From: Verrucosispora sp. WMMD573
GTDB lineage: Bacteria; Actinomycetota; Actinomycetes; Mycobacteriales; Micromonosporaceae
DNA length: 64,000 nt
Assembly: GCF_027497175.1 (NCBI RefSeq)
Contig: NZ_CP114901.1
Location: 372,001 to 436,000, forward strand
Direction of reading: 5' to 3'
The translations under genes were made by a program, and so were the position numbers. Shown piece by piece: positions 1-64,000 of the stretch. The notes below the pieces were generated by a model. The model made no database searches. It had not been told where the DNA came from and saw only the letters and a list, made by a program, of their open reading frames with translations. How positions within the stretch are numbered: position 1 is the first letter of the stretch; each line of letters starts with the position of its first letter.

Positions 1-887
1 GTGCGCAGCTCGTGTGAGGCGTCCGCCACGAACTGGCGCATCCGTTCCTCGGAGCGGCGGGCCCGGGCCTCGGATGCGCGAGCACCCTCGGCAGCCTCCC
101 GGGCGGCCACCTCGGCGGCCCGCGCCGCGGACTCCGACGCCGCCCGGGCGGTGAAGGCCAGCTCGATCTGACCGAGCATCGCGTTGAGTGCCCGGGAGAG
201 CCGCCCCAGCTCCGAGGTCGGGCAGGGCTGACCGTCCTCCGGGTCGGGCACCCGTCGGCTGAGATCTCCGCCGGCGATGGCGGCGGCGGTGCGTTCGATC
301 TCCACCAGCGGCTTGAGGCTGGTCCGGACGATCGCCGCCCCGATCGAGGCGAGCAGCACCAGGACCGCCCCACCGACCAGCAGGTCGATCCAGATGAGCC
401 GCTTGACCGCCTGATCCACGTCGGTCAGGTGCTGCGCGATCGCCGCCCACTGACCGTTGGGCAACTCGGTGTACAGCACCCGCCAGCGCATGTCGCCGGC
501 CCGGGCCCGGGCGGGGAACGGCTTCCCGGCCGCCTGCTCGAAGCCGGCGGCGTTCTCCGGCCAGGGCGGTAGGTCGTTGACGTCGAACCGCTTGGTGTCG
601 AAGTAGACCCAGGAGACGGCGCCGGTCCGGCTGTCGGTGAAGACCACCAGGTAGTCGGTGGGCAGGTCGGTGCCGAACCGCTCGGCGCCGGCCACCTCTT
701 CGAGGTTGTTGGCCGAGGTCGTCAGTTCCGCGTCCACCTGGTCGACCAGGTAGCTACGGAGAAAGATCGTGGTCAGCGAGGCGATCACCAGCAGCGCGGC
801 GGCGACCAGGGTGAGCACGGCCGCGACCAGCTTGACCCGCAGCGGTACCGCGCGGAGCCAGAGCTTGCCCTGCTGAAGGGCGTTCAC
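1..887 (-). CDS. Sensor histidine kinase, C-terminus outside the window
   Basis: Only the first 295 or so residues are present. The protein starts at a GTG (885-887) that overlaps the stop of the upstream response regulator as GTGA, so the two are co-transcribed and translationally coupled. Visible parts in order: a first membrane helix (about residues 18-42), an extracytoplasmic sensor region, a second helix (about 165-188), a HAMP-like linker, an Ala/Glu/Arg-rich coiled coil, and then ADASHELR, the start of the H-box, where the window ends. The phospho-acceptor His is therefore included but the ATPase domain is not. It is probably the partner of the OmpR-type regulator next to it. The signal sensed cannot be told. 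Confidence 0.9.
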   Translation of the reverse strand, partial: MNALQQGKLWLRAVPLRVKLVAAVLTLVAAALLVIASLTTIFLRSYLVDQVDAELTTSANNLEEVAGAERFGTDLPTDYLVVFTDSRTGAVSWVYFDTKRFDVNDLPPWPENAAGFEQAAGKPFPARARAGDMRWRVLYTELPNGQWAAIAQHLTDVDQAVKRLIWIDLLVGGAVLVLLASIGAAIVRTSLKPLVEIERTAAAIAGGDLSRRVPDPEDGQPCPTSELGRLSRALNAMLGQIELAFTARAASESAARAAEVAAREAAEGARASEARARRSEERMRQFVADASHELR

Positions 888-1585
888 GCCGCCGGCTTGC
901 GCAGGACGTACCCGACGCCGCGCAGGGTGTGGATCAGCCGGGGATCGGTCGTGTCGACCTTGCGACGCAGGTACGAGATGTACGACTCGACGATGTTGTC
1001 GTCGCCCCGGAAGTCGTAGTTCCACACGTGGTCGAGGATCTGCGCCTTCGACAGCACCCGGTTGGCGTTGAGCATCAGGTAGCGCAGCAGCTTGAACTCG
1101 GTCGGCGAGAGCTGCACCCGCTGACCGGCCCGGTACACCTCGTGGGTCTCCTCGTCCAACTCCAGGTCGGCGAAGGTGAGCCGGGCGGGTGCCTGATCGC
1201 CGGTGCTGGTGCGGCGCAGCACCGCCCGGATCCGGGCGGTCAGCTCCTCCAGGCTGAACGGCTTGGTCACGTAGTCGTCGCCGCCCAGGGTCAGCCCACG
1301 GATCTTGTCGTCGGTGGCGTCGCGGGCGGTGAGGAAGACCACCGGCGTACGCGTGCCGCCCTCGCGCATCATCCGGATCACCTCGAACCCGTCGAGGTCC
1401 GGCAGCATCACGTCGAGCACCACGAGGTCGGGACGATGATCCCGGGCCGCGCTCAGCGCGGCGCTGCCGCTGGTGGCGGTGGCCACGTCGAATCCCGCGA
1501 AGCGCAGGCTCGCGGAGAGCAGTTCGAGGATGTTCGGATCGTCCTCGACGACGAGAAGTCGCGCCTCGGTCTGGGTAGCGGCCAT
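884..1585 (-). CDS. OmpR/PhoB-family response regulator
   Basis: A 233-residue two-domain DNA-binding response regulator. The receiver domain has the acidic pocket E14-D15-D16, phospho-acceptor D58, T86 and K108. The C-terminal winged-helix domain ends with the typical trans_reg_C features (SPTEFKLLRYL, then RGVGYVL close to the end). I chose the ATG at 1583-1585 because the receiver fold begins about nine residues later; the open frame continues upstream to 1678 with sequence unlike the family. It overlaps the histidine kinase that follows by four bases, so both should be made from one mRNA. Target genes are unknown. It resembles the PrrA/TcrA/MtrA group but I cannot assign an orthologue. 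Confidence 0.93.
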   Translation of the reverse strand: MAATQTEARLLVVEDDPNILELLSASLRFAGFDVATATSGSAALSAARDHRPDLVVLDVMLPDLDGFEVIRMMREGGTRTPVVFLTARDATDDKIRGLTLGGDDYVTKPFSLEELTARIRAVLRRTSTGDQAPARLTFADLELDEETHEVYRAGQRVQLSPTEFKLLRYLMLNANRVLSKAQILDHVWNYDFRGDDNIVESYISYLRRKVDTTDPRLIHTLRGVGYVLRKPAA

Positions 1586-1699
1586 GCCGCCCATCATCCG
1601 CGCAGACACTGCGCCTCTGCTGGGCGGATGCTGGAAAGAACCTGTGAGCGAACCAGGCGGACCCGCTGGTCCGGCCACCCGGTCACCCGGCCTCGACGG

Positions 1700-2671
1700 T
1701 CAGGCGGCCAGCGGCAACTCCCGCTCCGGCTCCCCCGCCGTCCCGGCGGGGGATGCCGCGGCCGGAGGCCGGGCCGGTACCGGCAGCACTGTCGCTGCGG
1801 GCCGCGCCGGCCGTCCGGGCACGGCGAGCACCGACGTCGGCTGCGGGACTGGCGTCGACGGTACGAGATGCACCGCCGACTCGGCGACCCGAGCCAGCGC
1901 CCGCCGGTCGGCGGACCGTCCCGGGTGCAACGGCGCGGCGATGTCGACGCAGACCGTCAACCTCCGGACCGCGAGCATCCGCCGCACCGATCGCACCAGG
2001 GTCTCGTCGCCCACGAAGGCCGGTGCCGTGGTGGTCTCGCCGGTCACCCCGCAGCGGTAGCCGATCCGCAGTGGCACGACGGGCGCCCCGGCGTCGATCG
2101 CGGCCTGGAACATCGCCGGCCGGAAGCCGCTCGCTGGACGGCAGACGGCTGCCGCACCACACCACGTGGTGCCCTCCGGGAACACCGCGACCGAGCGACC
2201 CGCCCGCAGTGCCGAGGCGACCCGACCCACTGTCGCGGGCAGCCTGCGAGGGCGGGCCCGGTCCACGAAGACGGTGCCGCCCGCGCGGGCGAGCAGACCG
2301 ACAAGTGGCCACCGCCGGACCTCCTGCTTGGCCACCAGCCGGGCCGGGGCGACCGCGAGCAGCGCCAGCACGTCCCACCAGGAGACGTGGTTGGCGACCA
2401 GCAGGGCCCGTCGCCGAGGCAGCCGACCACGCACTTCGAGGCGTACCCCGCAGGCGCGGGCCGTGGTGCGGGCCCAGCCACGTAGCGCGGCCTGACGTTC
2501 CCGGGTCGGCAGCGCCGGGAGCAGGGCCGCCAGCCCGATGCCGAGCCCGAGCATGCCGAGCAGGCCGGCGGCGCGACCCAGTTGCCGGACCGACGAGATG
2601 GCGGGAGTGCCACCGGGGCCGGGCAGGCAGTCCGGACCGCAGCCGGAACTCGGCCGCCAGAGCGCGTTCAC
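1700..2671 (-). CDS. 1-acyl-glycerol-3-phosphate acyltransferase family (PlsC/OlsA-like)
   Basis: A 323-residue PlsC-family acyltransferase. The family motifs are clear: NHVSWWD at 94-100 (the HX4D catalytic pair, H95 and D100), FPEGT at 164-168 and a later PVVPLRI block. A hydrophobic stretch around 38-52 probably anchors it to the inner face of the membrane. The GTG start (2669-2671) overlaps the TGA of the upstream OlsB-like gene. Because an OlsB-type N-acyltransferase sits directly upstream and is coupled to it, the likely role is O-acylation of lyso-ornithine lipid (OlsA), but ordinary lysophosphatidic acid acylation is equally compatible with the motifs. The C-terminal 60 residues are Pro/Ala-rich and look disordered. 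Confidence 0.85.
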   Translation of the reverse strand: MNALWRPSSGCGPDCLPGPGGTPAISSVRQLGRAAGLLGMLGLGIGLAALLPALPTRERQAALRGWARTTARACGVRLEVRGRLPRRRALLVANHVSWWDVLALLAVAPARLVAKQEVRRWPLVGLLARAGGTVFVDRARPRRLPATVGRVASALRAGRSVAVFPEGTTWCGAAAVCRPASGFRPAMFQAAIDAGAPVVPLRIGYRCGVTGETTTAPAFVGDETLVRSVRRMLAVRRLTVCVDIAAPLHPGRSADRRALARVAESAVHLVPSTPVPQPTSVLAVPGRPARPAATVLPVPARPPAAASPAGTAGEPERELPLAA

Positions 2672-3432
2672 GGCTGCCCGCCGAGGAAGTGCCGCAGGTA
2701 ACGCGGGTTGATCCGGTCCATGGAGAGCAGCACGTAGAAGTCGGCCACCCCGAAGTCCGGGTCGTACGCGGGCTCCCCGCAGATCTGGGCGCCGAGCCGC
2801 AGGTACCCGCGCAGCAGCGGCGGGACCAGACTGGCGGATCCGGCGACGGTCTCGGTCGGCACGCCGGGCTCGGCGAACCAGGGTCGCAGCGGCCGGACCC
2901 GCAGCGGCGGCGGCGCCAGGTGCTTCGCCCGGGCCTGGGTCCAGACCTCGGCGGCGGCAAGTCCACCGTCGGCCACCGGCACGGAGGCACACCCGCCGAG
3001 CCAGCGCAGCCCGCGTAGATGCAGGTAGCGGGCGATGCCCGCCCACATCAGATTGATCACCGCTCCGCTGCGGTGCGCGGGGTGCACGCACGAACGGCCC
3101 GCCTCGACGAGCTGGGTACGCAACGGGTCGAGCGCGGTCAGGTCGAACTCGCCCTCGGCATAGCGGCGGTCGGTGCGCCCCGGCGGGAGCAGCCGGTACG
3201 TACCGACCACCTCGCCGCTGCTCTCCTGGCGCACCACCAGGTGGTCGCAGTAGGTGTCGAAGATGTCGCGGTCGAGGCCGGCCGCGTCGGCGGACACGGT
3301 GGCGCCCAACTCGCCGGCGAACACCTGGTGACGCAGGCGTTGCGCGGCCTCGACCTGGCTGGGATTGTCGGCGATCGAGAGGGTGTAGCCGCTGGTCGTC
3401 AGTGCGACGTCCGCGGCTGGCAGAACGGCCAT
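2668..3432 (-). CDS. OlsB-like N-acyltransferase (GNAT fold, ornithine lipid type)
   Basis: A 254-residue protein of the ornithine-acyl-ACP N-acyltransferase (OlsB)/hemolysin-like family. Typical blocks are the early RLRHQVFAGELG, then DIFDTYCDHLVV, a VGTYRLL strand, EAGRSCVHPAHR and NLMWAGIARYL. OlsB transfers a 3-hydroxyacyl group to the amino group of ornithine. The stop overlaps the start of the PlsC-family gene, giving an olsB-olsA-like pair. The ATG at 3430-3432 is preceded by GAGGGC. A TACACA hexamer sits six bases before the start, so a very short leader is possible. In actinobacteria this family is also annotated simply as GNAT, so the substrate is inferred. Confidence 0.8.
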   Translation of the reverse strand: MAVLPAADVALTTSGYTLSIADNPSQVEAAQRLRHQVFAGELGATVSADAAGLDRDIFDTYCDHLVVRQESSGEVVGTYRLLPPGRTDRRYAEGEFDLTALDPLRTQLVEAGRSCVHPAHRSGAVINLMWAGIARYLHLRGLRWLGGCASVPVADGGLAAAEVWTQARAKHLAPPPLRVRPLRPWFAEPGVPTETVAGSASLVPPLLRGYLRLGAQICGEPAYDPDFGVADFYVLLSMDRINPRYLRHFLGGQP

Positions 3433-3597
3433 GCCCTCTGTGTAGCGCCCGGTCGGTTGCCGGCCATGGTGACCAGCGATGTCGATCCGGTGAACGGCGG
3501 TCGGCGACCGGTGGCCGACCCGCCACCGCGGCCGTCCGCGGCGGCGTGCGAGGCTGCCGGTGTCCCGGCGACGAGGCCGGGCGGGCGGAGGGGCTTG

Positions 3598-4245
3598 ATG
3601 ATCATCGAGGGACGCTTCAACGGGCCGCCCGGCTCGGGCAACGGCGGTTGGAGCGCCGGGATCTTCGCCGCCGCGTACGGCGGGGACGGTCCGGTCGAGG
3701 TGACCCTGCGCCGACCGCCGCCGCTGGACACCCCGCTGACCCTCGTCGACGGGCAGGTACGCGACCCGGCCGGCGAGGTGATCGCGCAGCTACACCCGGT
3801 GAGCGATCTCGGCGAGGTCGTCCCGCCGGTGGACCTGGCGACCGCCCGGTCGGCCTCGGCGGCGTACCCGGGGCTGGTGGAGCACCCGTTCCCCGGCTGC
3901 TACGTCTGTGGCCCGCAGCGCTCCGACGGCCTGCGGATCTTCCCGGGGCGGCTGCCGGACGGTCGGACGGCCGCGCCGGTGCGGGCGCCCCGGCAGGTCG
4001 CGGTCGCCACGGTCTGGGCGGCCCTGGACTGCCCCGGCGGCTGGACGGTGATCGGCGCCGGCCGCCCGTACGTGCTCGGCCGGATCGCGGCCCGGATCGA
4101 GGCGCTGCCCCGGCCGGGCGACGAGTGCGTGGTGACCGGTGCGTTGATCGGCGCCGAGGGCCGCAAGGCGTTCGTGCACACCAGCCTGCACACCCCGGAC
4201 GGCCACCCGCTCGGCCACGCCCGTGCGACCTGGATCGCCGTGTAG
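3598..4245 (+). CDS. Hotdog-fold thioesterase-like protein
   Basis: 215 residues, starting at ATG 3598 behind a GGCGGAGGGG Shine-Dalgarno. It has an N-terminal FNGPPGSGNGG segment, a cysteine pair in FPGCYVCGP near residue 100, and a C-terminal strand pattern ending in GHARATWIAV. This resembles actinobacterial proteins of the PaaI/acyl-CoA thioesterase-like hotdog superfamily. No catalytic residues can be fixed by eye. The open frame continues far upstream to 3019, but that part is antisense to the OlsB-like gene and is rejected. It is transcribed divergently from that gene and stands alone ahead of the ABC transporter. Confidence 0.65.
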   Translation: MIIEGRFNGPPGSGNGGWSAGIFAAAYGGDGPVEVTLRRPPPLDTPLTLVDGQVRDPAGEVIAQLHPVSDLGEVVPPVDLATARSASAAYPGLVEHPFPGCYVCGPQRSDGLRIFPGRLPDGRTAAPVRAPRQVAVATVWAALDCPGGWTVIGAGRPYVLGRIAARIEALPRPGDECVVTGALIGAEGRKAFVHTSLHTPDGHPLGHARATWIAV

Positions 4246-4394
4246 ACACGGCGATCGATCGGCTCGTACCTGGGGATGAGACGGCTCCTGCCTGAGGCGG
4301 ACCACGATTTCCCGAACGAGCCCGATTGAATTGCTTGACCATTAACGTCACGCTGTGCAACGGCGCACCCCGGCGCCGCCACGGGAGGAGAACG

Positions 4395-5330
4395 ATGACC
4401 GACGGGCGACCAAGCCCCACCAACGACGCGCAGATCGTGGTCTCCGGTCTGACCAAGCGGTACCGCAACGTGCTCGCGGTCAACAACCTGTCCTTCACTG
4501 TCGAACCGGGTCGGGTCACCGGCTTCCTCGGCCCGAACGGTGCGGGTAAGACCACCACCCTGCGAATGCTGCTGAACCTGGTCACGCCGACCGCCGGAGG
4601 AGCGACCATCGGTGGCCAGCGGTACCCCGATCTGGCCGACCCGCTGCGGCATGTCGGCGCGGTCCTGGAGGCGTCCAGCGCGCACAAGGGCCGCACCGGC
4701 ATCAACCACCTGCGGGTGATCTCCGCGGCGGCCGGGTTGCCGCGGGAGCGGGCCGACCAGGCGTTGGAGTTGGTCGGGCTGACGCCGGCCGCCAAGCGCA
4801 AGTTCAAGGGCTACTCGCTGGGCATGAAGCAGCGGCTCGGCATCGCCGCGGCGATGCTCGGCGACCCGCGGGTGCTGATCCTCGACGAGCCGGCCAACGG
4901 CCTGGACCCGGAGGGCATCCGGTGGATGCGCGGGTTCCTCAAGGGCCTGGCGGCCGAGGGCCGCACCGTGCTCGTCTCCAGCCACCTGCTCTCGGAGATG
5001 CAGCTGCTGGCCGACGACGTGGTGATCATCGCGGCCGGACAGCTGGTCCGGCAGGGTCCGGTGGAACAGGTGATCGGTTCGATGGCGCAGGGCGTCCGGG
5101 TCCGGGTCCGCACCCCGCAGGCCGACGCGCTGACCGCCGCGCTCAAGGACGGGCCGGCCACGGTGGAGAACGACGGGCAGGGCGCCCTCCTGATCGGTGG
5201 GGTCGACGCCCCGGCAGTGGGCCGGGCGGCCCTGACCGCCGGGGTGGAGCTGCACGAGCTGACCACTGAACGACCCGACCTGGAACGCGTGTTCCTGGAA
5301 CTGACGGCCGGAAAGGCGGGCATCCGATGA
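4395..5330 (+). CDS. ABC transporter ATP-binding protein (ABC-2 type exporter)
   Basis: 311 residues. The nucleotide-binding domain shows Walker A GPNGAGKT at 46-53, the signature SLGMKQR at 141-147 and Walker B LILDEP at 161-166, followed by the switch-region SSHLLSE. The C-terminal extension of about 90 residues is typical of the DrrA/NatA group. A strong GGGAGGAG ribosome site precedes ATG 4395, and the longer frame from 4326 has no such site. The stop overlaps the permease start as ATGA, so the pair forms a two-gene operon for an ABC-2 exporter. The substrate is unknown; relatives export drugs or take part in antibiotic self-protection. Confidence 0.93.
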   Translation: MTDGRPSPTNDAQIVVSGLTKRYRNVLAVNNLSFTVEPGRVTGFLGPNGAGKTTTLRMLLNLVTPTAGGATIGGQRYPDLADPLRHVGAVLEASSAHKGRTGINHLRVISAAAGLPRERADQALELVGLTPAAKRKFKGYSLGMKQRLGIAAAMLGDPRVLILDEPANGLDPEGIRWMRGFLKGLAAEGRTVLVSSHLLSEMQLLADDVVIIAAGQLVRQGPVEQVIGSMAQGVRVRVRTPQADALTAALKDGPATVENDGQGALLIGGVDAPAVGRAALTAGVELHELTTERPDLERVFLELTAGKAGIR

Positions 5331-6142
5331 CCAACCTTGTCCGGTCCGAACTGCTCAAGATCCGTACGACCAGCACCTGGTGGTGGCTGGCCATCGGGGC
5401 GTTCCTGTCGATCGCCCTGGCCTTCGCCTTCAACGCGTGGCTGGCCAACGAGACGCTCAGCGGCGGCGGAGAGGAGTTCGGCTACACCGGCGACGCCGCC
5501 TCCGCGCCTGCTCAGGCCGCGAACCTCTACACCTCGGGGCAGTACCTGGGGCTGATGTTCGTGATGCTGATCGGCATCCTCATGGTCACCAACGAGTTCT
5601 TCCACCAGACCGCGACCACGACGTTCCTGGCCACCCCGCGACGCACCTCGGTGATCGCCAGCAAGCTCATCGCGGCCAGCCTGCTCGGCTTCGCGTTCTG
5701 GCTGGTGACGACGATCATCGACCTCGCCGCCGGAGCGACGTTCCTGTCGCTCAACGACTACGGCACGCTGCTCGGCGAATGGGAGGTGCAACGGGCCCTG
5801 CTGCTCAACCTGATGGCGTACGCGATCTGGACGGTGCTCGGCGTGGGCATCGGCACGCTGATCACCAACCAGTTGGGCGCGGTGATCACCGCCTCGGTGC
5901 TCTACCTGATCGGCACCCAGGTGGTGGGCCTGCTCTTCCTGCTGCTGGCCAACCTGCTCGACAACATGGCTGTGATCAAGTGGCAGGTGATCTGGCCGGC
6001 CGCCGCCTCCCAGGTCATGATCACGCCAGGCGAGAACGAGATGCTGCCCGCCTGGTGGGTCGGCGCGGTCGTGCTGGTGGGCTACGCCGTGGTCAGCGGC
6101 ATGGTCGGCATTCTCATCACCCGGCGCCGCGACATCTCCTGA
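5327..6142 (+). CDS. ABC-2 family transporter permease
   Basis: 271 residues with about six hydrophobic segments: near 20-40, 80-100, 120-145, 165-190, 195-215 and 240-262. There is a large hydrophilic loop after the first helix and the sequence ends in RRRDIS. This is the usual shape of ABC-2 permeases paired with DrrA/NatA-like ATPases. It starts within the stop of the ATPase gene. A 15-bp inverted repeat that looks like a terminator follows at 6174-6222, so the operon probably ends here. Confidence 0.88.
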   Translation: MTNLVRSELLKIRTTSTWWWLAIGAFLSIALAFAFNAWLANETLSGGGEEFGYTGDAASAPAQAANLYTSGQYLGLMFVMLIGILMVTNEFFHQTATTTFLATPRRTSVIASKLIAASLLGFAFWLVTTIIDLAAGATFLSLNDYGTLLGEWEVQRALLLNLMAYAIWTVLGVGIGTLITNQLGAVITASVLYLIGTQVVGLLFLLLANLLDNMAVIKWQVIWPAAASQVMITPGENEMLPAWWVGAVVLVGYAVVSGMVGILITRRRDIS

Positions 6143-6173
6143 CAACCGGGCGGCCGACTCGGGTCGCCCCGCC

Positions 6174-6222
6174 CCGACGGGCCCGGTCCACCGGTCGACA
6201 GCCGGCCGACCGGGCCCGTCGG
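6174..6222 (+). terminator. Rho-independent-type hairpin after the ABC operon
   Basis: Perfect 15-bp inverted repeat CCGACGGGCCCGGTC / GACCGGGCCCGTCGG with a 19-nt loop, 31 bases after the permease stop. It has no T-tract, as is usual for actinobacterial terminators. Confidence 0.7.
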
Positions 6223-6414
6223 CCATAACAGCGATCAAGGGAATACGCAGCGCTTACCGAACTTCTGGCATCTTCTGTGAATCCGGCCACGCGACCGAGG
6301 CGGAAATGCCCCGAGGTTCGCTACGGCGTAGCCTGGAACCGTCCTGTGCGTCCGTCCCGGCGCATCGGGCACCGCGTGACACACAAACCCGCGTGAAAGA
6401 GGCGATTACCGGCC

Positions 6415-9400
6415 GTGTCGACCCAGCAGACTTCGCAGGAGAACCCACTGGCGGGTTTCGGCCCGAACGAGTGGATCGTCGAGGAGATGTACCAGCGCTA
6501 CCTCGCCGATCCCAGCAGCGTCGACCCGGCCTGGCACGACTTCTTCGCCGACTACCGGCCCGGTCAGAGCACAGCGGGCACCGGTGACGGGCGGCCGGCC
6601 AGCACCGCCGCGACCACGGACGCCACCCCGGCCAGGGCCGAGCCGGCGCCGAAGAGCGAACCGGCGGCGAAGGCCGAGCCGGCGGGCGAGGGGGAACGCC
6701 GTACGACGGCGGCGACGTCGAAGCCGGCGCCCGCCGCGGCGAAGCCGACCACCACGAAGCCGGCCACCACGAAGCCGGCCGCAGCGAAGCCGGCCGCAGC
6801 GAAGGCCGAGCCGACGAAGAGCCAGCCGACCCGGACCGCACCCACCGCCAACGGCCCGCAGACCACGCCACTGCGCGGAGTGGCCGCCAAGATCGTTCAG
6901 AACATGGACGCCTCGCTGGCCGTGCCGACCGCGACCAGCGTCCGAGCCGTGCCGGCCAAGCTCCTGGTCGACAACCGCATCGTGATCAACAATCATCTCG
7001 CCCGGGGGCGTGGCGGCAAGGTCAGCTTCACCCACCTGATCGGCTACGCCCTGGTGCGGGCGCTGGTCGCGCACCCCGAGATGAACAACTCCTTCGCCGA
7101 GGTCGACGGCAAGCCGGTGATGGTCCGCCCCGAGCACGTCAACCTGGGCATCGCCATCGACCTGACCAAGCCGGACGGCAGCCGCAACCTGGTGGTCCCC
7201 TCCATCAAGGCCTGCGAGCAGATGGACTTCCGGCAGTTCTGGCAGGCGTACGAGGACGTCGTGCGGCGTGCCCGACGCAACGAGCTGACCATGGAGGACT
7301 ACTCCGGCACCACGATCTCGCTGACCAACCCGGGCGGCATCGGCACGGTGCACTCCATGCCGCGGCTGATGCAGGGCCAGAGCGCGATCATCGGCGTCGG
7401 TGCCATGGAGTACCCGGCGCCGTACCAGGGCATGAGCGAGGCCACCCTGGCCGAGTTGGCGGTCAGCAAGGTCATCACGCTGACCAGCACCTACGACCAC
7501 CGGATCATCCAGGGCGCGCAGTCCGGCGAGTTCCTCAAGGTCATGCACGAGCTGATGCTCGGCGAGCACGGCTTCTACGACCAGATCTTCACCTCGCTGC
7601 GAATCCCCTACGAGCCGGTGCGCTGGATGCGCGACGTCGCGGTCGACAGCGAGGGTCAGATCAACAAGACCGCCCGGGTCCACGAGCTGATCCACTCCTA
7701 CCGGGTGCGCGGTCACCTGATGGCCGACACGGACCCGCTGGAGTTCAAGATCCGTAAGCACCCGGATCTGGACGTCCTCCAGCACGGGCTGACCCTGTGG
7801 GACCTCGACCGCACCTTCCCGGTGAACGGCTTCGCCGGCCGGCAGCGGATGAAGCTGCGGGAGATCCTCGGTGTGCTGCGCGACTCGTACTGCCGCCGCG
7901 TCGGTATCGAGTACATGCACATTCAGGATCCGGCCGAGCGTCGCTGGATCCAGGAGCGGGTCGAGCGCAAGTACGAGAAGCCGCCGGCCGGCGAGCAGAA
8001 GCACGTGCTGAACCGGCTCAACGCCGCCGAGGCCTTCGAGACCTTCCTACAGACCAAGTACGTCGGCCAGAAGCGCTTCTCGCTGGAGGGTGGCGAGTCG
8101 CTCATCCCGCTGCTCGGTGAGGTGCTGGAGTCCGCCGCCGAGGGTGGGCTGGACGAGGTCGTCATCGGCATGGCCCACCGGGGCCGGCTCAACGTGCTGG
8201 CCAACATCGTCGGCAAGCCGTACGAGAAAATCTTCTCCGAGTTCGAGGGGCATCTGGACCCACGGTCCACCCAGGGCTCGGGCGACGTGAAGTACCACCT
8301 GGGCCAGAACGGCAAGTTCACCACCCCCGACGGCGACCACGCCGTGAAGGTCTCGGTGGTGGCGAACCCGTCGCACCTGGAGGCCGTCGACCCGGTGCTG
8401 GAGGGCATCGTCCGGGCCAAGCAGGACCGCATCGACCTCAAGCTGGAGGGCTACACCGTGCTGCCGCTGGCGGTGCACGGCGACGCGGCCTTCGCCGGCC
8501 AGGGCGTGGTGGCCGAAACGCTCAACCTCTCCCAGCTGCGTGGTTACCGCACCGGCGGGACGGTGCACGTGGTGGTCAACAACCAGGTCGGCTTCACCAC
8601 CGCCCCGGAGTACAGCCGCTCCAGCCTCTACAGCACCGACGTGGCCCGGATGATCCAGGCCCCGATCTTCCACGTCAACGGCGACGACCCCGAGGCCGTG
8701 GTCCGGGTCGCCCGGCTCGCCTTCGAGTACCGCCAGGCGTTCAACAAGGACGTCGTCATCGACCTGGTCTGCTACCGGCGGCGCGGGCACAACGAGGGCG
8801 ACGACCCCTCGATGTCCAACCCCCAGATGTACCGGATCATCGACTCGAAGCGCTCGGTCCGCAAGCTCTACACCGAGGAGCTGATCGGACGGGGCGACAT
8901 CACCCTGGAAGACGCCGAGGAACTGCTGCGCGACTACCAGGCGCAGCTGGAGCGGGTCTTCAAGGCCACCCGCGACGCGGCCAGCACGCCACGTCAGCTC
9001 AGCCGGCCGCCGCGACAGGACGAGCCCGAGCCGCAGGTGGAGACGGCGACCGAGGCGTCGGTCATCAAGGCCATCGGTGAGGCGCACGTCAACCTGCCCG
9101 ATGGCTTCACCCCGCACAAGCGGATCCGGCAGCTGCTCGACCGGCGGGCCCGGATGGCCGTCGAAGGCACCATCGACTGGGGTTTCGGCGAGATCATCGC
9201 CTTCGGTGCGCTGCTGCACGACGGGGTCACCGTCCGGCTCGCCGGGCAGGACTCGCGCCGCGGCACCTTCGTGCAGCGGCACGCCTCGATCGTCGACGCG
9301 GAGACCGGCGACGACTACCTGCCGTTGCAGTCACTCACCGCAGACGGCGAGCGGTCCCGGTTTTTCGTGCACGACTCGCTGTTGAGCGAGTACGCGGCGA

Positions 9401-10206
9401 TGGGCTTCGAGTACGGCTACTCGGTGGAGAACCTCGATGCGCTGGTCTGCTGGGAGGCGCAGTTCGGTGACTTCGTCAACGGCTCCCAGTCGGTGATCGA
9501 CGAGTTCATCTCCTCGGGTGAGGTGAAGTGGGGCCAGCGCTCCGCGGTCACCCTGCTGCTGCCGCACGGCCACGAGGGCCAGGGGCCGGACCACACCTCC
9601 GGCCGCCCGGAGCGCTTCCTCCAGCTTTGCGCCGAGGACAACATGCGGGTGGCGAACCCGACCACCCCGGCGAACTACTTCCACCTGCTGCGCCGCCAGG
9701 CCCTCTCGCCCAAGCGCAAGCCGCTTGTGGTGTTCACGCCGAAGTCGCTGCTGCGGCACAAGCTCTGCGTCTCGTCGGTGGAGGACTTCACCACCGGCAC
9801 CTTCTCCCCGGTGCTGGCCGACCCGGCGGCCGGTAACCCCGAGCGGGTCAAGCGGGTGCTGCTCTGCTCGGGCAAGGTCTACTACGACCTGTTCCAGGCC
9901 CGGCAGGAGCGCGGCATCAGCAACACCGCGATCATCCGGCTGGAGCAGCTCTACCCGATGCCGGTGGAGGAGATCCGGGCCGCGCTCGCGCAGTTCCCGA
10001 ACGCGGAGGACTTCGCCTGGGTGCAGGAGGAGCCGGCCAACCAGGGTGCCTGGTCGTTCGTCGCGCTCAACCTGCTGGAGCACCTCGACGGTGTCCGGCT
10101 GCGCCGCATCTCCCGTCCGGCCGCCGCGGCTCCGGCCGTCGGGTCGGCGAAGATGCACGAGGTCGAGCAGAACGCGCTTATCGAGGCGGCCCTGCCCCGT
10201 CCCTGA
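6415..10206 (+). CDS. kgd: Multifunctional 2-oxoglutarate decarboxylase / dehydrogenase E1 with E2-like domain
   Basis: 1263 residues, close to the 1231 of M. tuberculosis Kgd. The N-terminus ([16 protein letters not shown]) is the E1 docking-type segment. An Ala/Pro/Lys/Thr-rich linker of about 80 residues follows, without a lipoyl domain. Next comes a succinyltransferase-like domain with TYDHRIIQG near residue 360. The thiamine-diphosphate E1 domain carries GDAAFAGQG near 688 and NNQVGFTT near 722. The protein feeds 2-oxoglutarate into the TCA cycle with separate lipoyl partners and Lpd, and in this family is inhibited by the FHA protein GarA/OdhI. The start is GTG 6415; a GAAAGAGG stretch upstream is rather distant. 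A strong terminator follows at 10218-10253. Confidence 0.95.
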
Positions 10207-10217
10207 GGAGAACTGAC

Positions 10218-10253
10218 CCGGTCCCGTCCCGCCCCACGGCGGGGCGGGACCGG
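10218..10253 (+). terminator. Terminator of kgd
   Basis: 16-bp stem beginning CCGGTCCCG (one G-U pair) around a CCAC loop, 11 bases after the kgd stop. Confidence 0.8.
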
Positions 10254-10293
10254 CCGGCTTCACCGGCGCTCCGGTGAGGAAGCGAGCAGATCC

Positions 10294-10473
10294 ATGTACT
10301 TCACCGACCGGGGCATCGAGGAACTGGTCGAGCGGCGCGGCGACGAGCAGGTCAGCCTGGAGTGGCTGGCCGCCCGGCTACGCGACTTCGTCGACGTGAA
10401 CCCGGAGTTCGAGGTGCCGGTCGAGCGGTTCGCCACCTGGCTGGCCCGACTCGACGACGATGACGACGACTGA
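10294..10473 (+). CDS. DUF6104 family microprotein
   Basis: A 59-residue soluble protein beginning MYFTDRGIEELVERRGDE, with WLAARLRDFVDVNPEFEVP in the middle and a run of five aspartates at the C-terminus. This is the actinobacterial DUF6104 family as I remember it; its function is unknown. The start ATG 10294 lies after GTGAGGAAGCG, which can serve as a ribosome site. The acidic tail is read from the same bases (CGATGACGACGAC) that hold the ATG of the next open frame, so the two genes overlap by 14 nt if that start is used. Position after kgd suggests a separate transcript, since a terminator lies between them. Confidence 0.82.
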   Translation: MYFTDRGIEELVERRGDEQVSLEWLAARLRDFVDVNPEFEVPVERFATWLARLDDDDDD

Positions 10474-11554
10474 TCACGTGTCCATCACCCGCGCGGTCGC
10501 CCGGCCTCGACGCGGGCCGTCGCCGAGCGTGCCCGCAATCGTGTCCGGTCGCCGGGCGGCCGTGGCGGCCGGCGTCGCCCTGGCATTGCTGCTGGCCGGG
10601 TGTTCCGACGAACCCGCCCCACCTCGGGTACCCGACGCGGTCGGCTCCGCGTCACCGCCCGTACCCTCGGTGTTCTATCTCGACCCAGCCAATCCGGCCG
10701 AGGCGGAGGCACAGCGGCGCGCGGCCCGGGGGGACTTGACCGCGGCTGAGGCGCTGCGGTCGATCGGCAGCCGGCCCAGCGCGAAGTGGTTGACCGGCGA
10801 CGCGGTGCGTGACGAGGTCGACGCCTTCCTGGGGCAGGCCGCGATCGCGGGCCAGACACCCGTGCTGGTGGTGCACAACGTGCCGCAACGCGACTGCGGC
10901 CGGCAGGGCGAGGGGGGCGCCCGTACCGGCGCGGAGTACCAGGCGTGGATCCGCGATGTCGCGGCCGGTGTCGCCGGCCGCCCGGTGATCGTCGTCCTCG
11001 AACCGGGTGCGCTGCCCGACGCGGTGGCGGGCTGTGTCCGCGACGCCGCCGGCCGGCTCGCCCTGCTGCGCGACGCGGTCACCGTGCTCGCCAGCACCGG
11101 CAAGGCCCGGATCTACCTCGATGCCGGGCATCCGGGGTGGATCCGCGACGTCGAGGCGTTGGCGGCAGCCCTGCGCCAGGCCGGCGTGGATCAGGCCGAC
11201 GGGTTCGCGCTCAACGTGGCGAACTTCGTCCGCACCACGGACAACGTGACCTACGGCCACCGGATCTCCGACGCGCTCGGCGGCGACACCACGTTCGTCG
11301 TCGACACCAGCCGCAACGGCAACGGCCCCTACCCGGCCGAGCGTGTCGGCGGTGCACCGAGCTGGTGCAACCCGCCGGGCCGGGCGATCGGCGAGGAACC
11401 CACCGCCGACGCCGGTCTACCACGGGTGGACGCCCTGCTCTGGATCAAGTTCCCCGGCGAGTCCGACGGCGACTGCCGTACCGGCGAACCACCCGCCGGC
11501 CAGTTCTGGCCCACCTACGCCATCTCGCTCGTCGACCCCCCACCAACCCGTTGA
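10460..11554 (+). CDS. GH6-family (endoglucanase-like) lipoprotein with altered catalytic acid
   Basis: 364 residues from ATG 10460; GTG 10541 is an equally good start that gives a compact lipoprotein signal. The lipobox LLLAGC places the lipid-modified Cys at residue 48. GH6 blocks are easy to see: VPQRDCG (D145), YLDAGHPGW (220-227), FALNVANF and WIKFPGESDG (D336). The block that normally reads EPD, whose Asp is the general acid of GH6 cellulases, reads EPG here (E181-P182-G183). The protein may therefore bind rather than cleave beta-1,4-glucan, or use another residue. It is convergent with a polysaccharide synthase gene, and its TGA stop lies inside a palindromic repeat. Confidence 0.85.
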   Translation: MTTTDHVSITRAVARPRRGPSPSVPAIVSGRRAAVAAGVALALLLAGCSDEPAPPRVPDAVGSASPPVPSVFYLDPANPAEAEAQRRAARGDLTAAEALRSIGSRPSAKWLTGDAVRDEVDAFLGQAAIAGQTPVLVVHNVPQRDCGRQGEGGARTGAEYQAWIRDVAAGVAGRPVIVVLEPGALPDAVAGCVRDAAGRLALLRDAVTVLASTGKARIYLDAGHPGWIRDVEALAAALRQAGVDQADGFALNVANFVRTTDNVTYGHRISDALGGDTTFVVDTSRNGNGPYPAERVGGAPSWCNPPGRAIGEEPTADAGLPRVDALLWIKFPGESDGDCRTGEPPAGQFWPTYAISLVDPPPTR

Positions 11555-11610
11555 TCATGAGGTTAGCGGCAAACAAAACGGGCAAAATTCCGGCTAACCT
11601 CATGATCAAC
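11550..11610. repeat. Palindromic repeat, copy 1 (GTTGATCATGAGGTTAGC)
   Basis: 18-bp perfect inverted repeat GTTGATCATGAGGTTAGC with an AT-rich loop. A second copy lies at 37770-37830. The left arm contains the TGA stop of the GH6 gene (11552-11554). The right arm contains the TGA stop of the convergent synthase (11606-11608). It probably acts as a two-way terminator and may be a small dispersed element. Confidence 0.88.
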
Positions 11611-13783
11611 GAGAGCTGGTGGGGGTGGGTGTCAGGCCGGTGCGGCGAAGTTTCTGCCAGCCGAGGCGGCCACCGGTCAGCGCGGTCGTCACCGACTGGA
11701 TCATCACGAGGTACATCAGCTGCCGGTACACGAACTGCTGCAGCGGCAGCACCCACAGCACACTCAGCTTCTCCCGGTCCAGGCGGAACGCGACCACGGC
11801 GGTGAGCGTCTGCACCGCGAGCATGACCAGCCAGGCCACCGCCGTCGCACTCCGGTCGAGGAAGAACAGGCCGTAGAGCGCGAGTAGATCGATCACCGGT
11901 GCCAGCAGCGGCAACAGCACCCCGAACAGGCTCAGGAACAGCAGGCAGCGACGGGCGAAGCGGCCGGAGGCGCCACGGTCGACAAGCGAGCGCCGGTGTT
12001 TCCACATCGCCTGCATGGTGCCGTAGCTCCACCGGTACCGCTGCTTCCACAACTGCCCCAGCGTCGCCGGGGCCTCGGTCCACGCCCGGGCCGTCTCCTC
12101 GTAGACCACCTTCCAGCCGGCGCGGCCGAGCGCCATGGTGATGTCGGTGTCCTCGGCCAGCGTGTCGTCGGTCAGGCCACCGGCGTAGCGCAGCGCCTGA
12201 CGGCGGAAGGCGCCGATCGCCCCGGGCACTGTGGACATGCAGCGCAACGTCTCGTACAGCCGACGGTCGAGGTTGAAGCCGATGACGTACTCGATGTGCT
12301 GCCACTTGGCGATCAGGCTGTCGCGGTTGCCCACCTTGACGTTGCCGGCGACCGCGCCGACCTGCGGATCCGCGAAGGGTTGGACGAGCCGTCGCACCGA
12401 ATCACGCTCGAACACGGTGTCCCCGTCGACCATCACGATCAGTTCGTGTCGGGCCAGCGCGACTCCGGTGTTCAACGCGCTCGGCTTGCCGCCGTTCGGC
12501 CTCCGCACGACCCGGACGTTCGGCAGCCGGAGCGCCTCGACGATCTCCGCCGTGCCGTCGGTGGAGCCGTCGTCGACGACGATCACCTCGATGCCGCCCG
12601 GATGGTCGCCACCGGCCAGCGAGCGGACGGCCGCGGCGATCCCCTCCTTCTCGTTGTACGCGGGCACGATCACCGAGACCGGCTCGGTCACCGGCGGCCC
12701 CCAGGCCCAGTCGGGGGCGCGGCGTCGCCGGGCGTGCCGACCGGCGAGCGCGAGCAGCAGGACGGTACGGCCCACCGTCAGCACGCCCACCGCCACGAAG
12801 ATGAACCCGAGCCAACCCAGTGTCCGGTCCGCGCCCTGCACGCCCCAGATCAACATCCGGCCGCGCCAGCGCTCCCCCGCACCGGCCGGCTGGCCGGCGT
12901 CGACCCGGTGGTCGACGCCGGCCTCGGCCAGCGCGAGGTTCAGGCCGCCGGTAACCGTGACGAAGCGGTAGCCGCGCTCCTTCATCAGCGGGATGAAGCG
13001 GTCGAGCGCGGCAACGGTCTGCGCGCGTTCGCCGCCCGCGTCGTGCCAGAGCGTGACCGCTCCCGAGTAACCGGGCGGTGTGGCGTTGGCGAGGATCTGC
13101 TCCACGCCGGGCAGTGCCCAGTCCCGGCTGTCGGTGTCGTTGAGCACGTTGAGGTAGCCGAGCTCGCCGGCCTGGACGAACACCGGCCAGTCCAGATCGT
13201 CGATGGCCTCGGCGTAGGAGGAGTACGGGAAGCGGATCAGGGAGGTACGGACCCCGGCCGCGCTGGCGATGGCCAACTGGGTCTGGGTGTACTCCATCCG
13301 TCGCCGCCAGTCGGGCAGCACGGTCAGGTCCGGGTGCGTGAAGGTGTGCACGCCGATTTCGTGGCCGTCGGCGGCCACTTCCCCGACCAGTTCCGGATGA
13401 CGGGCCACCTGCGAACCGACCACGAAGAAGGTCGCCGGCACCTGATGGGCGGCCAGCACCCGCAGCACCTCGCGGGTCCAGAACGGGTCAGGACCGTCGT
13501 CGAAGGTGAGCGCGACGGTGCGTGGCGGCAGTCGGTACGACCGGGTCCGCCCACCGGCGCTGCTGATGATCGGGCCACCGGCGACCACCGCCGCCGGCAC
13601 CTCACGCTGCCCCTCGTGGCTCTGCTGACGATCCGGTGCGAAGGACGCGTTGGCGTACGCGCCGACGAGCAGCACGGCGGCCAGCACCGCACAGAGGACG
13701 CCGAAGAGGATCCAACTCGGCGGCGGCACGACACGGCGACCACGTACCGGCCGGCGGGACCGGCGCGCCGGCGGTTCAGTCAT
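11606..13783 (-). CDS. Bifunctional polysaccharide deacetylase / family 2 glycosyltransferase
   Basis: 725 residues. After one membrane helix (24-43) comes an extracytoplasmic NodB-type deacetylase domain with TFDDGPD at 93-99 and the metal-binding HTFTH at 146-150. Further helices (about 320-347) lead to a cytoplasmic processive GT2 domain with VDGDT at 452-456, ED at 544-545 and QRYRW at 581-585, then C-terminal helices. The layout matches Streptomyces MatB-like and PgaC-like synthases that polymerise N-acetylglucosamine and partly deacetylate the product; the exact polymer is inferred. ATG 13783 overlaps the upstream gene by eight bases. The convergent GH6-family gene hints at a shared cell-surface polysaccharide role. 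Confidence 0.88.
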   Translation of the reverse strand: MTEPPARRSRRPVRGRRVVPPPSWILFGVLCAVLAAVLLVGAYANASFAPDRQQSHEGQREVPAAVVAGGPIISSAGGRTRSYRLPPRTVALTFDDGPDPFWTREVLRVLAAHQVPATFFVVGSQVARHPELVGEVAADGHEIGVHTFTHPDLTVLPDWRRRMEYTQTQLAIASAAGVRTSLIRFPYSSYAEAIDDLDWPVFVQAGELGYLNVLNDTDSRDWALPGVEQILANATPPGYSGAVTLWHDAGGERAQTVAALDRFIPLMKERGYRFVTVTGGLNLALAEAGVDHRVDAGQPAGAGERWRGRMLIWGVQGADRTLGWLGFIFVAVGVLTVGRTVLLLALAGRHARRRRAPDWAWGPPVTEPVSVIVPAYNEKEGIAAAVRSLAGGDHPGGIEVIVVDDGSTDGTAEIVEALRLPNVRVVRRPNGGKPSALNTGVALARHELIVMVDGDTVFERDSVRRLVQPFADPQVGAVAGNVKVGNRDSLIAKWQHIEYVIGFNLDRRLYETLRCMSTVPGAIGAFRRQALRYAGGLTDDTLAEDTDITMALGRAGWKVVYEETARAWTEAPATLGQLWKQRYRWSYGTMQAMWKHRRSLVDRGASGRFARRCLLFLSLFGVLLPLLAPVIDLLALYGLFFLDRSATAVAWLVMLAVQTLTAVVAFRLDREKLSVLWVLPLQQFVYRQLMYLVMIQSVTTALTGGRLGWQKLRRTGLTPTPTSSR

Positions 13784-14660
13784 CGGCGGGGGCGGCCTCG
13801 TCGGCGTCGTTGGACGGAACGACGCTCGGCGACGCCGGGACCGCGGTGGGCGGCTCGACGCTGGGGGTGGTCGCCGGTGCGGTCGACCGGGAGGGTCGCG
13901 GTGACGCGGGTGACGCGGGTGACGCCGGTGGCGACGAGGCGGCGCGGCTGGGTGGCACCGGGACGCTGGTCGCCGTCCTGGCTGCCCGGGCCGGGGTGGT
14001 TTGCGGACGCGGCACACCGCCGCCCGTGATCCGGGGAGCCGCCGTGCTCGGCGGTGCCTCCACGGCGGGAATCGACGGGGCCGGCGGTGGTTGCCAGGGC
14101 CGGCGGGTCGGCTCCACGAAGGGCAGCACCGTGTCGGCGTTCACCGGGCCGCCCGCGAAGCTCGCCACGACCAGGCCGGTGTAGAGCAGGCCCACCAGAC
14201 CCAGGGCGTATCCGATCCAGCGCAGCCGGGATCGACGTCGGCCGCTCGGATCCACGAAGACCGGCGGCGGCTGGGGCACGGCGGTCATGACGGTGGTGGG
14301 GCTGTCTCCCGGCACCACCACCGTGACCGCGTCCCGCACCGTTGGCTGCACCACCGTCGGTGCGTCGAACGCCGTTTGCTGCACCACCGTCGGTGCGTCC
14401 ACCGCCGGCTGGATGACCGTCGGGGCGTCCAGCACGACCCGCCGCACGAGGGTCGGGGCGTCCACCACGGGCGGTCGCACCACCTCGGGTGCGTCGGGCA
14501 CGACCGGCCGTAGCACTGTCGAGGTCTCTGCCACGACGGGTGGTGCCACCGTCGGTGGCTCCGTGGGCCCTGCCGTCGCGACCGGTTCGGCGGCTGCGGT
14601 TCGCTCGACGTTCCATCCGTCGTTGGCCGCATCGGCGCTGGTCAGAGGGTCCGCAGTCAT
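13776..14660 (-). CDS. Single-span membrane protein with DAPTVVQ-type repeats
   Basis: 294 residues, function not recognised. The cytoplasmic N-terminal half has five or six degenerate repeats around DAPTVVQ/DAPTLVR. One membrane helix follows (about 168-188, WIGYALGLVGLLYTGLVVAS), then a long Pro/Ser/Ala-rich and finally acidic tail predicted to be outside. It overlaps the deacetylase/glycosyltransferase gene by eight bases and so should be coupled to it, as an accessory or scaffold subunit. ATG 14660 sits seven bases after TAGACT, the pattern of a leaderless mRNA, and no Shine-Dalgarno is seen. The repeats may be recent, since their DNA is also repetitive. Confidence 0.75.
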   Translation of the reverse strand: MTADPLTSADAANDGWNVERTAAAEPVATAGPTEPPTVAPPVVAETSTVLRPVVPDAPEVVRPPVVDAPTLVRRVVLDAPTVIQPAVDAPTVVQQTAFDAPTVVQPTVRDAVTVVVPGDSPTTVMTAVPQPPPVFVDPSGRRRSRLRWIGYALGLVGLLYTGLVVASFAGGPVNADTVLPFVEPTRRPWQPPPAPSIPAVEAPPSTAAPRITGGGVPRPQTTPARAARTATSVPVPPSRAASSPPASPASPASPRPSRSTAPATTPSVEPPTAVPASPSVVPSNDADEAAPADD

Positions 14661-14667
14661 GGCCGGG

Positions 14668-14673
14668 AGTCTA
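14668..14673 (-). promoter_or_regulatory. -10 hexamer TAGACT for a leaderless start
   Basis: TAGACT followed by seven bases and the ATG at 14660; no ribosome site lies between them. Confidence 0.5.
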
Positions 14674-15049
14674 GGAGTGAACATTCCTCGGCTTGTTCGG
14701 GGAGCCCGGTGGTGCGACGGACGTCCCAGTTCACTGAGCAGGTGCCGGAGCCGGCGTGAGCGTCGGCTCACAAGAGGTGAGCACCGCCTCGACCGGTGGG
14801 CGGCCCGTTGCCTCGACCCGGCTACCCTGGCTCGTCGAAACCGCCGCGAGCAGGTCAAACGGACCGGCTGCTCTCGTGCCGGCGGTCGTACCGACCCGAC
14901 GATCCGGCGTCCACCCCCGGTCGGTCGGGCCAAAATAAAGATCTTCCTGGCCGAGCCCGCAGACCGGTCGTGTGCCTCCCGAAGGCGCGGACACCGGACG
15001 GCCCGGATGGGCGAGTCCGAGGACCCACGCGGGATCAACCCTGATCTTG

Positions 15050-15055
15050 TAGCGT
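15050..15055 (+). promoter_or_regulatory. -10 hexamer TAGCGT for pta
   Basis: TAGCGT followed by seven bases and GTG 15063, the pattern of leaderless transcription. It favours the 15063 start over GTG 15054, which lies inside the hexamer. Confidence 0.5.
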
Positions 15056-15062
15056 GAGTGCC

Positions 15063-17138
15063 GTGGCCCGGAGCGTTTACCTGACCAGCGTCGGCTCGGG
15101 CGGGGGGAAGTCGACAATCGCCCTCGGCCTCGCCGAGCTGCTGTCCCGGCAGGTCGGCGGGATCGGCGTGTTCCGTCCGCTGGTCGCGCAGGATCGTCCC
15201 GATCCGATCCTCACCCTGCTCAGCGAGCGTTACCGGGTGGGGTTACCGGTGACAGACCTGAACGGCACCACGTACGCCGAGGCCACCGCCCTGGTCGCCG
15301 ACGGCCGCCGGGAGGAGCTGATCTCCCGGATCGTCGAGCGCTATCGGGACGTGGAGCGGCGGTTCGCGGCGATGGTCGTGGTCGGCAGTGACTTCGCCGC
15401 CGCCGGTGACACCGCCGGCCCGCGCGAGTTGGCCTTCAACGCCCGGCTGGCCACGGAGTTCGGCAGCGTCGTGGTACCGGTGGTCGACGGCTACGGGCAG
15501 CAGCCCGCGGCGATCGCCGCCGCCGCCCGGGGGGCCTACCACGATCTCGCGGACCTCGGCGCGACAGTACTCGCGGTGCTGGCCAACCGGGTCCCCGGGG
15601 CGATGGCGCTGCCCCGGCTGCCGGTCCCCGCGTACGCCATCCCGGAGGTGCCGAGCGTCTCCGCGCCGACGGTGGCGGAGGTCGCGGGGGCGCTGGGCGC
15701 CACGCTGCTGGCCGGTGACGAGACCGCGCTCGCCCGCGACGTGCTCGACTACGTCGTCGGTGCGGCCCACGTGCCGACCCTGCTGGAGCACCTGACCGAG
15801 GGCGCGCTGCTGATCATGCCGGGCGACCGGGACGATCTGCTGGTGGCGGCGAGCGCCGCGCACGTGGCCGGGCAGGTGTCGCTGGCCGGGTTGGTGCTCA
15901 CCCTCGGGGTGCCGCCCGACCCTCGGGCGATGCGTCTGGTGGAGGCGCTGAACGCCCGGCTCGCGGTGCTCTCGGTGGACAGCGACAGCTACCACACGGT
16001 GGCCGCGTCGAGCCGGATCGAAGGTCGGCCGAGCGCCGGGAACCCCCGCAAGGTGGAGGCCGCGCTCGGCGCCTTCGAGGCGCACGTCGACACCGTCGAG
16101 CTGGCCGGCCGGCTACGGGTCAGCCGGTCCGCGCGGGTCACCCCGTTGATGTTCGAGTACGACCTGATCGACCGGGCCCGGGCCGGACGGCGGCACCTGG
16201 TGCTGCCGGAGGGGACCGAGGAACGGATTCTGCGGGCCACCGAGATCCTGCTGCGCCGGGGGGTGGCCGATCTGACCCTGCTCGGCCGGCCGGACGAGGT
16301 CGCCCGGCGGGCCCGGGAGCTGGGGGTGGACATCGGCGAGGCCCGGGTGGTGGACCCGACGAGCAGCCCGTGGCGCGACGAGTTCGCCGAGGCGTACGCG
16401 AAGCTGCGCGCACACCGGGGGGTCACCGCCGAACTGGCGCACGACATCGTCGCCCAACCGAACTACTTCGGCACCATGATGGTGTGGGCGGGCCACGCCG
16501 ACGGGATGGTCTCCGGCGCCACGCACACCACGGCAGCGACCATCCGGCCGGCCTTCGAGATCGTCAAGACCATGCCGGAGGTCTCGGTTGCCTCCAGCGT
16601 CTTCTTCATGCTGCTCGCCGACCGGGTGCTGGTCTACGGCGACTGCGCGGTCAACCGCGATCCGGATGCCGCCCAGCTCGCCGACATCGCCATTTCCTCG
16701 GCGGACACCGCGGCCCGGTTCGGCATCGAGCCCCGGGTGGCGATGCTGTCGTACTCGACCGGGAGTTCGGGGGCGGGCGAGGACGTGGAGAAGGTCGCGG
16801 CGGCCACCGCGCTGGTCCGGCAGCGTCGACCCGAACTGGCCGTCGAGGGCCCGATCCAGTACGACGCGGCCATCGACCCGGCCGTCGCCGCCACCAAGCT
16901 ACCCGGCAGCGCGGTCGCCGGCCGGGCGACGGTCTTCATCTTCCCGGACCTGAACACCGGCAACAACACGTACAAGGCGGTGCAGCGCTCCGCCGGAGCG
17001 GTGGCCGTCGGGCCGGTCATGCAGGGCCTGCGCCGGCCGGTCAACGATCTCTCCCGGGGGGCCACCGTGCCGGACATCGTCAACACCGTGGCGATCACCG
17101 CCATCCAGGCCGCCGCGCTCGCCGAGGTGCAGCCGTGA
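15063..17138 (+). CDS. pta: Phosphate acetyltransferase
   Basis: 691 residues, the long Pta form. The N-terminal domain starts with a P-loop-like GSGGGKST (BioD/CobQ-type fold), a DRTGG-type regulatory domain follows (roughly 200-330), and the C-terminal catalytic PTA_PTB domain covers about 360-690 (HATHTTAATIRPAF-like and FPDLNTGNNTYK blocks). It makes acetyl phosphate and CoA from acetyl-CoA and phosphate. The stop overlaps the acetate kinase start as GTGA, giving the classical pta-ackA operon. I placed the start at GTG 15063 because of the adjoining -10 hexamer; GTG 15054 would add three residues. Confidence 0.95.
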   Translation: MARSVYLTSVGSGGGKSTIALGLAELLSRQVGGIGVFRPLVAQDRPDPILTLLSERYRVGLPVTDLNGTTYAEATALVADGRREELISRIVERYRDVERRFAAMVVVGSDFAAAGDTAGPRELAFNARLATEFGSVVVPVVDGYGQQPAAIAAAARGAYHDLADLGATVLAVLANRVPGAMALPRLPVPAYAIPEVPSVSAPTVAEVAGALGATLLAGDETALARDVLDYVVGAAHVPTLLEHLTEGALLIMPGDRDDLLVAASAAHVAGQVSLAGLVLTLGVPPDPRAMRLVEALNARLAVLSVDSDSYHTVAASSRIEGRPSAGNPRKVEAALGAFEAHVDTVELAGRLRVSRSARVTPLMFEYDLIDRARAGRRHLVLPEGTEERILRATEILLRRGVADLTLLGRPDEVARRARELGVDIGEARVVDPTSSPWRDEFAEAYAKLRAHRGVTAELAHDIVAQPNYFGTMMVWAGHADGMVSGATHTTAATIRPAFEIVKTMPEVSVASSVFFMLLADRVLVYGDCAVNRDPDAAQLADIAISSADTAARFGIEPRVAMLSYSTGSSGAGEDVEKVAAATALVRQRRPELAVEGPIQYDAAIDPAVAATKLPGSAVAGRATVFIFPDLNTGNNTYKAVQRSAGAVAVGPVMQGLRRPVNDLSRGATVPDIVNTVAITAIQAAALAEVQP

Positions 17139-18253
17139 GCAAGGTGCTGGTGCTCAACAGCGGCTCGTCGTCGATCAAATACCGGCTGTACGACGGCGAC
17201 CGCGTGCTGGACAAGGGCGCCGTCGAACGGATCGGTGAGCCCGGTGGTGGGCCGAGCGACCACACCGGCGCGATCCGGCAGATCCTGGACGGGCTGGACC
17301 TGACCGGCCTCACCGCGGTGGGGCACCGGGTGGTGCATGGTGGCCAGCGGTTCACCGCGCCGACGCTTGTCGACGACGAGGTGCTGGCCGCCATCACCGA
17401 CCTGGTGCCGCTGGCGCCGCTGCACAACCCGGCGAACCTCGCCGGCATCGAGGTGGCCCGCCAGGCCCTGCCCGAGGTGCCGCAGGTAGCCGTCTTCGAC
17501 ACCGCGTTCCATCACACGCTGCCCGACTCCGCCGCCACCTACGCGATCGACCGCGAGGTCGCCCAGCGGTACGAGATTCGGCGGTACGGCTTCCACGGCA
17601 CCTCCCACGCGTACGTCTCCCGGCGCACGGCGGAACTGCTGGACCGCCCGTACGAGGAGATCAACACGATCACGCTGCACCTGGGAAACGGCGCCAGCGC
17701 TTGTGCGGTGGCCGGCGGACGAAGCGTAGCCACCTCGATGGGCATGTCGCCGTTGGAGGGGCTGGTGATGGGCACCCGCAGTGGCGACCTCGATCCGACG
17801 ATCGTGTTCCACCTGCGCCGCGAGGGCGGACTGGGCGTCGACGAGATCGACGACCTGCTCAACCATCGCAGCGGCCTGCTCGGGCTGAGCGGGGTCAACG
17901 ACATGCGCGAGTTGCTCGCCCGCCGGGCGGCCGGCGACGGGGCCGCAGCGCTCGCCTTCGACGTCTACTGCCGCCGGATAACCAGCTACGTGGGGGCGTA
18001 CTACGCGCTGCTCGGCCGGGTGGACGCGGTCACCTTCACCGCTGGCGTCGGCGAACACGCGGCGCCGGTACGCGCGGCGGCGCTGGCCGGGCTGGACCGG
18101 CTCGGCATCACTGTCGACCCGGACCGCAACGCGGGCAGCGGCGACCGGCTCATCTCACCGGACGGGGCGGAGGTCGCCGTCTGCGTCATCGGTACCGACG
18201 AGGAGCGGGAGATCGCCCGCGCCGCCCGGGCCGTGGTCGGGAGCGGCGGCTGA
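17135..18253 (+). CDS. ackA: Acetate kinase
   Basis: 372 residues. Signature VLVLNSGSSSIKY at the N-terminus, GHRVVHGG, FDTAFHHTLP and YGFHGTSHAYVS are all present, as is the C-terminal FTAGVGEHA. It interconverts acetyl phosphate and acetate with ATP formation, downstream of Pta. GTG 17135 overlaps the pta stop by four bases. It is slightly shorter than the usual 395-400 residues because of a compact segment after residue 70. Confidence 0.96.
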   Translation: MSKVLVLNSGSSSIKYRLYDGDRVLDKGAVERIGEPGGGPSDHTGAIRQILDGLDLTGLTAVGHRVVHGGQRFTAPTLVDDEVLAAITDLVPLAPLHNPANLAGIEVARQALPEVPQVAVFDTAFHHTLPDSAATYAIDREVAQRYEIRRYGFHGTSHAYVSRRTAELLDRPYEEINTITLHLGNGASACAVAGGRSVATSMGMSPLEGLVMGTRSGDLDPTIVFHLRREGGLGVDEIDDLLNHRSGLLGLSGVNDMRELLARRAAGDGAAALAFDVYCRRITSYVGAYYALLGRVDAVTFTAGVGEHAAPVRAAALAGLDRLGITVDPDRNAGSGDRLISPDGAEVAVCVIGTDEEREIARAARAVVGSGG

Positions 18254-18264
18254 CGCCAGTCCCG

Positions 18265-18432
18265 TCAGCCGAAGGCGAGCCAGGTGGCGAGGGCGAGCAG
18301 CACCACGGCGACCACGGCCGCCCCGATGATCAGACCGGTTCTTGACGCCGCCTCCGCCGGAACGGCCTCCGGGTTGGCGAAGGCGCGGAACGCCTCGGTG
18401 TTGCCGCTCGGGTCGGTGTAGTTCTCAGCCAT
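18265..18432 (-). CDS. Small single-span membrane protein
   Basis: 55 residues beginning MAENYTDPSGNTEAFRAF, with a charged N-terminal half and one C-terminal helix (about 33-54, GLIIGAAVVAVVLLALATWL). It is convergent with ackA, only 11 bases apart, and is probably monocistronic. No family is recognised. Start choice is supported by the compact frame between the two neighbouring genes. Confidence 0.65.
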   Translation of the reverse strand: MAENYTDPSGNTEAFRAFANPEAVPAEAASRTGLIIGAAVVAVVLLALATWLAFG

Positions 18433-18503
18433 GCCGGGAACCTTAGCGAAACCTGTCCAACCGGCGTGCCCGGTGCGCCCCTACGCGCCGCCGACGGTGC
18501 GGG

Positions 18504-18509
18504 CACAAT
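18504..18509 (+). promoter_or_regulatory. -10-like hexamer CACAAT
   Basis: CACAAT lies seven bases before ATG 18517. It is a weaker match to the -10 consensus than the others in the window. Confidence 0.3.
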
Positions 18510-18516
18510 CGGAGCC

Positions 18517-19500
18517 ATGTCGCGTCGTGCCGCCACCGCTCTGGCCGCCACCGCTCTGCTCGCCAGCACCCTGGCAGGCTGTTCCGCCGACCGCGAGCCC
18601 ACCGAGCGGGCGGATGCCCCCGCCCCACAGGCCACCGCCTCCGTCGCGCCATCGGTTTCCCCGGTGGTGCCCGCCGGCAGCGCCCCGGAGGGCACCTTCG
18701 CGCTCGGCGTACGGCAGCTGAAGTTGAACCGCGACGGCGATCGACCGCTGCCGTTGACCGTCTGGTATCCGGCGGCCGGCCGGGCCGGTGGGCAGCCGGC
18801 CAGCGGTGCCGACGCCGCGGACGGGAAGTTCCCAGTGATCATGTTCAGCCACGGCCTGGGCGGCCGTCCCGACGACTACGAGTCGCTGCTGACCCGGTGG
18901 GCCTCGGCCGGTTTCGTGGTGGCCGCGCCGACCTTCCCCAAGACCTCCCGTGGTGGCGGTGAGAACAACGTGCTCGACGTGCTCAACCAGCCGGCCGACG
19001 TGTCGTACGCGTTGACCCGGCTACTCGCCCTCGACGCCCGGGACGGTGATCCGCTACGCGGGCGGCTGGCCACCGACCGGGTGGCCGCCGCCGGTCACTC
19101 CGCAGGTGCGGTGACCACCATCGGGCTGTTCACCGCCGGCCGCGACGAGCGGCTGGCCGCCGGAGTCGTCTTCGCCGGGACCGCCCTCGGCGTGGGCACC
19201 GCGTTTGCCGGTGCCGCCGCGCCGCAGTTGTTCGTGCACGGCCAGGCCGACGAGGTGGTGCGGTACGCCGCCGGCAAGGCCGTGTACGACAAGGTGCCGT
19301 GGCCGAAGGCGATGCTGAGCCTGCCCGACGGCGACCACGGCCGTGCCCTGCTGCGCGGCGAGGGGGCCGCGTTGCGGGTGGTCGCCGACACCACCACCGA
19401 GTTCCTGCGTTGGACGCTCTACGGCGACGCCGACGCCAAGGAGCGCATCCCCGCAGCCGCCTCCCGTGACGACGTCGCCACCCTCGACAACAACCTCTGA
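18517..19500 (+). CDS. Alpha/beta-hydrolase lipoprotein (PAF-acetylhydrolase/dienelactone hydrolase-like)
   Basis: 327 residues. The N-terminus is a lipoprotein signal (MSRRAATALAATALLASTLAGC), so the enzyme should be anchored outside the membrane. The hydrolase core has FSHGLGG (oxyanion loop), GHSAGA with the nucleophile Ser, and later HGQADEVV and DGDHG, likely carrying the acid and His of the triad. The layout is like secreted lipases, cutinase-like esterases and PAF acetylhydrolases. The substrate is unknown. It is transcribed alone; a tandem hairpin repeat lies after its stop. Confidence 0.82.
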   Translation: MSRRAATALAATALLASTLAGCSADREPTERADAPAPQATASVAPSVSPVVPAGSAPEGTFALGVRQLKLNRDGDRPLPLTVWYPAAGRAGGQPASGADAADGKFPVIMFSHGLGGRPDDYESLLTRWASAGFVVAAPTFPKTSRGGGENNVLDVLNQPADVSYALTRLLALDARDGDPLRGRLATDRVAAAGHSAGAVTTIGLFTAGRDERLAAGVVFAGTALGVGTAFAGAAAPQLFVHGQADEVVRYAAGKAVYDKVPWPKAMLSLPDGDHGRALLRGEGAALRVVADTTTEFLRWTLYGDADAKERIPAAASRDDVATLDNNL

Positions 19501-19521
19501 CCCACAAGAACCACCGGATCG

Positions 19522-19623
19522 AGGCTGCAACATCAGGGATGTTGCAGCCTCAACACCCCGCCAGGCCCGCAACAACAGGGAAGTTGCGGCCTCGACACCC
19601 CGCCAGGCCCGCAACAACAGGGA
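19522..19623. repeat. 42-bp tandem repeat of hairpins between convergent genes
   Basis: Two full 42-bp units (19527-19568 and 19569-19610) and the first 13 bases of a third. Each unit carries a stem around AGGG plus the constant segment ACACCCCGCCAGGCCC. The first hairpin is a perfect 14-bp stem (GAGGCTGCAACATC / GATGTTGCAGCCTC). It lies between the convergent hydrolase and oxidoreductase genes, so a terminator role is likely. Confidence 0.85.
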
Positions 19624-19640
19624 CCGTGTGCGGGCATGGC

Positions 19641-20594
19641 TCAGGCGGTGTGGTCGACGACCACCTTGCCGAAGACGTCACCTGAGTGCAGTCGGGCGAA
19701 CGCGTCGCCGACGCGGCTGAACGGCACCACGCTGTCGATCACCGGACGCACCCCCCGCTCGGCGCAGAACGTCAGCAGGGCGGCCAGTTCGTCCGGCGTG
19801 CCCATCGAGGTGCCCAGGATCTCCAGCTGCATGGCGAAGACCCGGCGCAGGTTGACAGTCGGCTCGTGGCCGGCGGTCGCACCGGAAACCACGATCCGGG
19901 CGCCCAGGGCGGCCGACTTCAGCGAGTGGTCGAAGGTGGCCGCACCCACCGTCTCGATCACCAGGTCGACCCGTTCGGGCAGCCGCGCGCCCGGCTCCAC
20001 GGCAGTCGCGCCCAGCTCGGCGATGCGCTCGCGCTTGGCGGCGTCGCGGCTGGTCGCGTACACCCGCTTGCCCAGCGCGGCGGCCAGGGCGACGGCCGCG
20101 GTGGCCACGCCGCCTCCGGCGCCCTGCACCAGCACGGCCTCGGCGTCGTCGACCCGGCCCTTGGTGGTGAGCATCCGCCAGGCCGTCAGCCAGGCCGTCG
20201 GCAGGCACGCGGCGTCGGCCGCCGCCAGCCCTGCCGGCAGCGGCAGCAGATTCGACCGGGGTACGGCCACTCGCTCCGCCAGCGTCCCGGGGAAGTGCTC
20301 GGAGAGGATGGACATCCCGCGCGGGTCGCCAGGTGTCGGTACGACGGGGTAGACGACCGCCTCGTTGCCGTCCGGGTCCACCCCCGCCGCGTCGCAGCCG
20401 AGGATCATCGGCAGCTGCTCGGCGCGCAGCCCGACGCCGCGGAGCGACCACAGGTCGTGGTGGTTGAGCGAACTGGCCGTGACGCGCAGCGTCACCCAGT
20501 CGTCGTCGGGCGGGCTCGGTTCGGGCCGATCACCGACGGTGAGCGCGGCGAGCGGGTCGGCGTCGTCGAAACGGGAGGCGAAGGCGGCACGCAT
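19641..20594 (-). CDS. Zinc-independent quinone oxidoreductase-like MDR family protein
   Basis: 317 residues of the medium-chain dehydrogenase/reductase family. It has the N-terminal GroES-like fold (SSLNHHDLWSLRG) and a Rossmann domain with the NADPH motif GAGGGVATAAV, then TSRDAAKRERI. The catalytic zinc ligands of alcohol dehydrogenases are not evident, which points to the quinone/enone reductase branch. ATG 20594 is seven bases after TACGGT, suggesting a leaderless transcript. The upstream malic enzyme gene is separated by a terminator, so the gene stands alone. Confidence 0.88.
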   Translation of the reverse strand: MRAAFASRFDDADPLAALTVGDRPEPSPPDDDWVTLRVTASSLNHHDLWSLRGVGLRAEQLPMILGCDAAGVDPDGNEAVVYPVVPTPGDPRGMSILSEHFPGTLAERVAVPRSNLLPLPAGLAAADAACLPTAWLTAWRMLTTKGRVDDAEAVLVQGAGGGVATAAVALAAALGKRVYATSRDAAKRERIAELGATAVEPGARLPERVDLVIETVGAATFDHSLKSAALGARIVVSGATAGHEPTVNLRRVFAMQLEILGTSMGTPDELAALLTFCAERGVRPVIDSVVPFSRVGDAFARLHSGDVFGKVVVDHTA

Positions 20595-20601
20595 GATCCG
20601 C

Positions 20602-20607
20602 ACCGTA
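20602..20607 (-). promoter_or_regulatory. -10 hexamer TACGGT for a leaderless start
   Basis: TACGGT followed by seven bases and ATG 20594, with no Shine-Dalgarno. Confidence 0.5.
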
Positions 20608-20627
20608 ACAAGCTGAGCGCCCGTTAA

Positions 20628-20661
20628 GAAGGGCCCCGTCCACCCGTGGACAGGGCCCTTC
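20628..20661 (-). terminator. Terminator of the malic enzyme gene
   Basis: 16-bp stem (GAAGGGCCC..GTCCAC / GTGGAC..GGGCCCTTC) with a two-base loop and a short TT-containing tail on the minus strand, nine bases after the malic enzyme stop. Confidence 0.8.
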
Positions 20662-20669
20662 GTGATGCC

Positions 20670-21848
20670 TCAGGCGCGGGCCACGCCGTCCCGCCGGGCC
20701 GCCTCGGCGACCGCGTCGGCCACCGCCGGTGCCACCCGCGGGTCCAGCGGCGAGGGCACGATGGCCTCGGGTGTGAGCGTCTCGGCCACCACCGAGGCGA
20801 TCGCGTCGGCCGCGGCGACCTTCATGGCGTCGGTGATCCGGCTGGCCCGGGCATCGAGCGCACCCCGGAACACACCCGGGAAGGCCAACACATTGTTGAT
20901 CTGATTCGGGTAGTCACTGCGGCCGGTGGCGACCACCGCGACGTGTCGGGCGGCCACCTCCGGGTCCACCTCCGGGGTGGGGTTGGCCAATGCGAACACG
21001 ATGCCACCCGGGGCCATGCCGGCGACCGCCCGTTCGGGGATCCGACCGCCGGAGACCCCGATCAGCACGTCGGCGTCGCGCAGCGCCTCGGTAACGTCGC
21101 CCTGCCGGCCGTCGGCGTTGGTCAGGTCGGCGAGTTCGGCCTTCGTCCCGGCGAGGCCGGCGCGCTGCCGGCAGATGATGCCCTGGGAGTCGCAGACCAC
21201 CACTCGCTCCGGGTCCACGCCGCCGGCCACCAGCATCCTGGTCACCGCCACACCGGCCGCTCCCGCACCGCTGACGGCCACCCGCAGGTCGCCGAGCTTG
21301 CGGTTGAGCAGCGTCGCCGCGTTGCGCAACGCCGCCAGTACGACGATCGCGGTGCCGTGCTGGTCGTCGTGGAAGACGGGGATGTCCAACGCCTCGTCGA
21401 GCCGCCGCTCCACCTCGAAGCACCGTGGGGCGCTGATGTCCTCCAGGTTGATGCCGCCGAACGACGGTGCGAGCGCGGTGACCACCGCGACGATCTCGTC
21501 GACGTTCTGGGTGGCCAGGCAGACTGGTACCGCGTCGACTCCGCCGAACTGCTTGAACAGCACGGCCTTGCCCTCCATCACCGGCAGCGCGGCGCTCGGG
21601 CCGATGTTGCCGAGACCGAGTACGGCCGAGCCGTCGGTGACGACCGCGACGGCGCGCGAGGCCCAGGTGTAGTCGTGGGCGAGGGACGGGTCGGCGGCGA
21701 TCGCCTCGCAGACCCGGGCCACACCGGGGGTGTACGCGAGAGAGAGATCGTCTCGGCTGGTCAGCGGCACGGTCGAGACGACGGCCATCTTGCCGCCCCG
21801 GTGCAGTTGGAAGACGGGATCAGCAGGGTCCACGGTGGACGAAGACAT
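20670..21848 (-). CDS. NAD(P)-dependent malic enzyme
   Basis: 392 residues, the short bacterial form without a phosphotransacetylase-like extension. Visible blocks are LSLAYTPGVARVC, GLGNIGPSAALPVMEGK, the metal-binding INLEDISAPRCFE, FHDDQHGTA and the nucleotide-binding SGAGAAGVAV. It decarboxylates malate to pyruvate, linking the TCA cycle with pyruvate metabolism. I used ATG 21848, preceded by TGGAGTCACC; the frame extends further upstream without family likeness. Cofactor preference cannot be read by eye. Confidence 0.94.
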   Translation of the reverse strand: MSSSTVDPADPVFQLHRGGKMAVVSTVPLTSRDDLSLAYTPGVARVCEAIAADPSLAHDYTWASRAVAVVTDGSAVLGLGNIGPSAALPVMEGKAVLFKQFGGVDAVPVCLATQNVDEIVAVVTALAPSFGGINLEDISAPRCFEVERRLDEALDIPVFHDDQHGTAIVVLAALRNAATLLNRKLGDLRVAVSGAGAAGVAVTRMLVAGGVDPERVVVCDSQGIICRQRAGLAGTKAELADLTNADGRQGDVTEALRDADVLIGVSGGRIPERAVAGMAPGGIVFALANPTPEVDPEVAARHVAVVATGRSDYPNQINNVLAFPGVFRGALDARASRITDAMKVAAADAIASVVAETLTPEAIVPSPLDPRVAPAVADAVAEAARRDGVARA

Positions 21849-21983
21849 GGTGACTCCAGAAAGATCGAGCAACTGGGCCGACCGGTCGGGCGCACGGTGA
21901 GGCGAGCGAGCGGCGGCGGTGCGGGGGGTCACCCGGGCACTTCCGAGCATAGTCAGGCCCAGGGGTCCAGTATGTGAGCAGGT

Positions 21984-22316
21984 TCATAACGGTCGCGGCG
22001 GTACCCGGCCGGGCCGGGGCCAGTACCGGGCCACCACCCGACCCTGCACGTCCGCCACGCCGTAGCTGCGGGAGTCGTCGGTGACCAGCCCGTTGTCCCC
22101 GGACAGCCACCAGCCGCCGTCGACGGGGCGGATCGCCCGTTTGACCACCAGCAGCTCCGGTCGAGTGCGGAACACCGCGATCACCACGTCACCGGGACGG
22201 GTCGCCCGGCCGCCCCGCCGCACCAGCACGGCGTCACCGTGACGCAGCGTGGGTGCCATGGAGGGCCCGGTCACCAGCACGGCCGACAGCGGCCAGCGCA
22301 GCCGGGTGGTGGACAC
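21984..22316 (-). CDS. sodX: Nickel-type superoxide dismutase maturation protease (S26-like)
   Basis: 110 residues, a small signal-peptidase-like enzyme. The catalytic Ser lies in TGPSMAPTLRHGD and the Lys in ELLVVKRAIR, followed by WWLSGDNGLVTDDSRSYG, all typical of family S26. It should remove the leader of the NiSOD precursor encoded divergently 85 bp away. I chose GTG 22316 because GGAGG lies eight bases upstream; GTG 22325 and ATG 22376 are in frame but lack a properly spaced site. No export signal is seen, consistent with cytoplasmic processing in this family. Confidence 0.9.
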   Translation of the reverse strand: MSTTRLRWPLSAVLVTGPSMAPTLRHGDAVLVRRGGRATRPGDVVIAVFRTRPELLVVKRAIRPVDGGWWLSGDNGLVTDDSRSYGVADVQGRVVARYWPRPGRVPPRPL

Positions 22317-22401
22317 GGGTTTCACCTCCAGCCCCCTCGGGGACCACCGTCCAGGAGTAATGTCGTCTTGGATCATCGCAAACTTCCCATGGAGGATCCC
22401 G

Positions 22402-22806
22402 ATGCGACTTCCACGCATCCTTGCGCCCCGCGTGAGCGCCAGCGCCCACTGCGACCTGCCCTGCGGCGTCTACGACCCCGCGCAGGCCCGCATCGAGGCC
22501 GAGTCGGTGAAAATGATCTGCGAGAAGTACCAGGCCAACACCGACCCGGAGTTCCGCACCAGGGCCATCCTGATCAAGGAGCAGCGGGCCGAACTGGTCA
22601 AGCACCACCTCTGGGTGCTGTGGACCGACTACTTCAAGCCCCCGCACTTCGAGAAGTACCCGCACCTGCACCAGCTGTTCAACGAGGCCACCAAGCTGGC
22701 CGGCGCGGCCGGCGCCAAGGGTGCCACCGACCCGACCAAGGCGGACGAGTTGCTTCAGAAGATCGACGAGATCTCCAAGATCTTCTGGGAGACCAAGCAG
22801 GCGTGA
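22402..22806 (+). CDS. sodN: Nickel-containing superoxide dismutase
   Basis: 134 residues. A 15-residue leader precedes HCDLPCGVYD, the nickel-hook motif whose His becomes residue 1 after cleavage; the His and both Cys ligands are intact. The rest is the four-helix NiSOD fold. ATG 22402 follows a strong GGAGG. The enzyme disproportionates superoxide in the cytoplasm, and the leader must be removed by SodX next door. In Streptomyces the gene is nickel-controlled, but I cannot identify a Nur site here. A 20-bp terminator hairpin follows. Confidence 0.97.
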   Translation: MRLPRILAPRVSASAHCDLPCGVYDPAQARIEAESVKMICEKYQANTDPEFRTRAILIKEQRAELVKHHLWVLWTDYFKPPHFEKYPHLHQLFNEATKLAGAAGAKGATDPTKADELLQKIDEISKIFWETKQA

Positions 22807-22840
22807 GGTCGCCCGCGTACGGCACCTGAAGCTGGTTCAT

Positions 22841-22887
22841 CGTCGGCGGTCGGCGCGTCCCGTTTGCGGACGCGCCGGCCGCCGACG
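22841..22887 (+). terminator. Strong terminator of sodN
   Basis: 20-bp stem beginning CGTCGGCGG and closing GCCGCCGACG, one G-U pair, loop CGTTTGC, 34 bases after the sodN stop. Confidence 0.85.
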
Positions 22888-23016
22888 CGTCACGGCCCTC
22901 GGATCGCGTCCGGGCGATCCCGTTCAATGCGTCCACCCGCGCCGCCAACTCGCCGCACTGACCGTCATCAACCGCGTGGCGGCCCGAGCGGGTAGAGTCC
23001 CCGACCGGGGGGATGA

Positions 23017-23427
23017 GTGGTGACTCAACTGACCGGCCAGCCGACGACCGATGACGACATCGTGCACCTCACCGTGCCCGCGGACGGCGGCTACCTGAGC
23101 GTGCTCCGCACCGCCACCGCCGGCCTCGCGGCCCGTCTCCAGTTCGCCCTGGACGAGATCGAGGATCTGCGCATCGCGGTCGACGAGGCGTGCGCGATGC
23201 TGCTCGCCATCGCCGCCGCAGATGCCGAACTGGACTGCCGCTTCTCGGTCACCGAGGACGCACTGACCGTCGAGGTGACCGTGCCGACGATGCCCGGCGC
23301 CCGACTGCCCGCGGAGTCGTCGTTCGCCTGGAAGGTGCTCACCGCGCTGACCACCTCGGCGGGGGCGCGAGCGAGCGACGGCCGGGCGACCATCTCGCTG
23401 CTCACCCGACGCGCTTCCGGCTGGTGA
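23017..23427 (+). CDS. RsbW/UsfX-like anti-sigma factor with degenerate ATPase motifs
   Basis: 136 residues (GTG 23017; GTG 23020 is as likely), behind GGGGGGATGAG. The LRIAVDEACAMLL block and FAWKVLTALT near the C-terminus match actinobacterial anti-sigma-F factors such as M. tuberculosis UsfX as I remember it. The N-box Asn and the G-box of active GHKL kinases are missing, so it may bind a sigma factor without kinase activity. The usual partner sigma gene does not follow; the next gene is on the other strand. Its partner must be encoded elsewhere. Confidence 0.75.
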   Translation: MVTQLTGQPTTDDDIVHLTVPADGGYLSVLRTATAGLAARLQFALDEIEDLRIAVDEACAMLLAIAAADAELDCRFSVTEDALTVEVTVPTMPGARLPAESSFAWKVLTALTTSAGARASDGRATISLLTRRASGW

Positions 23428-23445
23428 CCGGGCGCCCGGGTCAGG

Positions 23446-23835
23446 TCACTCGAAGCCCAGAGCGCGGGTGGTCGGCGGGCTCACCAGCAACCAGGTGACC
23501 CCGACGCCGAGCGCGATCAGTGGCACACCGAGCCAGCCGAGCCCACCCTGGATCATGAACCACCCGATCGGCAGCAGCATGAGCTGAAGCACGATGGCCG
23601 GCGCGCGGGCACCGGCTCGCCGTCGGAGCAGGGCGCCGCCCAGCGCCCAGAGGGCGACCGCGGCACCGATCGCGAAGGCGGTCACCAGCAGCGCCGACGT
23701 CAGGTGGGTGGTGGTGGCGGTCAGATCCGCGAAGATCAGCCAGGCGGCGACCAGCCCGACGGCGACCGCCTGGCCGCGCAGCAGCCGGACCGCCCAACGG
23801 AGCGTGACGGGGGTCGGGTCGGAGTCGATGGTCAC
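23446..23835 (-). CDS. Small integral membrane protein
   Basis: 129 residues from GTG 23835 with four hydrophobic segments (about 22-42, 46-68, 78-98 and 100-120) and a short charged C-terminus. No family is recognised. It is divergent from the lipid kinase gene and convergent with the anti-sigma factor gene. The same frame remains open far upstream to 25005, but that part is antisense to the kinase and is not a gene. Confidence 0.7.
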   Translation of the reverse strand: MTIDSDPTPVTLRWAVRLLRGQAVAVGLVAAWLIFADLTATTTHLTSALLVTAFAIGAAVALWALGGALLRRRAGARAPAIVLQLMLLPIGWFMIQGGLGWLGVPLIALGVGVTWLLVSPPTTRALGFE

Positions 23836-23864
23836 GCGGTCACGATACCGGTGACGGCTCGGAG

Positions 23865-23870
23865 TACAGT
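23865..23870 (+). promoter_or_regulatory. -10 hexamer TACAGT for a leaderless start
   Basis: TACAGT followed by seven bases and ATG 23878. Confidence 0.5.
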
Positions 23871-23877
23871 GCCGCCC

Positions 23878-24822
23878 ATGCGGGCCGTCCTGCTGGTCAA
23901 TCCGAAGGCCACCACCACCAGTGAGCGCGCGCGTGACGTGCTCGTCCGAGCGCTGCGCAGTGAGGTCGACCTCTCCGTGCGCTACACCCGCCAACGCGGC
24001 CACGCCACCACGCTGGCTCGGGAGGCCGCCGAGGAGGGTGTCGACGCAGTGGTCACCCTCGGTGGCGACGGCACGGTGAACGAGGTGGTCAACGGGCTGA
24101 TGACAGCGACCACCGCAGGTGGCGCCGAACCGACGGCCGACCGGCTGCCGGCCCTGGCCACCGTGCCGGGCGGCTCGACGAACGTCTTCGCCCGGGCGCT
24201 CGGCCTGCCCCGGGAATGGCCGGAGGGCGCCAGCATGATCATGGAGGGGCTGCGGCTGGGCCGACGCCGCACCATCGGCCTCGGCCGGGCCGACGACCGC
24301 TACTTCACCTTCTGCGCCGGCTTCGGGCTCGACGCATCGGTGATCCACCGCGTCGAGGAGGCGCGCCGCCGGGGCCGGGTCTCCTCCCCCTCGCTCTACT
24401 TCCGAGCGTTCACCGCGCAGTTCCTGCTGGGCAACGAGCGACGACACCCGGCGATCCAGCTGGAGCGACCGGGCGAGGCGACCGAGAGCGATCTGGCCAC
24501 GATCATCGTGCAGAACACCGCCCCGTGGACGTACGTCGGGGACCGGGAGGTCAACCCGAATCCGGCCGCGTCGTTCGACTTGGGGCTCGACGTGCTGGCC
24601 CTGCGCCAGCTCGGCGTCGCCAGCACGACACGCACCGTGACGCAATTCTTCTCTCCGGCACCCGATCCTCATGGTCGCCAGGTGCTGCGGCTGCACGACG
24701 TAGCCGAGTTCACGCTGTTCGCGAGCCGTCCGCAGGCTTTTCAGCTCGACGGCGACTATCTTGGCGAGCGGGAAAAAGTCAGATTCACAAGCGTTCCCGC
24801 CGCACTCAGAGTAATCTGTTAG
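23878..24822 (+). CDS. Diacylglycerol kinase family lipid kinase
   Basis: 314 residues. The catalytic domain shows LVNPKATTTS at the N-terminus, TLGGDGTVNEVVNGL at about 60-75 (GGDGT nucleotide loop) and VPGGSTNVFARALGLP. The C-terminal part has FQLDGDYLG, common to DgkB/YegS-type kinases. It phosphorylates diacylglycerol or a related lipid at the membrane. ATG 23878 is only eight bases from a TACAGT hexamer, so the mRNA is probably leaderless. It stands alone ahead of the long upstream region of whiB1. Confidence 0.92.
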   Translation: MRAVLLVNPKATTTSERARDVLVRALRSEVDLSVRYTRQRGHATTLAREAAEEGVDAVVTLGGDGTVNEVVNGLMTATTAGGAEPTADRLPALATVPGGSTNVFARALGLPREWPEGASMIMEGLRLGRRRTIGLGRADDRYFTFCAGFGLDASVIHRVEEARRRGRVSSPSLYFRAFTAQFLLGNERRHPAIQLERPGEATESDLATIIVQNTAPWTYVGDREVNPNPAASFDLGLDVLALRQLGVASTTRTVTQFFSPAPDPHGRQVLRLHDVAEFTLFASRPQAFQLDGDYLGEREKVRFTSVPAALRVIC

Positions 24823-25265
24823 GTCTCCGGTCCCGCCGGGGTGAGGCAGTCGGCGACGTCCCCTGCGCGACGGCTGCGACACCGGGACGGATGCCGGAAA
24901 TGTCAGCAATGTTCGGCGGACTGTACTATATTGATCCTCGACTGTGACACGACGGGTAGCCGGAGAGATCCGGAACCCGGACAAATGGGTTGTGGGCTTG
25001 CTCACCGTCCGGAGTTTTTCCGAGCGCCACCCTTGACATCGCGTGAGTTCGTGAAAGTATTCACAAGCGAACTTGAGTTACCGGGACATTGCCTGGACAT
25101 GCTCGGCGAGTTGAGCTTTTCCAGCAGGCCCCCGGGGCCAACAGCCTGCTCACGCACTGCCGAAATGGCGGACGCGAACCGTCACCTTCGGCAATGCGGA
25201 TGCATATAGGAAAAGCACCAACAAGCAACATCTGCCACCCATCCAGAATGAGGAGTGTTGCCGCC
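24823..25265 (+). other. AT-richer upstream region of whiB1
   Basis: 443 bp without a convincing gene, clearly lower in GC than its surroundings. It contains TTGACA at 25033-25038, a CRP-like palindrome at 25050-25065 and an untranslated stretch of up to 200 nt before the whiB1 start. The short open frames here have coding statistics unlike their neighbours. The transcription start cannot be fixed by eye. Confidence 0.6.
25050..25065 (+). promoter_or_regulatory. CRP/Cmr-like binding site upstream of whiB1
   Basis: CGTGA-N6-TCACA matches 9 of the 10 conserved bases of the TGTGA-N6-TCACA site of CRP-family regulators. In M. tuberculosis whiB1 is a known target of the cAMP receptor protein Rv3676, which makes this site credible. 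Confidence 0.6.
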
Positions 25266-25523
25266 ATGGACTGGCGTCACCATGCTGTCTGCCGCGACGA
25301 GGACCCGGAGCTGTTCTTCCCGATCGGGACGTCCGGTCCGGCTCTCCTGCAGGTCGAGCAGGCCAAGGCCGTCTGCCGGCGCTGCTCCGTGACCGACCAG
25401 TGCCTGCAGTGGGCGCTGGAATCCGGTCAGGACGCTGGCGTCTGGGGCGGAATGAGCGAGGAGGAGCGGCGCGCCGTCAAGCGTCGCGGCGGCCTCCGGG
25501 TGCTGCGCGCTCACTCCGCCTGA
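25266..25523 (+). CDS. whiB1: WhiB1-type iron-sulfur transcription factor
   Basis: 85 residues, colinear with M. tuberculosis WhiB1 and the Streptomyces WblE group. The four cluster ligands are C9, C37, C40 and C46, followed by SGQDAGVWGGMSEEERR and a basic C-terminal segment (KRRGGLR). It binds a [4Fe-4S] cluster that reacts with nitric oxide, and interacts with the primary sigma factor. ATG 25266 follows AATGAGGAG. Its long upstream region holds a CRP-like site. A terminator follows at 25550-25578. Confidence 0.95.
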   Translation: MDWRHHAVCRDEDPELFFPIGTSGPALLQVEQAKAVCRRCSVTDQCLQWALESGQDAGVWGGMSEEERRAVKRRGGLRVLRAHSA

Positions 25524-25549
25524 CCACCACACACACGTACGAAGCGAAA

Positions 25550-25578
25550 CGCCCCGGCCGGCTCAGCCCGCCGGGGCG
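25550..25578 (+). terminator. Terminator of whiB1
   Basis: 9-bp stem CGCCCCGGC / GCCGGGGCG followed by TTCTGCTG, 26 bases after the stop. Confidence 0.75.
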
Positions 25579-25690
25579 TTCTGCTGTCCGCCCCTGAACC
25601 ACCGTTCATGGCCGCCGAATCGTCACTGATAAGCGCAGCAATTAGTCGTGACCCGGCTGACGTCGCGCGCTCTTCCGTCAGTACGCAGAG

Positions 25691-26479
25691 TCAGGAGTGA
25701 GTCGACGCGGCGGTCACCCGGCGGAGTATCAGCTCCACCAGATCCGGTACGTCGGTCAGCGGGGACGCCACCGCGACCGCGCCGGCATCCCGGGCCGCCG
25801 CCGCCACCGCGTCGTGGAACAACCCGGGGGCCAGGAAGTAGGCCGCCACGGCCACCCGTCGAGCGCCAGCCGCCCGCAGTCGGGTCACCGCCGCACCGGC
25901 ATCCGGCGGTGCGGCCGAGGCATACGACACCCGGGCCGGGATGTGCAGGGCCGCGCCCAGCGCGGCGGCCACCCGCCCGACGGATCCCCGGGCCGCGGCG
26001 TCACGGGTCCCCGCAGCGGCCAGCACGACGGCGTCGCACTTTCCCGGCCGCGCCTCGCCGAGCCGCCGTCGCAACCCGGTCAGCAACGCCGGGTCCACCT
26101 CGCCCCGCACCGGCCCGAGCACGTCGGTGACCCGCACCTCGATCGGTGGGCCGGACCGCTGGGCCGCCGCCACCGCCGCCGGGATGTCCACCCGACGGTG
26201 ATAGGCGGCGGTCAGCAGCAGTGGCACCAGCACCGCCCGGGAGTGACCGGCCGCAACCAGCCCCCGCAGCGCCTCGGTCGGACCGGGCTCGGTGTGGTCG
26301 AGCCAGCTCGGCAGCACCGGCATACCGGGGCGGGCGGCGGCGACCGCCCGGGCCAGAGCCCTGGTCGCCTCGGCCGCCCGGGGATCGCGACTGCCGTGCG
26401 CGACCAGCAGCAGCGGATCGTCACCCGACCGGGGCTCGCCGGTCGGGCCGACGAATCCGGTCAGACGTGCAGCCCGCAC
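25691..26479 (-). CDS. CbiX/SirB-type sirohydrochlorin chelatase
   Basis: 262 residues, a two-lobed CbiX-like protein: LLLVAHGSRDPRA opens the first lobe (His of HGSR binds metal), VPLLLTAAYHRRVDIP follows, and VAVAAYFLAPGLFHDAV is the matching part of the second lobe. It inserts iron (or cobalt) into sirohydrochlorin to make sirohaem. It is the last gene of the sulfate-reduction operon and overlaps cysH by 19 bases if GTG 26479 is the start. The product Sir of the same operon needs sirohaem, which fits. Confidence 0.9.
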   Translation of the reverse strand: MRAARLTGFVGPTGEPRSGDDPLLLVAHGSRDPRAAEATRALARAVAAARPGMPVLPSWLDHTEPGPTEALRGLVAAGHSRAVLVPLLLTAAYHRRVDIPAAVAAAQRSGPPIEVRVTDVLGPVRGEVDPALLTGLRRRLGEARPGKCDAVVLAAAGTRDAAARGSVGRVAAALGAALHIPARVSYASAAPPDAGAAVTRLRAAGARRVAVAAYFLAPGLFHDAVAAAARDAGAVAVASPLTDVPDLVELILRRVTAASTHS

Positions 26480-27225
26480 TCGGTCTTCTCGAACATCGCC
26501 CAGCGGCCCGCGCGTGAGTCCTCACCGGCACCGGTCCGCCGGGTGCACGGCCAGCAGCCGATCGAGCCGTAGCCATGCCGGAACAGCTCGTTGACCGGCA
26601 CGTTCCACCGGGCGATGTACGCGTCCACGTCCGCCTGCGTCCAGGCCGCGATCGGGTTGACCTTCACCTTGCCCCGACGCGCGTCGAAGGTGACCACCGG
26701 CGTGTTGGCGCGGGTCGGCGACTCGTCGCGGCGCAGGCCGGCGGCCCAGGCGTCATAATCGGTGAGCGCCCGCTCCAGCGGCTCCACCTTGCGCAGTTGG
26801 CAGCACTCGTCCGGAGACCTGTTGAACAGCCGCGGTCCGTACTCACCGTCCTGCTGCCCGACGGTGAGCCGCGGCCGGATGGACCGGACGCGCACCGGGA
26901 GCGTACGCGCCACCTGGTCGCGGACGGCGAGGGTCTCCGGGAAGTGCAGCCCGGTGTCGAGGAAGACCACGTCCACCCCGGGCGCCACCCGGGAGACCAG
27001 GTGAGCGAGGACGGCGTCGGCCATCGAACTGGTCACGCAGAACCGGTCCCCGAAGGTCTCCGCCGCCCACCGGGCGATCTCCGACGCGGGGGCGCCCTCC
27101 AGCTCCCGACCGGCCCGTTCAGCCAGCGCCCGCAACTCGTCCGGATCGCGTCGGGACGGATCGGCGGTGGCCACGGCGGCGGCGCCGACCAGGCCCAGAC
27201 CGGCGGCGGAGACCAGGGCGCTCAC
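26461..27225 (-). CDS. cysH: Assimilatory adenylyl-sulfate (APS) reductase
   Basis: 254 residues from GTG 27225, whose first bases overlap the stop of the zinc-ribbon gene. The PAPS/APS reductase core has FCVTSSMADAVLAHL and VVFLDTGLHFPET. The Cys pairs ECC and CWPC, which hold a [4Fe-4S] cluster in APS-type enzymes, are present, so APS rather than PAPS is the likely substrate. The C-terminal ECGLH carries the catalytic Cys. It reduces activated sulfate to sulfite, which Sir then reduces to sulfide. Confidence 0.94.
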   Translation of the reverse strand: MSALVSAAGLGLVGAAAVATADPSRRDPDELRALAERAGRELEGAPASEIARWAAETFGDRFCVTSSMADAVLAHLVSRVAPGVDVVFLDTGLHFPETLAVRDQVARTLPVRVRSIRPRLTVGQQDGEYGPRLFNRSPDECCQLRKVEPLERALTDYDAWAAGLRRDESPTRANTPVVTFDARRGKVKVNPIAAWTQADVDAYIARWNVPVNELFRHGYGSIGCWPCTRRTGAGEDSRAGRWAMFEKTECGLHV

Positions 27226-27383
27226 CTGTTCACCACCCGGGAGAGCAGGCCAGTGAACCTGACCGTGAAGACCCGCGCGCAGGCGTGGCACTCCCACGCG
27301 CCGGGCCCGGTCTCACTCGGCCGCAGATCCTCCTCGCCGCAGTACGGGCAGTACAGCGGCACGGAACGAGTCTCACCACTCAT
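27222..27383 (-). CDS. Zinc-ribbon microprotein between sir and cysH
   Basis: 53 residues, MSGETRSVPLYCPYCGEEDL at the N-terminus and CHACARVFTVRF in the second half, so two CxxC pairs form a zinc ribbon or rubredoxin-like knuckle. Its ATG overlaps the sir stop (ATGA) and its stop overlaps the cysH start (GTGA), so it is tightly coupled to both. Similar small proteins occur at this place in other actinobacterial sulfur operons. The role is unknown; electron transfer or enzyme assembly would fit. Confidence 0.88.
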   Translation of the reverse strand: MSGETRSVPLYCPYCGEEDLRPSETGPGAWECHACARVFTVRFTGLLSRVVNR

Positions 27384-29071
27384 CGCAGTTCCTCCTCGTC
27401 GACCCGAATCACCCAGTTGGCGAACGTCTCGCCCTCGGTCCGGCCGGCCAGGTAGCGAACGGCGAGCCGCTCGACGTACCCGGGCAGCTCCTCGGCGGTC
27501 GTCTTCAGGCCACGCAGCTTGCGCCCGAAGCCGGCGGTGTGGCCCTCGGCCATGCCGAGCCCACCGCCGAGGTGCACCTGGAAGCCCTCCACCTGACGGC
27601 CGTCCGGCCCGGTCACCAGCTGGCCCTTGAGGCCGATGTCGGCGACCTGGGTGCGGGCGCAGGCGTTGGGGCAGCCGTTGATGTGGATGGAGATGTCCGC
27701 GTCGAAGTCGCGCAGTCGTTGCTCCAGCCGGGCCACCAGTTCCTCGCCGCGTGCCTTGGTCTCGACGATGGCCAGCTTGCAGTACTCGATGCCGGTGCAG
27801 GCCATGGTGCCGCGCCGCCAGGCCGACGGCTGAGCCTCCAGGCCGATCTCACGCAGGCCCGCGACCAGCGACTCCGTCCGCTCCGGCGGCACGTCGAGCA
27901 CCAGCAGCTTCTGGTACGGAGTCAGGCGCACCCGCTCGCTGCCGTGCGCCTCGACGACGTCCGCGAGTTGGGCGAGCTGGGTCCCGGAAACCCGCCCGAC
28001 CACCGGGGCGGCACCGACGTAGTCGCGGCCGTCCCGCTGCCGGTGCACGCCGATGTGGTCGATCGGCCGCTCCGGCAGTGCCGGTGCCGGACCGTCGAGC
28101 AGGGTCCGACCGAGGTACTCCTTCTCCAGCACCTCCCGGAACTTGGCCACGCCCCAGTCGGCGACCAGGAACTTCAGCCGGGCCCGGTGGCGCAGTCGTC
28201 GGTAGCCGTAGTCGCGGAAGATCCCCACCACGCCGGCCCAGACGTCGGGTACCTCGGACAGCGGCACCCAGACGCCGAGCCGCTGGGCCAGCATCGGGTT
28301 GGTGGACAGGCCCCCGCCGACCCACAGGTCGAAGCCCGGGCCGTGTTCCGGGTGATCGACACCGAGGAAGGCGATGTCGTTCGCCTCGTACGGGGTGTCC
28401 ACCAGCCAGGAGATCGACGACTTGAACTTGCGCGGCAGGTTGGAGAACTGCTTGTCGCCGACGTACCGCTTGACGATCTCGTCGATGGCGGGGGTGGGAT
28501 CGATCCGCTCGGCCTCGGCCACCCCGGCAACCGGGCTGCCGAGCACGATCCGGGGACAGTCTCCGCACGCCTCGGTGGTCTGCAATCCGACCGACTCCAG
28601 CCGCCGCCAGATCTCCGGCATGTCCTCGACCCGGATCCAGTGGTACTGGATGTTCTGCCGGTCGGTGATGTCCGCGGTGTCCCGGGCGAACTCCCGGGAG
28701 ATCTCGGCGATCGTCCGCAACTGGGTCAGGTCGAGCTGGCCGCCGTCGACGCGTACCCGCAGCATGAAGAATTCGTCTTCCAGCTCGTGCGGCTCCAGCA
28801 CGGCGGTGCGCCCGCCGTCGATGCCTGCCTTCCGCTGGGTGTACAGGCCCCACCACCGGAACCGGCCACGCAGATCCTGCGGGTCGATGGAGGCGAACCC
28901 GCGGTGGGCGTAGATGTTCTCGATGCGGGCCCGCACGTTCAGCGGATCGTCGTCCTTCTTGATCCGCTCATTGGGGTTGAGAGGCTCCCGGTGCCCGAGC
29001 GCCCACTGGCCCTCGCCACGGGGGCGCCGGGGCGCCCGCGGTGGGCGGGCCGGAATCTCGCTGACTGCCAT
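27380..29071 (-). CDS. sir: Ferredoxin-dependent sulfite (nitrite/sulfite) reductase
   Basis: 563 residues from ATG 29071, preceded by ACGGAGGAC. Both ferredoxin-like half-domains and both sirohaem domains are present. The cluster/sirohaem ligands are the pairs in ACTGIEYCK and NGCPNACA near the C-terminus. Position ahead of cysH shows that sulfite, not nitrite, is the substrate: it makes sulfide for cysteine synthesis. A Cys-containing leader peptide lies 137 bases upstream, which suggests control by cysteine supply. Confidence 0.95.
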   Translation of the reverse strand: MAVSEIPARPPRAPRRPRGEGQWALGHREPLNPNERIKKDDDPLNVRARIENIYAHRGFASIDPQDLRGRFRWWGLYTQRKAGIDGGRTAVLEPHELEDEFFMLRVRVDGGQLDLTQLRTIAEISREFARDTADITDRQNIQYHWIRVEDMPEIWRRLESVGLQTTEACGDCPRIVLGSPVAGVAEAERIDPTPAIDEIVKRYVGDKQFSNLPRKFKSSISWLVDTPYEANDIAFLGVDHPEHGPGFDLWVGGGLSTNPMLAQRLGVWVPLSEVPDVWAGVVGIFRDYGYRRLRHRARLKFLVADWGVAKFREVLEKEYLGRTLLDGPAPALPERPIDHIGVHRQRDGRDYVGAAPVVGRVSGTQLAQLADVVEAHGSERVRLTPYQKLLVLDVPPERTESLVAGLREIGLEAQPSAWRRGTMACTGIEYCKLAIVETKARGEELVARLEQRLRDFDADISIHINGCPNACARTQVADIGLKGQLVTGPDGRQVEGFQVHLGGGLGMAEGHTAGFGRKLRGLKTTAEELPGYVERLAVRYLAGRTEGETFANWVIRVDEEELR

Positions 29072-29208
29072 CGCGGCGTCCTCCGTTGTCTGCTGCGCCT
29101 CGGTGGGGCTGAGCAGGCGCGACGACCGGTTCCCGGAGGGACCGTGGACAGCGATGTCTCTGCACGGCCGGCGCGCTGCGTGCCCGAGGCAGGGATGGTC
29201 GGGCGTCG

Positions 29209-29304
29209 TCAGTGAGCCGGACAGATGGCGCTGCGCACGCGGCCGTAATCGACGTGGCGTCGAGCCACGAAGCGGCGCACGACAGCGGCAGTCATGGACG
29301 TCAT
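29209..29304 (-). CDS. Cys-containing leader peptide upstream of sir
   Basis: 31 residues (28 if ATG 29295 is used), with the core ARRHVDYGRVRSAIC close to the C-terminus. The RHVD..RV.SA.C pattern is that of a family of actinobacterial putative leader peptides found before sulfur and related genes. It ends 137 bases before sir, on the same strand. Ribosome pausing at the Cys codon may adjust expression of the sir operon. No enzymatic function is expected. Confidence 0.8.
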   Translation of the reverse strand: MTSMTAAVVRRFVARRHVDYGRVRSAICPAH

Positions 29305-29409
29305 GCTGCCACACCGCGGGCGGGGCAGCCAATGGTGACGTGCGTGATCCCACATCACGGGCGGTCGCTGCCGGCTCCCCCGAGCGTCACCGTGTGGCAG
29401 GCTCGCGAC

Positions 29410-30966
29410 GTGGGGCATTTGTCCGATAGGTCGATTCCGGTGGTCGGGATCGGCGTCCGGCTGAGCGGCGGGCGGCTGCGCTCCGTACCGGTATGGCTGG
29501 TGCCGGCGACGGTCACGCTGCTGGTCACGCTGGTGGGGCTGGACACCGCCCAGCTCTGGCGCGACGAGCTGGCGACCTGGAGCGCCGCCACCAGGGGACT
29601 GGGCGGCCTGTTCCGGCTGGCCGGCACGATCGACGCCGCCACCGGCCCCTACTACCTGTTCATGCACGCCTGGTTGGCCTCGGCCGGCGACTCGGTGGCG
29701 GCGCTGCGCCTGCCCTCCGCCCTGGCCATGGCCGCGACCGCCGGTCTGACCGCCGTACTCGGGCACCGGCTCTGGGACACCCGCGTCGGCACCCTCGCCG
29801 GCCTACTGTTCGCGGTGCTGCCCGGGACCTCTCGATACGGGCAGGAGGCGCGACCGTACGCCCTGGTCAGCGCGCTCGCCGTGCTGAGCACGCTGCTGCT
29901 GGTCGACGCGCTGCGACGGCGCACCCGGCGACGCTGGATCGGCTACGCGGCGGCGACCACCGCCCTCGGGCTCACCCACCTGGTGGCTCTCACCCTGCTC
30001 GCCGCCCACGCGGTCGCCGTGCTCACCACAACCATCCGCGCCGATCCCGCCACTGACGCCGATGCCGAGGGCCGGCGTGACCGGCCGAGCGACAGCGGGA
30101 AATGGCAGTCGCCAGCACCCGGCCGGGTGGTCGGGTACTGGTTGGCCGCCCTGGTGCCGGTGGCGGTGGCGGTGGTGCCGCTGGCCCTGACGGCCGGCGG
30201 ACAGCGGGGCCGGCAGCTCGACTGGGTGGACGCCGCCCGGCCCGGAGACCTGGCGGCCCTGGCAGGCGGGGTGGCGCAGAGCGGCGTCGTCGGCGGTGTG
30301 CTGGTCGGACTGGCCGCGCTCGGCGCGGCCCGGGCCGGCCGTCGGGCGCTGCTGCCGCTGAGTAGCGTCCTGGCACCGGTGCTGCTGTTGTTCCTGGCCG
30401 GGCTGGTCGTCCCCCTGTGGGTGCCCCGCTACCTGGTCTTTGTGGTGCCCTTCGGTTGCCTGCTGGCCGGCGCGGCACTCACCTCCGTCCGGCTACCCGC
30501 CGCGCTGGCGGTGGTGGCTCTGGCCGGCCTGCTCGGCCTACCCGAGCAGGCGGCCCTGCGCCGTACCCACGAGTGGCCACGCACCGCCACGGTGGACTAC
30601 CGGGCCACGGCCGGGATCATCGCGGCAAGCCGGCGGCCCGGCGACGCGGTGGTCTACTCGCCCCGAGACAGCTGGCTCTTCCTCGACCTCGGCCTGCGCT
30701 ATCACCTGGGCGGTCGAGTCCCACGGGACGCGCTGCTGGCCGAGGGGCAGGAAGGCCGGGGTGACCTGTGGGCCGCCGAATGCGACCGCCCGGCGGAGTG
30801 CCTGGCCGGAGTCGACCGGGTCTGGCTGGTGTTGGCCGGGCGGTCATCCGACCCCCTCGCCGCCGTGCCGGGCGCCAAGGGGGACGCGCTACGCGACCGC
30901 TTCACGGTGACCGAGGTCTGGCCGCGCGCCGGCCTCACCCTCGCCCTGCTGACCCGACACGGCTGA
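29410..30966 (+). CDS. GT-C fold (GT39/mannosyltransferase-like) membrane protein
   Basis: 518 residues from GTG 29410; GTG 29392 and GTG 29440 are also possible. About ten hydrophobic segments are seen. An early loop carries WRDELATWSAA, an acidic D-E signature resembling the first loop of polyprenyl-phosphate sugar transferases of the ArnT/PMT group. It would transfer a sugar from a lipid carrier to an acceptor outside the membrane. The loop between about 210 and 230 is charged. Acceptor and sugar are unknown. It is divergent from the sir leader. Confidence 0.75.
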   Translation: MGHLSDRSIPVVGIGVRLSGGRLRSVPVWLVPATVTLLVTLVGLDTAQLWRDELATWSAATRGLGGLFRLAGTIDAATGPYYLFMHAWLASAGDSVAALRLPSALAMAATAGLTAVLGHRLWDTRVGTLAGLLFAVLPGTSRYGQEARPYALVSALAVLSTLLLVDALRRRTRRRWIGYAAATTALGLTHLVALTLLAAHAVAVLTTTIRADPATDADAEGRRDRPSDSGKWQSPAPGRVVGYWLAALVPVAVAVVPLALTAGGQRGRQLDWVDAARPGDLAALAGGVAQSGVVGGVLVGLAALGAARAGRRALLPLSSVLAPVLLLFLAGLVVPLWVPRYLVFVVPFGCLLAGAALTSVRLPAALAVVALAGLLGLPEQAALRRTHEWPRTATVDYRATAGIIAASRRPGDAVVYSPRDSWLFLDLGLRYHLGGRVPRDALLAEGQEGRGDLWAAECDRPAECLAGVDRVWLVLAGRSSDPLAAVPGAKGDALRDRFTVTEVWPRAGLTLALLTRHG

Positions 30967-30993
30967 CCGTCCCCCGACGCCGGCCCCGGCCGG

Positions 30994-32541
30994 TCACCCG
31001 CCGCCGCGGCCCTCGGGGGCGCTGCGCGCCAGCGGAAGGGCCAGAAACGCCTCGGTGCCGCCGGCTGCGCCGGGGCGCAACTCGATGGTCCCGCGCAGTT
31101 CCCCGGTGACCAGCGCCCGGACGATCTGCAACCCGAGCTTGGCGCCGCCCTCGGCTTCGAACCCCGCCGGCAGGCCCCGGCCGTTGTCCGCGACGGTGAC
31201 ATGCAGCATCCGGCGGAGCCGGTGCGCCGAGACCACCACCTCGGGCTTCGCCGGCCCGACGGTCACCGGAGCGTCGTCACCGGCCGGCGGGAAGCCGTGT
31301 TCGACCGCATTGAGCAGCAGCTCGTTGAGCACCATCACCAGTGAGGTGGCGATCTCGGCCGGCAGCACGCCGAAGGTGCCCGTACGGCGCATCGCGACGC
31401 TCACCTCGGTCGCCGCCACCTCGGTGGCCGCGTTGGCCACCCGGTCGACGATCCCGTCGAACTCCACCGCCTCGTCGCTGGACATGGCGAGCGTCTCGTG
31501 CACCAGAGCGATCGACGCCACCCGGCGTACGGACTCCTCCAGCGCGACCCGCGCCTCCGGCATGGACACCCGGCGGGCCTGTAGGCGCAGCAACGCCGCC
31601 ACCGTCTGCAGGTTGTTCTTCACCCGGTGGTGGATCTCCCGGATGGTGGCGTCCTTGGTGATCAGCGCGCGGTCACGTCGGCGTACCTCGGTGATGTCGC
31701 GGACCAGCACCAGCGCGCCGATCGGCACACCGGCGGGCATCAGTGGCAGGGCCCGGGTGAGCATGGTCGCCCCCCGCGCGTCGATCTCCCGTCGCGGCGG
31801 CGCCTCGCCGCGCAGCGCGGCGAGGATGCCGTTCGCGGCGTCCGTGCCCTCCAGGGGATCACCGGCCAGCCGCCGGTGCAGCGCCGCGAGATCCTCACCG
31901 ACCAGGAGCGAGGCGTGACCGAGGCGACGGTACGCCGACTGCGCGTTGGGGCTGGCGTAGGTGACCTTGCCACCGGCGTCCAGCCGCACCAGCCCGTCAC
32001 CGACCCGCGGCGCCGAGGTGGTCTCGCCCGGGTGCCGGGGCGGCGGAAAGGTGCCGTCGGCGATCATCTGCGCCAGGTCGTCGGCGGTGGTGAGGTAGTT
32101 CAACTCCAGCTGGCTGGGGGTACGCGCGGTGGAGAGGTTGGTGTCCCGGCCCACCACGGCGATCACCTCGCCGGATTCGCCGTCGGCCGCGCGCAGTCGG
32201 ACCGGGATCGCCTCGTGCCGGGCGGGCACGTCGCCGTACCAGACCGGGTCGCCCTCCCGCCAGATGCGCCCCTGCCCGTAGGCGACCTCCAGGTGCGCCA
32301 CCTCCGGGCCGCCGACGATCCGTCCCACCTGGTCGTCCTGGTACGCGGTCGGCGCGGTGGTCGGGCGGACCTGGGCCACGCAGAGGAAGCTGCCCTCGCC
32401 GTCCACCGGAACCCAGAGCAGCAGGTCGGCGAAGGAGAGGTCGGACAGCAACTGCCAGTCACCGGCGATGCGGTGCAGGTGGTCGATGTCGACCCGGCGC
32501 AGGCGGGTGTGCTCCTCGGCGAGATCGCGCAGCGTTGACAC
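30994..32541 (-). CDS. pdtaS: PdtaS-type sensor histidine kinase
   Basis: 515 residues, against 501 for M. tuberculosis PdtaS (Rv3220c). It has a GAF-like N-terminal domain (about 25-165), a PAS domain (180-290), a HisKA_2 dimerisation helix with EIHHRVKNN at 302-310, and an ATPase domain (NELLLNAVEHG, ADNGRGLP). It is soluble. In mycobacteria the partner is the RNA-binding ANTAR regulator PdtaR, which is not in this window. GTG 32541 is the start. The location near whiB1 echoes the mycobacterial order. Confidence 0.92.
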   Translation of the reverse strand: MSTLRDLAEEHTRLRRVDIDHLHRIAGDWQLLSDLSFADLLLWVPVDGEGSFLCVAQVRPTTAPTAYQDDQVGRIVGGPEVAHLEVAYGQGRIWREGDPVWYGDVPARHEAIPVRLRAADGESGEVIAVVGRDTNLSTARTPSQLELNYLTTADDLAQMIADGTFPPPRHPGETTSAPRVGDGLVRLDAGGKVTYASPNAQSAYRRLGHASLLVGEDLAALHRRLAGDPLEGTDAANGILAALRGEAPPRREIDARGATMLTRALPLMPAGVPIGALVLVRDITEVRRRDRALITKDATIREIHHRVKNNLQTVAALLRLQARRVSMPEARVALEESVRRVASIALVHETLAMSSDEAVEFDGIVDRVANAATEVAATEVSVAMRRTGTFGVLPAEIATSLVMVLNELLLNAVEHGFPPAGDDAPVTVGPAKPEVVVSAHRLRRMLHVTVADNGRGLPAGFEAEGGAKLGLQIVRALVTGELRGTIELRPGAAGGTEAFLALPLARSAPEGRGGG

Positions 32542-32566
32542 GCCGACCAGCGTGCCACGCCGACCG

Positions 32567-33619
32567 TCACATCGTCGCGGTGACCTTCTTCAACCCGCGC
32601 GGCGCGTCCGGGTCCTCGCCCCGGGTCAGGGCGAGCGCCAACGCCAGCCGCTGCAACGGAAGGATGTCCAGCAGCGGGGCGTACCGCTCGTCGACCTCGG
32701 GCACGGCGAGGCGGGTGGCGCCGTCGATCTCCGCGGAGCCGACCACCACCACGTCGGCGCGGCGCTCACCGAGCCGGGGCAGCACCTCGCCCATCGACCG
32801 CCCGCCCGGCCCCGAGCCGACCACCGCCAGCACCGGCACGTCCGGGTCGGTCATGGCCAGCGGCCCGTGCAGCAGGTCGGCGCCGGAGAATGCCAACGCC
32901 GGCAGGTAGGACGTCTCCATCAGCTTCAGCGCCGCCTCCCGGGCGGTCGGGTACGCGTATCCCCGGCCGGTGGTGACGATCTGGGCGGCGAAGCGGTAAC
33001 GCGGCGCGAGCTGAGCCGCCACGGGGTCGGTGAGGGTGCGGGCGGCCAGCTCGGGCAGGTCGGCCAGCGCCCGGCGCTCCTCGACGGGCAGCACGCCGTC
33101 ACCCGCCCGGATCCCCTCCACCAGCATCAGCAGGGCGAGCAACTCGGCCGTGTAGGTCTTGGTGGCGGCCACCGCCCGTTCGTGTCCCGCCGCGATGTCC
33201 ACGGAGAGTTCCGCGGTCGTCGCCAACGGGGAGTCCGGGGCGTTGGTGACAGCGAGGGTGAGGGCACCGGAGTCGCGGGCGGCCCGGAGCACCTCCGTCA
33301 GGTCGGGAGATCCGCCGCTCTGGCTGACCCCGACGACCAGGGCGTCGGAGAGGTCCGGCCGGGCGCCGAATAGGGTGACCGCGCTCGGCGAGGCCAGACC
33401 GGCCGGCAGGCCGAGGCGGATCTCGCTGAGGTAGGCACCGTAGAGCGCGGCGTGGTCCGAGGTGCCCCGTGCGGTGAACACCACGTGTCGGGGGCGGCGC
33501 TCGGCGACGGCTGCGGCCACCCGGGCGATGGCGGCGGCGTGCTCAGTGGAGAGCAACCGCTCGTAACCGGCCGGCTGCTCGTCGATGTCGGCGGCCATGC
33601 CGCTACCTGGGCGCGTCAC
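32567..33619 (-). CDS. SIS-domain sugar-phosphate isomerase/deaminase (GlmS C-terminal-like)
   Basis: 350 residues with two SIS domains: SQSGGSPDLTEVL in the first and VTTGRGYAYPTAREAALKLM, then FSGADLLHGPL in the second. This corresponds to the isomerase half of GlmS without the glutaminase domain, as in NagB-II/AgaS-type proteins. The likely substrate is glucosamine 6-phosphate or a related amino sugar phosphate. I chose GTG 33619 because GGGGAGGAG stands five bases upstream; ATG 33598 is in frame but has no such site. It is divergent from the TPR protein gene. Confidence 0.85.
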   Translation of the reverse strand: MTRPGSGMAADIDEQPAGYERLLSTEHAAAIARVAAAVAERRPRHVVFTARGTSDHAALYGAYLSEIRLGLPAGLASPSAVTLFGARPDLSDALVVGVSQSGGSPDLTEVLRAARDSGALTLAVTNAPDSPLATTAELSVDIAAGHERAVAATKTYTAELLALLMLVEGIRAGDGVLPVEERRALADLPELAARTLTDPVAAQLAPRYRFAAQIVTTGRGYAYPTAREAALKLMETSYLPALAFSGADLLHGPLAMTDPDVPVLAVVGSGPGGRSMGEVLPRLGERRADVVVVGSAEIDGATRLAVPEVDERYAPLLDILPLQRLALALALTRGEDPDAPRGLKKVTATM

Positions 33620-33792
33620 GGAAACTCCTCCCCTGCGCATTATCCGCGCGATTGCTGCTCAGTCTTGCACCTTTGCGCCAGTCCGAGCAATCAAACGAAC
33701 AGGAATGCGCAGTGGATCACCAAAACTGGATCTCTTCCCCTACGCTGACCCGACCTCACCGCGCAACCGGTACCGACGAGCGAGAGGACCAC

Positions 33793-35463
33793 GTGGCCGA
33801 GGGAACGGACGACCGGGCGCTGCCGGCGACGGAGGAACTGATCCTGGCCCGGCGGGCCCTGGATTCCGGCGAGCTGTCGCATGCCGCCGACCACGTCGCG
33901 GCGGCGCTGGCCCGGGCACCGACACTGCCCGAGGTCCACGAGACCCTCGCCCGGCTGGCCGCCGCCAGCGGCGACGGCGGGATCGACCTGTTCCCGTTGC
34001 AGCACCACACCTTCGTCGGCGCCGTGGTTGCCCGGGCACACCTGCTCGCCGCGGCCGGCCGCCCGGCCGACGGCCTCGATCTGCTGGTCGCCGCCACCGC
34101 GCACGCACCCGGCGCGGACTGGGCGGGCGTCCCCTGGGTGACCTCGCCCGAACTGGCCGAGCGTCTCGGGCCCGAGCAGGCCGCCCGGGTACTGATGCAG
34201 GTCTGCGCCGCCGTTCCCGACCCCGTTCCGCCGCCGAACCGCAGCGCCCTGGCCCCGTATCTCACGCTGGCCCGCAACGCGATCACCGTGCACCCGGAGC
34301 ACGCGCTGCTACTGGGCACGGCGTCCGCGCTGGCCCGGCGGGTGGAGGAGATTCCGCTCGCGGTCCGCTGGGCCAGCCGGGGGGTACGCGCGGCGCCGTC
34401 GAAGATGGGCGAGGTGTGGCTCGGGTACGCGCTGCGCAGCGCCGGCCGGACCCGGGAGGCGCTCGCCGCGCTACGCCGCGCCGTCGAGCACGACCCGGAC
34501 GACCTGGCGGTGTACGCCGACATCGCCGGCACCCTGGCCGACCACGGCCGGCTGGAGGCGGCGCTGGGCTGGATCGAGCGCGCCCTGGCCCGCAACCCGT
34601 CCTTCGACTGCGCGGTGCACACCGCGCACCGCCTGCGGTTCCTCCGCGACGGCGCAGTGCGTCACCTGGTGGCGCTGGCGGACTTCATCCGCGACCATCC
34701 GGATGACTCGCACGAGCACGGCGACCTGGCCGAATGCTGTCGGGGCCGCCCCTGGCTGGGTCAGCTGACCCCGGTGGCGCCGGCCCGCGGGACGAGCGGG
34801 CAACCCGGCACCGGGCACGACGGAACGCAGCCGCCGCCGCGCACCACGCCACCGCCGCCGTCGGCGGAGGCCGCCCGCCGGCTACGGGAACTCGCTCACC
34901 CGGCCTGGCCGCATCCACCGGCGGCCTACGACGCGGCGGTCGGCCTGGCCACGCTCGATCTGGCCGACCTGCTCGGCCTGCTGGCCCATCCGCCGGAGAC
35001 CCCGCAGACCGCGCTGGGGCGGGTGCTCGCCGGTCAGGACCCGGCACTGTGGTTGCGCTGCGTGCAGGTCTGGACCTGTCTCGGGCTGCTGCATCACCGC
35101 ACCGACGAGCCGTGGGCTGATTCCACCCGGCGGCGGGTGTTGGTGGAGTTGGCGCGCGAGGTGCCAGAGGTCGCCGAGGCGGCCCTGTTCGCTCTGGTGA
35201 CCGCCGCCTGGGTCGATCCGTCGGTCCGCCGGGACGTGGCCGAACTGGTCGCCGAGCGGCTGGCGGCGGCCCGGCACCATCAGCTGCCCAACGCGGCCTC
35301 CCTGGCACACCTGGCGTTGGCCACGCCGGACCTCGACCCGGAGACCACCACCACCGCGCGGACGCTGGCCGGGGTGACCCCCGGCCAGCGTCGCGGTGCG
35401 CTGCGTGCCCTGCTGCGTCGTCTCCTGCCCCCGTGGCGGACCCGCCCGCGCGGCACGCCCTGA
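33793..35463 (+). CDS. Tetratricopeptide-repeat protein
   Basis: 556 residues from GTG 33793 behind GAGAGG; the frame extends upstream to 33652 without a good site. Helical TPR-like pairs are visible at about 15-50, 75-110, 185-215, 225-260 and 262-295 (GYALRSAGRTREALAALRR is a typical repeat). A Pro/Thr-rich linker follows near 335-365, and a second helical domain fills the rest. No enzyme motif. It probably serves as an assembly or interaction platform; partners unknown. Confidence 0.75.
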   Translation: MAEGTDDRALPATEELILARRALDSGELSHAADHVAAALARAPTLPEVHETLARLAAASGDGGIDLFPLQHHTFVGAVVARAHLLAAAGRPADGLDLLVAATAHAPGADWAGVPWVTSPELAERLGPEQAARVLMQVCAAVPDPVPPPNRSALAPYLTLARNAITVHPEHALLLGTASALARRVEEIPLAVRWASRGVRAAPSKMGEVWLGYALRSAGRTREALAALRRAVEHDPDDLAVYADIAGTLADHGRLEAALGWIERALARNPSFDCAVHTAHRLRFLRDGAVRHLVALADFIRDHPDDSHEHGDLAECCRGRPWLGQLTPVAPARGTSGQPGTGHDGTQPPPRTTPPPPSAEAARRLRELAHPAWPHPPAAYDAAVGLATLDLADLLGLLAHPPETPQTALGRVLAGQDPALWLRCVQVWTCLGLLHHRTDEPWADSTRRRVLVELAREVPEVAEAALFALVTAAWVDPSVRRDVAELVAERLAAARHHQLPNAASLAHLALATPDLDPETTTTARTLAGVTPGQRRGALRALLRRLLPPWRTRPRGTP

Positions 35464-35476
35464 GCGTGCCTGGGCC

Positions 35477-37063
35477 TCAGACGGCCGGGGACCGAGCCAG
35501 CTCGACCTCGGCCTGCTCCTGCCCGCTGCTGTCCGGCTCCGGCTCGTTGCTCGTGCGCAACGGGATCTCGCGGATGAACCAGGCCAGCACCGGGACCACG
35601 ACGGCGAAGAGCACCGCCCAGAGGAACACATGCGAGATCGCGTCGGCGAGCCCACCGAGCACCAGCTCGCGGGCCTGCGCCGGCAGTTCCCGCAGCTGTT
35701 CGATGTTCATCGCCGCGCCGGCCTCACCGCCACCGCTGAACGCGCCGCCGGCAGCCGAGCCGGCCAGCCGGTTGGCGAAGATGGCACCGAACAACGAGAT
35801 GCCGAACGACCCGCCGATGGACCGGAAGAAGGTGGCCGCTCCGCTGGCCGCCCCCAGGTCCTTCTGGGCGACGCTGTTCTGCGCGATCAGCATGGAGGTC
35901 TGCATGAGGAAGCCCATGCCTGCGCCGAGCACGAGCATGTAGAGCGACGAGGAGAACCTGCTGGTGTCCACGTCGAGCAGGCTCAGCAGGGCGAGCCCGA
36001 GCGCCATCACCCCGCCGCCGATGATCGGGAAGATCCGGTACCGGCCGGTCCGGGTGATCGCCCGGCCCACGACCAGCGACACCAGCAGCATGCCGAACAT
36101 CAACGGCAGCAGCAGCAGGCCGGAGTTGGTGGCCGAGGCGCCCTGCACGGTCTGCTGGTAGAGCGGCAGGAAGTTCATCGCGCCGAACATCGCGAAGCCG
36201 AGCAGGAAGCCGATCACCGAGATGAGGGCGAAGTTGCGGTTGGCGAAGAGCCGCAGCGGCAGGATCGGCTCGGGGACCCGACGCTCGACGAACCCGAACA
36301 CCACAAGGGCCGCGACGGCCAGTACGGCGAGGCCGAGGATCTGCGGGGAGGCCCAGGCGTACTCGTTGCCGCCCCAGGTGGTGATCAACACGATCCCGGT
36401 GATACCGACCGACAGCAGCGCGGCGCCGAGCCAGTCGATACGGTGCTCGGTGCGGTACTTGGGCAGGTGCATGGTGGCGATCAGCAGCACCAGCGCCACA
36501 CCGCCCAGTGGCAGGTTGACGTAGAACGCCCAGCGCCAGGAGAGGTGATCGGTGATGAAGCCGCCGACCAGCGGGCCGGCGACCATCGCGATAGCCATGA
36601 TCCCGGCGATCATGCCCTGGTAGCGGCCACGCTCGCGGGGCGGCACCAGGTCACCGATGATCGCCATGACGCCCACCATCAGGCCACCGGCGCCCAGACC
36701 CTGGACGGCCCGGAAGGCGATCAGCTGGACCATGCCGTCGTCGGCGCCGCCGAGGAATCCCGAGCCGGCCATGCCGCACAGCGCGGAGCCGACGAGGAAG
36801 ATCACCACAGCCGTGAGGAAGACCGCCTTACGGCCGTACAGGTCGCCGAGCTTGCCCCAGATCGGGGTGGAGACGGTGGTACCCAGCACGTACGCGGTCA
36901 CCACCCAGGTGAAGTGGTTGAGCCCGCCGAACTCGCCCACGATGCGCGGGAGCGCGGTGCTGACGATCATGTTGTCGAGCATCGCCAGCATCATGGCGAT
37001 CATCAGACCAAAGAGCACGACCCGGACATTGGGTCGCACGGCAGCCTGGTTCTGCTGGGCCAT
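35477..37063 (-). CDS. DHA2-family MFS multidrug efflux transporter
   Basis: 528 residues with 14 hydrophobic segments, as in the EmrB/QacA group. Motif A appears as GKLGDLYGRKAVFL and the motif C region as MAIAMVAGPLVGGFI; LDNMIVSTALPRIVGE in helix 1 is the DHA2 mark. It exports drugs or metabolites with protons. ATG 37063 has GGGGGGAGAG upstream. The gene is divergent from a TetR regulator, and palindromic sequence lies between them, so it is probably repressed by that regulator. Confidence 0.93.
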   Translation of the reverse strand: MAQQNQAAVRPNVRVVLFGLMIAMMLAMLDNMIVSTALPRIVGEFGGLNHFTWVVTAYVLGTTVSTPIWGKLGDLYGRKAVFLTAVVIFLVGSALCGMAGSGFLGGADDGMVQLIAFRAVQGLGAGGLMVGVMAIIGDLVPPRERGRYQGMIAGIMAIAMVAGPLVGGFITDHLSWRWAFYVNLPLGGVALVLLIATMHLPKYRTEHRIDWLGAALLSVGITGIVLITTWGGNEYAWASPQILGLAVLAVAALVVFGFVERRVPEPILPLRLFANRNFALISVIGFLLGFAMFGAMNFLPLYQQTVQGASATNSGLLLLPLMFGMLLVSLVVGRAITRTGRYRIFPIIGGGVMALGLALLSLLDVDTSRFSSSLYMLVLGAGMGFLMQTSMLIAQNSVAQKDLGAASGAATFFRSIGGSFGISLFGAIFANRLAGSAAGGAFSGGGEAGAAMNIEQLRELPAQARELVLGGLADAISHVFLWAVLFAVVVPVLAWFIREIPLRTSNEPEPDSSGQEQAEVELARSPAV

Positions 37064-37093
37064 CGGTAAGCTCTCCCCCCGAGATGCGGCGCA

Positions 37094-37137
37094 CTTACTT
37101 GCCGCCCGGCTAGTCACCTTACTAGCCGGACGGTAAG
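37094..37137. promoter_or_regulatory. Probable TetR operator between the MFS and TetR genes
   Basis: Two nested inverted repeats: CCGGCTAGT / ACTAGCCGG (37106-37114 and 37121-37129, 6-bp spacer), and a 20-bp site CTTAC-N3-CCGG-N3-GTAAG at 37118-37137. A further CTTAC lies at 37094. The arrangement suits a TetR dimer or paired dimers controlling both divergent genes. Confidence 0.65.
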
Positions 37138-37177
37138 TTGGACAGGGAACGACGGTCAACCGGATTGGCAGGTATGG

Positions 37178-37774
37178 GTGAGTCAGAGCACAGGCGGCAC
37201 CCGGGAGCGGATCAAGGCCGTGGCGCTGGAGCTCTTCACGGAACAGGGCTACGAGGCGACGTCCCTGCGTGAGGTGGCCGAGCGGCTCGGGGTGACCAAG
37301 GCCGCGCTCTACTACCATTTCAAGAGCAAGGACGAGATCGTCACCAGCGTGGTGGAGGACCGGCTGGAGCGGATGGACGCCCTGATCGCCTGGGCCGAGA
37401 GCCAGCCGACCACGCTGGCCACCCGGCAGGCCGTCATCGAGCGGTACGCCGACGCCACGTTCACCGGTGAGCAGGCCTCGGTGATGCGGTTCTTCGAGCA
37501 GAACCAGACCGCGCTGAAGAGCCTCTCCGCCGGCCGGGAGCTGCGCGGCCGAATGTTCCGGTTGGCCACCGCGCTCTGCCAGGGCGACGACTCCCCCGGG
37601 GCCCAACTCCGTGCCGTGCTGGCCCTGTTCGCCGTGCACAGCAGCTGGTTCGCCGTACGCACGCCGGACATCACCGACGCCGAGCGCAAGCGGGTGGCCC
37701 TGGAGGTCGCCGACGAACTCCTCGCCGCAATCACCGCCCCGCCACCACCCACCCCCCATCCACCGCCAGGTTGA
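37178..37774 (+). CDS. TetR-family transcriptional regulator
   Basis: 198 residues. The helix-turn-helix covers about 10-55 (TSLREVAERLGVTKAALYYHF). The ligand-binding half is the variable all-helical TetR_C type. GTG 37178 is the start. It is divergent from the MFS exporter with a palindromic operator between, so it should repress that gene and be released by a transported compound. Its TGA stop (37772-37774) lies inside the left arm of a palindromic repeat, and the last residues (PPPPTPHPPPG) look like a recently altered C-terminus. Confidence 0.92.
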   Translation: MSQSTGGTRERIKAVALELFTEQGYEATSLREVAERLGVTKAALYYHFKSKDEIVTSVVEDRLERMDALIAWAESQPTTLATRQAVIERYADATFTGEQASVMRFFEQNQTALKSLSAGRELRGRMFRLATALCQGDDSPGAQLRAVLALFAVHSSWFAVRTPDITDAERKRVALEVADELLAAITAPPPPTPHPPPG

Positions 37775-37830
37775 TCATGAGGTTAGCGGCTAAGTTGATC
37801 TATGAATCTGCCGCCAACCTCATGATCAAC
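37770..37830. repeat. Palindromic repeat, copy 2 (GTTGATCATGAGGTTAGC)
   Basis: 21-bp inverted repeat (one mismatch) beginning GTTGATCATGAGGTTAGC, with a 19-nt loop. The same arm as at 11550-11610. It supplies the stop codon of the tetR gene and sits between convergent genes. Confidence 0.88.
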
Positions 37831-37844
37831 ACGGGTTGTGGGGT

Positions 37845-38348
37845 TCAGGGGAGGGGGAGGCGGAGGGCGAGGAGGTTCACGCCGGGGAAGGGGGTCCAGT
37901 CCCGGTCGGGCTGGCGGACGAAGCCACGCCTGCGGTAGAGGCGGTGGGCGGGCTCGGCGAGGCCATCGCGTACGCAGATGATCACCGCGGTGCAGCCCAG
38001 CTCGATCGCCCGTGCGACGCACGCCTCGACCAGCGCGGCGCCGGCACCCCGCCCCTGCGCGCTCGGGTCCACCGCCAGCATCCGGAACTCCGCCTCCCCC
38101 GGGCCGCACATCTCGGCGTACCGGGTGCCGGGCAGCACGAAGGTGACCGAGCCGAGCAGTTGACCGGTCGCCGGCTCCACGGCCACCAGCACGTCACCGT
38201 GTTCCGCCCGGGAAGGTACGTCGGCCAGCACGTCGGCATAGCCGGTCTCGCCCTTGAGCTGCCCGTCCGCCTCGTACGCGGCGACCGTGAGGCGGGCGAC
38301 GGCGGCGAAATCGGCGGGCTCGATCAGGCGGATCAGCGGGCCACTCAA
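37845..38348 (-). CDS. GNAT-family N-acetyltransferase
   Basis: 167 residues of a standard GNAT fold: LLGSVTFVLPG, then FRMLAVDPSAQGRGAGAALVEA with the acetyl-CoA loop Q-x-x-G-x-G/A, then a C-terminal HRLYRRRGF. The only start consistent with the fold is TTG 38348, overlapping the stop of the biotinyl gene as TTGA. The substrate is unknown. It should be translated from the same mRNA as the biotinyl protein. Confidence 0.85.
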   Translation of the reverse strand: MSGPLIRLIEPADFAAVARLTVAAYEADGQLKGETGYADVLADVPSRAEHGDVLVAVEPATGQLLGSVTFVLPGTRYAEMCGPGEAEFRMLAVDPSAQGRGAGAALVEACVARAIELGCTAVIICVRDGLAEPAHRLYRRRGFVRQPDRDWTPFPGVNLLALRLPLP

Positions 38349-38560
38349 CCGATCACCGCGATCAGGTCACCATCCTGCACCACGTCGCCCTCGTTCACCG
38401 CGAGCTGCTGCACGACACCGTCGGACTCGGCGATCACCGGGATCTCCATCTTCATCGACTCCAGGATCACCAGGGTGTCCCCCTCGGACACGGTGTCCCC
38501 GGCCGATGCGACGACCTTCCAGACGTTCGCCACCATCTCGGCACGGATCTCCTCGGCCAT
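38345..38560 (-). CDS. Biotin/lipoyl attachment protein (TB7.3-like)
   Basis: 71 residues, a free-standing biotinyl domain. The modification motif is ESMKMEIP. The whole sequence, including MAEEIRAEMVANVWKVV at the start and GDLIAVIG at the end, is close to mycobacterial TB7.3 (Rv3221c) as I remember it. ATG 38560 fits the TB7.3 N-terminus. No biotin-dependent carboxylase gene is in the window, so the protein works with enzymes encoded elsewhere or acts alone. Confidence 0.92.
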   Translation of the reverse strand: MAEEIRAEMVANVWKVVASAGDTVSEGDTLVILESMKMEIPVIAESDGVVQQLAVNEGDVVQDGDLIAVIG

Positions 38561-38759
38561 CTCCCGGCCCCTTCCTCGCGGCTCCTGCGACGTATCCAAT
38601 CATGAGCGGGCGGCCGGTGGGCGCGGTGCGGCCCCGGGAGCAGCCCACCCGCACCGCCGGCACTAGCATCAACGGGTCGGGATCCGACGCCGGCACGGGC
38701 GCCAGCGCCCGCTGACGGGGTCGTACCCCGCCTGATTCGGCCATCACGAGGAGGTCACC

Positions 38760-38834
38760 ATGGCGAAGAAGGCCCGTAAGAAGAAGGCCCGTAAGAAGAG
38801 CGCCGCGAACCACGGCAAGCGCCCCAACTCCTGA
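38760..38834 (+). CDS. 50S ribosomal protein bL37
   Basis: 24 residues with 11 basic ones, ending in ANHGKRPNS. This matches the small ribosomal protein bL37 first seen in mycobacterial ribosomes. The N-terminal part repeats KKARKK. ATG 38760 follows GAGGAGG with a five-base spacer, an unusually strong site. It is convergent with rsrA, and a bidirectional terminator lies between them. Confidence 0.9.
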   Translation: MAKKARKKKARKKSAANHGKRPNS

Positions 38835-38877
38835 GCCGGCGGGCGGCTGCCCGCCGCGATCGGACGACGGACACCAC

Positions 38878-38907
38878 GGTGCCCGGGTCGGAATCGACCC
38901 GGGCACC
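38878..38907. terminator. Bidirectional terminator between bL37 and rsrA
   Basis: Perfect 13-bp stem GGTGCCCGGGTCG / CGACCCGGGCACC with a GAAT loop, between convergent stops. Confidence 0.8.
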
Positions 38908-38915
38908 GGCGCGTG

Positions 38916-39203
38916 TCAGTCGGCCAGTTCGCGCGACTCGCTGGTCTCGAAGACGACGAGCTCGGTGATCCGTACCCGCAGCCGTTCGCGCAGCTCGTCC
39001 GGCGCGGACTCGTTGCCGCAGCAGCGGGCGACCAGGGCCTTGACCTCCTGCTCGATGCCGTACTCGCGCAGGCAGCGACCACACTCGTCGAGATGGTGCC
39101 GGATCAGCGTCCGCCGTTCCTCCGCGCACTCCAGGTCGAGGTAGAGGTAGACCTCGGCGAGCACCTCACGGCAGTCCGTGTCGTGCGGATCTCCACAGCT
39201 CAC
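38916..39203 (-). CDS. rsrA: Zinc-binding redox anti-sigma factor RsrA/RshA
   Basis: 95 residues. The ZAS motif is HHLDECGRC (H-x3-C-x2-C), with another Cys at residue 3 and further Cys near residues 11, 24 and 63. Under thiol oxidation the zinc is lost and the sigma factor is freed. GTG 39203 follows GGGAGG and begins one base after the sigH stop, so the two are co-expressed. Confidence 0.93.
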   Translation of the reverse strand: MSCGDPHDTDCREVLAEVYLYLDLECAEERRTLIRHHLDECGRCLREYGIEQEVKALVARCCGNESAPDELRERLRVRITELVVFETSESRELAD

Positions 39204-39204
39204 G

Positions 39205-39825
39205 TCACACCTCCCGGCCGGTGGCGGTCGAACTCCGGGCCGGCTGGGCCGCGGAGAAACCCCGCTCCGCGGCGTACCCCTCAAGCAGCTTGCGCAGATT
39301 ACGACGCCCACGGTGCAACCGCGACATGACCGTGCCGATCGGCGTGCCCATGATGTCGGCGACCTCCTTGTAGGAGAAGCCCTCGACATCGGTGAGGTAG
39401 ACCGCCAGCCGGAACTCCTCCGGCAACTGCTGGAGGGCTTCCTTGACGTCGCTGTCCGGCAGCCGGTCCAGCGCCTCGGTCTCGGCGGACCGCAGCCCGC
39501 TGGAGGTGTGCGACTCCGCCTCGGCCAGCTGCCAGTCGGTGATCTCGTCGGTGGGCGCCTGCACCGGTTGGCGCTGCCGCTTGCGGTACGAGTTGATATA
39601 GGTGTTGGTCAGGATCCGGTAGAGCCAGGCCTTCAGGTTCGTGCCCTGCTCGAACTGGTGGAAGGCGGCGTACGCCTTCAGGTAGGTCTCCTGAACCAGA
39701 TCCTCGGCATCCGCCGGGTTACGCGTCATCCGCAGGCCGGCCGCGTACAGCTGATCGACGAATGGCATCGCGTCCCGTTCGAACCGGGCCCTGCGCTCGT
39801 CCGTCTTCTCCGTGGTCAACCGCAC
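39205..39825 (-). CDS. sigH: ECF sigma factor SigH/SigR (thiol-oxidative stress)
   Basis: 206 residues from GTG 39825, matching the common SigR/SigH N-terminus ([19 protein letters not shown]). Region 2 ([20 protein letters not shown]) and region 4 ([23 protein letters not shown]) are complete. It directs thioredoxin-system and proteostasis genes after disulfide stress and is held by RsrA. The frame stays open upstream to GTG 40017, which has its own AGGGGGTGA site and would give a 270-residue form like the unstable sigma-R-prime of Streptomyces. A GGAAT-N19-GTT promoter stands just upstream of that long start. Confidence 0.94.
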
Positions 39826-40054
39826 ATCCCCTCGGGTTGGATGCTTCCCCGCCGAGGATACGCGCACCGGCCTCCCGGAAGATTCGGTTCCGACGGGTGT
39901 GCCCGTCGCCACCTCGGCCGGTGGCACCGCCGCCGGCCACTTCGGGCCGGCCAGCAGCTGCCTGAGCTGCCGCGCCTCCCGCTCGTCGTGTTCCCGGCTC
40001 CGGATCTCGGTCGGCACCGGTCACCCCCTCGCACAGTGGTTGTCCGAGGTGTTC

Positions 40055-40081
40055 AACACGCGCCGTGGGGCGGGACATTCC
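40055..40081 (-). promoter_or_regulatory. SigH/SigR-type promoter GGAAT-N19-GTT
   Basis: GGAAT (40077-40081) and GTT (40055-40057) on the minus strand are separated by 19 bases, the known SigR consensus spacing of 18-19. Transcription would start near 40046, about 30 bases before GTG 40017, giving autoregulation. Confidence 0.75.
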
Positions 40082-40264
40082 GGCTCGGCCCGGGTGTTCC
40101 TGGTCCCCGCCCCGGCGGTGCGACCGCGGCTGGGACCAGGAAGGGCCTGGGAGCCCGGTGTCGCCGCCCGGACGGGCACTGGGACACCATCGGGTGCAAC
40201 GAAGCGGCGCGGCCGGCGGACACGGCACCCGGGGCACGGTGGCCCGGCCACCGCCCGACCGCCG

Positions 40265-40876
40265 TCAGGGTGTGGCCCAGCCGTGCTCGCGCAGCCAGTC
40301 CAGCGCCAGTGCGGCCGTGCCGACCGGGTCGCCCCGCAGGTCGTGCCGCTCCCCCGGCCGGACCACCACCCGTATCCCCTGGCCCGGCTCCGGCACACCG
40401 AACGGATCCCGCTCCCCGTTCACCACCAGGGTCGGCACGCCGGTCACCAGCTCACCGGCCCGACTCCGCTCCGGTCGACCGGGCGGGTGCAGCGGGAAGG
40501 CGAGTGCCACCACCCCGGCAGCGCCCACCGCGGTCGCCGTCCGGCAGGCCACCCGCGCGCCGCTGGAGCGGCCACCGACCACCAGCGGTACGCCCGGATG
40601 CCGCCGCCGCAGCACCGTCAGCACGGCGGACCACGCCTCGTCGAGCTGCCCGGCCGGGGCGGGCGCGCGGCGGCCGGCAACCCGGTACGGCTGGGTCACC
40701 CGCACCACCACCAGCCCGGCGGTGACCGCCGCGTCGCGCAGGGCGACCAGATCCGGGGCGTCGACGTCGCCGCCGGCCCCGTGCCCCAGCACCAGCAGCG
40801 CTCGGGACGGGCCGGACGGCTGATCGGTGTCGACCCGAGCGGCGCCGCGTGGGGTGTCGAGGACGTCGTGTGGCAC
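40265..40876 (-). CDS. Alpha/beta-hydrolase (KANL3/Tex30-like)
   Basis: 203 residues. LVLGHGAGGDVDAPDL, then VGGRSSGARVA with a GxSxG-like nucleophile elbow (GRSSG), then VNGERDPFG and GERHDL for acid and His. This fits the small KANL3/Tex30 hydrolase-like family. GTG 40876 is the start used. Substrate unknown. It lies between sigH and a WhiB gene on the same strand with separate spacing. Confidence 0.8.
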   Translation of the reverse strand: MPHDVLDTPRGAARVDTDQPSGPSRALLVLGHGAGGDVDAPDLVALRDAAVTAGLVVVRVTQPYRVAGRRAPAPAGQLDEAWSAVLTVLRRRHPGVPLVVGGRSSGARVACRTATAVGAAGVVALAFPLHPPGRPERSRAGELVTGVPTLVVNGERDPFGVPEPGQGIRVVVRPGERHDLRGDPVGTAALALDWLREHGWATP

Positions 40877-40917
40877 CGCCCCATTGAACCCGCTGCGGGC
40901 GGACCGGGTCCCGTCGG

Positions 40918-41310
40918 TCAGCTCAACGGCACCAGGGTGAGCAGCCGGTCGCGTACCGGCGGACCCGGCTCACCGGCGGCCTCGGGATCGGGTTGCACCT
41001 CGCTGCGCCAGGCGACCAGCATCGCCCGCCGCTCCCGCGGGGTGGTGCCACCCCAGACCCCGTGACAGTCGCCGACCTCCAGCGCCCACGCCAGGCAGGA
41101 GCCCTGCACGTCGCAGCTGCGGCACAGGGCCACCGCCGCGTCGGCCGGCTCGTTCGGCGCCGGAAAGAACGTTTCCGGGTCGACGCTCTGACAGGTGCCT
41201 CTGGTACGCCAGGCTTCGTCCTGTCGCCGCTCACGCAACGCCCGCAACAGTCGCGGATCACGTCGCGCGGCGGCCACCTCGTGCGGACGGGGCATACGCG
41301 CCCGTGTCAT
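40918..41310 (-). CDS. WhiB-family iron-sulfur regulator
   Basis: 130 residues. Cluster ligands are the Cys in RGTCQSVDPETFF, the pair in ALCRSCDVQGSC and its following Cys; GDCHGVWGGTTPRERRAML is the Wbl signature. An N-terminal extension of about 35 basic residues precedes the cluster domain. The C-terminal tail is Pro/Glu-rich, without a clear AT-hook. It is a different paralogue from WhiB1. ATG 41310 follows GGGAGGTGGG. Its upstream region is AT-richer and has TTGTCC and TAGAAC 18 bases apart. Confidence 0.88.
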   Translation of the reverse strand: MTRARMPRPHEVAAARRDPRLLRALRERRQDEAWRTRGTCQSVDPETFFPAPNEPADAAVALCRSCDVQGSCLAWALEVGDCHGVWGGTTPRERRAMLVAWRSEVQPDPEAAGEPGPPVRDRLLTLVPLS

Positions 41311-41390
41311 CCACCCACCTCCCCCGTGGGACCAGCAATATCGATGGAGATCGTTCACCCAACGCGAACGACACCCAACACCGGCGCTGT

Positions 41391-41420
41391 GTTCTATCGC
41401 ATTTGCGCACACCGGGACAA
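41391..41420 (-). promoter_or_regulatory. Possible promoter of the second whiB gene
   Basis: TTGTCC (41415-41420) and TAGAAC (41391-41396) on the minus strand with an 18-base spacer in a locally AT-rich stretch, 80 bases before the ATG. Confidence 0.35.
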
Positions 41421-41505
41421 GACTTCGCCGGGAAGTTGGCAGAACGTGCGCGTCACCTTTCACCCGCAACCGCAGCAAATCACTCCCGACAATGTGCCGG
41501 GCGGA

Positions 41506-42216
41506 TCAGAAGAGCGTCATCTCCGTCGGCTCGGCGGGACGGGTCAGCGGCACCCGCGCGGTCAGCCCCGGACCGTCGTTACGCACATCACCCACGGCCT
41601 GCCCCACCGGCCGCACCTCCAACCGGGCCAGCCAGTCCATCGGCGGCGGTACGAGCAGCTCGGCCCGGTCCTCGTCGCCGCCCAGCCAGGTCGCCCAGCG
41701 CTCGGGCGGCAGCAGCAGGGGCATCCGGTCGTGCACCTCGGCCAGTTCGCCGAGCGCCGCGGTGGTCAGCACGCTGAAGGTCAGCAGCGTCGCGTCCGGG
41801 CCGTCCCAGCGTGACCAGATGCCGGCGAAGGCGAGCACCGAGCCGTCGCGTGGGGTCATGTAGTACGGCTGTTTCGTGCCGCCGGCCAGCCGCACCCACT
41901 CGTACCAGCCGTCGGCGGGAACCAGGCACCGACGGCGGGCGAAGGCGGGAGCGTACGCCCGGCTGGTGGCGACCGTCTCGACCCGCGCGTTGATCATGCG
42001 GGCCGCACCGGCGGGCGAGCGGGACCACTGTGGCACCAGACCCCAGCGACCCAGCGAGAGCGTCCGGTGCCCCTCGGCGCTGACCCGGACCAGCGGCACC
42101 GGATCGGTCGGCGCCACGTTGTGGTCGGCGACCAGCCCGTCACCGGTCTCGTCGACGGCCTCGAACAGGCCGCTCAGCTCACCGGCGTTCCGGGTCGTGG
42201 CGTACCTACCGCACAT
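41506..42216 (-). CDS. SRAP/HMCES family abasic-site protein (YedK-like)
   Basis: 236 residues. MCGRYA at the very N-terminus gives the catalytic Cys2 after Met removal, which fixes the start at ATG 42216 although the frame extends three codons further. INARVET, CLVPADGWYEW with the conserved Glu, and EVHDRMPLLL with the conserved His follow. The protein crosslinks to abasic sites in single-stranded DNA. The ATG is seven bases after TAGCGT, so the mRNA is probably leaderless. Confidence 0.94.
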   Translation of the reverse strand: MCGRYATTRNAGELSGLFEAVDETGDGLVADHNVAPTDPVPLVRVSAEGHRTLSLGRWGLVPQWSRSPAGAARMINARVETVATSRAYAPAFARRRCLVPADGWYEWVRLAGGTKQPYYMTPRDGSVLAFAGIWSRWDGPDATLLTFSVLTTAALGELAEVHDRMPLLLPPERWATWLGGDEDRAELLVPPPMDWLARLEVRPVGQAVGDVRNDGPGLTARVPLTRPAEPTEMTLF

Positions 42217-42223
42217 GTCGCTC

Positions 42224-42229
42224 ACGCTA
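42224..42229 (-). promoter_or_regulatory. -10 hexamer TAGCGT for a leaderless start
   Basis: TAGCGT followed by seven bases and ATG 42216. The start is independently fixed by the need for Cys2, which makes this a good test case. Confidence 0.55.
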
Positions 42230-42319
42230 GCGCGCGGTACGCCGAGCGGCTGTCCCGATCCCCGGGAGTGGCCCGGTCACCGTAGCGGCCACCGGGCCAC
42301 GGCACGGCAGAATGTACCC

Positions 42320-43624
42320 GTGGGGAATGTGACCGCGACCCGGCCGCTACAGCCGTGGACCGCACCGACGGCCAGTGACCCGGTGTCGGCGTCACTGCGC
42401 CTGCCCGGCTCCAAGTCGATGACCAACCGGGCTCTGGTGCTGAGCGCGTTGGCCGCCGGGCCCTCGACCCTGTCCCTTCCGTTGCGCGCCCGGGACACCG
42501 AGCTGATGGCCGCCGCGATGCGGGCGATGGGCGCCCACGTCTCGATCGCCGACGACGACCGCTGGCTGGTCCGGCCGCACCGGCTGTTCGGCCCGGCCCA
42601 GGTCGACGTGGGGCTCGCCGGCACGATCATGCGCTTCGTGCCACCGGTGGCGGGGCTGGCCGACGGGCAGGTCACCCTCGACGGTGACCCGTACGCCCGC
42701 ACCCGCCCGCTCGGCCCGCTGATCGAGGCGCTGCGTTCGCTCGGCGTACGCGTCGACGCCCCCGGCACCGGCAGCCTGCCACTTGTGGTGCTGGGCACCG
42801 GCCGGGTGACCGGCGGCGAGGTCGTGATCGACGCCTCGGCCTCCAGCCAACTGGTCTCCGGCCTGCTGCTCGCCGCCCCACGCTTCGACCGAGGGCTGGT
42901 GGTCCGGCACGTCGGGCCGCCGGTGCCCTCCGCACCGCACCTACGGATGACCGTGCAGATGCTGCGCGCCGCCGGCGCCGCGGTCGACGACAGCACCCCC
43001 GACGTCTGGGCGGTCGAGCCCGGGCCGCTGACCGGTCGCAGTTGGGAGATCGAGCCGGACCTCTCCGGCGCGGTGCCGTTCTTCGCCGCCGCCCTGATCA
43101 CCGGCGGCGAGGTGACCCTGCGCGGCTGGCCGGCGCGGGGCAGCGCCCAGCCGGTGGAGCGGCTGCGCTCGCTGTTGCAGCAGATGGGGGCGGAGGTCGC
43201 GCTCACCACCGAGGGGTTGACGGTGCGCGGCACCGGCCCGGTGCGGGGTCTGCGCGCCGACCTGTCCGACGTCAGCGAACTGACCCCGGCGCTGACCGCG
43301 CTGGCCATGCTCGCCGACTCGCCCTCGGTGTTCACCGGGGTCAGCCACATCCGGGGCCACGAGACGGACCGGCTGGCCGCGCTGAACCGGGAGTTCACCG
43401 GGCTCGGCGCGGACATCACCGAGTCGGCCGACGGCCTGGAGATCCGGCCCCGGCCGCTGCACGGCGGAGTGTTCCGCACCTACCATGATCACCGGATGGC
43501 GCACGCGGCGGCGGTGGCCGGGCTGGTGGTCCCGGGCATCGAGCTGGACGACGTGTCGTGCACCTCGAAGACCATGCCCGAGTTCCCGGCACTATGGTCG
43601 GCACTGGTGACCGGCAAGAGCTGA
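42320..43624 (+). CDS. aroA: 3-phosphoshikimate 1-carboxyvinyltransferase (EPSP synthase)
   Basis: 434 residues. LPGSKSMTNRALVLSALA opens the domain, then GLAGTIMRFVPPVAGL, SSQLVSGLLLAAP, DLSGAVPFFAAALI and the C-terminal TYHDHRMAHAAAV. It joins phosphoenolpyruvate to shikimate 3-phosphate in the chorismate pathway. GTG 42320 and GTG 42329 are both possible starts; CAGAAT six bases before the first suggests little or no leader. Its TGA is in frame with the following rsgA reading frame and 18 bases before its probable start. Confidence 0.95.
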   Translation: MGNVTATRPLQPWTAPTASDPVSASLRLPGSKSMTNRALVLSALAAGPSTLSLPLRARDTELMAAAMRAMGAHVSIADDDRWLVRPHRLFGPAQVDVGLAGTIMRFVPPVAGLADGQVTLDGDPYARTRPLGPLIEALRSLGVRVDAPGTGSLPLVVLGTGRVTGGEVVIDASASSQLVSGLLLAAPRFDRGLVVRHVGPPVPSAPHLRMTVQMLRAAGAAVDDSTPDVWAVEPGPLTGRSWEIEPDLSGAVPFFAAALITGGEVTLRGWPARGSAQPVERLRSLLQQMGAEVALTTEGLTVRGTGPVRGLRADLSDVSELTPALTALAMLADSPSVFTGVSHIRGHETDRLAALNREFTGLGADITESADGLEIRPRPLHGGVFRTYHDHRMAHAAAVAGLVVPGIELDDVSCTSKTMPEFPALWSALVTGKS

Positions 43625-43642
43625 GCGGAAGAAGGGGCGGCC

Positions 43643-44716
43643 CTGGCGACCAGGCGGCGGGAGTACGACGAGGACGACGTCCGGGTCCGGCCCGGCAGGT
43701 CCTCCCGCCCGCGTACCCGGACCCGGCCCCGACACGCCGACGCCAAGGACGGTTTCGTCATCGCGGTGGACCGCGGACGGTACACCTGCGTCCTGCCCGG
43801 CGCCGGCCCGGACGACCCCACTGTCACCGCGATGCGCGCCCGCGAGCTGGGCCGTAAGTCGGTCGTGGTCGGCGACCGGGTCGGGCTGGTCGGCGACACC
43901 TCCGGTTCGTCCGGCGCGCTGGCCCGCATCGTGCGGATCGAGGCACGCCGGTCCGTGCTGCGGCGCACCGCCGAGGACGACGCCAGCACCGCCGAGGGGC
44001 GGCTGGAACGGGTCGTCGTCGCCAACGCCGACCAACTCGTGATCGTCAGCGCGCTGGCCGACCCGCCGCCGCGTACGGGGTTCATCGACCGGTGCCTGGT
44101 CGCCGCGTACGACGCGGACATCGAACCGCTGCTCTGCCTGACAAAGGCCGACCTGGCCGGGCCGGAGAAGGTGCTCGACTACTACACCGAACTCGAACTG
44201 CCGTACCTGCTCCTCCGGCCGGACTCCCCGCTGGACGCGCTGCGCAGCCTGCTGGCCGGCCGGGTCTCGGTGCTCGTCGGTCACTCCGGGGTGGGCAAGT
44301 CGACGCTCGTCAACCGACTGGTGCCGGAGGCCGAACGGGCGGTCGGCACGGTCAGCGCGATCGGCCGGGGGCGGCACACCTCGACCAGCGCGGTGGCGTT
44401 GCGGCTGCCCGCGCCACCCGACGCGCAGCAGGATCCGGGCTGGATCGTGGACACCCCGGGGGTACGCAGCTTCGGGCTGGCCCACGTCTCGGCAGAGAGC
44501 CTGCTGCACGGCTTTCCGGATCTGGTCGAGGCCACCGCCGACTGCCCGGCGAACTGCCCACACACGGCCGACGAGGCCGACTGCGCACTCGATGGCTGGG
44601 TGGCGGCAGGGCGGGCCGATCCGCGCCGGCTGGCCTCGTACCGCCGCCTGCTGGCCTCCCGGGCCGGGGAGACCGACCCACGGACCGAGCCCGACCCGCA
44701 CGGGCGGCCGGAGTGA
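43643..44716 (+). CDS. rsgA: Ribosome small-subunit-dependent GTPase A, probable CTG start
   Basis: 357 residues when read from CTG 43643. The N-terminal segment RREYDEDDVRVRPGR..SRPRTRTRP is conserved in actinobacterial RsgA as I remember it, but the aroA stop at 43622-43624 is in frame and no ATG, GTG or TTG lies between it and GTG 43766. CTG 43643 stands after GAAGGGG at normal spacing. The OB domain, then the permuted GTPase (LTKADL = G4, GHSGVGKST = G1, DTPG = G3) and the Zn-binding CPANCPHTADEADC follow. It helps 30S maturation. Confidence 0.85.
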   Translation: MATRRREYDEDDVRVRPGRSSRPRTRTRPRHADAKDGFVIAVDRGRYTCVLPGAGPDDPTVTAMRARELGRKSVVVGDRVGLVGDTSGSSGALARIVRIEARRSVLRRTAEDDASTAEGRLERVVVANADQLVIVSALADPPPRTGFIDRCLVAAYDADIEPLLCLTKADLAGPEKVLDYYTELELPYLLLRPDSPLDALRSLLAGRVSVLVGHSGVGKSTLVNRLVPEAERAVGTVSAIGRGRHTSTSAVALRLPAPPDAQQDPGWIVDTPGVRSFGLAHVSAESLLHGFPDLVEATADCPANCPHTADEADCALDGWVAAGRADPRRLASYRRLLASRAGETDPRTEPDPHGRPE

Positions 44717-44773
44717 CCCGACGCGCGACGGGCCGTAGCCCGGCCCCTGGCGACGGCCCGGCGCCGGCGTCGC

Positions 44774-44779
44774 TACCGT
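44774..44779 (+). promoter_or_regulatory. -10 hexamer TACCGT for hisN
   Basis: TACCGT followed by seven bases and ATG 44787. Confidence 0.5.
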
Positions 44780-44786
44780 GTCCGGC

Positions 44787-45599
44787 ATGACCGGGTACGC
44801 CGCTGACCTGACCCTCGCCCACCGGCTCGCCGACGCCGCCGACGCCCTGTCGACGGCCCGGTTCCGTGCCCTGGATCTGCGGGTCGAGTCGAAGCCCGAC
44901 CTGACCCCGGTCTCCGACGCGGACACTGCCGTGGAACGGGAGATCCGCGCCCTGCTGGCCGAGCACCGGCCCGACGACGGGCTGCTCGGCGAGGAGTACG
45001 GCGCGACACCCGCCGCCGGCAGCCGCCAGTGGGTGGTGGACCCGATCGACGGCACCAAGAACTTCGTCCGGGGCGTACCGATCTGGGCCACGCTCATCGC
45101 CCTGCTGGAGGACGGCCGCCCAGTCGCCGGGCTGGTCTCCGCGCCGGCCCTGGGACGCCGCTGGTGGGCGGCGCAGGGCACCGGGGCGTACGCGGGCCCG
45201 GACGCCGCCCACGGGACGCCCATCCGAGTTTCCGGGGTGACCCGGTTGGCCGACGCCAGCCTCTGCTACTCCTCGCTGGAGGGCTGGGAGAAGGCCGGCC
45301 GACTCGACGCGGTGCTGCACCTGATGCGGGACACCTGGCGCAGCCGGGCCTACGGCGACTTCTACGGTTACATGCTGTTGGCCGAGGGCGCGCTGGACGT
45401 GATGATCGAGCCCGAGTTGTCCCTCTGGGACGTGGCCGCACTGGTACCCATCGTGACCGAAGCGGGCGGCACAATCACCGATCTGGCCGGCCGTCCGTCA
45501 CCGGCTGGCGGCGACAACAGCACCCTGGCCAGCAACGGAGCGCTGCACGCCGACATCCTTCGCCGGCTCGGTGGCCCGCCGCGCATTGACGCCCGGTAA
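44787..45599 (+). CDS. hisN: Histidinol-phosphatase, inositol-monophosphatase type
   Basis: 270 residues of the IMPase superfamily: LTPVSDADTAVE, LLGEEYG, VDPIDGTKNFVRGVP (metal site) and the C-terminal LWDVAALVPIVTEAGG. The NFVRGVPIW and WDVAAL variants are those of actinobacterial HisN, so histidinol phosphate is the likely substrate; inositol or other sugar phosphates cannot be excluded. ATG 44787 is probably read from a leaderless mRNA. It is separate from rsgA, with 70 bases between. Confidence 0.88.
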   Translation: MTGYAADLTLAHRLADAADALSTARFRALDLRVESKPDLTPVSDADTAVEREIRALLAEHRPDDGLLGEEYGATPAAGSRQWVVDPIDGTKNFVRGVPIWATLIALLEDGRPVAGLVSAPALGRRWWAAQGTGAYAGPDAAHGTPIRVSGVTRLADASLCYSSLEGWEKAGRLDAVLHLMRDTWRSRAYGDFYGYMLLAEGALDVMIEPELSLWDVAALVPIVTEAGGTITDLAGRPSPAGGDNSTLASNGALHADILRRLGGPPRIDAR

Positions 45600-45603
45600 C
45601 CTC

Positions 45604-45609
45604 TATCCT
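45604..45609 (+). promoter_or_regulatory. -10 hexamer TATCCT for a leaderless start
   Basis: TATCCT followed by six bases and GTG 45616, only five bases after the hisN stop. Confidence 0.55.
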
Positions 45610-45615
45610 CGCCAG

Positions 45616-46593
45616 GTGGCTACCTCCGGTTGGTGTTTCCTGGCGGCGATGATCGTCGCGTACGGCGTCGCCAACCTGTTGCAGTCGGTGGCCGCCGCCC
45701 GCACCACCGTGCATCACACCTTCGACCCCGGGTTGCTGCTGCGCCTGGCCGGGCACCGCACCTATCTGGTCGGGCTGGCCTGCCAGGTCGCCGGGTTCGT
45801 CCTGGCCTTCCTGTCCCGGCGGGACCTGCCGCTGTTCCTGGTGCAGGCGAGCGTGGCGGCGGGGCTGGGCGTCACCGCCCTGCTCGGCGTGGTCCTGCTG
45901 AAGTGGCGGCTACCGGTGGCCGAGGTCGCGCTGCTGGTGCTGCTCTTCGCCGGGATCACCGCGCTGGTGCTCGCCGCCCGGCCGGCACCGTCGAAGGCCC
46001 TCGGCACCGCCGGCATGGTCGCCCTGCTGGTGGCCCTGGCGGTGATCGCGGTGCTGGGATTCTTCGCGGTCCGGTTGCACGGCGCGCCCGGATCGGTCGC
46101 GCTCGGCTCACTGGCCGGGCTGGCCTTCTCCGCCGCCGCGGTGGCGGCCCGCCCGCTGGCGTCCGCGCCGAGCTGGGACGCGTTTCTCGGTGACCCGCTG
46201 CTCTACCTGCTCGTCGGCCATTCCGTGGTCGGCCAGCTGCTGCTCGGGCTGGCGATGCAACGCGGTTCCACCACGGCCGCGGTGGCCGCCATGGACGCGG
46301 CCGGCGCGGTGCCCGCCGCCATCGTCGGGTTGCTGCTGCTCGACGACAAGATCTGGCCGGGCCGGGAGTGGCTCGCCGGGATCGGCTTCCTGGTCACCCT
46401 CGCCGCCGTCGTCGGGCTCACCCGGTACGCGGAGCCGCAGCATCAGCACGCTGTCACCCGGGCGGTGGTCGGTGTTCCACCGCCGCTCGTGAAGCAGCCC
46501 ACGGCCCGCGTCGCCGGCACCGCCGGGGTCATCGCCGATCCGCTGCCTCAGGCCGCCTCGACCGGCTTGCGCCGGCCCACCACCCGCTCGTAG
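45616..46593 (+). CDS. DMT-like multi-span membrane protein
   Basis: 325 residues with nine or ten hydrophobic segments spread over the first 280, then a hydrophilic C-terminus. The layout and two-fold pattern (ten helices, small loops, GLLLLDDKIWPGREWLAGIGFLV late) resemble the EamA/DMT drug-metabolite transporter superfamily. Substrate unknown. GTG 45616 has no ribosome site but lies six bases after TATCCT. The last 46 bases overlap the 3' end of the convergent glycosyltransferase gene. Confidence 0.78.
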   Translation: MATSGWCFLAAMIVAYGVANLLQSVAAARTTVHHTFDPGLLLRLAGHRTYLVGLACQVAGFVLAFLSRRDLPLFLVQASVAAGLGVTALLGVVLLKWRLPVAEVALLVLLFAGITALVLAARPAPSKALGTAGMVALLVALAVIAVLGFFAVRLHGAPGSVALGSLAGLAFSAAAVAARPLASAPSWDAFLGDPLLYLLVGHSVVGQLLLGLAMQRGSTTAAVAAMDAAGAVPAAIVGLLLLDDKIWPGREWLAGIGFLVTLAAVVGLTRYAEPQHQHAVTRAVVGVPPPLVKQPTARVAGTAGVIADPLPQAASTGLRRPTTRS

Positions 46594-47750
46594 AGGCGTT
46601 CCAGCGCACTGGCCGTGCGTTCCCAGGTGTAGCTGCACCGCACCCGGTCGACCGCGGCGTGCCCGTACGCGAAGCGGCCGGCGTTGTCGGCGAGCAGCCT
46701 ACGTAGCGTCATCCCGAGGGTGCGTACGTCACCCGGCGGCACCAGCTTGCCGGTCACCTCGTCGACCACGGCGTCGGCGATGCCACCCATGGCGTAGCCC
46801 ACCACCGGGACGCCGCAGGCCATCGCCTCCAGCGACACCCGCCCCGCCGAGGAGTAGTGCGGGGTGCAGGCCACCACGTCGGCCGAGCGGTACCAGGTGG
46901 CCATCTGCTCGTGCGGCACCGCGCCGACCAGCTGCACCTGCTCACCGACCCCGACCCGGTCGGCCAACTCCCGCAGCCGACGGGCCTCGGCGTGGTTCGC
47001 CAGTCGGTCCGTCGGTGGCCCGCCGGCGATCACCAGCTCCGCCTCACCAACCAGGCGCATCGCCCGGATCAGGTCCTCCTGGCCGTGGCCCCGCCCGAGC
47101 CCGCCCACCGAAAGTATCCGGGGACGCTGCTCGCGCGGAGCGGCCTCACCATCGGGATGGAAGCGCTCCGTGTCGACCCCGGTCGGCACCATCGCGACCG
47201 ACGTGCGTTGCAGACCCATCCGGGTCAACTCGTCGACCTCGTCGTTGCACTGGGCGACCGCGATGTCCACCGCCCGGGTCAGCGCCCGCTCCAGCGGAAT
47301 GCGGGTGCCCGGCCCGTCGTACTGGGCGCCGAGGTGACGCAGCTGTTCCATGCCGATCGAGTGGAACGTCTGCACCATCGGGATGTCGGTTTCCCGCACC
47401 GCGTGCGCGGCGGCCAGCCCTCCGATCCAGTAGTGGCCGTGCACCACCTCCGGAGCCCAGTCGGCGGACCACCGGTCGGCCAACCACTGGCCGAACGCCG
47501 CCACGTGGGGCACCAGTTCGGCCGTGGGGATCGGCGCGACCGGGCCCACCGGCGCCCGCTCCACGCGGTAGCCGTCCACGACGTCGGTCTCCGGCGCCTC
47601 GGGGTCGTCCCGACGGGTGTAGACCCGCACGTCGTGACCCCGCCCGGCCAGTTCGGCCGCGACCCGTGCGATGTGCTGGTAGGTGCCGACGACGGTTCCG
47701 TCGCCGGACGGCGGCGCAGCGGCGTGGGCACAGACAAGGCCAACGCGCAT
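46548..47750 (-). CDS. GT4-family (GT-B fold) glycosyltransferase
   Basis: 400 residues. MRVGLVCAHAAAPPSGD opens the acceptor domain, FHSIG lies in the interdomain region, and the donor site shows ILSVGGLGRGHGQEDLIRA, then SSAGRVSLEAMACGVPVVGYAMGGIAD with the E-x7-E motif. It resembles actinobacterial retaining transferases such as glycogen synthase-like or MshA-related enzymes, using a nucleotide sugar in the cytoplasm. The product is unknown. ATG 47750 follows GGAGGTGACCC. Its 3' end overlaps the convergent membrane protein gene by 46 bases. Confidence 0.88.
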   Translation of the reverse strand: MRVGLVCAHAAAPPSGDGTVVGTYQHIARVAAELAGRGHDVRVYTRRDDPEAPETDVVDGYRVERAPVGPVAPIPTAELVPHVAAFGQWLADRWSADWAPEVVHGHYWIGGLAAAHAVRETDIPMVQTFHSIGMEQLRHLGAQYDGPGTRIPLERALTRAVDIAVAQCNDEVDELTRMGLQRTSVAMVPTGVDTERFHPDGEAAPREQRPRILSVGGLGRGHGQEDLIRAMRLVGEAELVIAGGPPTDRLANHAEARRLRELADRVGVGEQVQLVGAVPHEQMATWYRSADVVACTPHYSSAGRVSLEAMACGVPVVGYAMGGIADAVVDEVTGKLVPPGDVRTLGMTLRRLLADNAGRFAYGHAAVDRVRCSYTWERTASALERLYERVVGRRKPVEAA

Positions 47751-47885
47751 GGGTCACCTCCATGCGGATGAGGCGGTGGTCTCCGGTCAGAGCGTCCCAT
47801 TAACCGGCCTCCGAAGAGCCGAAACCTCGCAGATCCGGGGCACGCTCGGCGGCATGACCCGGACACCACGGGGTACCGATGAGGA

Positions 47886-48878
47886 ATGCCCCTCGCCCGA
47901 AACCTGGCCGACGCCACCATCGTCATCACCGGTGCGTCCAGTGGCATCGGCACCGCGACCGCGTACGCCCTGGCCCGGCACGGCAGCACCGTGGTGCTCG
48001 CCGCGCGCTCGGAGCCGGCCCTGCGGGAGGTGGCCCGGCACTGCCGTGAGCTGGGCGGTCGCACCCTGGTGGTGCCCACCGACGTGACGGACGCGGACGC
48101 GATGCGACGGCTCGCCGCGACCGCGGTGGCGGAGTTCGGCCGGATCGACGCCTGGATCAACAACGCCGCGGTCGGCACCATCGGGTTGTTCGACGAGATC
48201 CCGGTGGCCGAGTTCGGCCGGGTGCTGGACGTCAACCTGCTCGGCACGGCGAACGGGATCCGGGCCGCGCTGCCACACCTCAGTGCGGCCGGCGGCGGCG
48301 TCGTGGTCAACAACGCCTCGCTGCTGGCCGAGGTGGCGATGCCGTACCAGTCCCCGTACAACGCCGCCAAACATGCTGTCCGGGGACTGTCCGACACGGT
48401 TCGCCAGGAGCTACGGGTCACCGGCCGGGGGTCCGTCTCGATCTGTACCGTGCTGCCGGCCACCATCGACACGCCGTTCTTCCGGCACGCCGCCAATCAC
48501 AGCGGCCGGCAGGTTCTTCCGCCGCCGCCGGTCTATCCGCCGGAGGTGGTCGCGAAGACGATCGTCCGGTTGCTGAAGCGGCCCCGCCGGGAGGCGTACG
48601 CCGGTGGCGCCGCTCGCCTGGTCGGCATGCAGTGGCGGCTGGTGCCGGCCCTGGCCGAACGGGTCCTCGGCTGGTACGGCCGGTACACCCAGTTCGGGCC
48701 GCCGCCAACGGCCGACACCAGCGGGAACGTCTTCCAGGCCGATGCCGCGGCGACCACGGACGGCGGCTGGCACGGCCGGCGTCGCCAACTGGTCCGGATC
48801 TCCGCCGCGTTCGGGCTGGCGGCCGCCGGTACCGCCGTCGGCACGGTCGCCGCGCTGGCCCGCCGGATCACCCGCTGA
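47886..48878 (+). CDS. Short-chain dehydrogenase/reductase
   Basis: 330 residues. The NAD(P) motif is TGASSGIG near 16-23, followed by NNA(A) (INNAAVG) and the catalytic Ser of NNASLLAEV and the pair YNAAK with Tyr and Lys. A C-terminal extension of about 90 residues ends in a hydrophobic segment (ISAAFGLAAAGTAVGTVAAL), which may anchor it to the membrane. Substrate unknown. ATG 47886 follows GATGAGGA. Confidence 0.9.
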   Translation: MPLARNLADATIVITGASSGIGTATAYALARHGSTVVLAARSEPALREVARHCRELGGRTLVVPTDVTDADAMRRLAATAVAEFGRIDAWINNAAVGTIGLFDEIPVAEFGRVLDVNLLGTANGIRAALPHLSAAGGGVVVNNASLLAEVAMPYQSPYNAAKHAVRGLSDTVRQELRVTGRGSVSICTVLPATIDTPFFRHAANHSGRQVLPPPPVYPPEVVAKTIVRLLKRPRREAYAGGAARLVGMQWRLVPALAERVLGWYGRYTQFGPPPTADTSGNVFQADAAATTDGGWHGRRRQLVRISAAFGLAAAGTAVGTVAALARRITR

Positions 48879-48968
48879 GCGCGGCCGGGACACGTGACGG
48901 CCGCGCCGGTCGACCAACCGCCCCGCCGGGACCGGTTACGGCGGGAGGGCAGCGGGTAGTGGTGGGTC

Positions 48969-49541
48969 ATGCGCGACGACGAGTACCCGACCCCCGTGTC
49001 CGATCCCGAGGCCGACGGTCTGCCCGACACCGCCGACGACGATTCGACGGCCGGGGACGACGTGCTGACCGGACGGGAAGCGGACGGCCCGGCACCGGCT
49101 CAGCTGCCCGGTGACCGGACGCCGGTGGCGGTCGACGAGTTCGGCACCACAGCCGAGGAGCAGCTCGACGGCGAGTCGTTGGACTACAAGCTGAGCCGGG
49201 AACGGTTCGAGCTGCCGGTCGACGATCCGCTGGCCGGACCGGTCGACCCGGACATCGCGGCCGAGGCGGACAGCCGGGAGCAGGCGGCGCAGGCGCAGCT
49301 CGACGCCGACGTGATCGATCCCGGCCCCACCTCCGACCCGAAGTCCCCGGTTTCCCTCTACGACCACGACCGGTTGGGGACCAGCGCGGACGCCACCGTC
49401 GGCCGGCTGGTCGAGCCGGACGAAGGGACGCACACCGACCAGGAGACCGATTCGATCGCGTACGACGCGGGGGCCGCCGGTGGCGGTGCCAGCGCCGAGG
49501 AACTGGCCGTGCACGAGACCCGGCCGCCGCACTCGGTCTGA
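48969..49541 (+). CDS. DUF5709 family acidic protein
   Basis: 190 residues, very acidic and probably largely disordered: MRDDEYPTPVSDPEADGLPD at the start, ESLDYKLSRERFELPVDDPL in the middle, and a Gly/Ala/Glu end. This matches the actinobacterial DUF5709 family as I remember it. No function is known. It stands alone between the SDR and the two-component genes. Confidence 0.75.
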   Translation: MRDDEYPTPVSDPEADGLPDTADDDSTAGDDVLTGREADGPAPAQLPGDRTPVAVDEFGTTAEEQLDGESLDYKLSRERFELPVDDPLAGPVDPDIAAEADSREQAAQAQLDADVIDPGPTSDPKSPVSLYDHDRLGTSADATVGRLVEPDEGTHTDQETDSIAYDAGAAGGGASAEELAVHETRPPHSV

Positions 49542-49559
49542 TCCAGCCGACGCCGCCGC

Positions 49560-50222
49560 TCAGTCGTCCAGCCCGCGCTCGATCGCGTACCGGGTCAGCT
49601 CCACCCGGTTGTGCAGCTGGAGCTTGCCGAGCGTGTTCTGCACGTGGTTCTGCACCGTACGGTGCGACAGCCCGAGCCGCTCGGCGATCTGCCGGTACGA
49701 CATCCCCTTGGCCACCAGACGCAGCACCTCGGTCTCCCGGTCGGTGAGCCGGGGTGCCGCGTCGCGCGCACCGGCCGCCGCGTGATCGCCGCTCGCGGCC
49801 AGTCGGCGGTACTCGCCGAGGACCAGTCCGGCCAGCCCGGGTGTGAACACCGGATAGCCCGCCGCGGCGCGTCGCACCGCCTCCAGAAACTCCGCCAGCC
49901 CGGCGGATTTGAGCAGGTAGCCGGTGGCGCCGGCCTTCACCGCGTCGAGCACGCCCTGCTGCTCACCGCTGGCCGAGAGCATGAGTACCCGTACTTCCGG
50001 GTGTGCCGTCCGCAGTCCGTGGATCACCTCGACGCCGGAGATGTCCGGTAGTTGCAGGTCGAGCACCACCACATCGGGACGGGCCGCGGCGACCACCCGG
50101 ATCGCCTGGCGGCCCTCGCCGCAGCTGGCCACCACCTCGTGGCCCGCCTCGGCCAGGTCGCGGGCCACCCCTTCCCGCCACATCGGGTGATCGTCGACCA
50201 CCATCACGCGTACGCCGCTCAT
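49560..50222 (-). CDS. NarL/FixJ-family response regulator
   Basis: 220 residues. The receiver has VVDDHPMWREG at the N-terminus and LDLQLPDISG with the phospho-Asp; Lys is in YLLKSAG. The LuxR-type helix-turn-helix is LTDRETEVLRLVAKGMSYRQIAERLGLS region at about 150-180. ATG 50222 overlaps the upstream kinase stop as ATGA. It is the output of the neighbouring NarX-like kinase; targets are unknown. Confidence 0.92.
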   Translation of the reverse strand: MSGVRVMVVDDHPMWREGVARDLAEAGHEVVASCGEGRQAIRVVAAARPDVVVLDLQLPDISGVEVIHGLRTAHPEVRVLMLSASGEQQGVLDAVKAGATGYLLKSAGLAEFLEAVRRAAAGYPVFTPGLAGLVLGEYRRLAASGDHAAAGARDAAPRLTDRETEVLRLVAKGMSYRQIAERLGLSHRTVQNHVQNTLGKLQLHNRVELTRYAIERGLDD

Positions 50223-51391
50223 GGCTGCCTCCTCGGCACGATCAGTTCCACCTCGGTGCCGGCACCCGGTGTCGAGCTGATCCGGGCGGTACCGCCCAGG
50301 TCGGCCAGCCGGCCCTGGATGGCCTGGGCGACACCCAGCCGTCCCTGGGCCGCCGCCTGGTGCAGCCGCTCGGGCGGGAAACCCGGCCCCTCGTCCCGGA
50401 TCGACACGGTGACCACCGACCCCTCGTCCTCGACCAGCACCCAGGCTCGACCGCCGCCGTGCCGGGCCGCGTTGTCCAGCGCCGCGGCGACGGCCGCCGC
50501 CAGTTCGCGGGCCACCGCCGGGGGCAGCGGCACCGGGCCCGCGGGTGCCGACAGCGACACGGTGGCGCCGGCGTGTCGGCCGAGCAGGGTACGCAGGTCC
50601 ACCGGTGCGTCGGCGGCACCGGCCGGCACCGGTCCGGCACCGGAGATCAGCGACCGCAACGCCACCTCCTGCTCGCCGGCCAGCCGGGCCAACTCGCCCG
50701 CCTCCCCGTCGAGGTGGGCGCCCCGTCGCTGCACGAGCGCGAGCACCTGGAGCACCGAGTCGTGGATGTCCCGGGCCAGCCGCTCCCGCTCCCGGGTGGC
50801 GGCCTCCAACTCGACCGCCCGGTGCAGCCGCTCCCCGGCGGTCACCGTCAGCCGCGCGACGTGCCCCACCACCACGCCGGCGAGCAGCATCAGGATCGCT
50901 CCGTTGAACGCGCTCGGGGTGACCACGCCCCGGGTAGCCAGATCGGCCGCGCCGAGCACGAGTGCCGCGACCGCGCCGCGCCGCCGCCCGCCGGAGACGG
51001 CCCAGGCCAGCACCGGACCGCTCAGCCAGGCCACCGGGAGGGTCGGCAACCCCGCGTCGAGCGCCGGCCGGCCCATCACCCACGGGGTGGCCAGCAGGAT
51101 CGCCACCACCACCGCCAGGTCGGCCAGGAGCAGTGGCCAGCCACGCCGCGCCGGGACCGCGTACCCGATCGCGGTGACGGCGGTCCAGAGCGCCATGAGC
51201 AGCACCAGCGCCGTCGCGGCGAGGGGGTGGGCGTAGCGGTCCGCGTCGCGGATCAACACCACGCAGACGTACGCCAGGGAGGCCACCCGGAAGACCGCGA
51301 CGGCCCGCCAGAGCGGCACCTCGAAACCACCGGCAGCAGGCACGTGCGCCACGATGTCACAGGCCCTCCGGGCCGCCTGCGGCCGATGCAC
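50219..51391 (-). CDS. NarX-like sensor histidine kinase (HisKA_3)
   Basis: 390 residues from GTG 51391; the start is uncertain and later GTG codons are possible. Five or six hydrophobic segments form an N-terminal membrane sensor. The dimerisation helix has RERLARDIHDSVLQVLAL with the phospho-acceptor His, and the ATPase domain has DNAARHGGG and RDEGPGFP. It is co-expressed with the NarL-type regulator. The longer frame to 51484 would overlap the start of the divergent gene and is less likely. Confidence 0.88.
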   Translation of the reverse strand: MHRPQAARRACDIVAHVPAAGGFEVPLWRAVAVFRVASLAYVCVVLIRDADRYAHPLAATALVLLMALWTAVTAIGYAVPARRGWPLLLADLAVVVAILLATPWVMGRPALDAGLPTLPVAWLSGPVLAWAVSGGRRRGAVAALVLGAADLATRGVVTPSAFNGAILMLLAGVVVGHVARLTVTAGERLHRAVELEAATRERERLARDIHDSVLQVLALVQRRGAHLDGEAGELARLAGEQEVALRSLISGAGPVPAGAADAPVDLRTLLGRHAGATVSLSAPAGPVPLPPAVARELAAAVAAALDNAARHGGGRAWVLVEDEGSVVTVSIRDEGPGFPPERLHQAAAQGRLGVAQAIQGRLADLGGTARISSTPGAGTEVELIVPRRQP

Positions 51392-51459
51392 CTCGACCAA
51401 CCCTGACGTACGGTGGTAAAAGCCGCGTAAAACTCTGCGATCTCTGTCAGGACGGGGCC

Positions 51460-51933
51460 ATGACGAACGCAGGACCTCCCCCACCGCGTACGGTGGTGCC
51501 CATCGAACACGCCCTCCTGATCGCCGACGCCTTCGACCAGGCCCAGGTGACCGAGCTCCGACACTCGGTCGCCTCCTGCGTGCGCACCGCTGGGCTACGC
51601 GACGACCGGCTGGACGATTTCGTGCTCGCCGTCAACGAACTGATCACCAACGCGGTGCGGCACGGCGGCGGACAGGGTTGGCTGCGGCTGTGGGAAGAGC
51701 CCGGCCTGGTGTTGTGCGAGGTCGCCGACCATGGTCCGGGCATCAGCACACAGAGCCTCGACAACCGCAGCCGACCCGCGCCGGAGACGGCCGGTGGGTG
51801 GGGCCTCTGGCTGGCCCGCGAGCTGACCGACGCGATGGACGTCGAGACCGGGTCAGCCGGCACCACGGTACGCATCATCACCGCGACCGTCCCCGCCGAG
51901 CAGCACCTCGGCCGCCATCGCAGCGGCGAATAG
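51460..51933 (+). CDS. RsbW-like GHKL ATPase-domain protein
   Basis: 157 residues. The N-box is NELITNAVRHGG, the G1 box ADHGPGIS, and G2 GWGLWLARELTD, all intact, so ATP binding is likely. Single-domain proteins like this act as anti-sigma kinases or as partners of PP2C phosphatases. No sigma factor or anti-anti-sigma gene is next to it. ATG 51460 follows TCAGGACGGGG. Confidence 0.82.
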   Translation: MTNAGPPPPRTVVPIEHALLIADAFDQAQVTELRHSVASCVRTAGLRDDRLDDFVLAVNELITNAVRHGGGQGWLRLWEEPGLVLCEVADHGPGISTQSLDNRSRPAPETAGGWGLWLARELTDAMDVETGSAGTTVRIITATVPAEQHLGRHRSGE

Positions 51934-51955
51934 GGACGGGCCGCGCCCGCGAGAG

Positions 51956-52786
51956 TTACCAGCGCTCGCCGGTCAGCTTCTCGTAGACATCCACGTAACG
52001 GGCCCGGGTGGCGTCGACCACATCGGCGGGCAACTCCGGTGCCGGATCCCGCTTGTCCCAGCCGCTGCGCGCCGCCCAGTCCCGTACGTACTGCTTGTCG
52101 TAGGAGAACTGGGCGCGCCCTGGCTGGTAGGACTCCGCCGGCCAGAATCGGGACGAGTCCGGGGTGAGCAGCTCGTCGCCGAGGACCAGGGTGCCGTCCG
52201 CCGCCCAACCGAGCTCAATCTTGGTGTCGGCGACCAGGATGCCCCGGTCGGCCGCCAGTTCGGCGCCCCGGCAGTACACGTCGATGGTCAGCTGCCGCAG
52301 CCGGTCGGCGGTCTCCGCGCCCACCTTGTCGACCATCTCGGCGAAGGTCATCGGCTCGTCGTGCTCACCCACCGGCGCCTTCGTCGACGGGGTGAAGATC
52401 GGCTCCGGCAGGATCGACGCCTCGACCAACCCGCGCGGCAGTTCGACGCCGGAGACCCTGCCGGTGTTCTCGTACTCTTTCAGGCCACCGCCGGTGAGGA
52501 AGCCGCGAGCGACGCACTCGACCGGAACCATCTCGAGCCGCCGGCAACGAATCGCCCGGCCGGCGAACCCCGATGGCACGTCGGTGGCCGAGATGACGTG
52601 GTTGGGGACCAGGTCGGCCAGCTGCTCGAACCACCACAGCGACAAGGCGGTGAGCAGCTTGCCCTTGTCCGGGATCGGAGTCGGCAGCACCACGTCGTAG
52701 ACGGAGATGCGGTCGGAGGCGACCAGGATCAGGTCATCGCCCTCGGCGTAGACGTCCCTCACCTTGCCCGAGTGCAGAAGTTCCAC
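51956..52786 (-). CDS. purC: Phosphoribosylaminoimidazole-succinocarboxamide synthase (SAICAR synthetase)
   Basis: 276 residues from GTG 52786. LLHSGKVRDVY at the N-terminus, ISVYDVVLPTPIPDKG, VARGFLTGGG, FTPSTKAP and the catalytic-region IDVYCRGAE..GILVADTKIELG are all present. It joins aspartate to CAIR in purine synthesis. The frame extends upstream to 52852, but the start used gives the family's normal length. Confidence 0.95.
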   Translation of the reverse strand: MELLHSGKVRDVYAEGDDLILVASDRISVYDVVLPTPIPDKGKLLTALSLWWFEQLADLVPNHVISATDVPSGFAGRAIRCRRLEMVPVECVARGFLTGGGLKEYENTGRVSGVELPRGLVEASILPEPIFTPSTKAPVGEHDEPMTFAEMVDKVGAETADRLRQLTIDVYCRGAELAADRGILVADTKIELGWAADGTLVLGDELLTPDSSRFWPAESYQPGRAQFSYDKQYVRDWAARSGWDKRDPAPELPADVVDATRARYVDVYEKLTGERW

Positions 52787-52873
52787 GCGGACAAGTAGAC
52801 CACGCGCCGGGCGTACCGCCGCTGGCGGTCCACGGCCCGGCCGCCGGGGCACGCACCGCCTCGGTGCGCCTGC

Positions 52874-53113
52874 TCAGCGCCGACGGCGGGTCATCCGGAT
52901 CACCAGCAGGACGATCACGGCCACCACCGCCAGGCAGCAGAGCAGGCTCAGGAAACCGAAGACGCCGAAACCGCGCCCGCGCCGTCGGGCCGCCTCCACC
53001 ACCAGTTCGCCGGTGCCGGTCGACGCCCACGCCGCGACCGGAACGAAAACCGTCAGCACCACCGTACCCAGGAGCGTGCCGAGCCGCCCCCACCACCTAC
53101 CGAAGGAAGACAT
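52874..53113 (-). CDS. Small two-span membrane protein
   Basis: 79 residues from ATG 53113 behind GAGGATGGGC. Two hydrophobic stretches (about 10-28 and 50-72) enclose a short loop with VVEAARRRGRG, and the protein ends RMTRRRR. No family is recognised. The first segment might be a cleavable signal. It lies between purC and the tRNA genes on the same strand. Confidence 0.65.
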   Translation of the reverse strand: MSSFGRWWGRLGTLLGTVVLTVFVPVAAWASTGTGELVVEAARRRGRGFGVFGFLSLLCCLAVVAVIVLLVIRMTRRRR

Positions 53114-53191
53114 GCGCCCATCCTCGCCGAGACGCGCAACCTCGGCCGGCCGAACGACGCCCGTGCCGACGCCGGTGCGGCACCCGACAAC

Positions 53192-53225
53192 GACAGTGGC
53201 CCCGGACGGATCCGGGGCCACTGTC
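53192..53225 (-). terminator. Terminator of the first initiator tRNA
   Basis: Perfect 15-bp stem GACAGTGGCCCCGGA / TCCGGGGCCACTGTC with a CGGA loop, directly after the tRNA on the minus strand. Confidence 0.85.
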
Positions 53226-53231
53226 TCGCAG

Positions 53232-53305
53232 TAGCGGGGACAGGATTTGAACCTGCGACCTCTGGGTTATGAGCCCAGCGAGCTACCGAGCTGCTCCACC
53301 CCGCG
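53232..53305 (-). tRNA. tRNA-fMet (CAT), copy 1
   Basis: 74 nt with complete cloverleaf. The anticodon loop CTCATAA is closed by three G:C pairs (GGG/CCC), and position 1 cannot pair with position 72, both marks of initiator tRNA. The T-arm GGTTCAAATCC is standard; no CCA is encoded. Upstream on the minus strand TAAGCT may be the -10. Identical to copy 2. Confidence 0.93.
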
Positions 53306-53445
53306 TCGGTAGGAACAGCTTACCTCATCCGTGACTCGATCAATCACCAGCCCCACCCGTAACGCCCGGGGCAGGCAATTCGCCCCGGCGGCTGGCCCGG
53401 CGGCCCAGCGCGGCACGACCGACCGGACGGGGATCGTCTCCGGAT

Positions 53446-53483
53446 GAAGAAAGAGGCCCCGGACGGATCCGGGACCTCTTCTT
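53446..53483 (-). terminator. Terminator of the second initiator tRNA
   Basis: Stem AAGAGG.CCCGGA / TCCGGG.CCTCTT around CGGA, with a TTTCTTC tail on the minus strand. Its core is the same as in the first copy. Confidence 0.82.
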
Positions 53484-53487
53484 GCAG

Positions 53488-53561
53488 TAGCGGGGACAGG
53501 ATTTGAACCTGCGACCTCTGGGTTATGAGCCCAGCGAGCTACCGAGCTGCTCCACCCCGCG
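53488..53561 (-). tRNA. tRNA-fMet (CAT), copy 2
   Basis: 74 nt, identical to copy 1 over its whole length, with initiator features. A likely promoter stands upstream on the minus strand: TTGCGG (53597-53602) and TACGGT (53573-53578), 18-base spacer. Each copy has its own terminator, so they are separate transcription units produced by a tandem duplication. Confidence 0.93.
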
Positions 53562-53572
53562 TCGGTAGATCC

Positions 53573-53602
53573 ACCGTAGCGCACCACCCCCGCTGCCCGC
53601 AA
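53573..53602 (-). promoter_or_regulatory. Probable promoter of tRNA-fMet copy 2
   Basis: TTGCGG and TACGGT with an 18-base spacer, ending 12 bases before the mature tRNA 5' end. Confidence 0.55.
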
Positions 53603-53742
53603 AACGACCCACGGAACGCCCGGTTCGACCTCCGCCGCACCGCCGATTCCGGTGAGCGCTCGGCTCAGTCGCCGCTCAGACACGGTGAAGCCCGCGGCAG
53701 CGACGAGGAACGCCGGGCCGCGGGCTTCACCTGGTGGGTCGG

Positions 53743-56700
53743 TCAGCCGGTCGGTGAGGGACTACCGGAAGGCGCCGGCGGACTCGCGCCGCCGCTGCCC
53801 GCCGCCTGCTGCGCCTGTTGGAACGCGGTGAGCGCCTCGTCCAGCGCGGCCAGCGCCCGGCCGTACCGCTCGAAGTCGCCGGATGCCTGGGCGGCACGCA
53901 CCTCGGTGATCGCGGTCCGTACCCGCTCGGCGGCCGCACCGAGGTCGCCGGTGAGCGGCGGGGCGTCGCCCGGCGACGGAGTGGCCGTGGGCGAGGGAGT
54001 GGCCGTCGGCGACGCCGGCGGCTCCTCGCCCTCCGGCGGTGGCTCCTCGCCCCCGGCCGGCGGCGGGTTACCGGCCGCTGCCTGCTTGCCCTGCTCGACC
54101 AGCTGCTTGATGCCGTCGGCGACGTTGTCCGCCAGGACGACGTAGGAGCCCCCGTCGCCGTACGACATCAGCACCTTCTGCAGCAGCGGATACGCGTCCT
54201 GCTGGTTGCTCTTGACGTAGACCGGCTCGACGTAGAGCATCCCGTTGCCGAAGGGCAGCGAGAGCAGGTTGCCGTACTGCACCTGGGCCTGGTTCGAGGA
54301 GAGCAGGTTCAGCTGCTGCCGGATGGTGGCGTTGGTGTTCGTCATCCGCTGGTGCACCTGCACCGGCCCGGAGATCGCCGTCTGATCCGGCAGCTCCAAC
54401 ACCTGCAACGTCGGCCTGCCGTCCTGGTACGAACCGGAGATCAGTGCGGCAAGATTCTGCCGGCCGTTGGGGGTGACCGCGCTGGTGAGCTGGAAGCGCG
54501 GCGCGTCCTGGCCCGGGAACCGCGTGTAGAGGTAGTACGGCGGCTGCTTCTGCCCGCTGTCCGGCGCGTCCGGCACGTTCGGCACCTGCCAGAAGTCCTG
54601 GCCGGAGTAGAAGTCGCCGGGGTTGGTCACGTGGAACCGGGTCAGCAGGTTGCGCTGCACCTTGAACAGGTCGGCCGGGTACCGGAAGTGGTCGGCCAGC
54701 GCGGGTGGGATCTCGGCGCGCGGCTTGATCAGGTCACCACCGAACGCCTTGTTCCACGCCTTGAGCACCGGGTCGGTCTCGTCGAACTCGTAGAGCACCA
54801 CCGTGCCGTCGTACGCGTCGACGGTCGCCTTCACCGAGTTGCGGATGTAGTTGACGTTCTCCCGGGCCAGCTGGATGGTGCCCCGGCCGGTCAGCTCGTC
54901 GGTGGTCTCCTGCTGGAGGTTGACCCGCTCCGCGTACGGATAGGTCGCGGCGGTGGTGTAACCGTCGACGATCCACTGCACCCGGCCGTCGACCAGGGCG
55001 GGGTACGGGTCGCCGTCCAGGGTGAGGAACGGCGCGACCTTCTCCACCCGGTCCCGAGGGTTACGCACGTAGAGCAGCTTCGAGTTGTCGTTGACCGCCT
55101 CGGAGAGCAGGAAGTTCGCTTCCTGCTCCTTGATCGCGTAGAGCAGGCGACGGGTGAACGAGCCGACCTCGACGCCGCCGGAACCGGTGTAGGTGTAGTA
55201 CGACTCGGGCCCCTCACCGTCCTCGCCGCTCTCGCCCGCCGGGCGGTCGAACTCGGCCGGGTTGGCGTCCGCGTTCGGCTTGCCGACGATGGCGTAGTCA
55301 CCGGTGGCCATCCGCTCGCCGTAGTAGATCCGCGGCTGACTCGCCGGGATCAGGTCGGTCGGTGAGGCACACGACTCCTGCGACCGCTCGCCGAGCGAAC
55401 CAGAGACGAAGAACGGCTGCCCACCGCAGACCACCCGGTTCGCGGGCGCGGCCACCACCCCGTACCCGTGGGTGTAGACGGTGTGCCGGTTGATCCAGTT
55501 GCTCTGCTGCGCGGTCAGCTCGCCGTAGTTGATCTCACGTACGCCGACCACGTAGTCCTGGGTCGCGCCGTTGAGCGTGTACCTGTCGATGTCGAGCTTG
55601 GGACCGAAGTCGTAGAAGCCACGGACCTGCTGGAGCTGGGTGTAGGTCTCGCTGACCAGCTGCGGATCGAGCAGCCGGACGTTCGGCACCACCGACGTGT
55701 CGGTGGCCAGGCTCTCCGGCGGGTTCAGGTTGTTGGCCGAGTACGCCGAGCTCTGGGTGATGTCCAGCCCGAACGACGCGCGGGTGGCGTCGATGCTGCG
55801 CTGGATGTACGGCGCCTCCTTGTCCCGGGCGCTGGGCTTGACCTCGAAGGTCTGCACCGCCCACGGGTAGATGCCGCCGATCGCCACCGCGGACACGCCG
55901 AGCAGGGCCAACGAGATGCCCGGCCAGACCAGGTTGCGCATCCAGGCGTTGGAGAAGACGATGATCGCGATCGCCACCACCACGGAGATGTAGGCGAGGA
56001 TCTCCTTGGCCGGCAGCAGGGCGTTGATGTCGGCGTAGCCGGCGCCGTAGACGTTCACGCCGTCGTTGTACTCCAGCAGCATCGCGCGCCGGTCCAGCAC
56101 GTACGCGACGGCCTTGAGTAGGACAAAGACCGCGACCAGGGTGCTCAGGTGAGCCCGAGCGGCGTTGCTCATCCGATCGCCGACGCCCTGTAGGCGTACC
56201 CCGCCGAAGAGGTAGTGCACGGCCAGCGCACCGATCAGCGCCAGCACCACCGCGGTGAAACCGAGCCCCAGCAGGAACCGCCAGAACGGCAGTTGGAAGA
56301 CGTAGAAGCCGACATCGACGCCGAACTCCGGGTCGTCGACACCGAAGTTGCCGCCGTGCAGGAACAGCAGCCACTGGTTCCAACGGCTCTGCGCCGACAG
56401 GCCGGCGAAGAGGCCGACGACGGCGGCGGCCGCGGTGATCCACAGGCCCAGTCGGGGGCCGAGCAGCATCCGGTACCGCTCCAGGGTGGCCTGTTCCGGT
56501 GAGTGGGGACGCATCCGTGGGCGCAGCCGTTGTGCGAGCCAGAGATTACCGCCGACGATCGCCCCCATCGCCAGGCCCGCGGCCAGGAAGAGCAGCAGCC
56601 GGGTGACCAGCACCCCCCGGAACACCTCGGTGTAGTCGACCTCGGAGAACCAGAGCCAGTCTGTCCAGGCCTGCACTCCCCAACCGAGCAGGGTGAACAG

Positions 56701-56778
56701 CACGAACACCCCGATCAGGACCCCGATCGTGACGCGTCCGCGTCGGCTCATCCTCGGCAGGGGGCTGCTGCTACGCAT
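53743..56778 (-). CDS. UPF0182 family large membrane protein
   Basis: 1011 residues. Seven hydrophobic segments occupy the first 290 residues, followed by a large extracytoplasmic region (about 300-880) with many Tyr/Asn-rich blocks such as NWINRHTVYTHGYG, typical of UPF0182/COG1615 proteins (M. tuberculosis Rv0064 type). The C-terminal 110 residues are Pro/Glu-rich, then helical. Function unknown. I chose ATG 56778 over the GTG two codons upstream. Confidence 0.92.
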   Translation of the reverse strand: MRSSSPLPRMSRRGRVTIGVLIGVFVLFTLLGWGVQAWTDWLWFSEVDYTEVFRGVLVTRLLLFLAAGLAMGAIVGGNLWLAQRLRPRMRPHSPEQATLERYRMLLGPRLGLWITAAAAVVGLFAGLSAQSRWNQWLLFLHGGNFGVDDPEFGVDVGFYVFQLPFWRFLLGLGFTAVVLALIGALAVHYLFGGVRLQGVGDRMSNAARAHLSTLVAVFVLLKAVAYVLDRRAMLLEYNDGVNVYGAGYADINALLPAKEILAYISVVVAIAIIVFSNAWMRNLVWPGISLALLGVSAVAIGGIYPWAVQTFEVKPSARDKEAPYIQRSIDATRASFGLDITQSSAYSANNLNPPESLATDTSVVPNVRLLDPQLVSETYTQLQQVRGFYDFGPKLDIDRYTLNGATQDYVVGVREINYGELTAQQSNWINRHTVYTHGYGVVAAPANRVVCGGQPFFVSGSLGERSQESCASPTDLIPASQPRIYYGERMATGDYAIVGKPNADANPAEFDRPAGESGEDGEGPESYYTYTGSGGVEVGSFTRRLLYAIKEQEANFLLSEAVNDNSKLLYVRNPRDRVEKVAPFLTLDGDPYPALVDGRVQWIVDGYTTAATYPYAERVNLQQETTDELTGRGTIQLARENVNYIRNSVKATVDAYDGTVVLYEFDETDPVLKAWNKAFGGDLIKPRAEIPPALADHFRYPADLFKVQRNLLTRFHVTNPGDFYSGQDFWQVPNVPDAPDSGQKQPPYYLYTRFPGQDAPRFQLTSAVTPNGRQNLAALISGSYQDGRPTLQVLELPDQTAISGPVQVHQRMTNTNATIRQQLNLLSSNQAQVQYGNLLSLPFGNGMLYVEPVYVKSNQQDAYPLLQKVLMSYGDGGSYVVLADNVADGIKQLVEQGKQAAAGNPPPAGGEEPPPEGEEPPASPTATPSPTATPSPGDAPPLTGDLGAAAERVRTAITEVRAAQASGDFERYGRALAALDEALTAFQQAQQAAGSGGASPPAPSGSPSPTG

Positions 56779-56879
56779 GACCACTGTTGGCTCCGCACGC
56801 TCGTTATGATCGGCTCCGACCAGGCACCCAGAGTACGGGGTGTTCCTGAAAGCGTGAGCGCAAGGTCATGCCGCGCGGC

Positions 56880-57893
56880 TCAGCAGTACGCCGGCTCGCC
56901 TCCGGAACGCAGCGTCTCCATCGCGTCCAATGCCTCGTCGAGCGAGCCCACCTTCACCAACGGCAGGTCCGGCTGCCGGTTACGGACCGCCTCGGCGCAG
57001 TTGGCCGCCGGCACCAGGAACGCGGTCGCGCCGGCCTGCTTCGCTCCGACCAACTTCTGCGGGATGCCACCGATCGGGCCGACCTGCCCGGCGTCGTCGA
57101 TGGTGCCGGTGCCGGCGATGATCCGGCCGCCGGTCAGGTCGTCCGGGGTCAACTTGTCGATGATGCCCAGGGCGAACATCAGACCGGCGCTGGGGCCACC
57201 GATGTCCTTCAGGTCGAAGGAGAGGGTGAACGGGTGGGGCTGCTGCTGCTCGATCTCGATCCCGATCCGAGGCCGACCGTCGTGCTCCTGGCTGGTGATG
57301 GTGTCGGTCCGCGCGTTGCCGTCCCGGGTGTACCCGATCCGCAGCGCGCTGCCGGCCGGCCGGGCCCGGATGAGTTCGGTCAGCCGGGAGGCGAACGGCA
57401 CCGGTTCACCGTCGACCGACGTCACCACGTCGCCGGGGCGCAGCACCGCGGCCGACGGCCCGTCGGCGGCGACCGACTTGACCACGACCTGCACCTCGTA
57501 GCCGAGTTCCCGCAGCGCGGCGGTTTCCGCGCTGGTCTGCGAGACCTGGAAGTCCTCCGCGTTGCGCTGTTCCACCTCCTCCTGGGTCTCCCCCGGCGGG
57601 TATACCAGTTCCCGCGGCACCACGGCCTGCTCGTCGGAGAGCCAGCCCTGGATGGCCGAGCGGAGCTTGACGCCGGGCTGCACCCCCACCGTGGTCAGCC
57701 GCAGTTGGCCGGCGGAGCTGGAGGTTTCCCGCCCGGTGACCTGGATGACCTCCTTGCCGTCCGCCTGGCCCAGCGTGTCGACGGTCGGGCCGGGGCCGAG
57801 CACCACGTACGGGACGGGTGCGCCGAGCACCCCGATGCTGAGCAGTGCGGTGAGCAGGGCACCGAGCAGGACGGTCAGGCCGCGACGTCTCAT
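56880..57893 (-). CDS. Membrane-anchored PDZ-Lon-like serine protease (YlbL type)
   Basis: 337 residues. An N-terminal signal anchor (GLTVLLGALLTALLSIGVLG) leads to a PDZ domain at about 130-215 (RPGDVVTSVDGEPV) and a Lon-type protease domain. The catalytic Ser is in GGPSAGLMFAL and the Lys in IPQKLVGAKQAGA, the Ser-Lys dyad of family S16. It acts on the outer side of the membrane; substrates are unknown. ATG 57893 follows TACGCT by seven bases, so it is probably leaderless, and it is divergent from the zincin-like gene. Confidence 0.92.
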   Translation of the reverse strand: MRRRGLTVLLGALLTALLSIGVLGAPVPYVVLGPGPTVDTLGQADGKEVIQVTGRETSSSAGQLRLTTVGVQPGVKLRSAIQGWLSDEQAVVPRELVYPPGETQEEVEQRNAEDFQVSQTSAETAALRELGYEVQVVVKSVAADGPSAAVLRPGDVVTSVDGEPVPFASRLTELIRARPAGSALRIGYTRDGNARTDTITSQEHDGRPRIGIEIEQQQPHPFTLSFDLKDIGGPSAGLMFALGIIDKLTPDDLTGGRIIAGTGTIDDAGQVGPIGGIPQKLVGAKQAGATAFLVPAANCAEAVRNRQPDLPLVKVGSLDEALDAMETLRSGGEPAYC

Positions 57894-57900
57894 GCGGCAG

Positions 57901-57906
57901 AGCGTA
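57901..57906 (-). promoter_or_regulatory. -10 hexamer TACGCT for a leaderless start
   Basis: TACGCT followed by seven bases and ATG 57893. Confidence 0.5.
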
Positions 57907-57995
57907 CCGATCCCGGTCGCGGCGCCCGGCCGGCACGACCAACGACTTCGCCCTGAGCGCAACCGTGGTGGCGGCGACTCGGGGCGGAGCGCGCG

Positions 57996-58001
57996 TACCG
58001 T
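57996..58001 (+). promoter_or_regulatory. -10 hexamer TACCGT for a leaderless start
   Basis: TACCGT followed by seven bases and GTG 58009. Confidence 0.5.
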
Positions 58002-58008
58002 AGACGTC

Positions 58009-59307
58009 GTGCCTGATATTCCGTTCGGTTTCGCGCTACCGGGTGGGCAGCCGCCCGACCCCAACGACCCTGCGCAGATGCAGCAGTTCATGTCGCAGTT
58101 GCAGCACCTGCTCTCCGCGTCGGGCAGCGGGCCGGTCAACTGGGACCTGGCCCGTCAGGTGGCGGCCAGTCAGCTCGCCGCGGCGGGCGACCCCGCGGTC
58201 TCGCCCTACGAGCGTCACGCGGTGGAGGAGGCGCTGCGCATCGCCGACCTCTGGCTGGAGCCGTCCTCCGCGCTGCCCTCGGGCATCCGTAACACGGTGT
58301 CCTGGAACCGCAACGAGTGGATCTTCAAGACGCTCGACGTCTGGCGCAAGCTGTGTGACCCGGTGGCCAGCCGGATGGTCGGCGCGATGGGCGACCTGGT
58401 CCCGCCGGAGGCCCGGGCCCAGCTCGGCCCGATGCAGTCGATGGTCGCCACCCTCGGTGGCGCGCTCTTCGGCGGCCAGCTCGGTCAGGCCCTCGGGTCG
58501 CTCGCCGCGGAGGTGCTCTCCGCCGGCGACATCGGCCTACCGCTCGGGCCGGCCGGCACGGCCGCGCTCATCCCCGCCAACATCAAGGCGTACGGCGAAG
58601 GGCTGGAGCTGCCCGAGGACGAGGTCCGCCTCTACGTGGCCCTGCGCGAGGCGGCGCACCAGCGGCTCTTCGAGCACGTTCCGTGGCTGCGGGGGCACGT
58701 CCTCAACGCCGTCGAGACGTACGCCGCCGGCATCCGGGTGAATCGGGAGGCGATCGAGGAGGCGATGGGACGGGTCGACCCGACCGACCCGGAGTCGATG
58801 CAGGCGATCGCCCTGGAGGGAATCTTCACGCCGGAGGACAGCCCGACACAGAAGGCGTCGCTGGCTCGGCTGGAAACGGCCCTCGCCCTGGTGGAGGGCT
58901 GGGTTTGCCACGTCGTCGACGGCGCGGCCGACGGCCGGCTGCCGAACCTGGTGGCGCTGGGCGAGGCGTTCCGTCGCCGCCGGGCGGCCGGCGGGCCGGC
59001 CGAGCAGACCTTCGCGGCCCTGGTCGGGTTGGAGTTGCGGCCCCGTCGGCTGCGCGAGGCCGCCGCGCTCTGGGCGGCGCTCACCGAGCACCGGGGAATC
59101 GCCGGCCGGGACGCGCTGTGGGGGCACCCCGACCTGCTTCCCTCCGACGACGACTTCGCCGACCCGGTGGCCTTCGCCATGGCCGACGTCGACCTGATGA
59201 CCGAGTTGGAGAACTTCGACTTCTCTGCCCCGGGTGGCCCGGAGGAGAAGGCCCCCGGCGAGACGGAACGCCGCGACGACACCGAGGGTGGCGAGGGCCG
59301 TACCTGA
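58009..59307 (+). CDS. Zincin-like metallopeptidase family protein (DUF2342)
   Basis: 432 residues. The family core LREAAHQRLFEHVPWLRGHV, with its conserved histidines, and VEGWVCHVVD further on match the actinobacterial DUF2342 zincin-like group, sometimes annotated as F420-associated. The N-terminus is Pro/Gln-rich with a FGFALPGG segment; the C-terminus is acidic. Proteolytic activity is assumed from the fold. GTG 58009 has no ribosome site but an adjoining -10 hexamer. Confidence 0.85.
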   Translation: MPDIPFGFALPGGQPPDPNDPAQMQQFMSQLQHLLSASGSGPVNWDLARQVAASQLAAAGDPAVSPYERHAVEEALRIADLWLEPSSALPSGIRNTVSWNRNEWIFKTLDVWRKLCDPVASRMVGAMGDLVPPEARAQLGPMQSMVATLGGALFGGQLGQALGSLAAEVLSAGDIGLPLGPAGTAALIPANIKAYGEGLELPEDEVRLYVALREAAHQRLFEHVPWLRGHVLNAVETYAAGIRVNREAIEEAMGRVDPTDPESMQAIALEGIFTPEDSPTQKASLARLETALALVEGWVCHVVDGAADGRLPNLVALGEAFRRRRAAGGPAEQTFAALVGLELRPRRLREAAALWAALTEHRGIAGRDALWGHPDLLPSDDDFADPVAFAMADVDLMTELENFDFSAPGGPEEKAPGETERRDDTEGGEGRT

Positions 59308-59348
59308 CCTGCTGGACCGGCCGGTGGCGGTCGCACCGAGACGGCGTG

Positions 59349-60032
59349 TCAGCCGCTCCGGCCGGCCCCGGACAGCAGGGTCCGGGTGTGCTCCCACCCG
59401 TTGAGCGCCGGATCGAGCCGGGCCAGATCCGCCGGGCCGCGCAGCCGGTGCCAGGAGGGGGTGACCGCCAGGTCGCCGGGACGGGGTGCCGCCGCCCGCA
59501 CGGCCGCGGGCACCGTGGCGTCCATGTCCAGCGGCGGCAACCAGGACGGTACGGGGAGGCGGGCCGCCACCCCGAGCAACCCGGGCAGGCCGCCCTCGGC
59601 CGGTGCGACCGCGACCGGTCGACTGGTCAGCGGACGAAGCAGCTTGCCGACGGTGAGTCCGGGCAGGTCGGGCGCGTCGCCCGCGACGACCGCCACCTGC
59701 TCGTAGCGGTCGACCGTCGCCGACGTCCCGTCCACCGGCCCGGCATCGGACTGCGGGTCCGGGCCGGCCGGGCCGCAGGCGTCGGTCAGGGCGGCGAACA
59801 CCGCGTTCGGGCTCGGCTCGGGCACCTCGTACACGGTCGTGCCGGGCCAGATCACCGCGTCGGCCAACCAGCGGTCGGCTCGGGTGACCGCCACCGCGGT
59901 GTCCACCTCGTTGAGCATGGCGAGCAGGTCCACCACGTCCTCAGCGAGCGCGCTGCGCCAGTCCACCGGGTCGACACCGGGCGGCGTCCAGGCGATCGGC
60001 GCGAGCAGCGCCACCACCACTCGTCGGGCCAT
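59349..60032 (-). CDS. DUF2064-like (GT-A fold) protein, degenerate
   Basis: 227 residues. The middle AGDAPDLPGLTVGKLL, then VAVAPAEGGLPGLLG follow the GD-P-LP and P-A-x-x-GG-x-LLG pattern of DUF2064 nucleotidyl/glycosyltransferase-like proteins. The usual N-terminal block is replaced by MARRVVVALLAPIAW. The enzyme activity is uncertain. ATG 60032 stands six bases after TAGGGT. It is convergent with the DUF2342 gene. Confidence 0.6.
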   Translation of the reverse strand: MARRVVVALLAPIAWTPPGVDPVDWRSALAEDVVDLLAMLNEVDTAVAVTRADRWLADAVIWPGTTVYEVPEPSPNAVFAALTDACGPAGPDPQSDAGPVDGTSATVDRYEQVAVVAGDAPDLPGLTVGKLLRPLTSRPVAVAPAEGGLPGLLGVAARLPVPSWLPPLDMDATVPAAVRAAAPRPGDLAVTPSWHRLRGPADLARLDPALNGWEHTRTLLSGAGRSG

Positions 60033-60038
60033 TCACCG

Positions 60039-60044
60039 ACCCTA
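60039..60044 (-). promoter_or_regulatory. -10 hexamer TAGGGT for a leaderless start
   Basis: TAGGGT followed by six bases and ATG 60032. Confidence 0.5.
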
Positions 60045-60074
60045 CCGCTGCGGCACCGAAGGCCCGACGGTCTG

Positions 60075-60596
60075 TCAAGGGGCGCCGGCGACGGCCGCCA
60101 CGCCCTCCAGATAGCCGCGCGCCCGTTCAGTCTTGGGGTACCTGCCGACCAGTGCCCAGAACTGCGCGTTGTGACTGGACACGATGAGGTGGACCAGCTC
60201 GTGCAACAGCACATAGTCGATCACCCAGTCCGGCATCTCCTGAATCCGGTGGGACAGCCGGATCGAACGGTCCGCCGGGGTGCAGGAGCCCCACCGCCCG
60301 TTCTGGTTGCTCACCCACCGGACGCTGGCCGGCAGGGCCTGGTCGCCGTACTCGGTGAGGTAGAGCTTGATCAGCCGACTGGCGCGGGCGAGCAGTTCGG
60401 CGTCGGAGCGGACCAGGCGCCCCTCACGGGCCGCCAGCCGGGCGAGCATCCGGTCAACCCACTCGCTCTCCTCGGCCCGGGAGAACTGGTCGGGAATGAG
60501 GACCACGACCCGCTCCCCGTCGCGGTAGGCGGACACCGTACGTCGCCGACGCTGGCTGCGCCGTACCTCGACGACCGGCTTCCGCGGCCCTGCCAT
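60075..60596 (-). CDS. SprT/YgjP-like (DUF45) metallopeptidase
   Basis: 173 residues. NGRWGSCTPADRSIRLSHRI is the family's signature block and LLHELVHLIVSSHNAQFW contains the zinc-binding HExxH plus a downstream His. This is the UPF/M48-like YgjP group. ATG 60596 gives the usual length; the frame extends upstream to 60665. The cellular target is unknown. Confidence 0.9.
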   Translation of the reverse strand: MAGPRKPVVEVRRSQRRRRTVSAYRDGERVVVLIPDQFSRAEESEWVDRMLARLAAREGRLVRSDAELLARASRLIKLYLTEYGDQALPASVRWVSNQNGRWGSCTPADRSIRLSHRIQEMPDWVIDYVLLHELVHLIVSSHNAQFWALVGRYPKTERARGYLEGVAAVAGAP

Positions 60597-61131
60597 CAGT
60601 GGACCGCGCAGCCTCGGTTTGCTGTCACGTTGGCAAGCTAATGCGTTGTGACCAGGGGTCCGCAAGAGTCAACGCCCCGACACGCGTCCGGAAAATGGGG
60701 ATTGGTCGCCAGGAGTCCCGAAAAAATTCTTGCCGGACCCGGGGACAGCCGTCACGGTCACCCTTCGTGGTGGCCGCCGAGGTGTCACACCCGGGCCGAC
60801 AAACACGCTAAGTGATCATTGCTGTGGAGCTCAAATCGGGGTCCACGCCCCCGCTCGACCCCCTCACCAGCGCAATTGCGGGATGCTGGTCGGCGTGTCC
60901 CCGGCAAACTGACTGATCTGACGCAATTCGGCGTGCACACTCTCGACGTCGCCTTGCTCACAGTGGCAATGCGCAGCTGACATGGAACCGCCCACACCTG
61001 GGTAGGGTCCGCCAACCGGCGGTCACGTAGGTGGCCGCCGGACAGGACCGGCGCCGGACGCCCTGAGCGGCCGCCACCGGGAGACCCACCGGGTCGTTAT
61101 CGACCGGTGGACGACACAAGGAGGGCACACC
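60597..61131. other. AT-richer intergenic region
   Basis: 535 bp between divergent genes. It is visibly richer in A and T than its flanks and holds no open frame with coding character; the short frames on the minus strand lack the strong third-position GC bias. Promoters for both neighbours must lie here, but I cannot fix them. A regulatory RNA is possible without positive evidence. Confidence 0.5.
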
Positions 61132-61299
61132 GTGGCCGACCAGGCCCAGACCTACAACGGTTACTGCGTCAAGTGCAAGGAGAAGCGGGACTTCGAGGGC
61201 CGTGTCGAGGTCTCGAAGACCGGCATGAACATGGCCAAGGGCAAGTGTCCGGTATGTGGCACAACAGTGAACCGCATCCTGGGCAAGGCGAAGGTCTGA
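61132..61299 (+). CDS. DUF5679 family zinc-ribbon protein
   Basis: 55 residues: YCVKCKEKRDFEG and KCPVCGTTVNRILGK give two CxxC pairs, as in the DUF5679 family common in actinobacteria. It is basic and may bind nucleic acid or a protein partner; the function is unknown. GTG 61132 follows a strong AAGGAGGG. A hairpin terminator follows the stop. Confidence 0.87.
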   Translation: MADQAQTYNGYCVKCKEKRDFEGRVEVSKTGMNMAKGKCPVCGTTVNRILGKAKV

Positions 61300-61317
61300 C
61301 GTACGCGTACTACATTC

Positions 61318-61342
61318 GGGGGGTGGCCTGCGGCCACCCCCC
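61318..61342 (+). terminator. Terminator of the DUF5679 gene
   Basis: Perfect 11-bp stem GGGGGGTGGCC / GGCCACCCCCC with a TGC loop, 18 bases after the stop. Confidence 0.8.
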
Positions 61343-61351
61343 GCCCACATG

Positions 61352-61388
61352 CACGGTCACTGTCGGACCACCGACAGTAGTGACCGTG
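61352..61388. repeat. Long inverted repeat next to DnaA-box cluster
   Basis: 15-bp stem, CACGGTCACTGTCGG on the left and CCGACAG-TAG-TGACCGTG on the right with a three-base bulge, loop ACCA. It directly precedes the first DnaA box. Confidence 0.75.
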
Positions 61389-61391
61389 GGC

Positions 61392-61453
61392 TGTGGATAA
61401 CTCGCCGAAACCTGTGGACAGCCCTGGATCTGGGGCCGGCCACCTGTGGACAA
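61392..61453 (+). promoter_or_regulatory. Cluster of three DnaA boxes
   Basis: TGTGGATAA (61392-61400), TGTGGACAG (61413-61421) and TGTGGACAA (61445-61453), all in the same orientation. The first and third are exact complements of TTATCCACA and TTGTCCACA; the second has one difference. Their starts are 21 and 32 bp apart, close to two and three helical turns. Confidence 0.7.
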
Positions 61454-61493
61454 CGATCGACGGAAAGCGCGGACACGGTCACTATTCGTGCTC

Positions 61494-62540
61494 ATGACGC
61501 GAACCGCCGATCAGCCGCCTTCTCCCCGTCCCCGCCTGCTACCGGGGCTCACCCGTCTCTGGCGCGACCGGCACACCCTCCAGCTCGGCCTCGGCCGGGA
61601 GCGGGCGGTCCTGGTCGAGGTGGCCGACCCGCGAGCGGCCCGGCTGCTCGACCTGCTCGACGGCACCCGCAGCGAACGGCAGGTGCTGGCCGGGACGGAA
61701 GTCCGCCCGGAACACGCCCGCGCTCTGCTCGATGCCCTGCGCACCGCCGGTCTGGTGGTGCCGGCGCACACCCTCGTGCCCCGGGACCTCACCGGACCGC
61801 GACGGACCCGCCTTGCCGCCGAGGTCGGCGCGCTGGCGCTGGCCGCCGCCCGGCTGCCGGGCACCCCCGCCCAGGTGCTTCGACGCCGCCTGACCGCCCG
61901 GGTGACGGTCACCGGCAGCGGTCCACTCGGCCCCGCCATCGCGGTAGCACTGGCCCAGGCGGGCGTCGGCCACGTCCATCCCGACCTGCCCGGGGTGGTT
62001 CGCCCGCTCGATCTCGTCGGCACCGGTATCGCCGCCACGGAGATCGGCAGACCGCTCGACGCCGCAGCCCGGGCCGCGGTACTGCGGGCCGCCCCCGGCA
62101 CCGGCACCGGCCCGCTGCGTCGGCCCCGCCCCGACCTGGTCGTGCAACTCGGCTGTGACCGGCCGGCAGCGCTGCTGGCCGCCGGTCATGCCCAACGGCG
62201 GCAGCCGCACCTGCTGGTGGACATCCGGGAGGCAATGCCGACGGTCGGCCCGCTGGTCCGCCCGCCGATCGGCCCCTGCCTGCGCTGTCTCGACCTGCAC
62301 CGGGCCGACCGGGACCCCGGCTGGCCGACGCTCGCGGCCCAGCTCGCCAGCGCCCCGCCCACCCCGGCCTGTGCCGTGAGTCTGCTGCTGGCGGCGACCG
62401 GATACGCCGTCGGTGAGGCGTTGAGCCACCTCGACGGCGGCACCCCCGAGACCCTCGGCGGATCGGTCGAGGTGTTGGCCTCCGGCAACCTCCGGCGACG
62501 CTACTGGCCGCCCCACCCGCGCTGCCGATGCGGCGGCTGA
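61494..62540 (+). CDS. ThiF/E1-like, TOMM cyclodehydratase-like orphan protein
   Basis: 348 residues. An N-terminal helical segment resembling a peptide-binding (RRE-like) domain is followed by a Rossmann core (VTVTGSGPLGPAIAVAL) and LVDIREAMPTVGPLVRPP, then the zinc-type pairs CLRC and CRC(G) at the very end. It resembles the E1-like proteins of thiazole/oxazole peptide pathways, but the D-x-N-x-x-R catalytic block of E1 enzymes is not visible. No precursor peptide or YcaO gene lies nearby. ATG 61494 is used. Confidence 0.72.
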   Translation: MTRTADQPPSPRPRLLPGLTRLWRDRHTLQLGLGRERAVLVEVADPRAARLLDLLDGTRSERQVLAGTEVRPEHARALLDALRTAGLVVPAHTLVPRDLTGPRRTRLAAEVGALALAAARLPGTPAQVLRRRLTARVTVTGSGPLGPAIAVALAQAGVGHVHPDLPGVVRPLDLVGTGIAATEIGRPLDAAARAAVLRAAPGTGTGPLRRPRPDLVVQLGCDRPAALLAAGHAQRRQPHLLVDIREAMPTVGPLVRPPIGPCLRCLDLHRADRDPGWPTLAAQLASAPPTPACAVSLLLAATGYAVGEALSHLDGGTPETLGGSVEVLASGNLRRRYWPPHPRCRCGG

Positions 62541-62596
62541 CCGATGGGCCGGCAGCGGGTGCGCCTGCACGGCAGCAGCGGGCCGGCCGAGTCGGT

Positions 62597-62602
62597 AACA
62601 AT
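62597..62602 (+). promoter_or_regulatory. -10 hexamer AACAAT for a leaderless start
   Basis: TAACAAT followed by six bases and GTG 62609; an alternative ATG at 62601 is out of frame. Confidence 0.5.
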
Positions 62603-62608
62603 GACCGA

Positions 62609-63937
62609 GTGACCGACATCCCGCGCCGGGCCGTGTCCCGGACCGCCAAGCTCGCCGCTCTGCCGCTCGGCTTCGCCGGACGGACCGTCCTCGGCATGGG
62701 AAAGCGCGTCACCGGGCTCGCCTCCGATGTGATCTCCGCAGAGATCCAGCAACGCACGGCAGAGCAGTTGTTCAGCGTCCTCGGGCAGCTCAAGGGCGGG
62801 GCGATGAAGTTCGGTCAGGCGCTGTCGGTGTTCGAGGCCGCCCTCCCGGAGGAGATCGCGGCGCCCTACCGGCAGGCGCTGACGAAACTCCAGGAGGCCG
62901 CGCCGCCGCTGCCCGCCGCCAGCGTGCACAAGGTGCTGGCCGAGCAGCTGGGGCCAGCCTGGCGGGACCGGTTCGTGAGTTTCGACGACTCCCCGGCCGC
63001 CGCGGCAAGCATCGGGCAGGTGCACCGGGCCATCTGGCGGCTACCGGACGGTTCCGGCCGCGACGTCGCCGTGAAAATCCAGTATCCCGGTGCCGGTGAC
63101 GCCCTGCTCGCCGACCTGAAGCAGCTCTCCCGGCTCGGCGGCATGTTCCGGGCCATCCAGCCGGGGCTCGACATCAAGCCGCTCCTGGCCGAGCTGCGGG
63201 AGAGGATCACCGAGGAGCTGGACTACGAGCTGGAGGCGGAGTCGCAGCGGGCCTTCGCCGCCGGGTACGCCGACGACCCGGAAATCTACGTGCCGGAGGT
63301 CTGCTTCGCCTCGTCCCGCGTCCTGGTGACCGAGTGGATCGAGGGCACCCCGCTGGCCGACATCATCCGCTCCGGCAGCGAGGAGCAGCGCGACGCGGCG
63401 GGCCGCCTGATGGCCACCCTCCATCTCTCCGCGCCGGCTCGGGCCGGGCTGTTGCATGCCGACCCGCATCCGGGAAACTTCCGGCTGCTGCCCGACGGCC
63501 GGCTCGGCGTGATCGACTTCGGGGCGGTGGCCCGGATGCCGGAGGGTACGCCGGAACCGATCGGTCGAATCGCCGGGCTGGCCCTGCGCGGCGACGCCGA
63601 CGGGGTGGAGGCCGGGCTGCGGGCCGAGGGCTTCGTCAGTGGCACGGAGCCGATCGACGCGCACGCCCTGTTGGAGTTCCTGCGTCCGATGCTGGAGCCG
63701 ATCGCCGCCGACGAGTTCCGGTTCACCCGGGCCTGGCTGCGGGCCGAAGCGGCCCGGCTGGCGAGCCCCCGCTCCCCGGCGTACCAGTTCAGCCGACAGC
63801 TCAACCTGCCGCCGTCCTACCTGCTCATCCACCGGGTGACGCTCGGGTCGATCGGGGTGCTCTGCCAGCTGGAGGCCAAGGCCCCCTACCGGGGCATCCT
63901 GGAGCGCTGGCTACCGGGATTCGCCGCGGTCGGCTGA
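62609..63937 (+). CDS. ABC1/UbiB-family atypical kinase
   Basis: 442 residues. The family blocks are KGGAMKFGQALS (KxGQ), AAAASIGQVHRA (Ala-rich loop), VAVKIQYPG (Lys), ELDYELEAESQR, LLHADPHPGNF and VIDFGAVARMP (metal-binding DFG). Members bind ATP and support quinone or isoprenoid lipid metabolism at the membrane. It has no clear C-terminal membrane anchor. GTG 62609 is probably the 5' end of the mRNA. Confidence 0.92.
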   Translation: MTDIPRRAVSRTAKLAALPLGFAGRTVLGMGKRVTGLASDVISAEIQQRTAEQLFSVLGQLKGGAMKFGQALSVFEAALPEEIAAPYRQALTKLQEAAPPLPAASVHKVLAEQLGPAWRDRFVSFDDSPAAAASIGQVHRAIWRLPDGSGRDVAVKIQYPGAGDALLADLKQLSRLGGMFRAIQPGLDIKPLLAELRERITEELDYELEAESQRAFAAGYADDPEIYVPEVCFASSRVLVTEWIEGTPLADIIRSGSEEQRDAAGRLMATLHLSAPARAGLLHADPHPGNFRLLPDGRLGVIDFGAVARMPEGTPEPIGRIAGLALRGDADGVEAGLRAEGFVSGTEPIDAHALLEFLRPMLEPIAADEFRFTRAWLRAEAARLASPRSPAYQFSRQLNLPPSYLLIHRVTLGSIGVLCQLEAKAPYRGILERWLPGFAAVG

Positions 63938-63952
63938 GCCCGGACGCGACGC

Positions 63953-63983
63953 GGCGGGCGGGGCCGAATGGTCCCCGCCCGCC
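63953..63983 (+). terminator. Terminator of the ABC1 kinase gene
   Basis: 11-bp stem GGCGGGCGGGG / CCCCGCCCGCC, 16 bases after the stop. Confidence 0.78.
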
Positions 63984-64000
63984 GTCTGCGTGTTCGTCCT

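Follow-up and report, generated by a model that had tools for sequence, protein, structure and literature searches.

Does a cluster of three DnaA boxes that stands apart from any replication genes serve the origin, the DnaA pool of the cell, or the gene that begins right behind it? This question is raised by a short intergenic region in the genome of Verrucosispora sp. WMMD573, located between the gene of a small zinc-ribbon protein and that of a ThiF/MccB-like protein (coordinates below are those of the window, i.e., the whole 64 kb stretch of DNA analysed here). Comparison of homologous promoters makes it reasonably probable that the cluster is the regulatory half of the ThiF-like promoter, being DnaA-responsive, probably activated, and tripled in Micromonosporaceae. 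The sequence case for the narrower statement, that the boxes form part of the promoter of the ThiF-like gene, is strong.

The box cluster and its neighbourhood

The intergenic region and its flanks contain the following features:

61132-61299, + strand: upstream gene, encoding a small DUF5679 zinc-ribbon protein of 55 aa (Pfam PF18930, 56.4 bits, cut-off 27)
61317-61343, + strand: 12-bp GC hairpin 3′ of the DUF5679 stop codon (-28.3 kcal/mol for the fold of 61300-61345), probably the terminator of the DUF5679 gene
61352-61388, strand not assigned: inverted repeat, folding into a 15-pair stem that is closed by a 4-nt loop and interrupted by a 3-nt bulge
61392-61400, + strand: DnaA box 1, TGTGGATAA, exact match to TTRTCCACA, 102 bp before the ThiF-like start
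61413-61421, + strand: DnaA box 2, TGTGGACAG, one mismatch, 81 bp before the ThiF-like start
61445-61453, + strand: DnaA box 3, TGTGGACAA, exact match to TTRTCCACA, 49 bp before the ThiF-like start
61480-61485, + strand: putative -10 hexamer CACTAT, 35 bp from the start of box 3 (YANNNT in relatives)
61494-62540, + strand: ThiF/MccB-like (TOMM leader-binding-like) gene, the presumed target (TIGR03882 below cut-off, weak PF00899)
62609-63937, + strand: ABC1 kinase-like gene (PF03109, 184.7 bits; ORF 62528-63937, start placed by eye from relatives)

The co-oriented boxes described in the original prediction, two exact and one with a single mismatch, were recovered on the + strand at 61392, 61413 and 61445 (boxes 1 and 3 exact, box 2 off by one), with starts 21 and 32 bp apart; these spacings correspond to two and three helical turns, i.e., the boxes are in helical phase. 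The 15-bp stem that had been predicted beside them was borne out by folding, and this inverted repeat may be an operator or a terminator. The window contains three TGTGGAYAR sites, all of them in the cluster, where 0.68 are expected; at least three such sites were reached in 2 of 100 window shuffles, and the exact triple in none of the 100.

Scans of the window for T-tract terminators and for sigma-70-type promoters returned none, and the -10 hexamer CACTAT of this genome is imperfect and is not preceded by TGn. The ThiF-like gene is probably leaderless from ATG 61494; GTG 61446 was considered as its start and rejected, since the relatives fit ATG 61494. The ABC1 kinase-like gene follows 68 bp beyond the ThiF-like gene and may share its promoter or have one of its own; perhaps the promoter serves a ThiF-like/ABC1 unit. 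Further along, past ABC1, are the genes of a WhiB-like protein with an RGRPRK tail and of an HRDC-domain UvrD helicase. The order DUF2342, YgjP-like, DUF5679, ThiF-like and ABC1 is widely conserved across the class. Note also that in other families three DnaA-like boxes stand upstream of the YgjP-like gene (L106 7620-7665, L107 5634-5702, L108 7917-7984), mostly of the TGTGGAYGA type and spaced by 22-23 or 45 bp.

DnaA boxes in the rest of the genome

Strict DnaA boxes number 45 in this genome (6.50 Mb, one contig), against 18 for the reversed pattern. Such a number speaks for chance matches or a composition artefact, a reading that shuffle and reversed-pattern controls, held-out loci and cross-family conservation refute and to which we attach practically no weight. 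The original prediction had regarded many equally dense clusters genome-wide as an argument against itself, and on this point the scan gave a divided answer: other clusters do exist (15 close box pairs in 13 places, against 0 in the reversed control), 61392-61453 being one of the 13, but this cluster is the sole match to the triple pattern in the genome and its box-to-minus-10 arrangement is unique among 50 own-genome contexts. That is, YANNNT at 35-38 bp was found in 1 of the 50 TGTGGAYAR contexts, namely at box 3, the contexts coming from the 15 pair loci and 20 fetched stretches and thus covering not quite all boxes.

A search of the genome for dnaN was in line with the claim that replication genes are absent near the boxes, giving 0 matches in the window. 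Identity with oriC was rejected, the dnaA-dnaN neighbourhood being absent and dnaN, at 1,484,035 of the contig, lying about 1.05 Mb from the boxes at 433,392.

Conservation of the triple in Micromonosporaceae

Within the family, 109 of 150 genomes (29 of 44 genera) have a match to the strict triple, and none has one to the reversed-pattern control; the expectation that the spacing would be conserved in relatives thus holds for most of them. Part of these 109 genomes carry the triple at other loci, because 13 matches to the triple pattern adjoin no DUF5679; they fall in 12 of the 59 genomes in which DUF5679 was found by protein search (out of 61 family genomes). The strict triple lies just downstream of DUF5679 in 32 of the 59 genomes and not in 27, and the gap between the DUF5679 match and the triple is variable (52-501 bp in the 32 genomes). 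Among 30 returned DUF5679 loci, 21 have three boxes on one strand, spaced at exactly 21/32 bp and at most 350 bp 3′ of DUF5679, the rest having mostly variant box sets. The 27 genomes without a strict triple comprise four in which the own ThiF-like protein was unmatched, four with a distant match elsewhere, and 19 others; by reading, 17 of the latter contain relaxed forms (a pair of boxes at a distance of 31 or 32 bp, an 11/32 spacing, or one or two mismatches), G038 has remnants only, and G030 has none in place.

Of 20 loci from named relatives (18 of Micromonospora or Verrucosispora, 2 of Actinoplanes), 18 carry the strict triple, all of them at 21/32; of the two misfits, L269 keeps boxes 1 and 3 with box 2 altered, and L282 is masked there. 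The strict triple is absent from all 15 genomes of genus g11, where ThiF-like profile matches are partial. In a sample of the phylum without other members of the family, the triple was present in 2 of 396 genomes, both of the same genus as the window, which shows no more than that the triple is not a general feature.

Spacing to the ThiF-like gene

The geometry of the 69 distinct family triples is nearly uniform: 53 are spaced at exactly 21/32 and the others within 1-2 bp of this, box 3 lies 47-51 bp ahead of a start codon in 67, YANNNT follows the start of box 3 by 35-38 bp in 65, and a ThiF-like N-terminus (loose signature) stands behind 66. Because the distance to the start codon is fixed and the gap to DUF5679 varies, the array goes with the ThiF-like gene, not with DUF5679. 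A link to DUF5679 was rejected on this ground and also because the 21/32 triple was found in 0 of 28 DUF5679 loci outside the family.

Recurrence across the class

The class set consisted of 260 bp upstream of 70 ThiF-like genes from 25 families outside Micromonosporaceae (30 returned and 40 fetched loci; those lacking an N-terminal match or at a contig end were mostly left out, and one locus, L176, was mis-anchored and scored as a miss). Of the 70 loci, 43 contain a forward TGTGGANRR box, compared with a shuffle mean of 0.9 and maximum of 6, and box 3 of the window is the counterpart of this single box of other families. With the first base of the last box as reference, YANNNT lies at offset 36 in 28 and at offset 37 in 6 of the 43, and at 29-35 or 38-44 in none. 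The box tends towards the inverted orientation in f85, f89, f90 and f98, four families chosen for inverted boxes, and out of 20 inverted boxes YANNNT is found there at 48 in 11 and at 47 in one. The combined fit thus amounts to 46 of 70 class loci (34 forward and 12 inverted), against 0-1 in 50 shuffles; forward fits occur in 12 of the 25 families, and inverted fits in 3 more.

Since these offsets were read off the same first 70 loci, 20 held-out loci were tested, and 17 of them fit (12 forward, 5 inverted). All eight held-out loci of family f4 fit with the box 111-220 bp before the aligned gene start, indicating that the position of the box is set by the -10 and not by the start codon. In a third set of 18 loci with C-terminal profile matches only, 17 had a forward box within the 1.5 kb stretch and 13 a -10 that fits, including 9 of 12 loci of family f2, which belongs to the same order. 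Misfits number 24 of the 70 class loci (including the mis-anchored L176), 3 of the 20 held-out loci and 5 of the 18 further ones. Consistent placement of the box, as expected of a DnaA-regulated promoter, was found in family and class loci alike.

When promoters were aligned on the -10, a G was found two bases before it in 88% of the forward (34) and 93% of the inverted (14) cases, and a T three bases before it in 41% and 71%, respectively; judged by these frequencies, the aligned class promoters carry a partial extended -10. No clear -35 motif was seen between box and -10, either in the class loci or in the aligned promoters.

Loci without the ThiF-like gene

The original prediction had left three options, namely titration of DnaA, coupling of the ThiF-like gene to replication, and another replication-linked site; coupling has gained from the fixed distances to -10 and start codon and from recurrence across much of the class, and titration has become less likely. 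A titration site of the datA or D78 type, lying beside the ThiF-like gene by chance only, would agree with a triple that is dense and near consensus. Streptomyces box clusters also count in its favour, since H69, H24 and D78 are likewise actinomycete clusters outside oriC and are described as titration sites near oriC. Literature on E. coli, as excerpted, points the same way (PMC12371093). The datA and DARS1/DARS2 sites of E. coli resemble the present cluster in being intergenic groups of DnaA boxes away from oriC, but according to the excerpted sources they act on DnaA itself with the help of IHF or Fis (PMC10950094, PMC13036160), whereas the boxes described here track the promoter of one gene. 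Their spacing to -10 and start codon is fixed, single-box versions stand at the same promoter in other families, and the distance from oriC is about 1 Mb, all of which argues against titration.

Loci that lack the gene bear directly on this alternative. In eight genomes of six genera DUF5679 is kept with no ThiF-like gene beside it, and none of the eight has the boxes, which were sought by two patterns in the 3.5-3.7 kb fetched per locus. In seven of these loci ABC1 lies 118-272 bp from DUF5679, and the gap contains neither TGTGGA nor TCCACA in any of the seven; DUF5679 is turned round in the gene-less loci and points away from ABC1 in seven. The absence of boxes here is a further argument against titration, but two genomes of genus g18, G018 (L029/L070) and G466 (L068), speak for it, as they retain the triple and the -10 with the ThiF-like gene gone (not found by tblastn with same-genus queries; ABC1 within about 170 bp of box 3). 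This pair may reflect recent gene loss, the promoter now standing before ABC1, or boxes that matter without the gene, and on its account our confidence in a DnaA-responsive ThiF-like promoter was lowered a little and that in titration raised a little; titration nevertheless appears highly improbable. ThiF-like genes at other places in the genomes G004, G046, G460, G026 and G007 have no forward box, G007 having one inverted CCGTCCACA; they are counterexamples if each is the moved gene itself and not a paralogue.

The protein that reads the boxes

DnaA probably binds the boxes of the ThiF-like promoter. The exact 9-mers TTATCCACA or TTGTCCACA occur at ThiF-like promoters of several families and in both orientations, and TTGTCCACA is given, in the excerpted source, as the high-affinity DnaA box of Streptomyces coelicolor and Mycobacterium tuberculosis (PMC4285127). 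Among the single class boxes, TGTGGACGA and TGTGGACGG are frequent; they depart from TTRTCCACA at one or two positions. Off-consensus CGA and CGG boxes are found on the dnaA-dnaN side too: in 20 genomes the commonest followers of TGTGGA there were CAA (18), AGA (16), CGA (10), GAA (9), CGC (8) and CGG (8).

A protein other than DnaA that reads the TGTGGANRR element at the actinomycete ThiF-like promoter would account for single boxes being often off consensus (CGA, CGG). It would also fit the mycobacterial DnaA map, in which, as far as the excerpt of the source goes, M. tuberculosis in vitro pull-down and M. smegmatis ChIP-seq yielded five strong regions, with the ThiF-like gene not among them (PMC7738170); as a guess, this map may have missed a site where DnaA sits on one box jointly with RNA polymerase. 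Against another binder stand the exact 9-mers in several families and both orientations, the presence of three boxes close to consensus in a large part of the family, and a correspondence with the origin. The latter was seen in 12 genomes of other families that have a forward box, a small sample with one region cut by a contig end: both genomes whose ThiF box is CAA have oriC-side CAA boxes, as does 1 of the 10 whose ThiF box is CGR. We consider another binder improbable. No published DnaA box at a ThiF-like gene was noticed among the literature matches listed, drawn from a collection with few subscription papers.

Activation or repression

That DnaA activates at the ThiF-like promoter is likely, judging from the position of the boxes. 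In the mechanism that we propose, DnaA would be the binder, and the nearest box, which in the sequence comparison is fixed 35-38 bp before the -10 with no clear -35 between, would place it at about -44, where it would replace the missing -35 contact and help RNA polymerase onto a weak promoter. The unit recurs at the homologous gene class-wide, usually with one box and in some families inverted at 47-48 bp, and is expanded in Micromonosporaceae to three boxes phased at 21 and 32 bp; the extra boxes would add cooperative DnaA. Transcription of the ThiF-like gene would then vary with DnaA in its free or ATP-bound form and, through it, with the state of replication. For the class as a whole, the claim that DnaA is the dedicated activator of a -35-less promoter (forward boxes at 36-37 bp, inverted ones at 47-48 bp) of an orphan E1/RiPP-type enzyme is tentative, falling just short of an even balance.

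Alternatively, DnaA may bind the boxes and repress or fine-tune the ThiF-like gene, for example as ATP-DnaA, by analogy with E. coli nrdAB. Conserved spacing is blind to the sign of regulation, as a repressor would need fixed spacing too. However, the box is placed further upstream than the -35 position instead of overlapping the core promoter, an arrangement usual for activators, and the lack of a clear -35 between box and -10 also argues against repression, which we regard as unlikely. What speaks for repression is that DnaA can work in either direction depending on promoter and nucleotide, as the excerpted source describes (PMC8203912).

Activation by DnaA at the ThiF-like promoter would have parallels in other bacteria. 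The likeness to the nrdAB promoter consists in three DnaA boxes in the promoter region of both, and according to the same excerpt nrdAB is activatable by DnaA (PMC8203912); the differences are that another gene is concerned here, that the boxes are in fixed phase and recur class-wide in single and inverted forms, and that DnaA binding here is predicted. Similarly, at B. subtilis sda and other DnaA-bound promoters, and at Caulobacter gcrA, ftsZ and mipZ, DnaA regulates transcription and thereby couples replication with other functions (PMC8203912, in excerpt), whereas the target here is an orphan ThiF/MccB-like gene and the box-to-minus-10 distance was measured across families. DnaA is known as a transcription factor in a few model bacteria, and the actinobacterial example named in the excerpt is dnaA autoregulation only (PMC8203912). 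If our explanation is true, the ThiF-like promoter would be a second testable class-wide actinobacterial target of DnaA, and a simple promoter on which to study the contact between DnaA and RNA polymerase; it would also give a first hint of what this widespread gene does. If the class-wide claim holds, the modification of peptides or proteins would have been wired to the replication state since long ago, with a three-box phased switch as the sharpened Micromonosporaceae version.

The ThiF-like protein

The ThiF-like protein scores below the curated cut-off of TIGR03882 (TOMM leader-binding; 31.4 versus 36.9 bits), and its match to the ThiF domain (PF00899) is weak. Its predicted structure (mean pLDDT 83.4) is closest to MccB, followed by heterocyclases (TruD), PaaA, MoeB and ThiF. 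The annotated names in named relatives include TOMM precursor leader peptide-binding, ThiF family and hypothetical protein, among others. Of 197 class genomes, 195 are hit by a ThiF-like profile built from 13 proteins (A1), in some cases through generic ThiF domains only. In a pafBC mutant of M. smegmatis one ABC1 family and one ThiF family protein were lower, and the PafBC-type promoter motif is tTGTCRgtg-8 nt-TannnT, according to the excerpted source (PMC5656591). A promoter of the PafBC type was considered and rejected, as a conserved element of that kind was not seen in the aligned promoters.

Further boxes and repeats

Among the box places of this genome, one lies between genes that, from their translations, we take to be dnaA and dnaN, and another between presumed gyrB and gyrA. 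The latter boxes (L009, L010) are located at 1,491 kb, where the GyrA reading frame, judged from translation, seems to bear an intein. A further pair of boxes at 992 kb (L004) stands between genes that, again from translation, are presumably lsr2-like and clpC-like, and three other pairs (L003 at about 942 kb, L011 at about 1,625 kb and L013 at about 2,427 kb) adjoin genes that look to us like AbiEi/DUF559.

The core TGTCGG-N4-CCGACA of the 61352-61388 repeat recurs, partly degenerate, 5′ of box 1 in many Micromonospora loci (L266-L281), and in some other genera of Micromonosporaceae this palindrome is replaced by a CACGTTGAGT-like stretch. Many family promoters (L020-L034) also contain a TGACA-N3-TGTCA inverted repeat over the -10, just 5′ of the start codon, which is possibly an operator.
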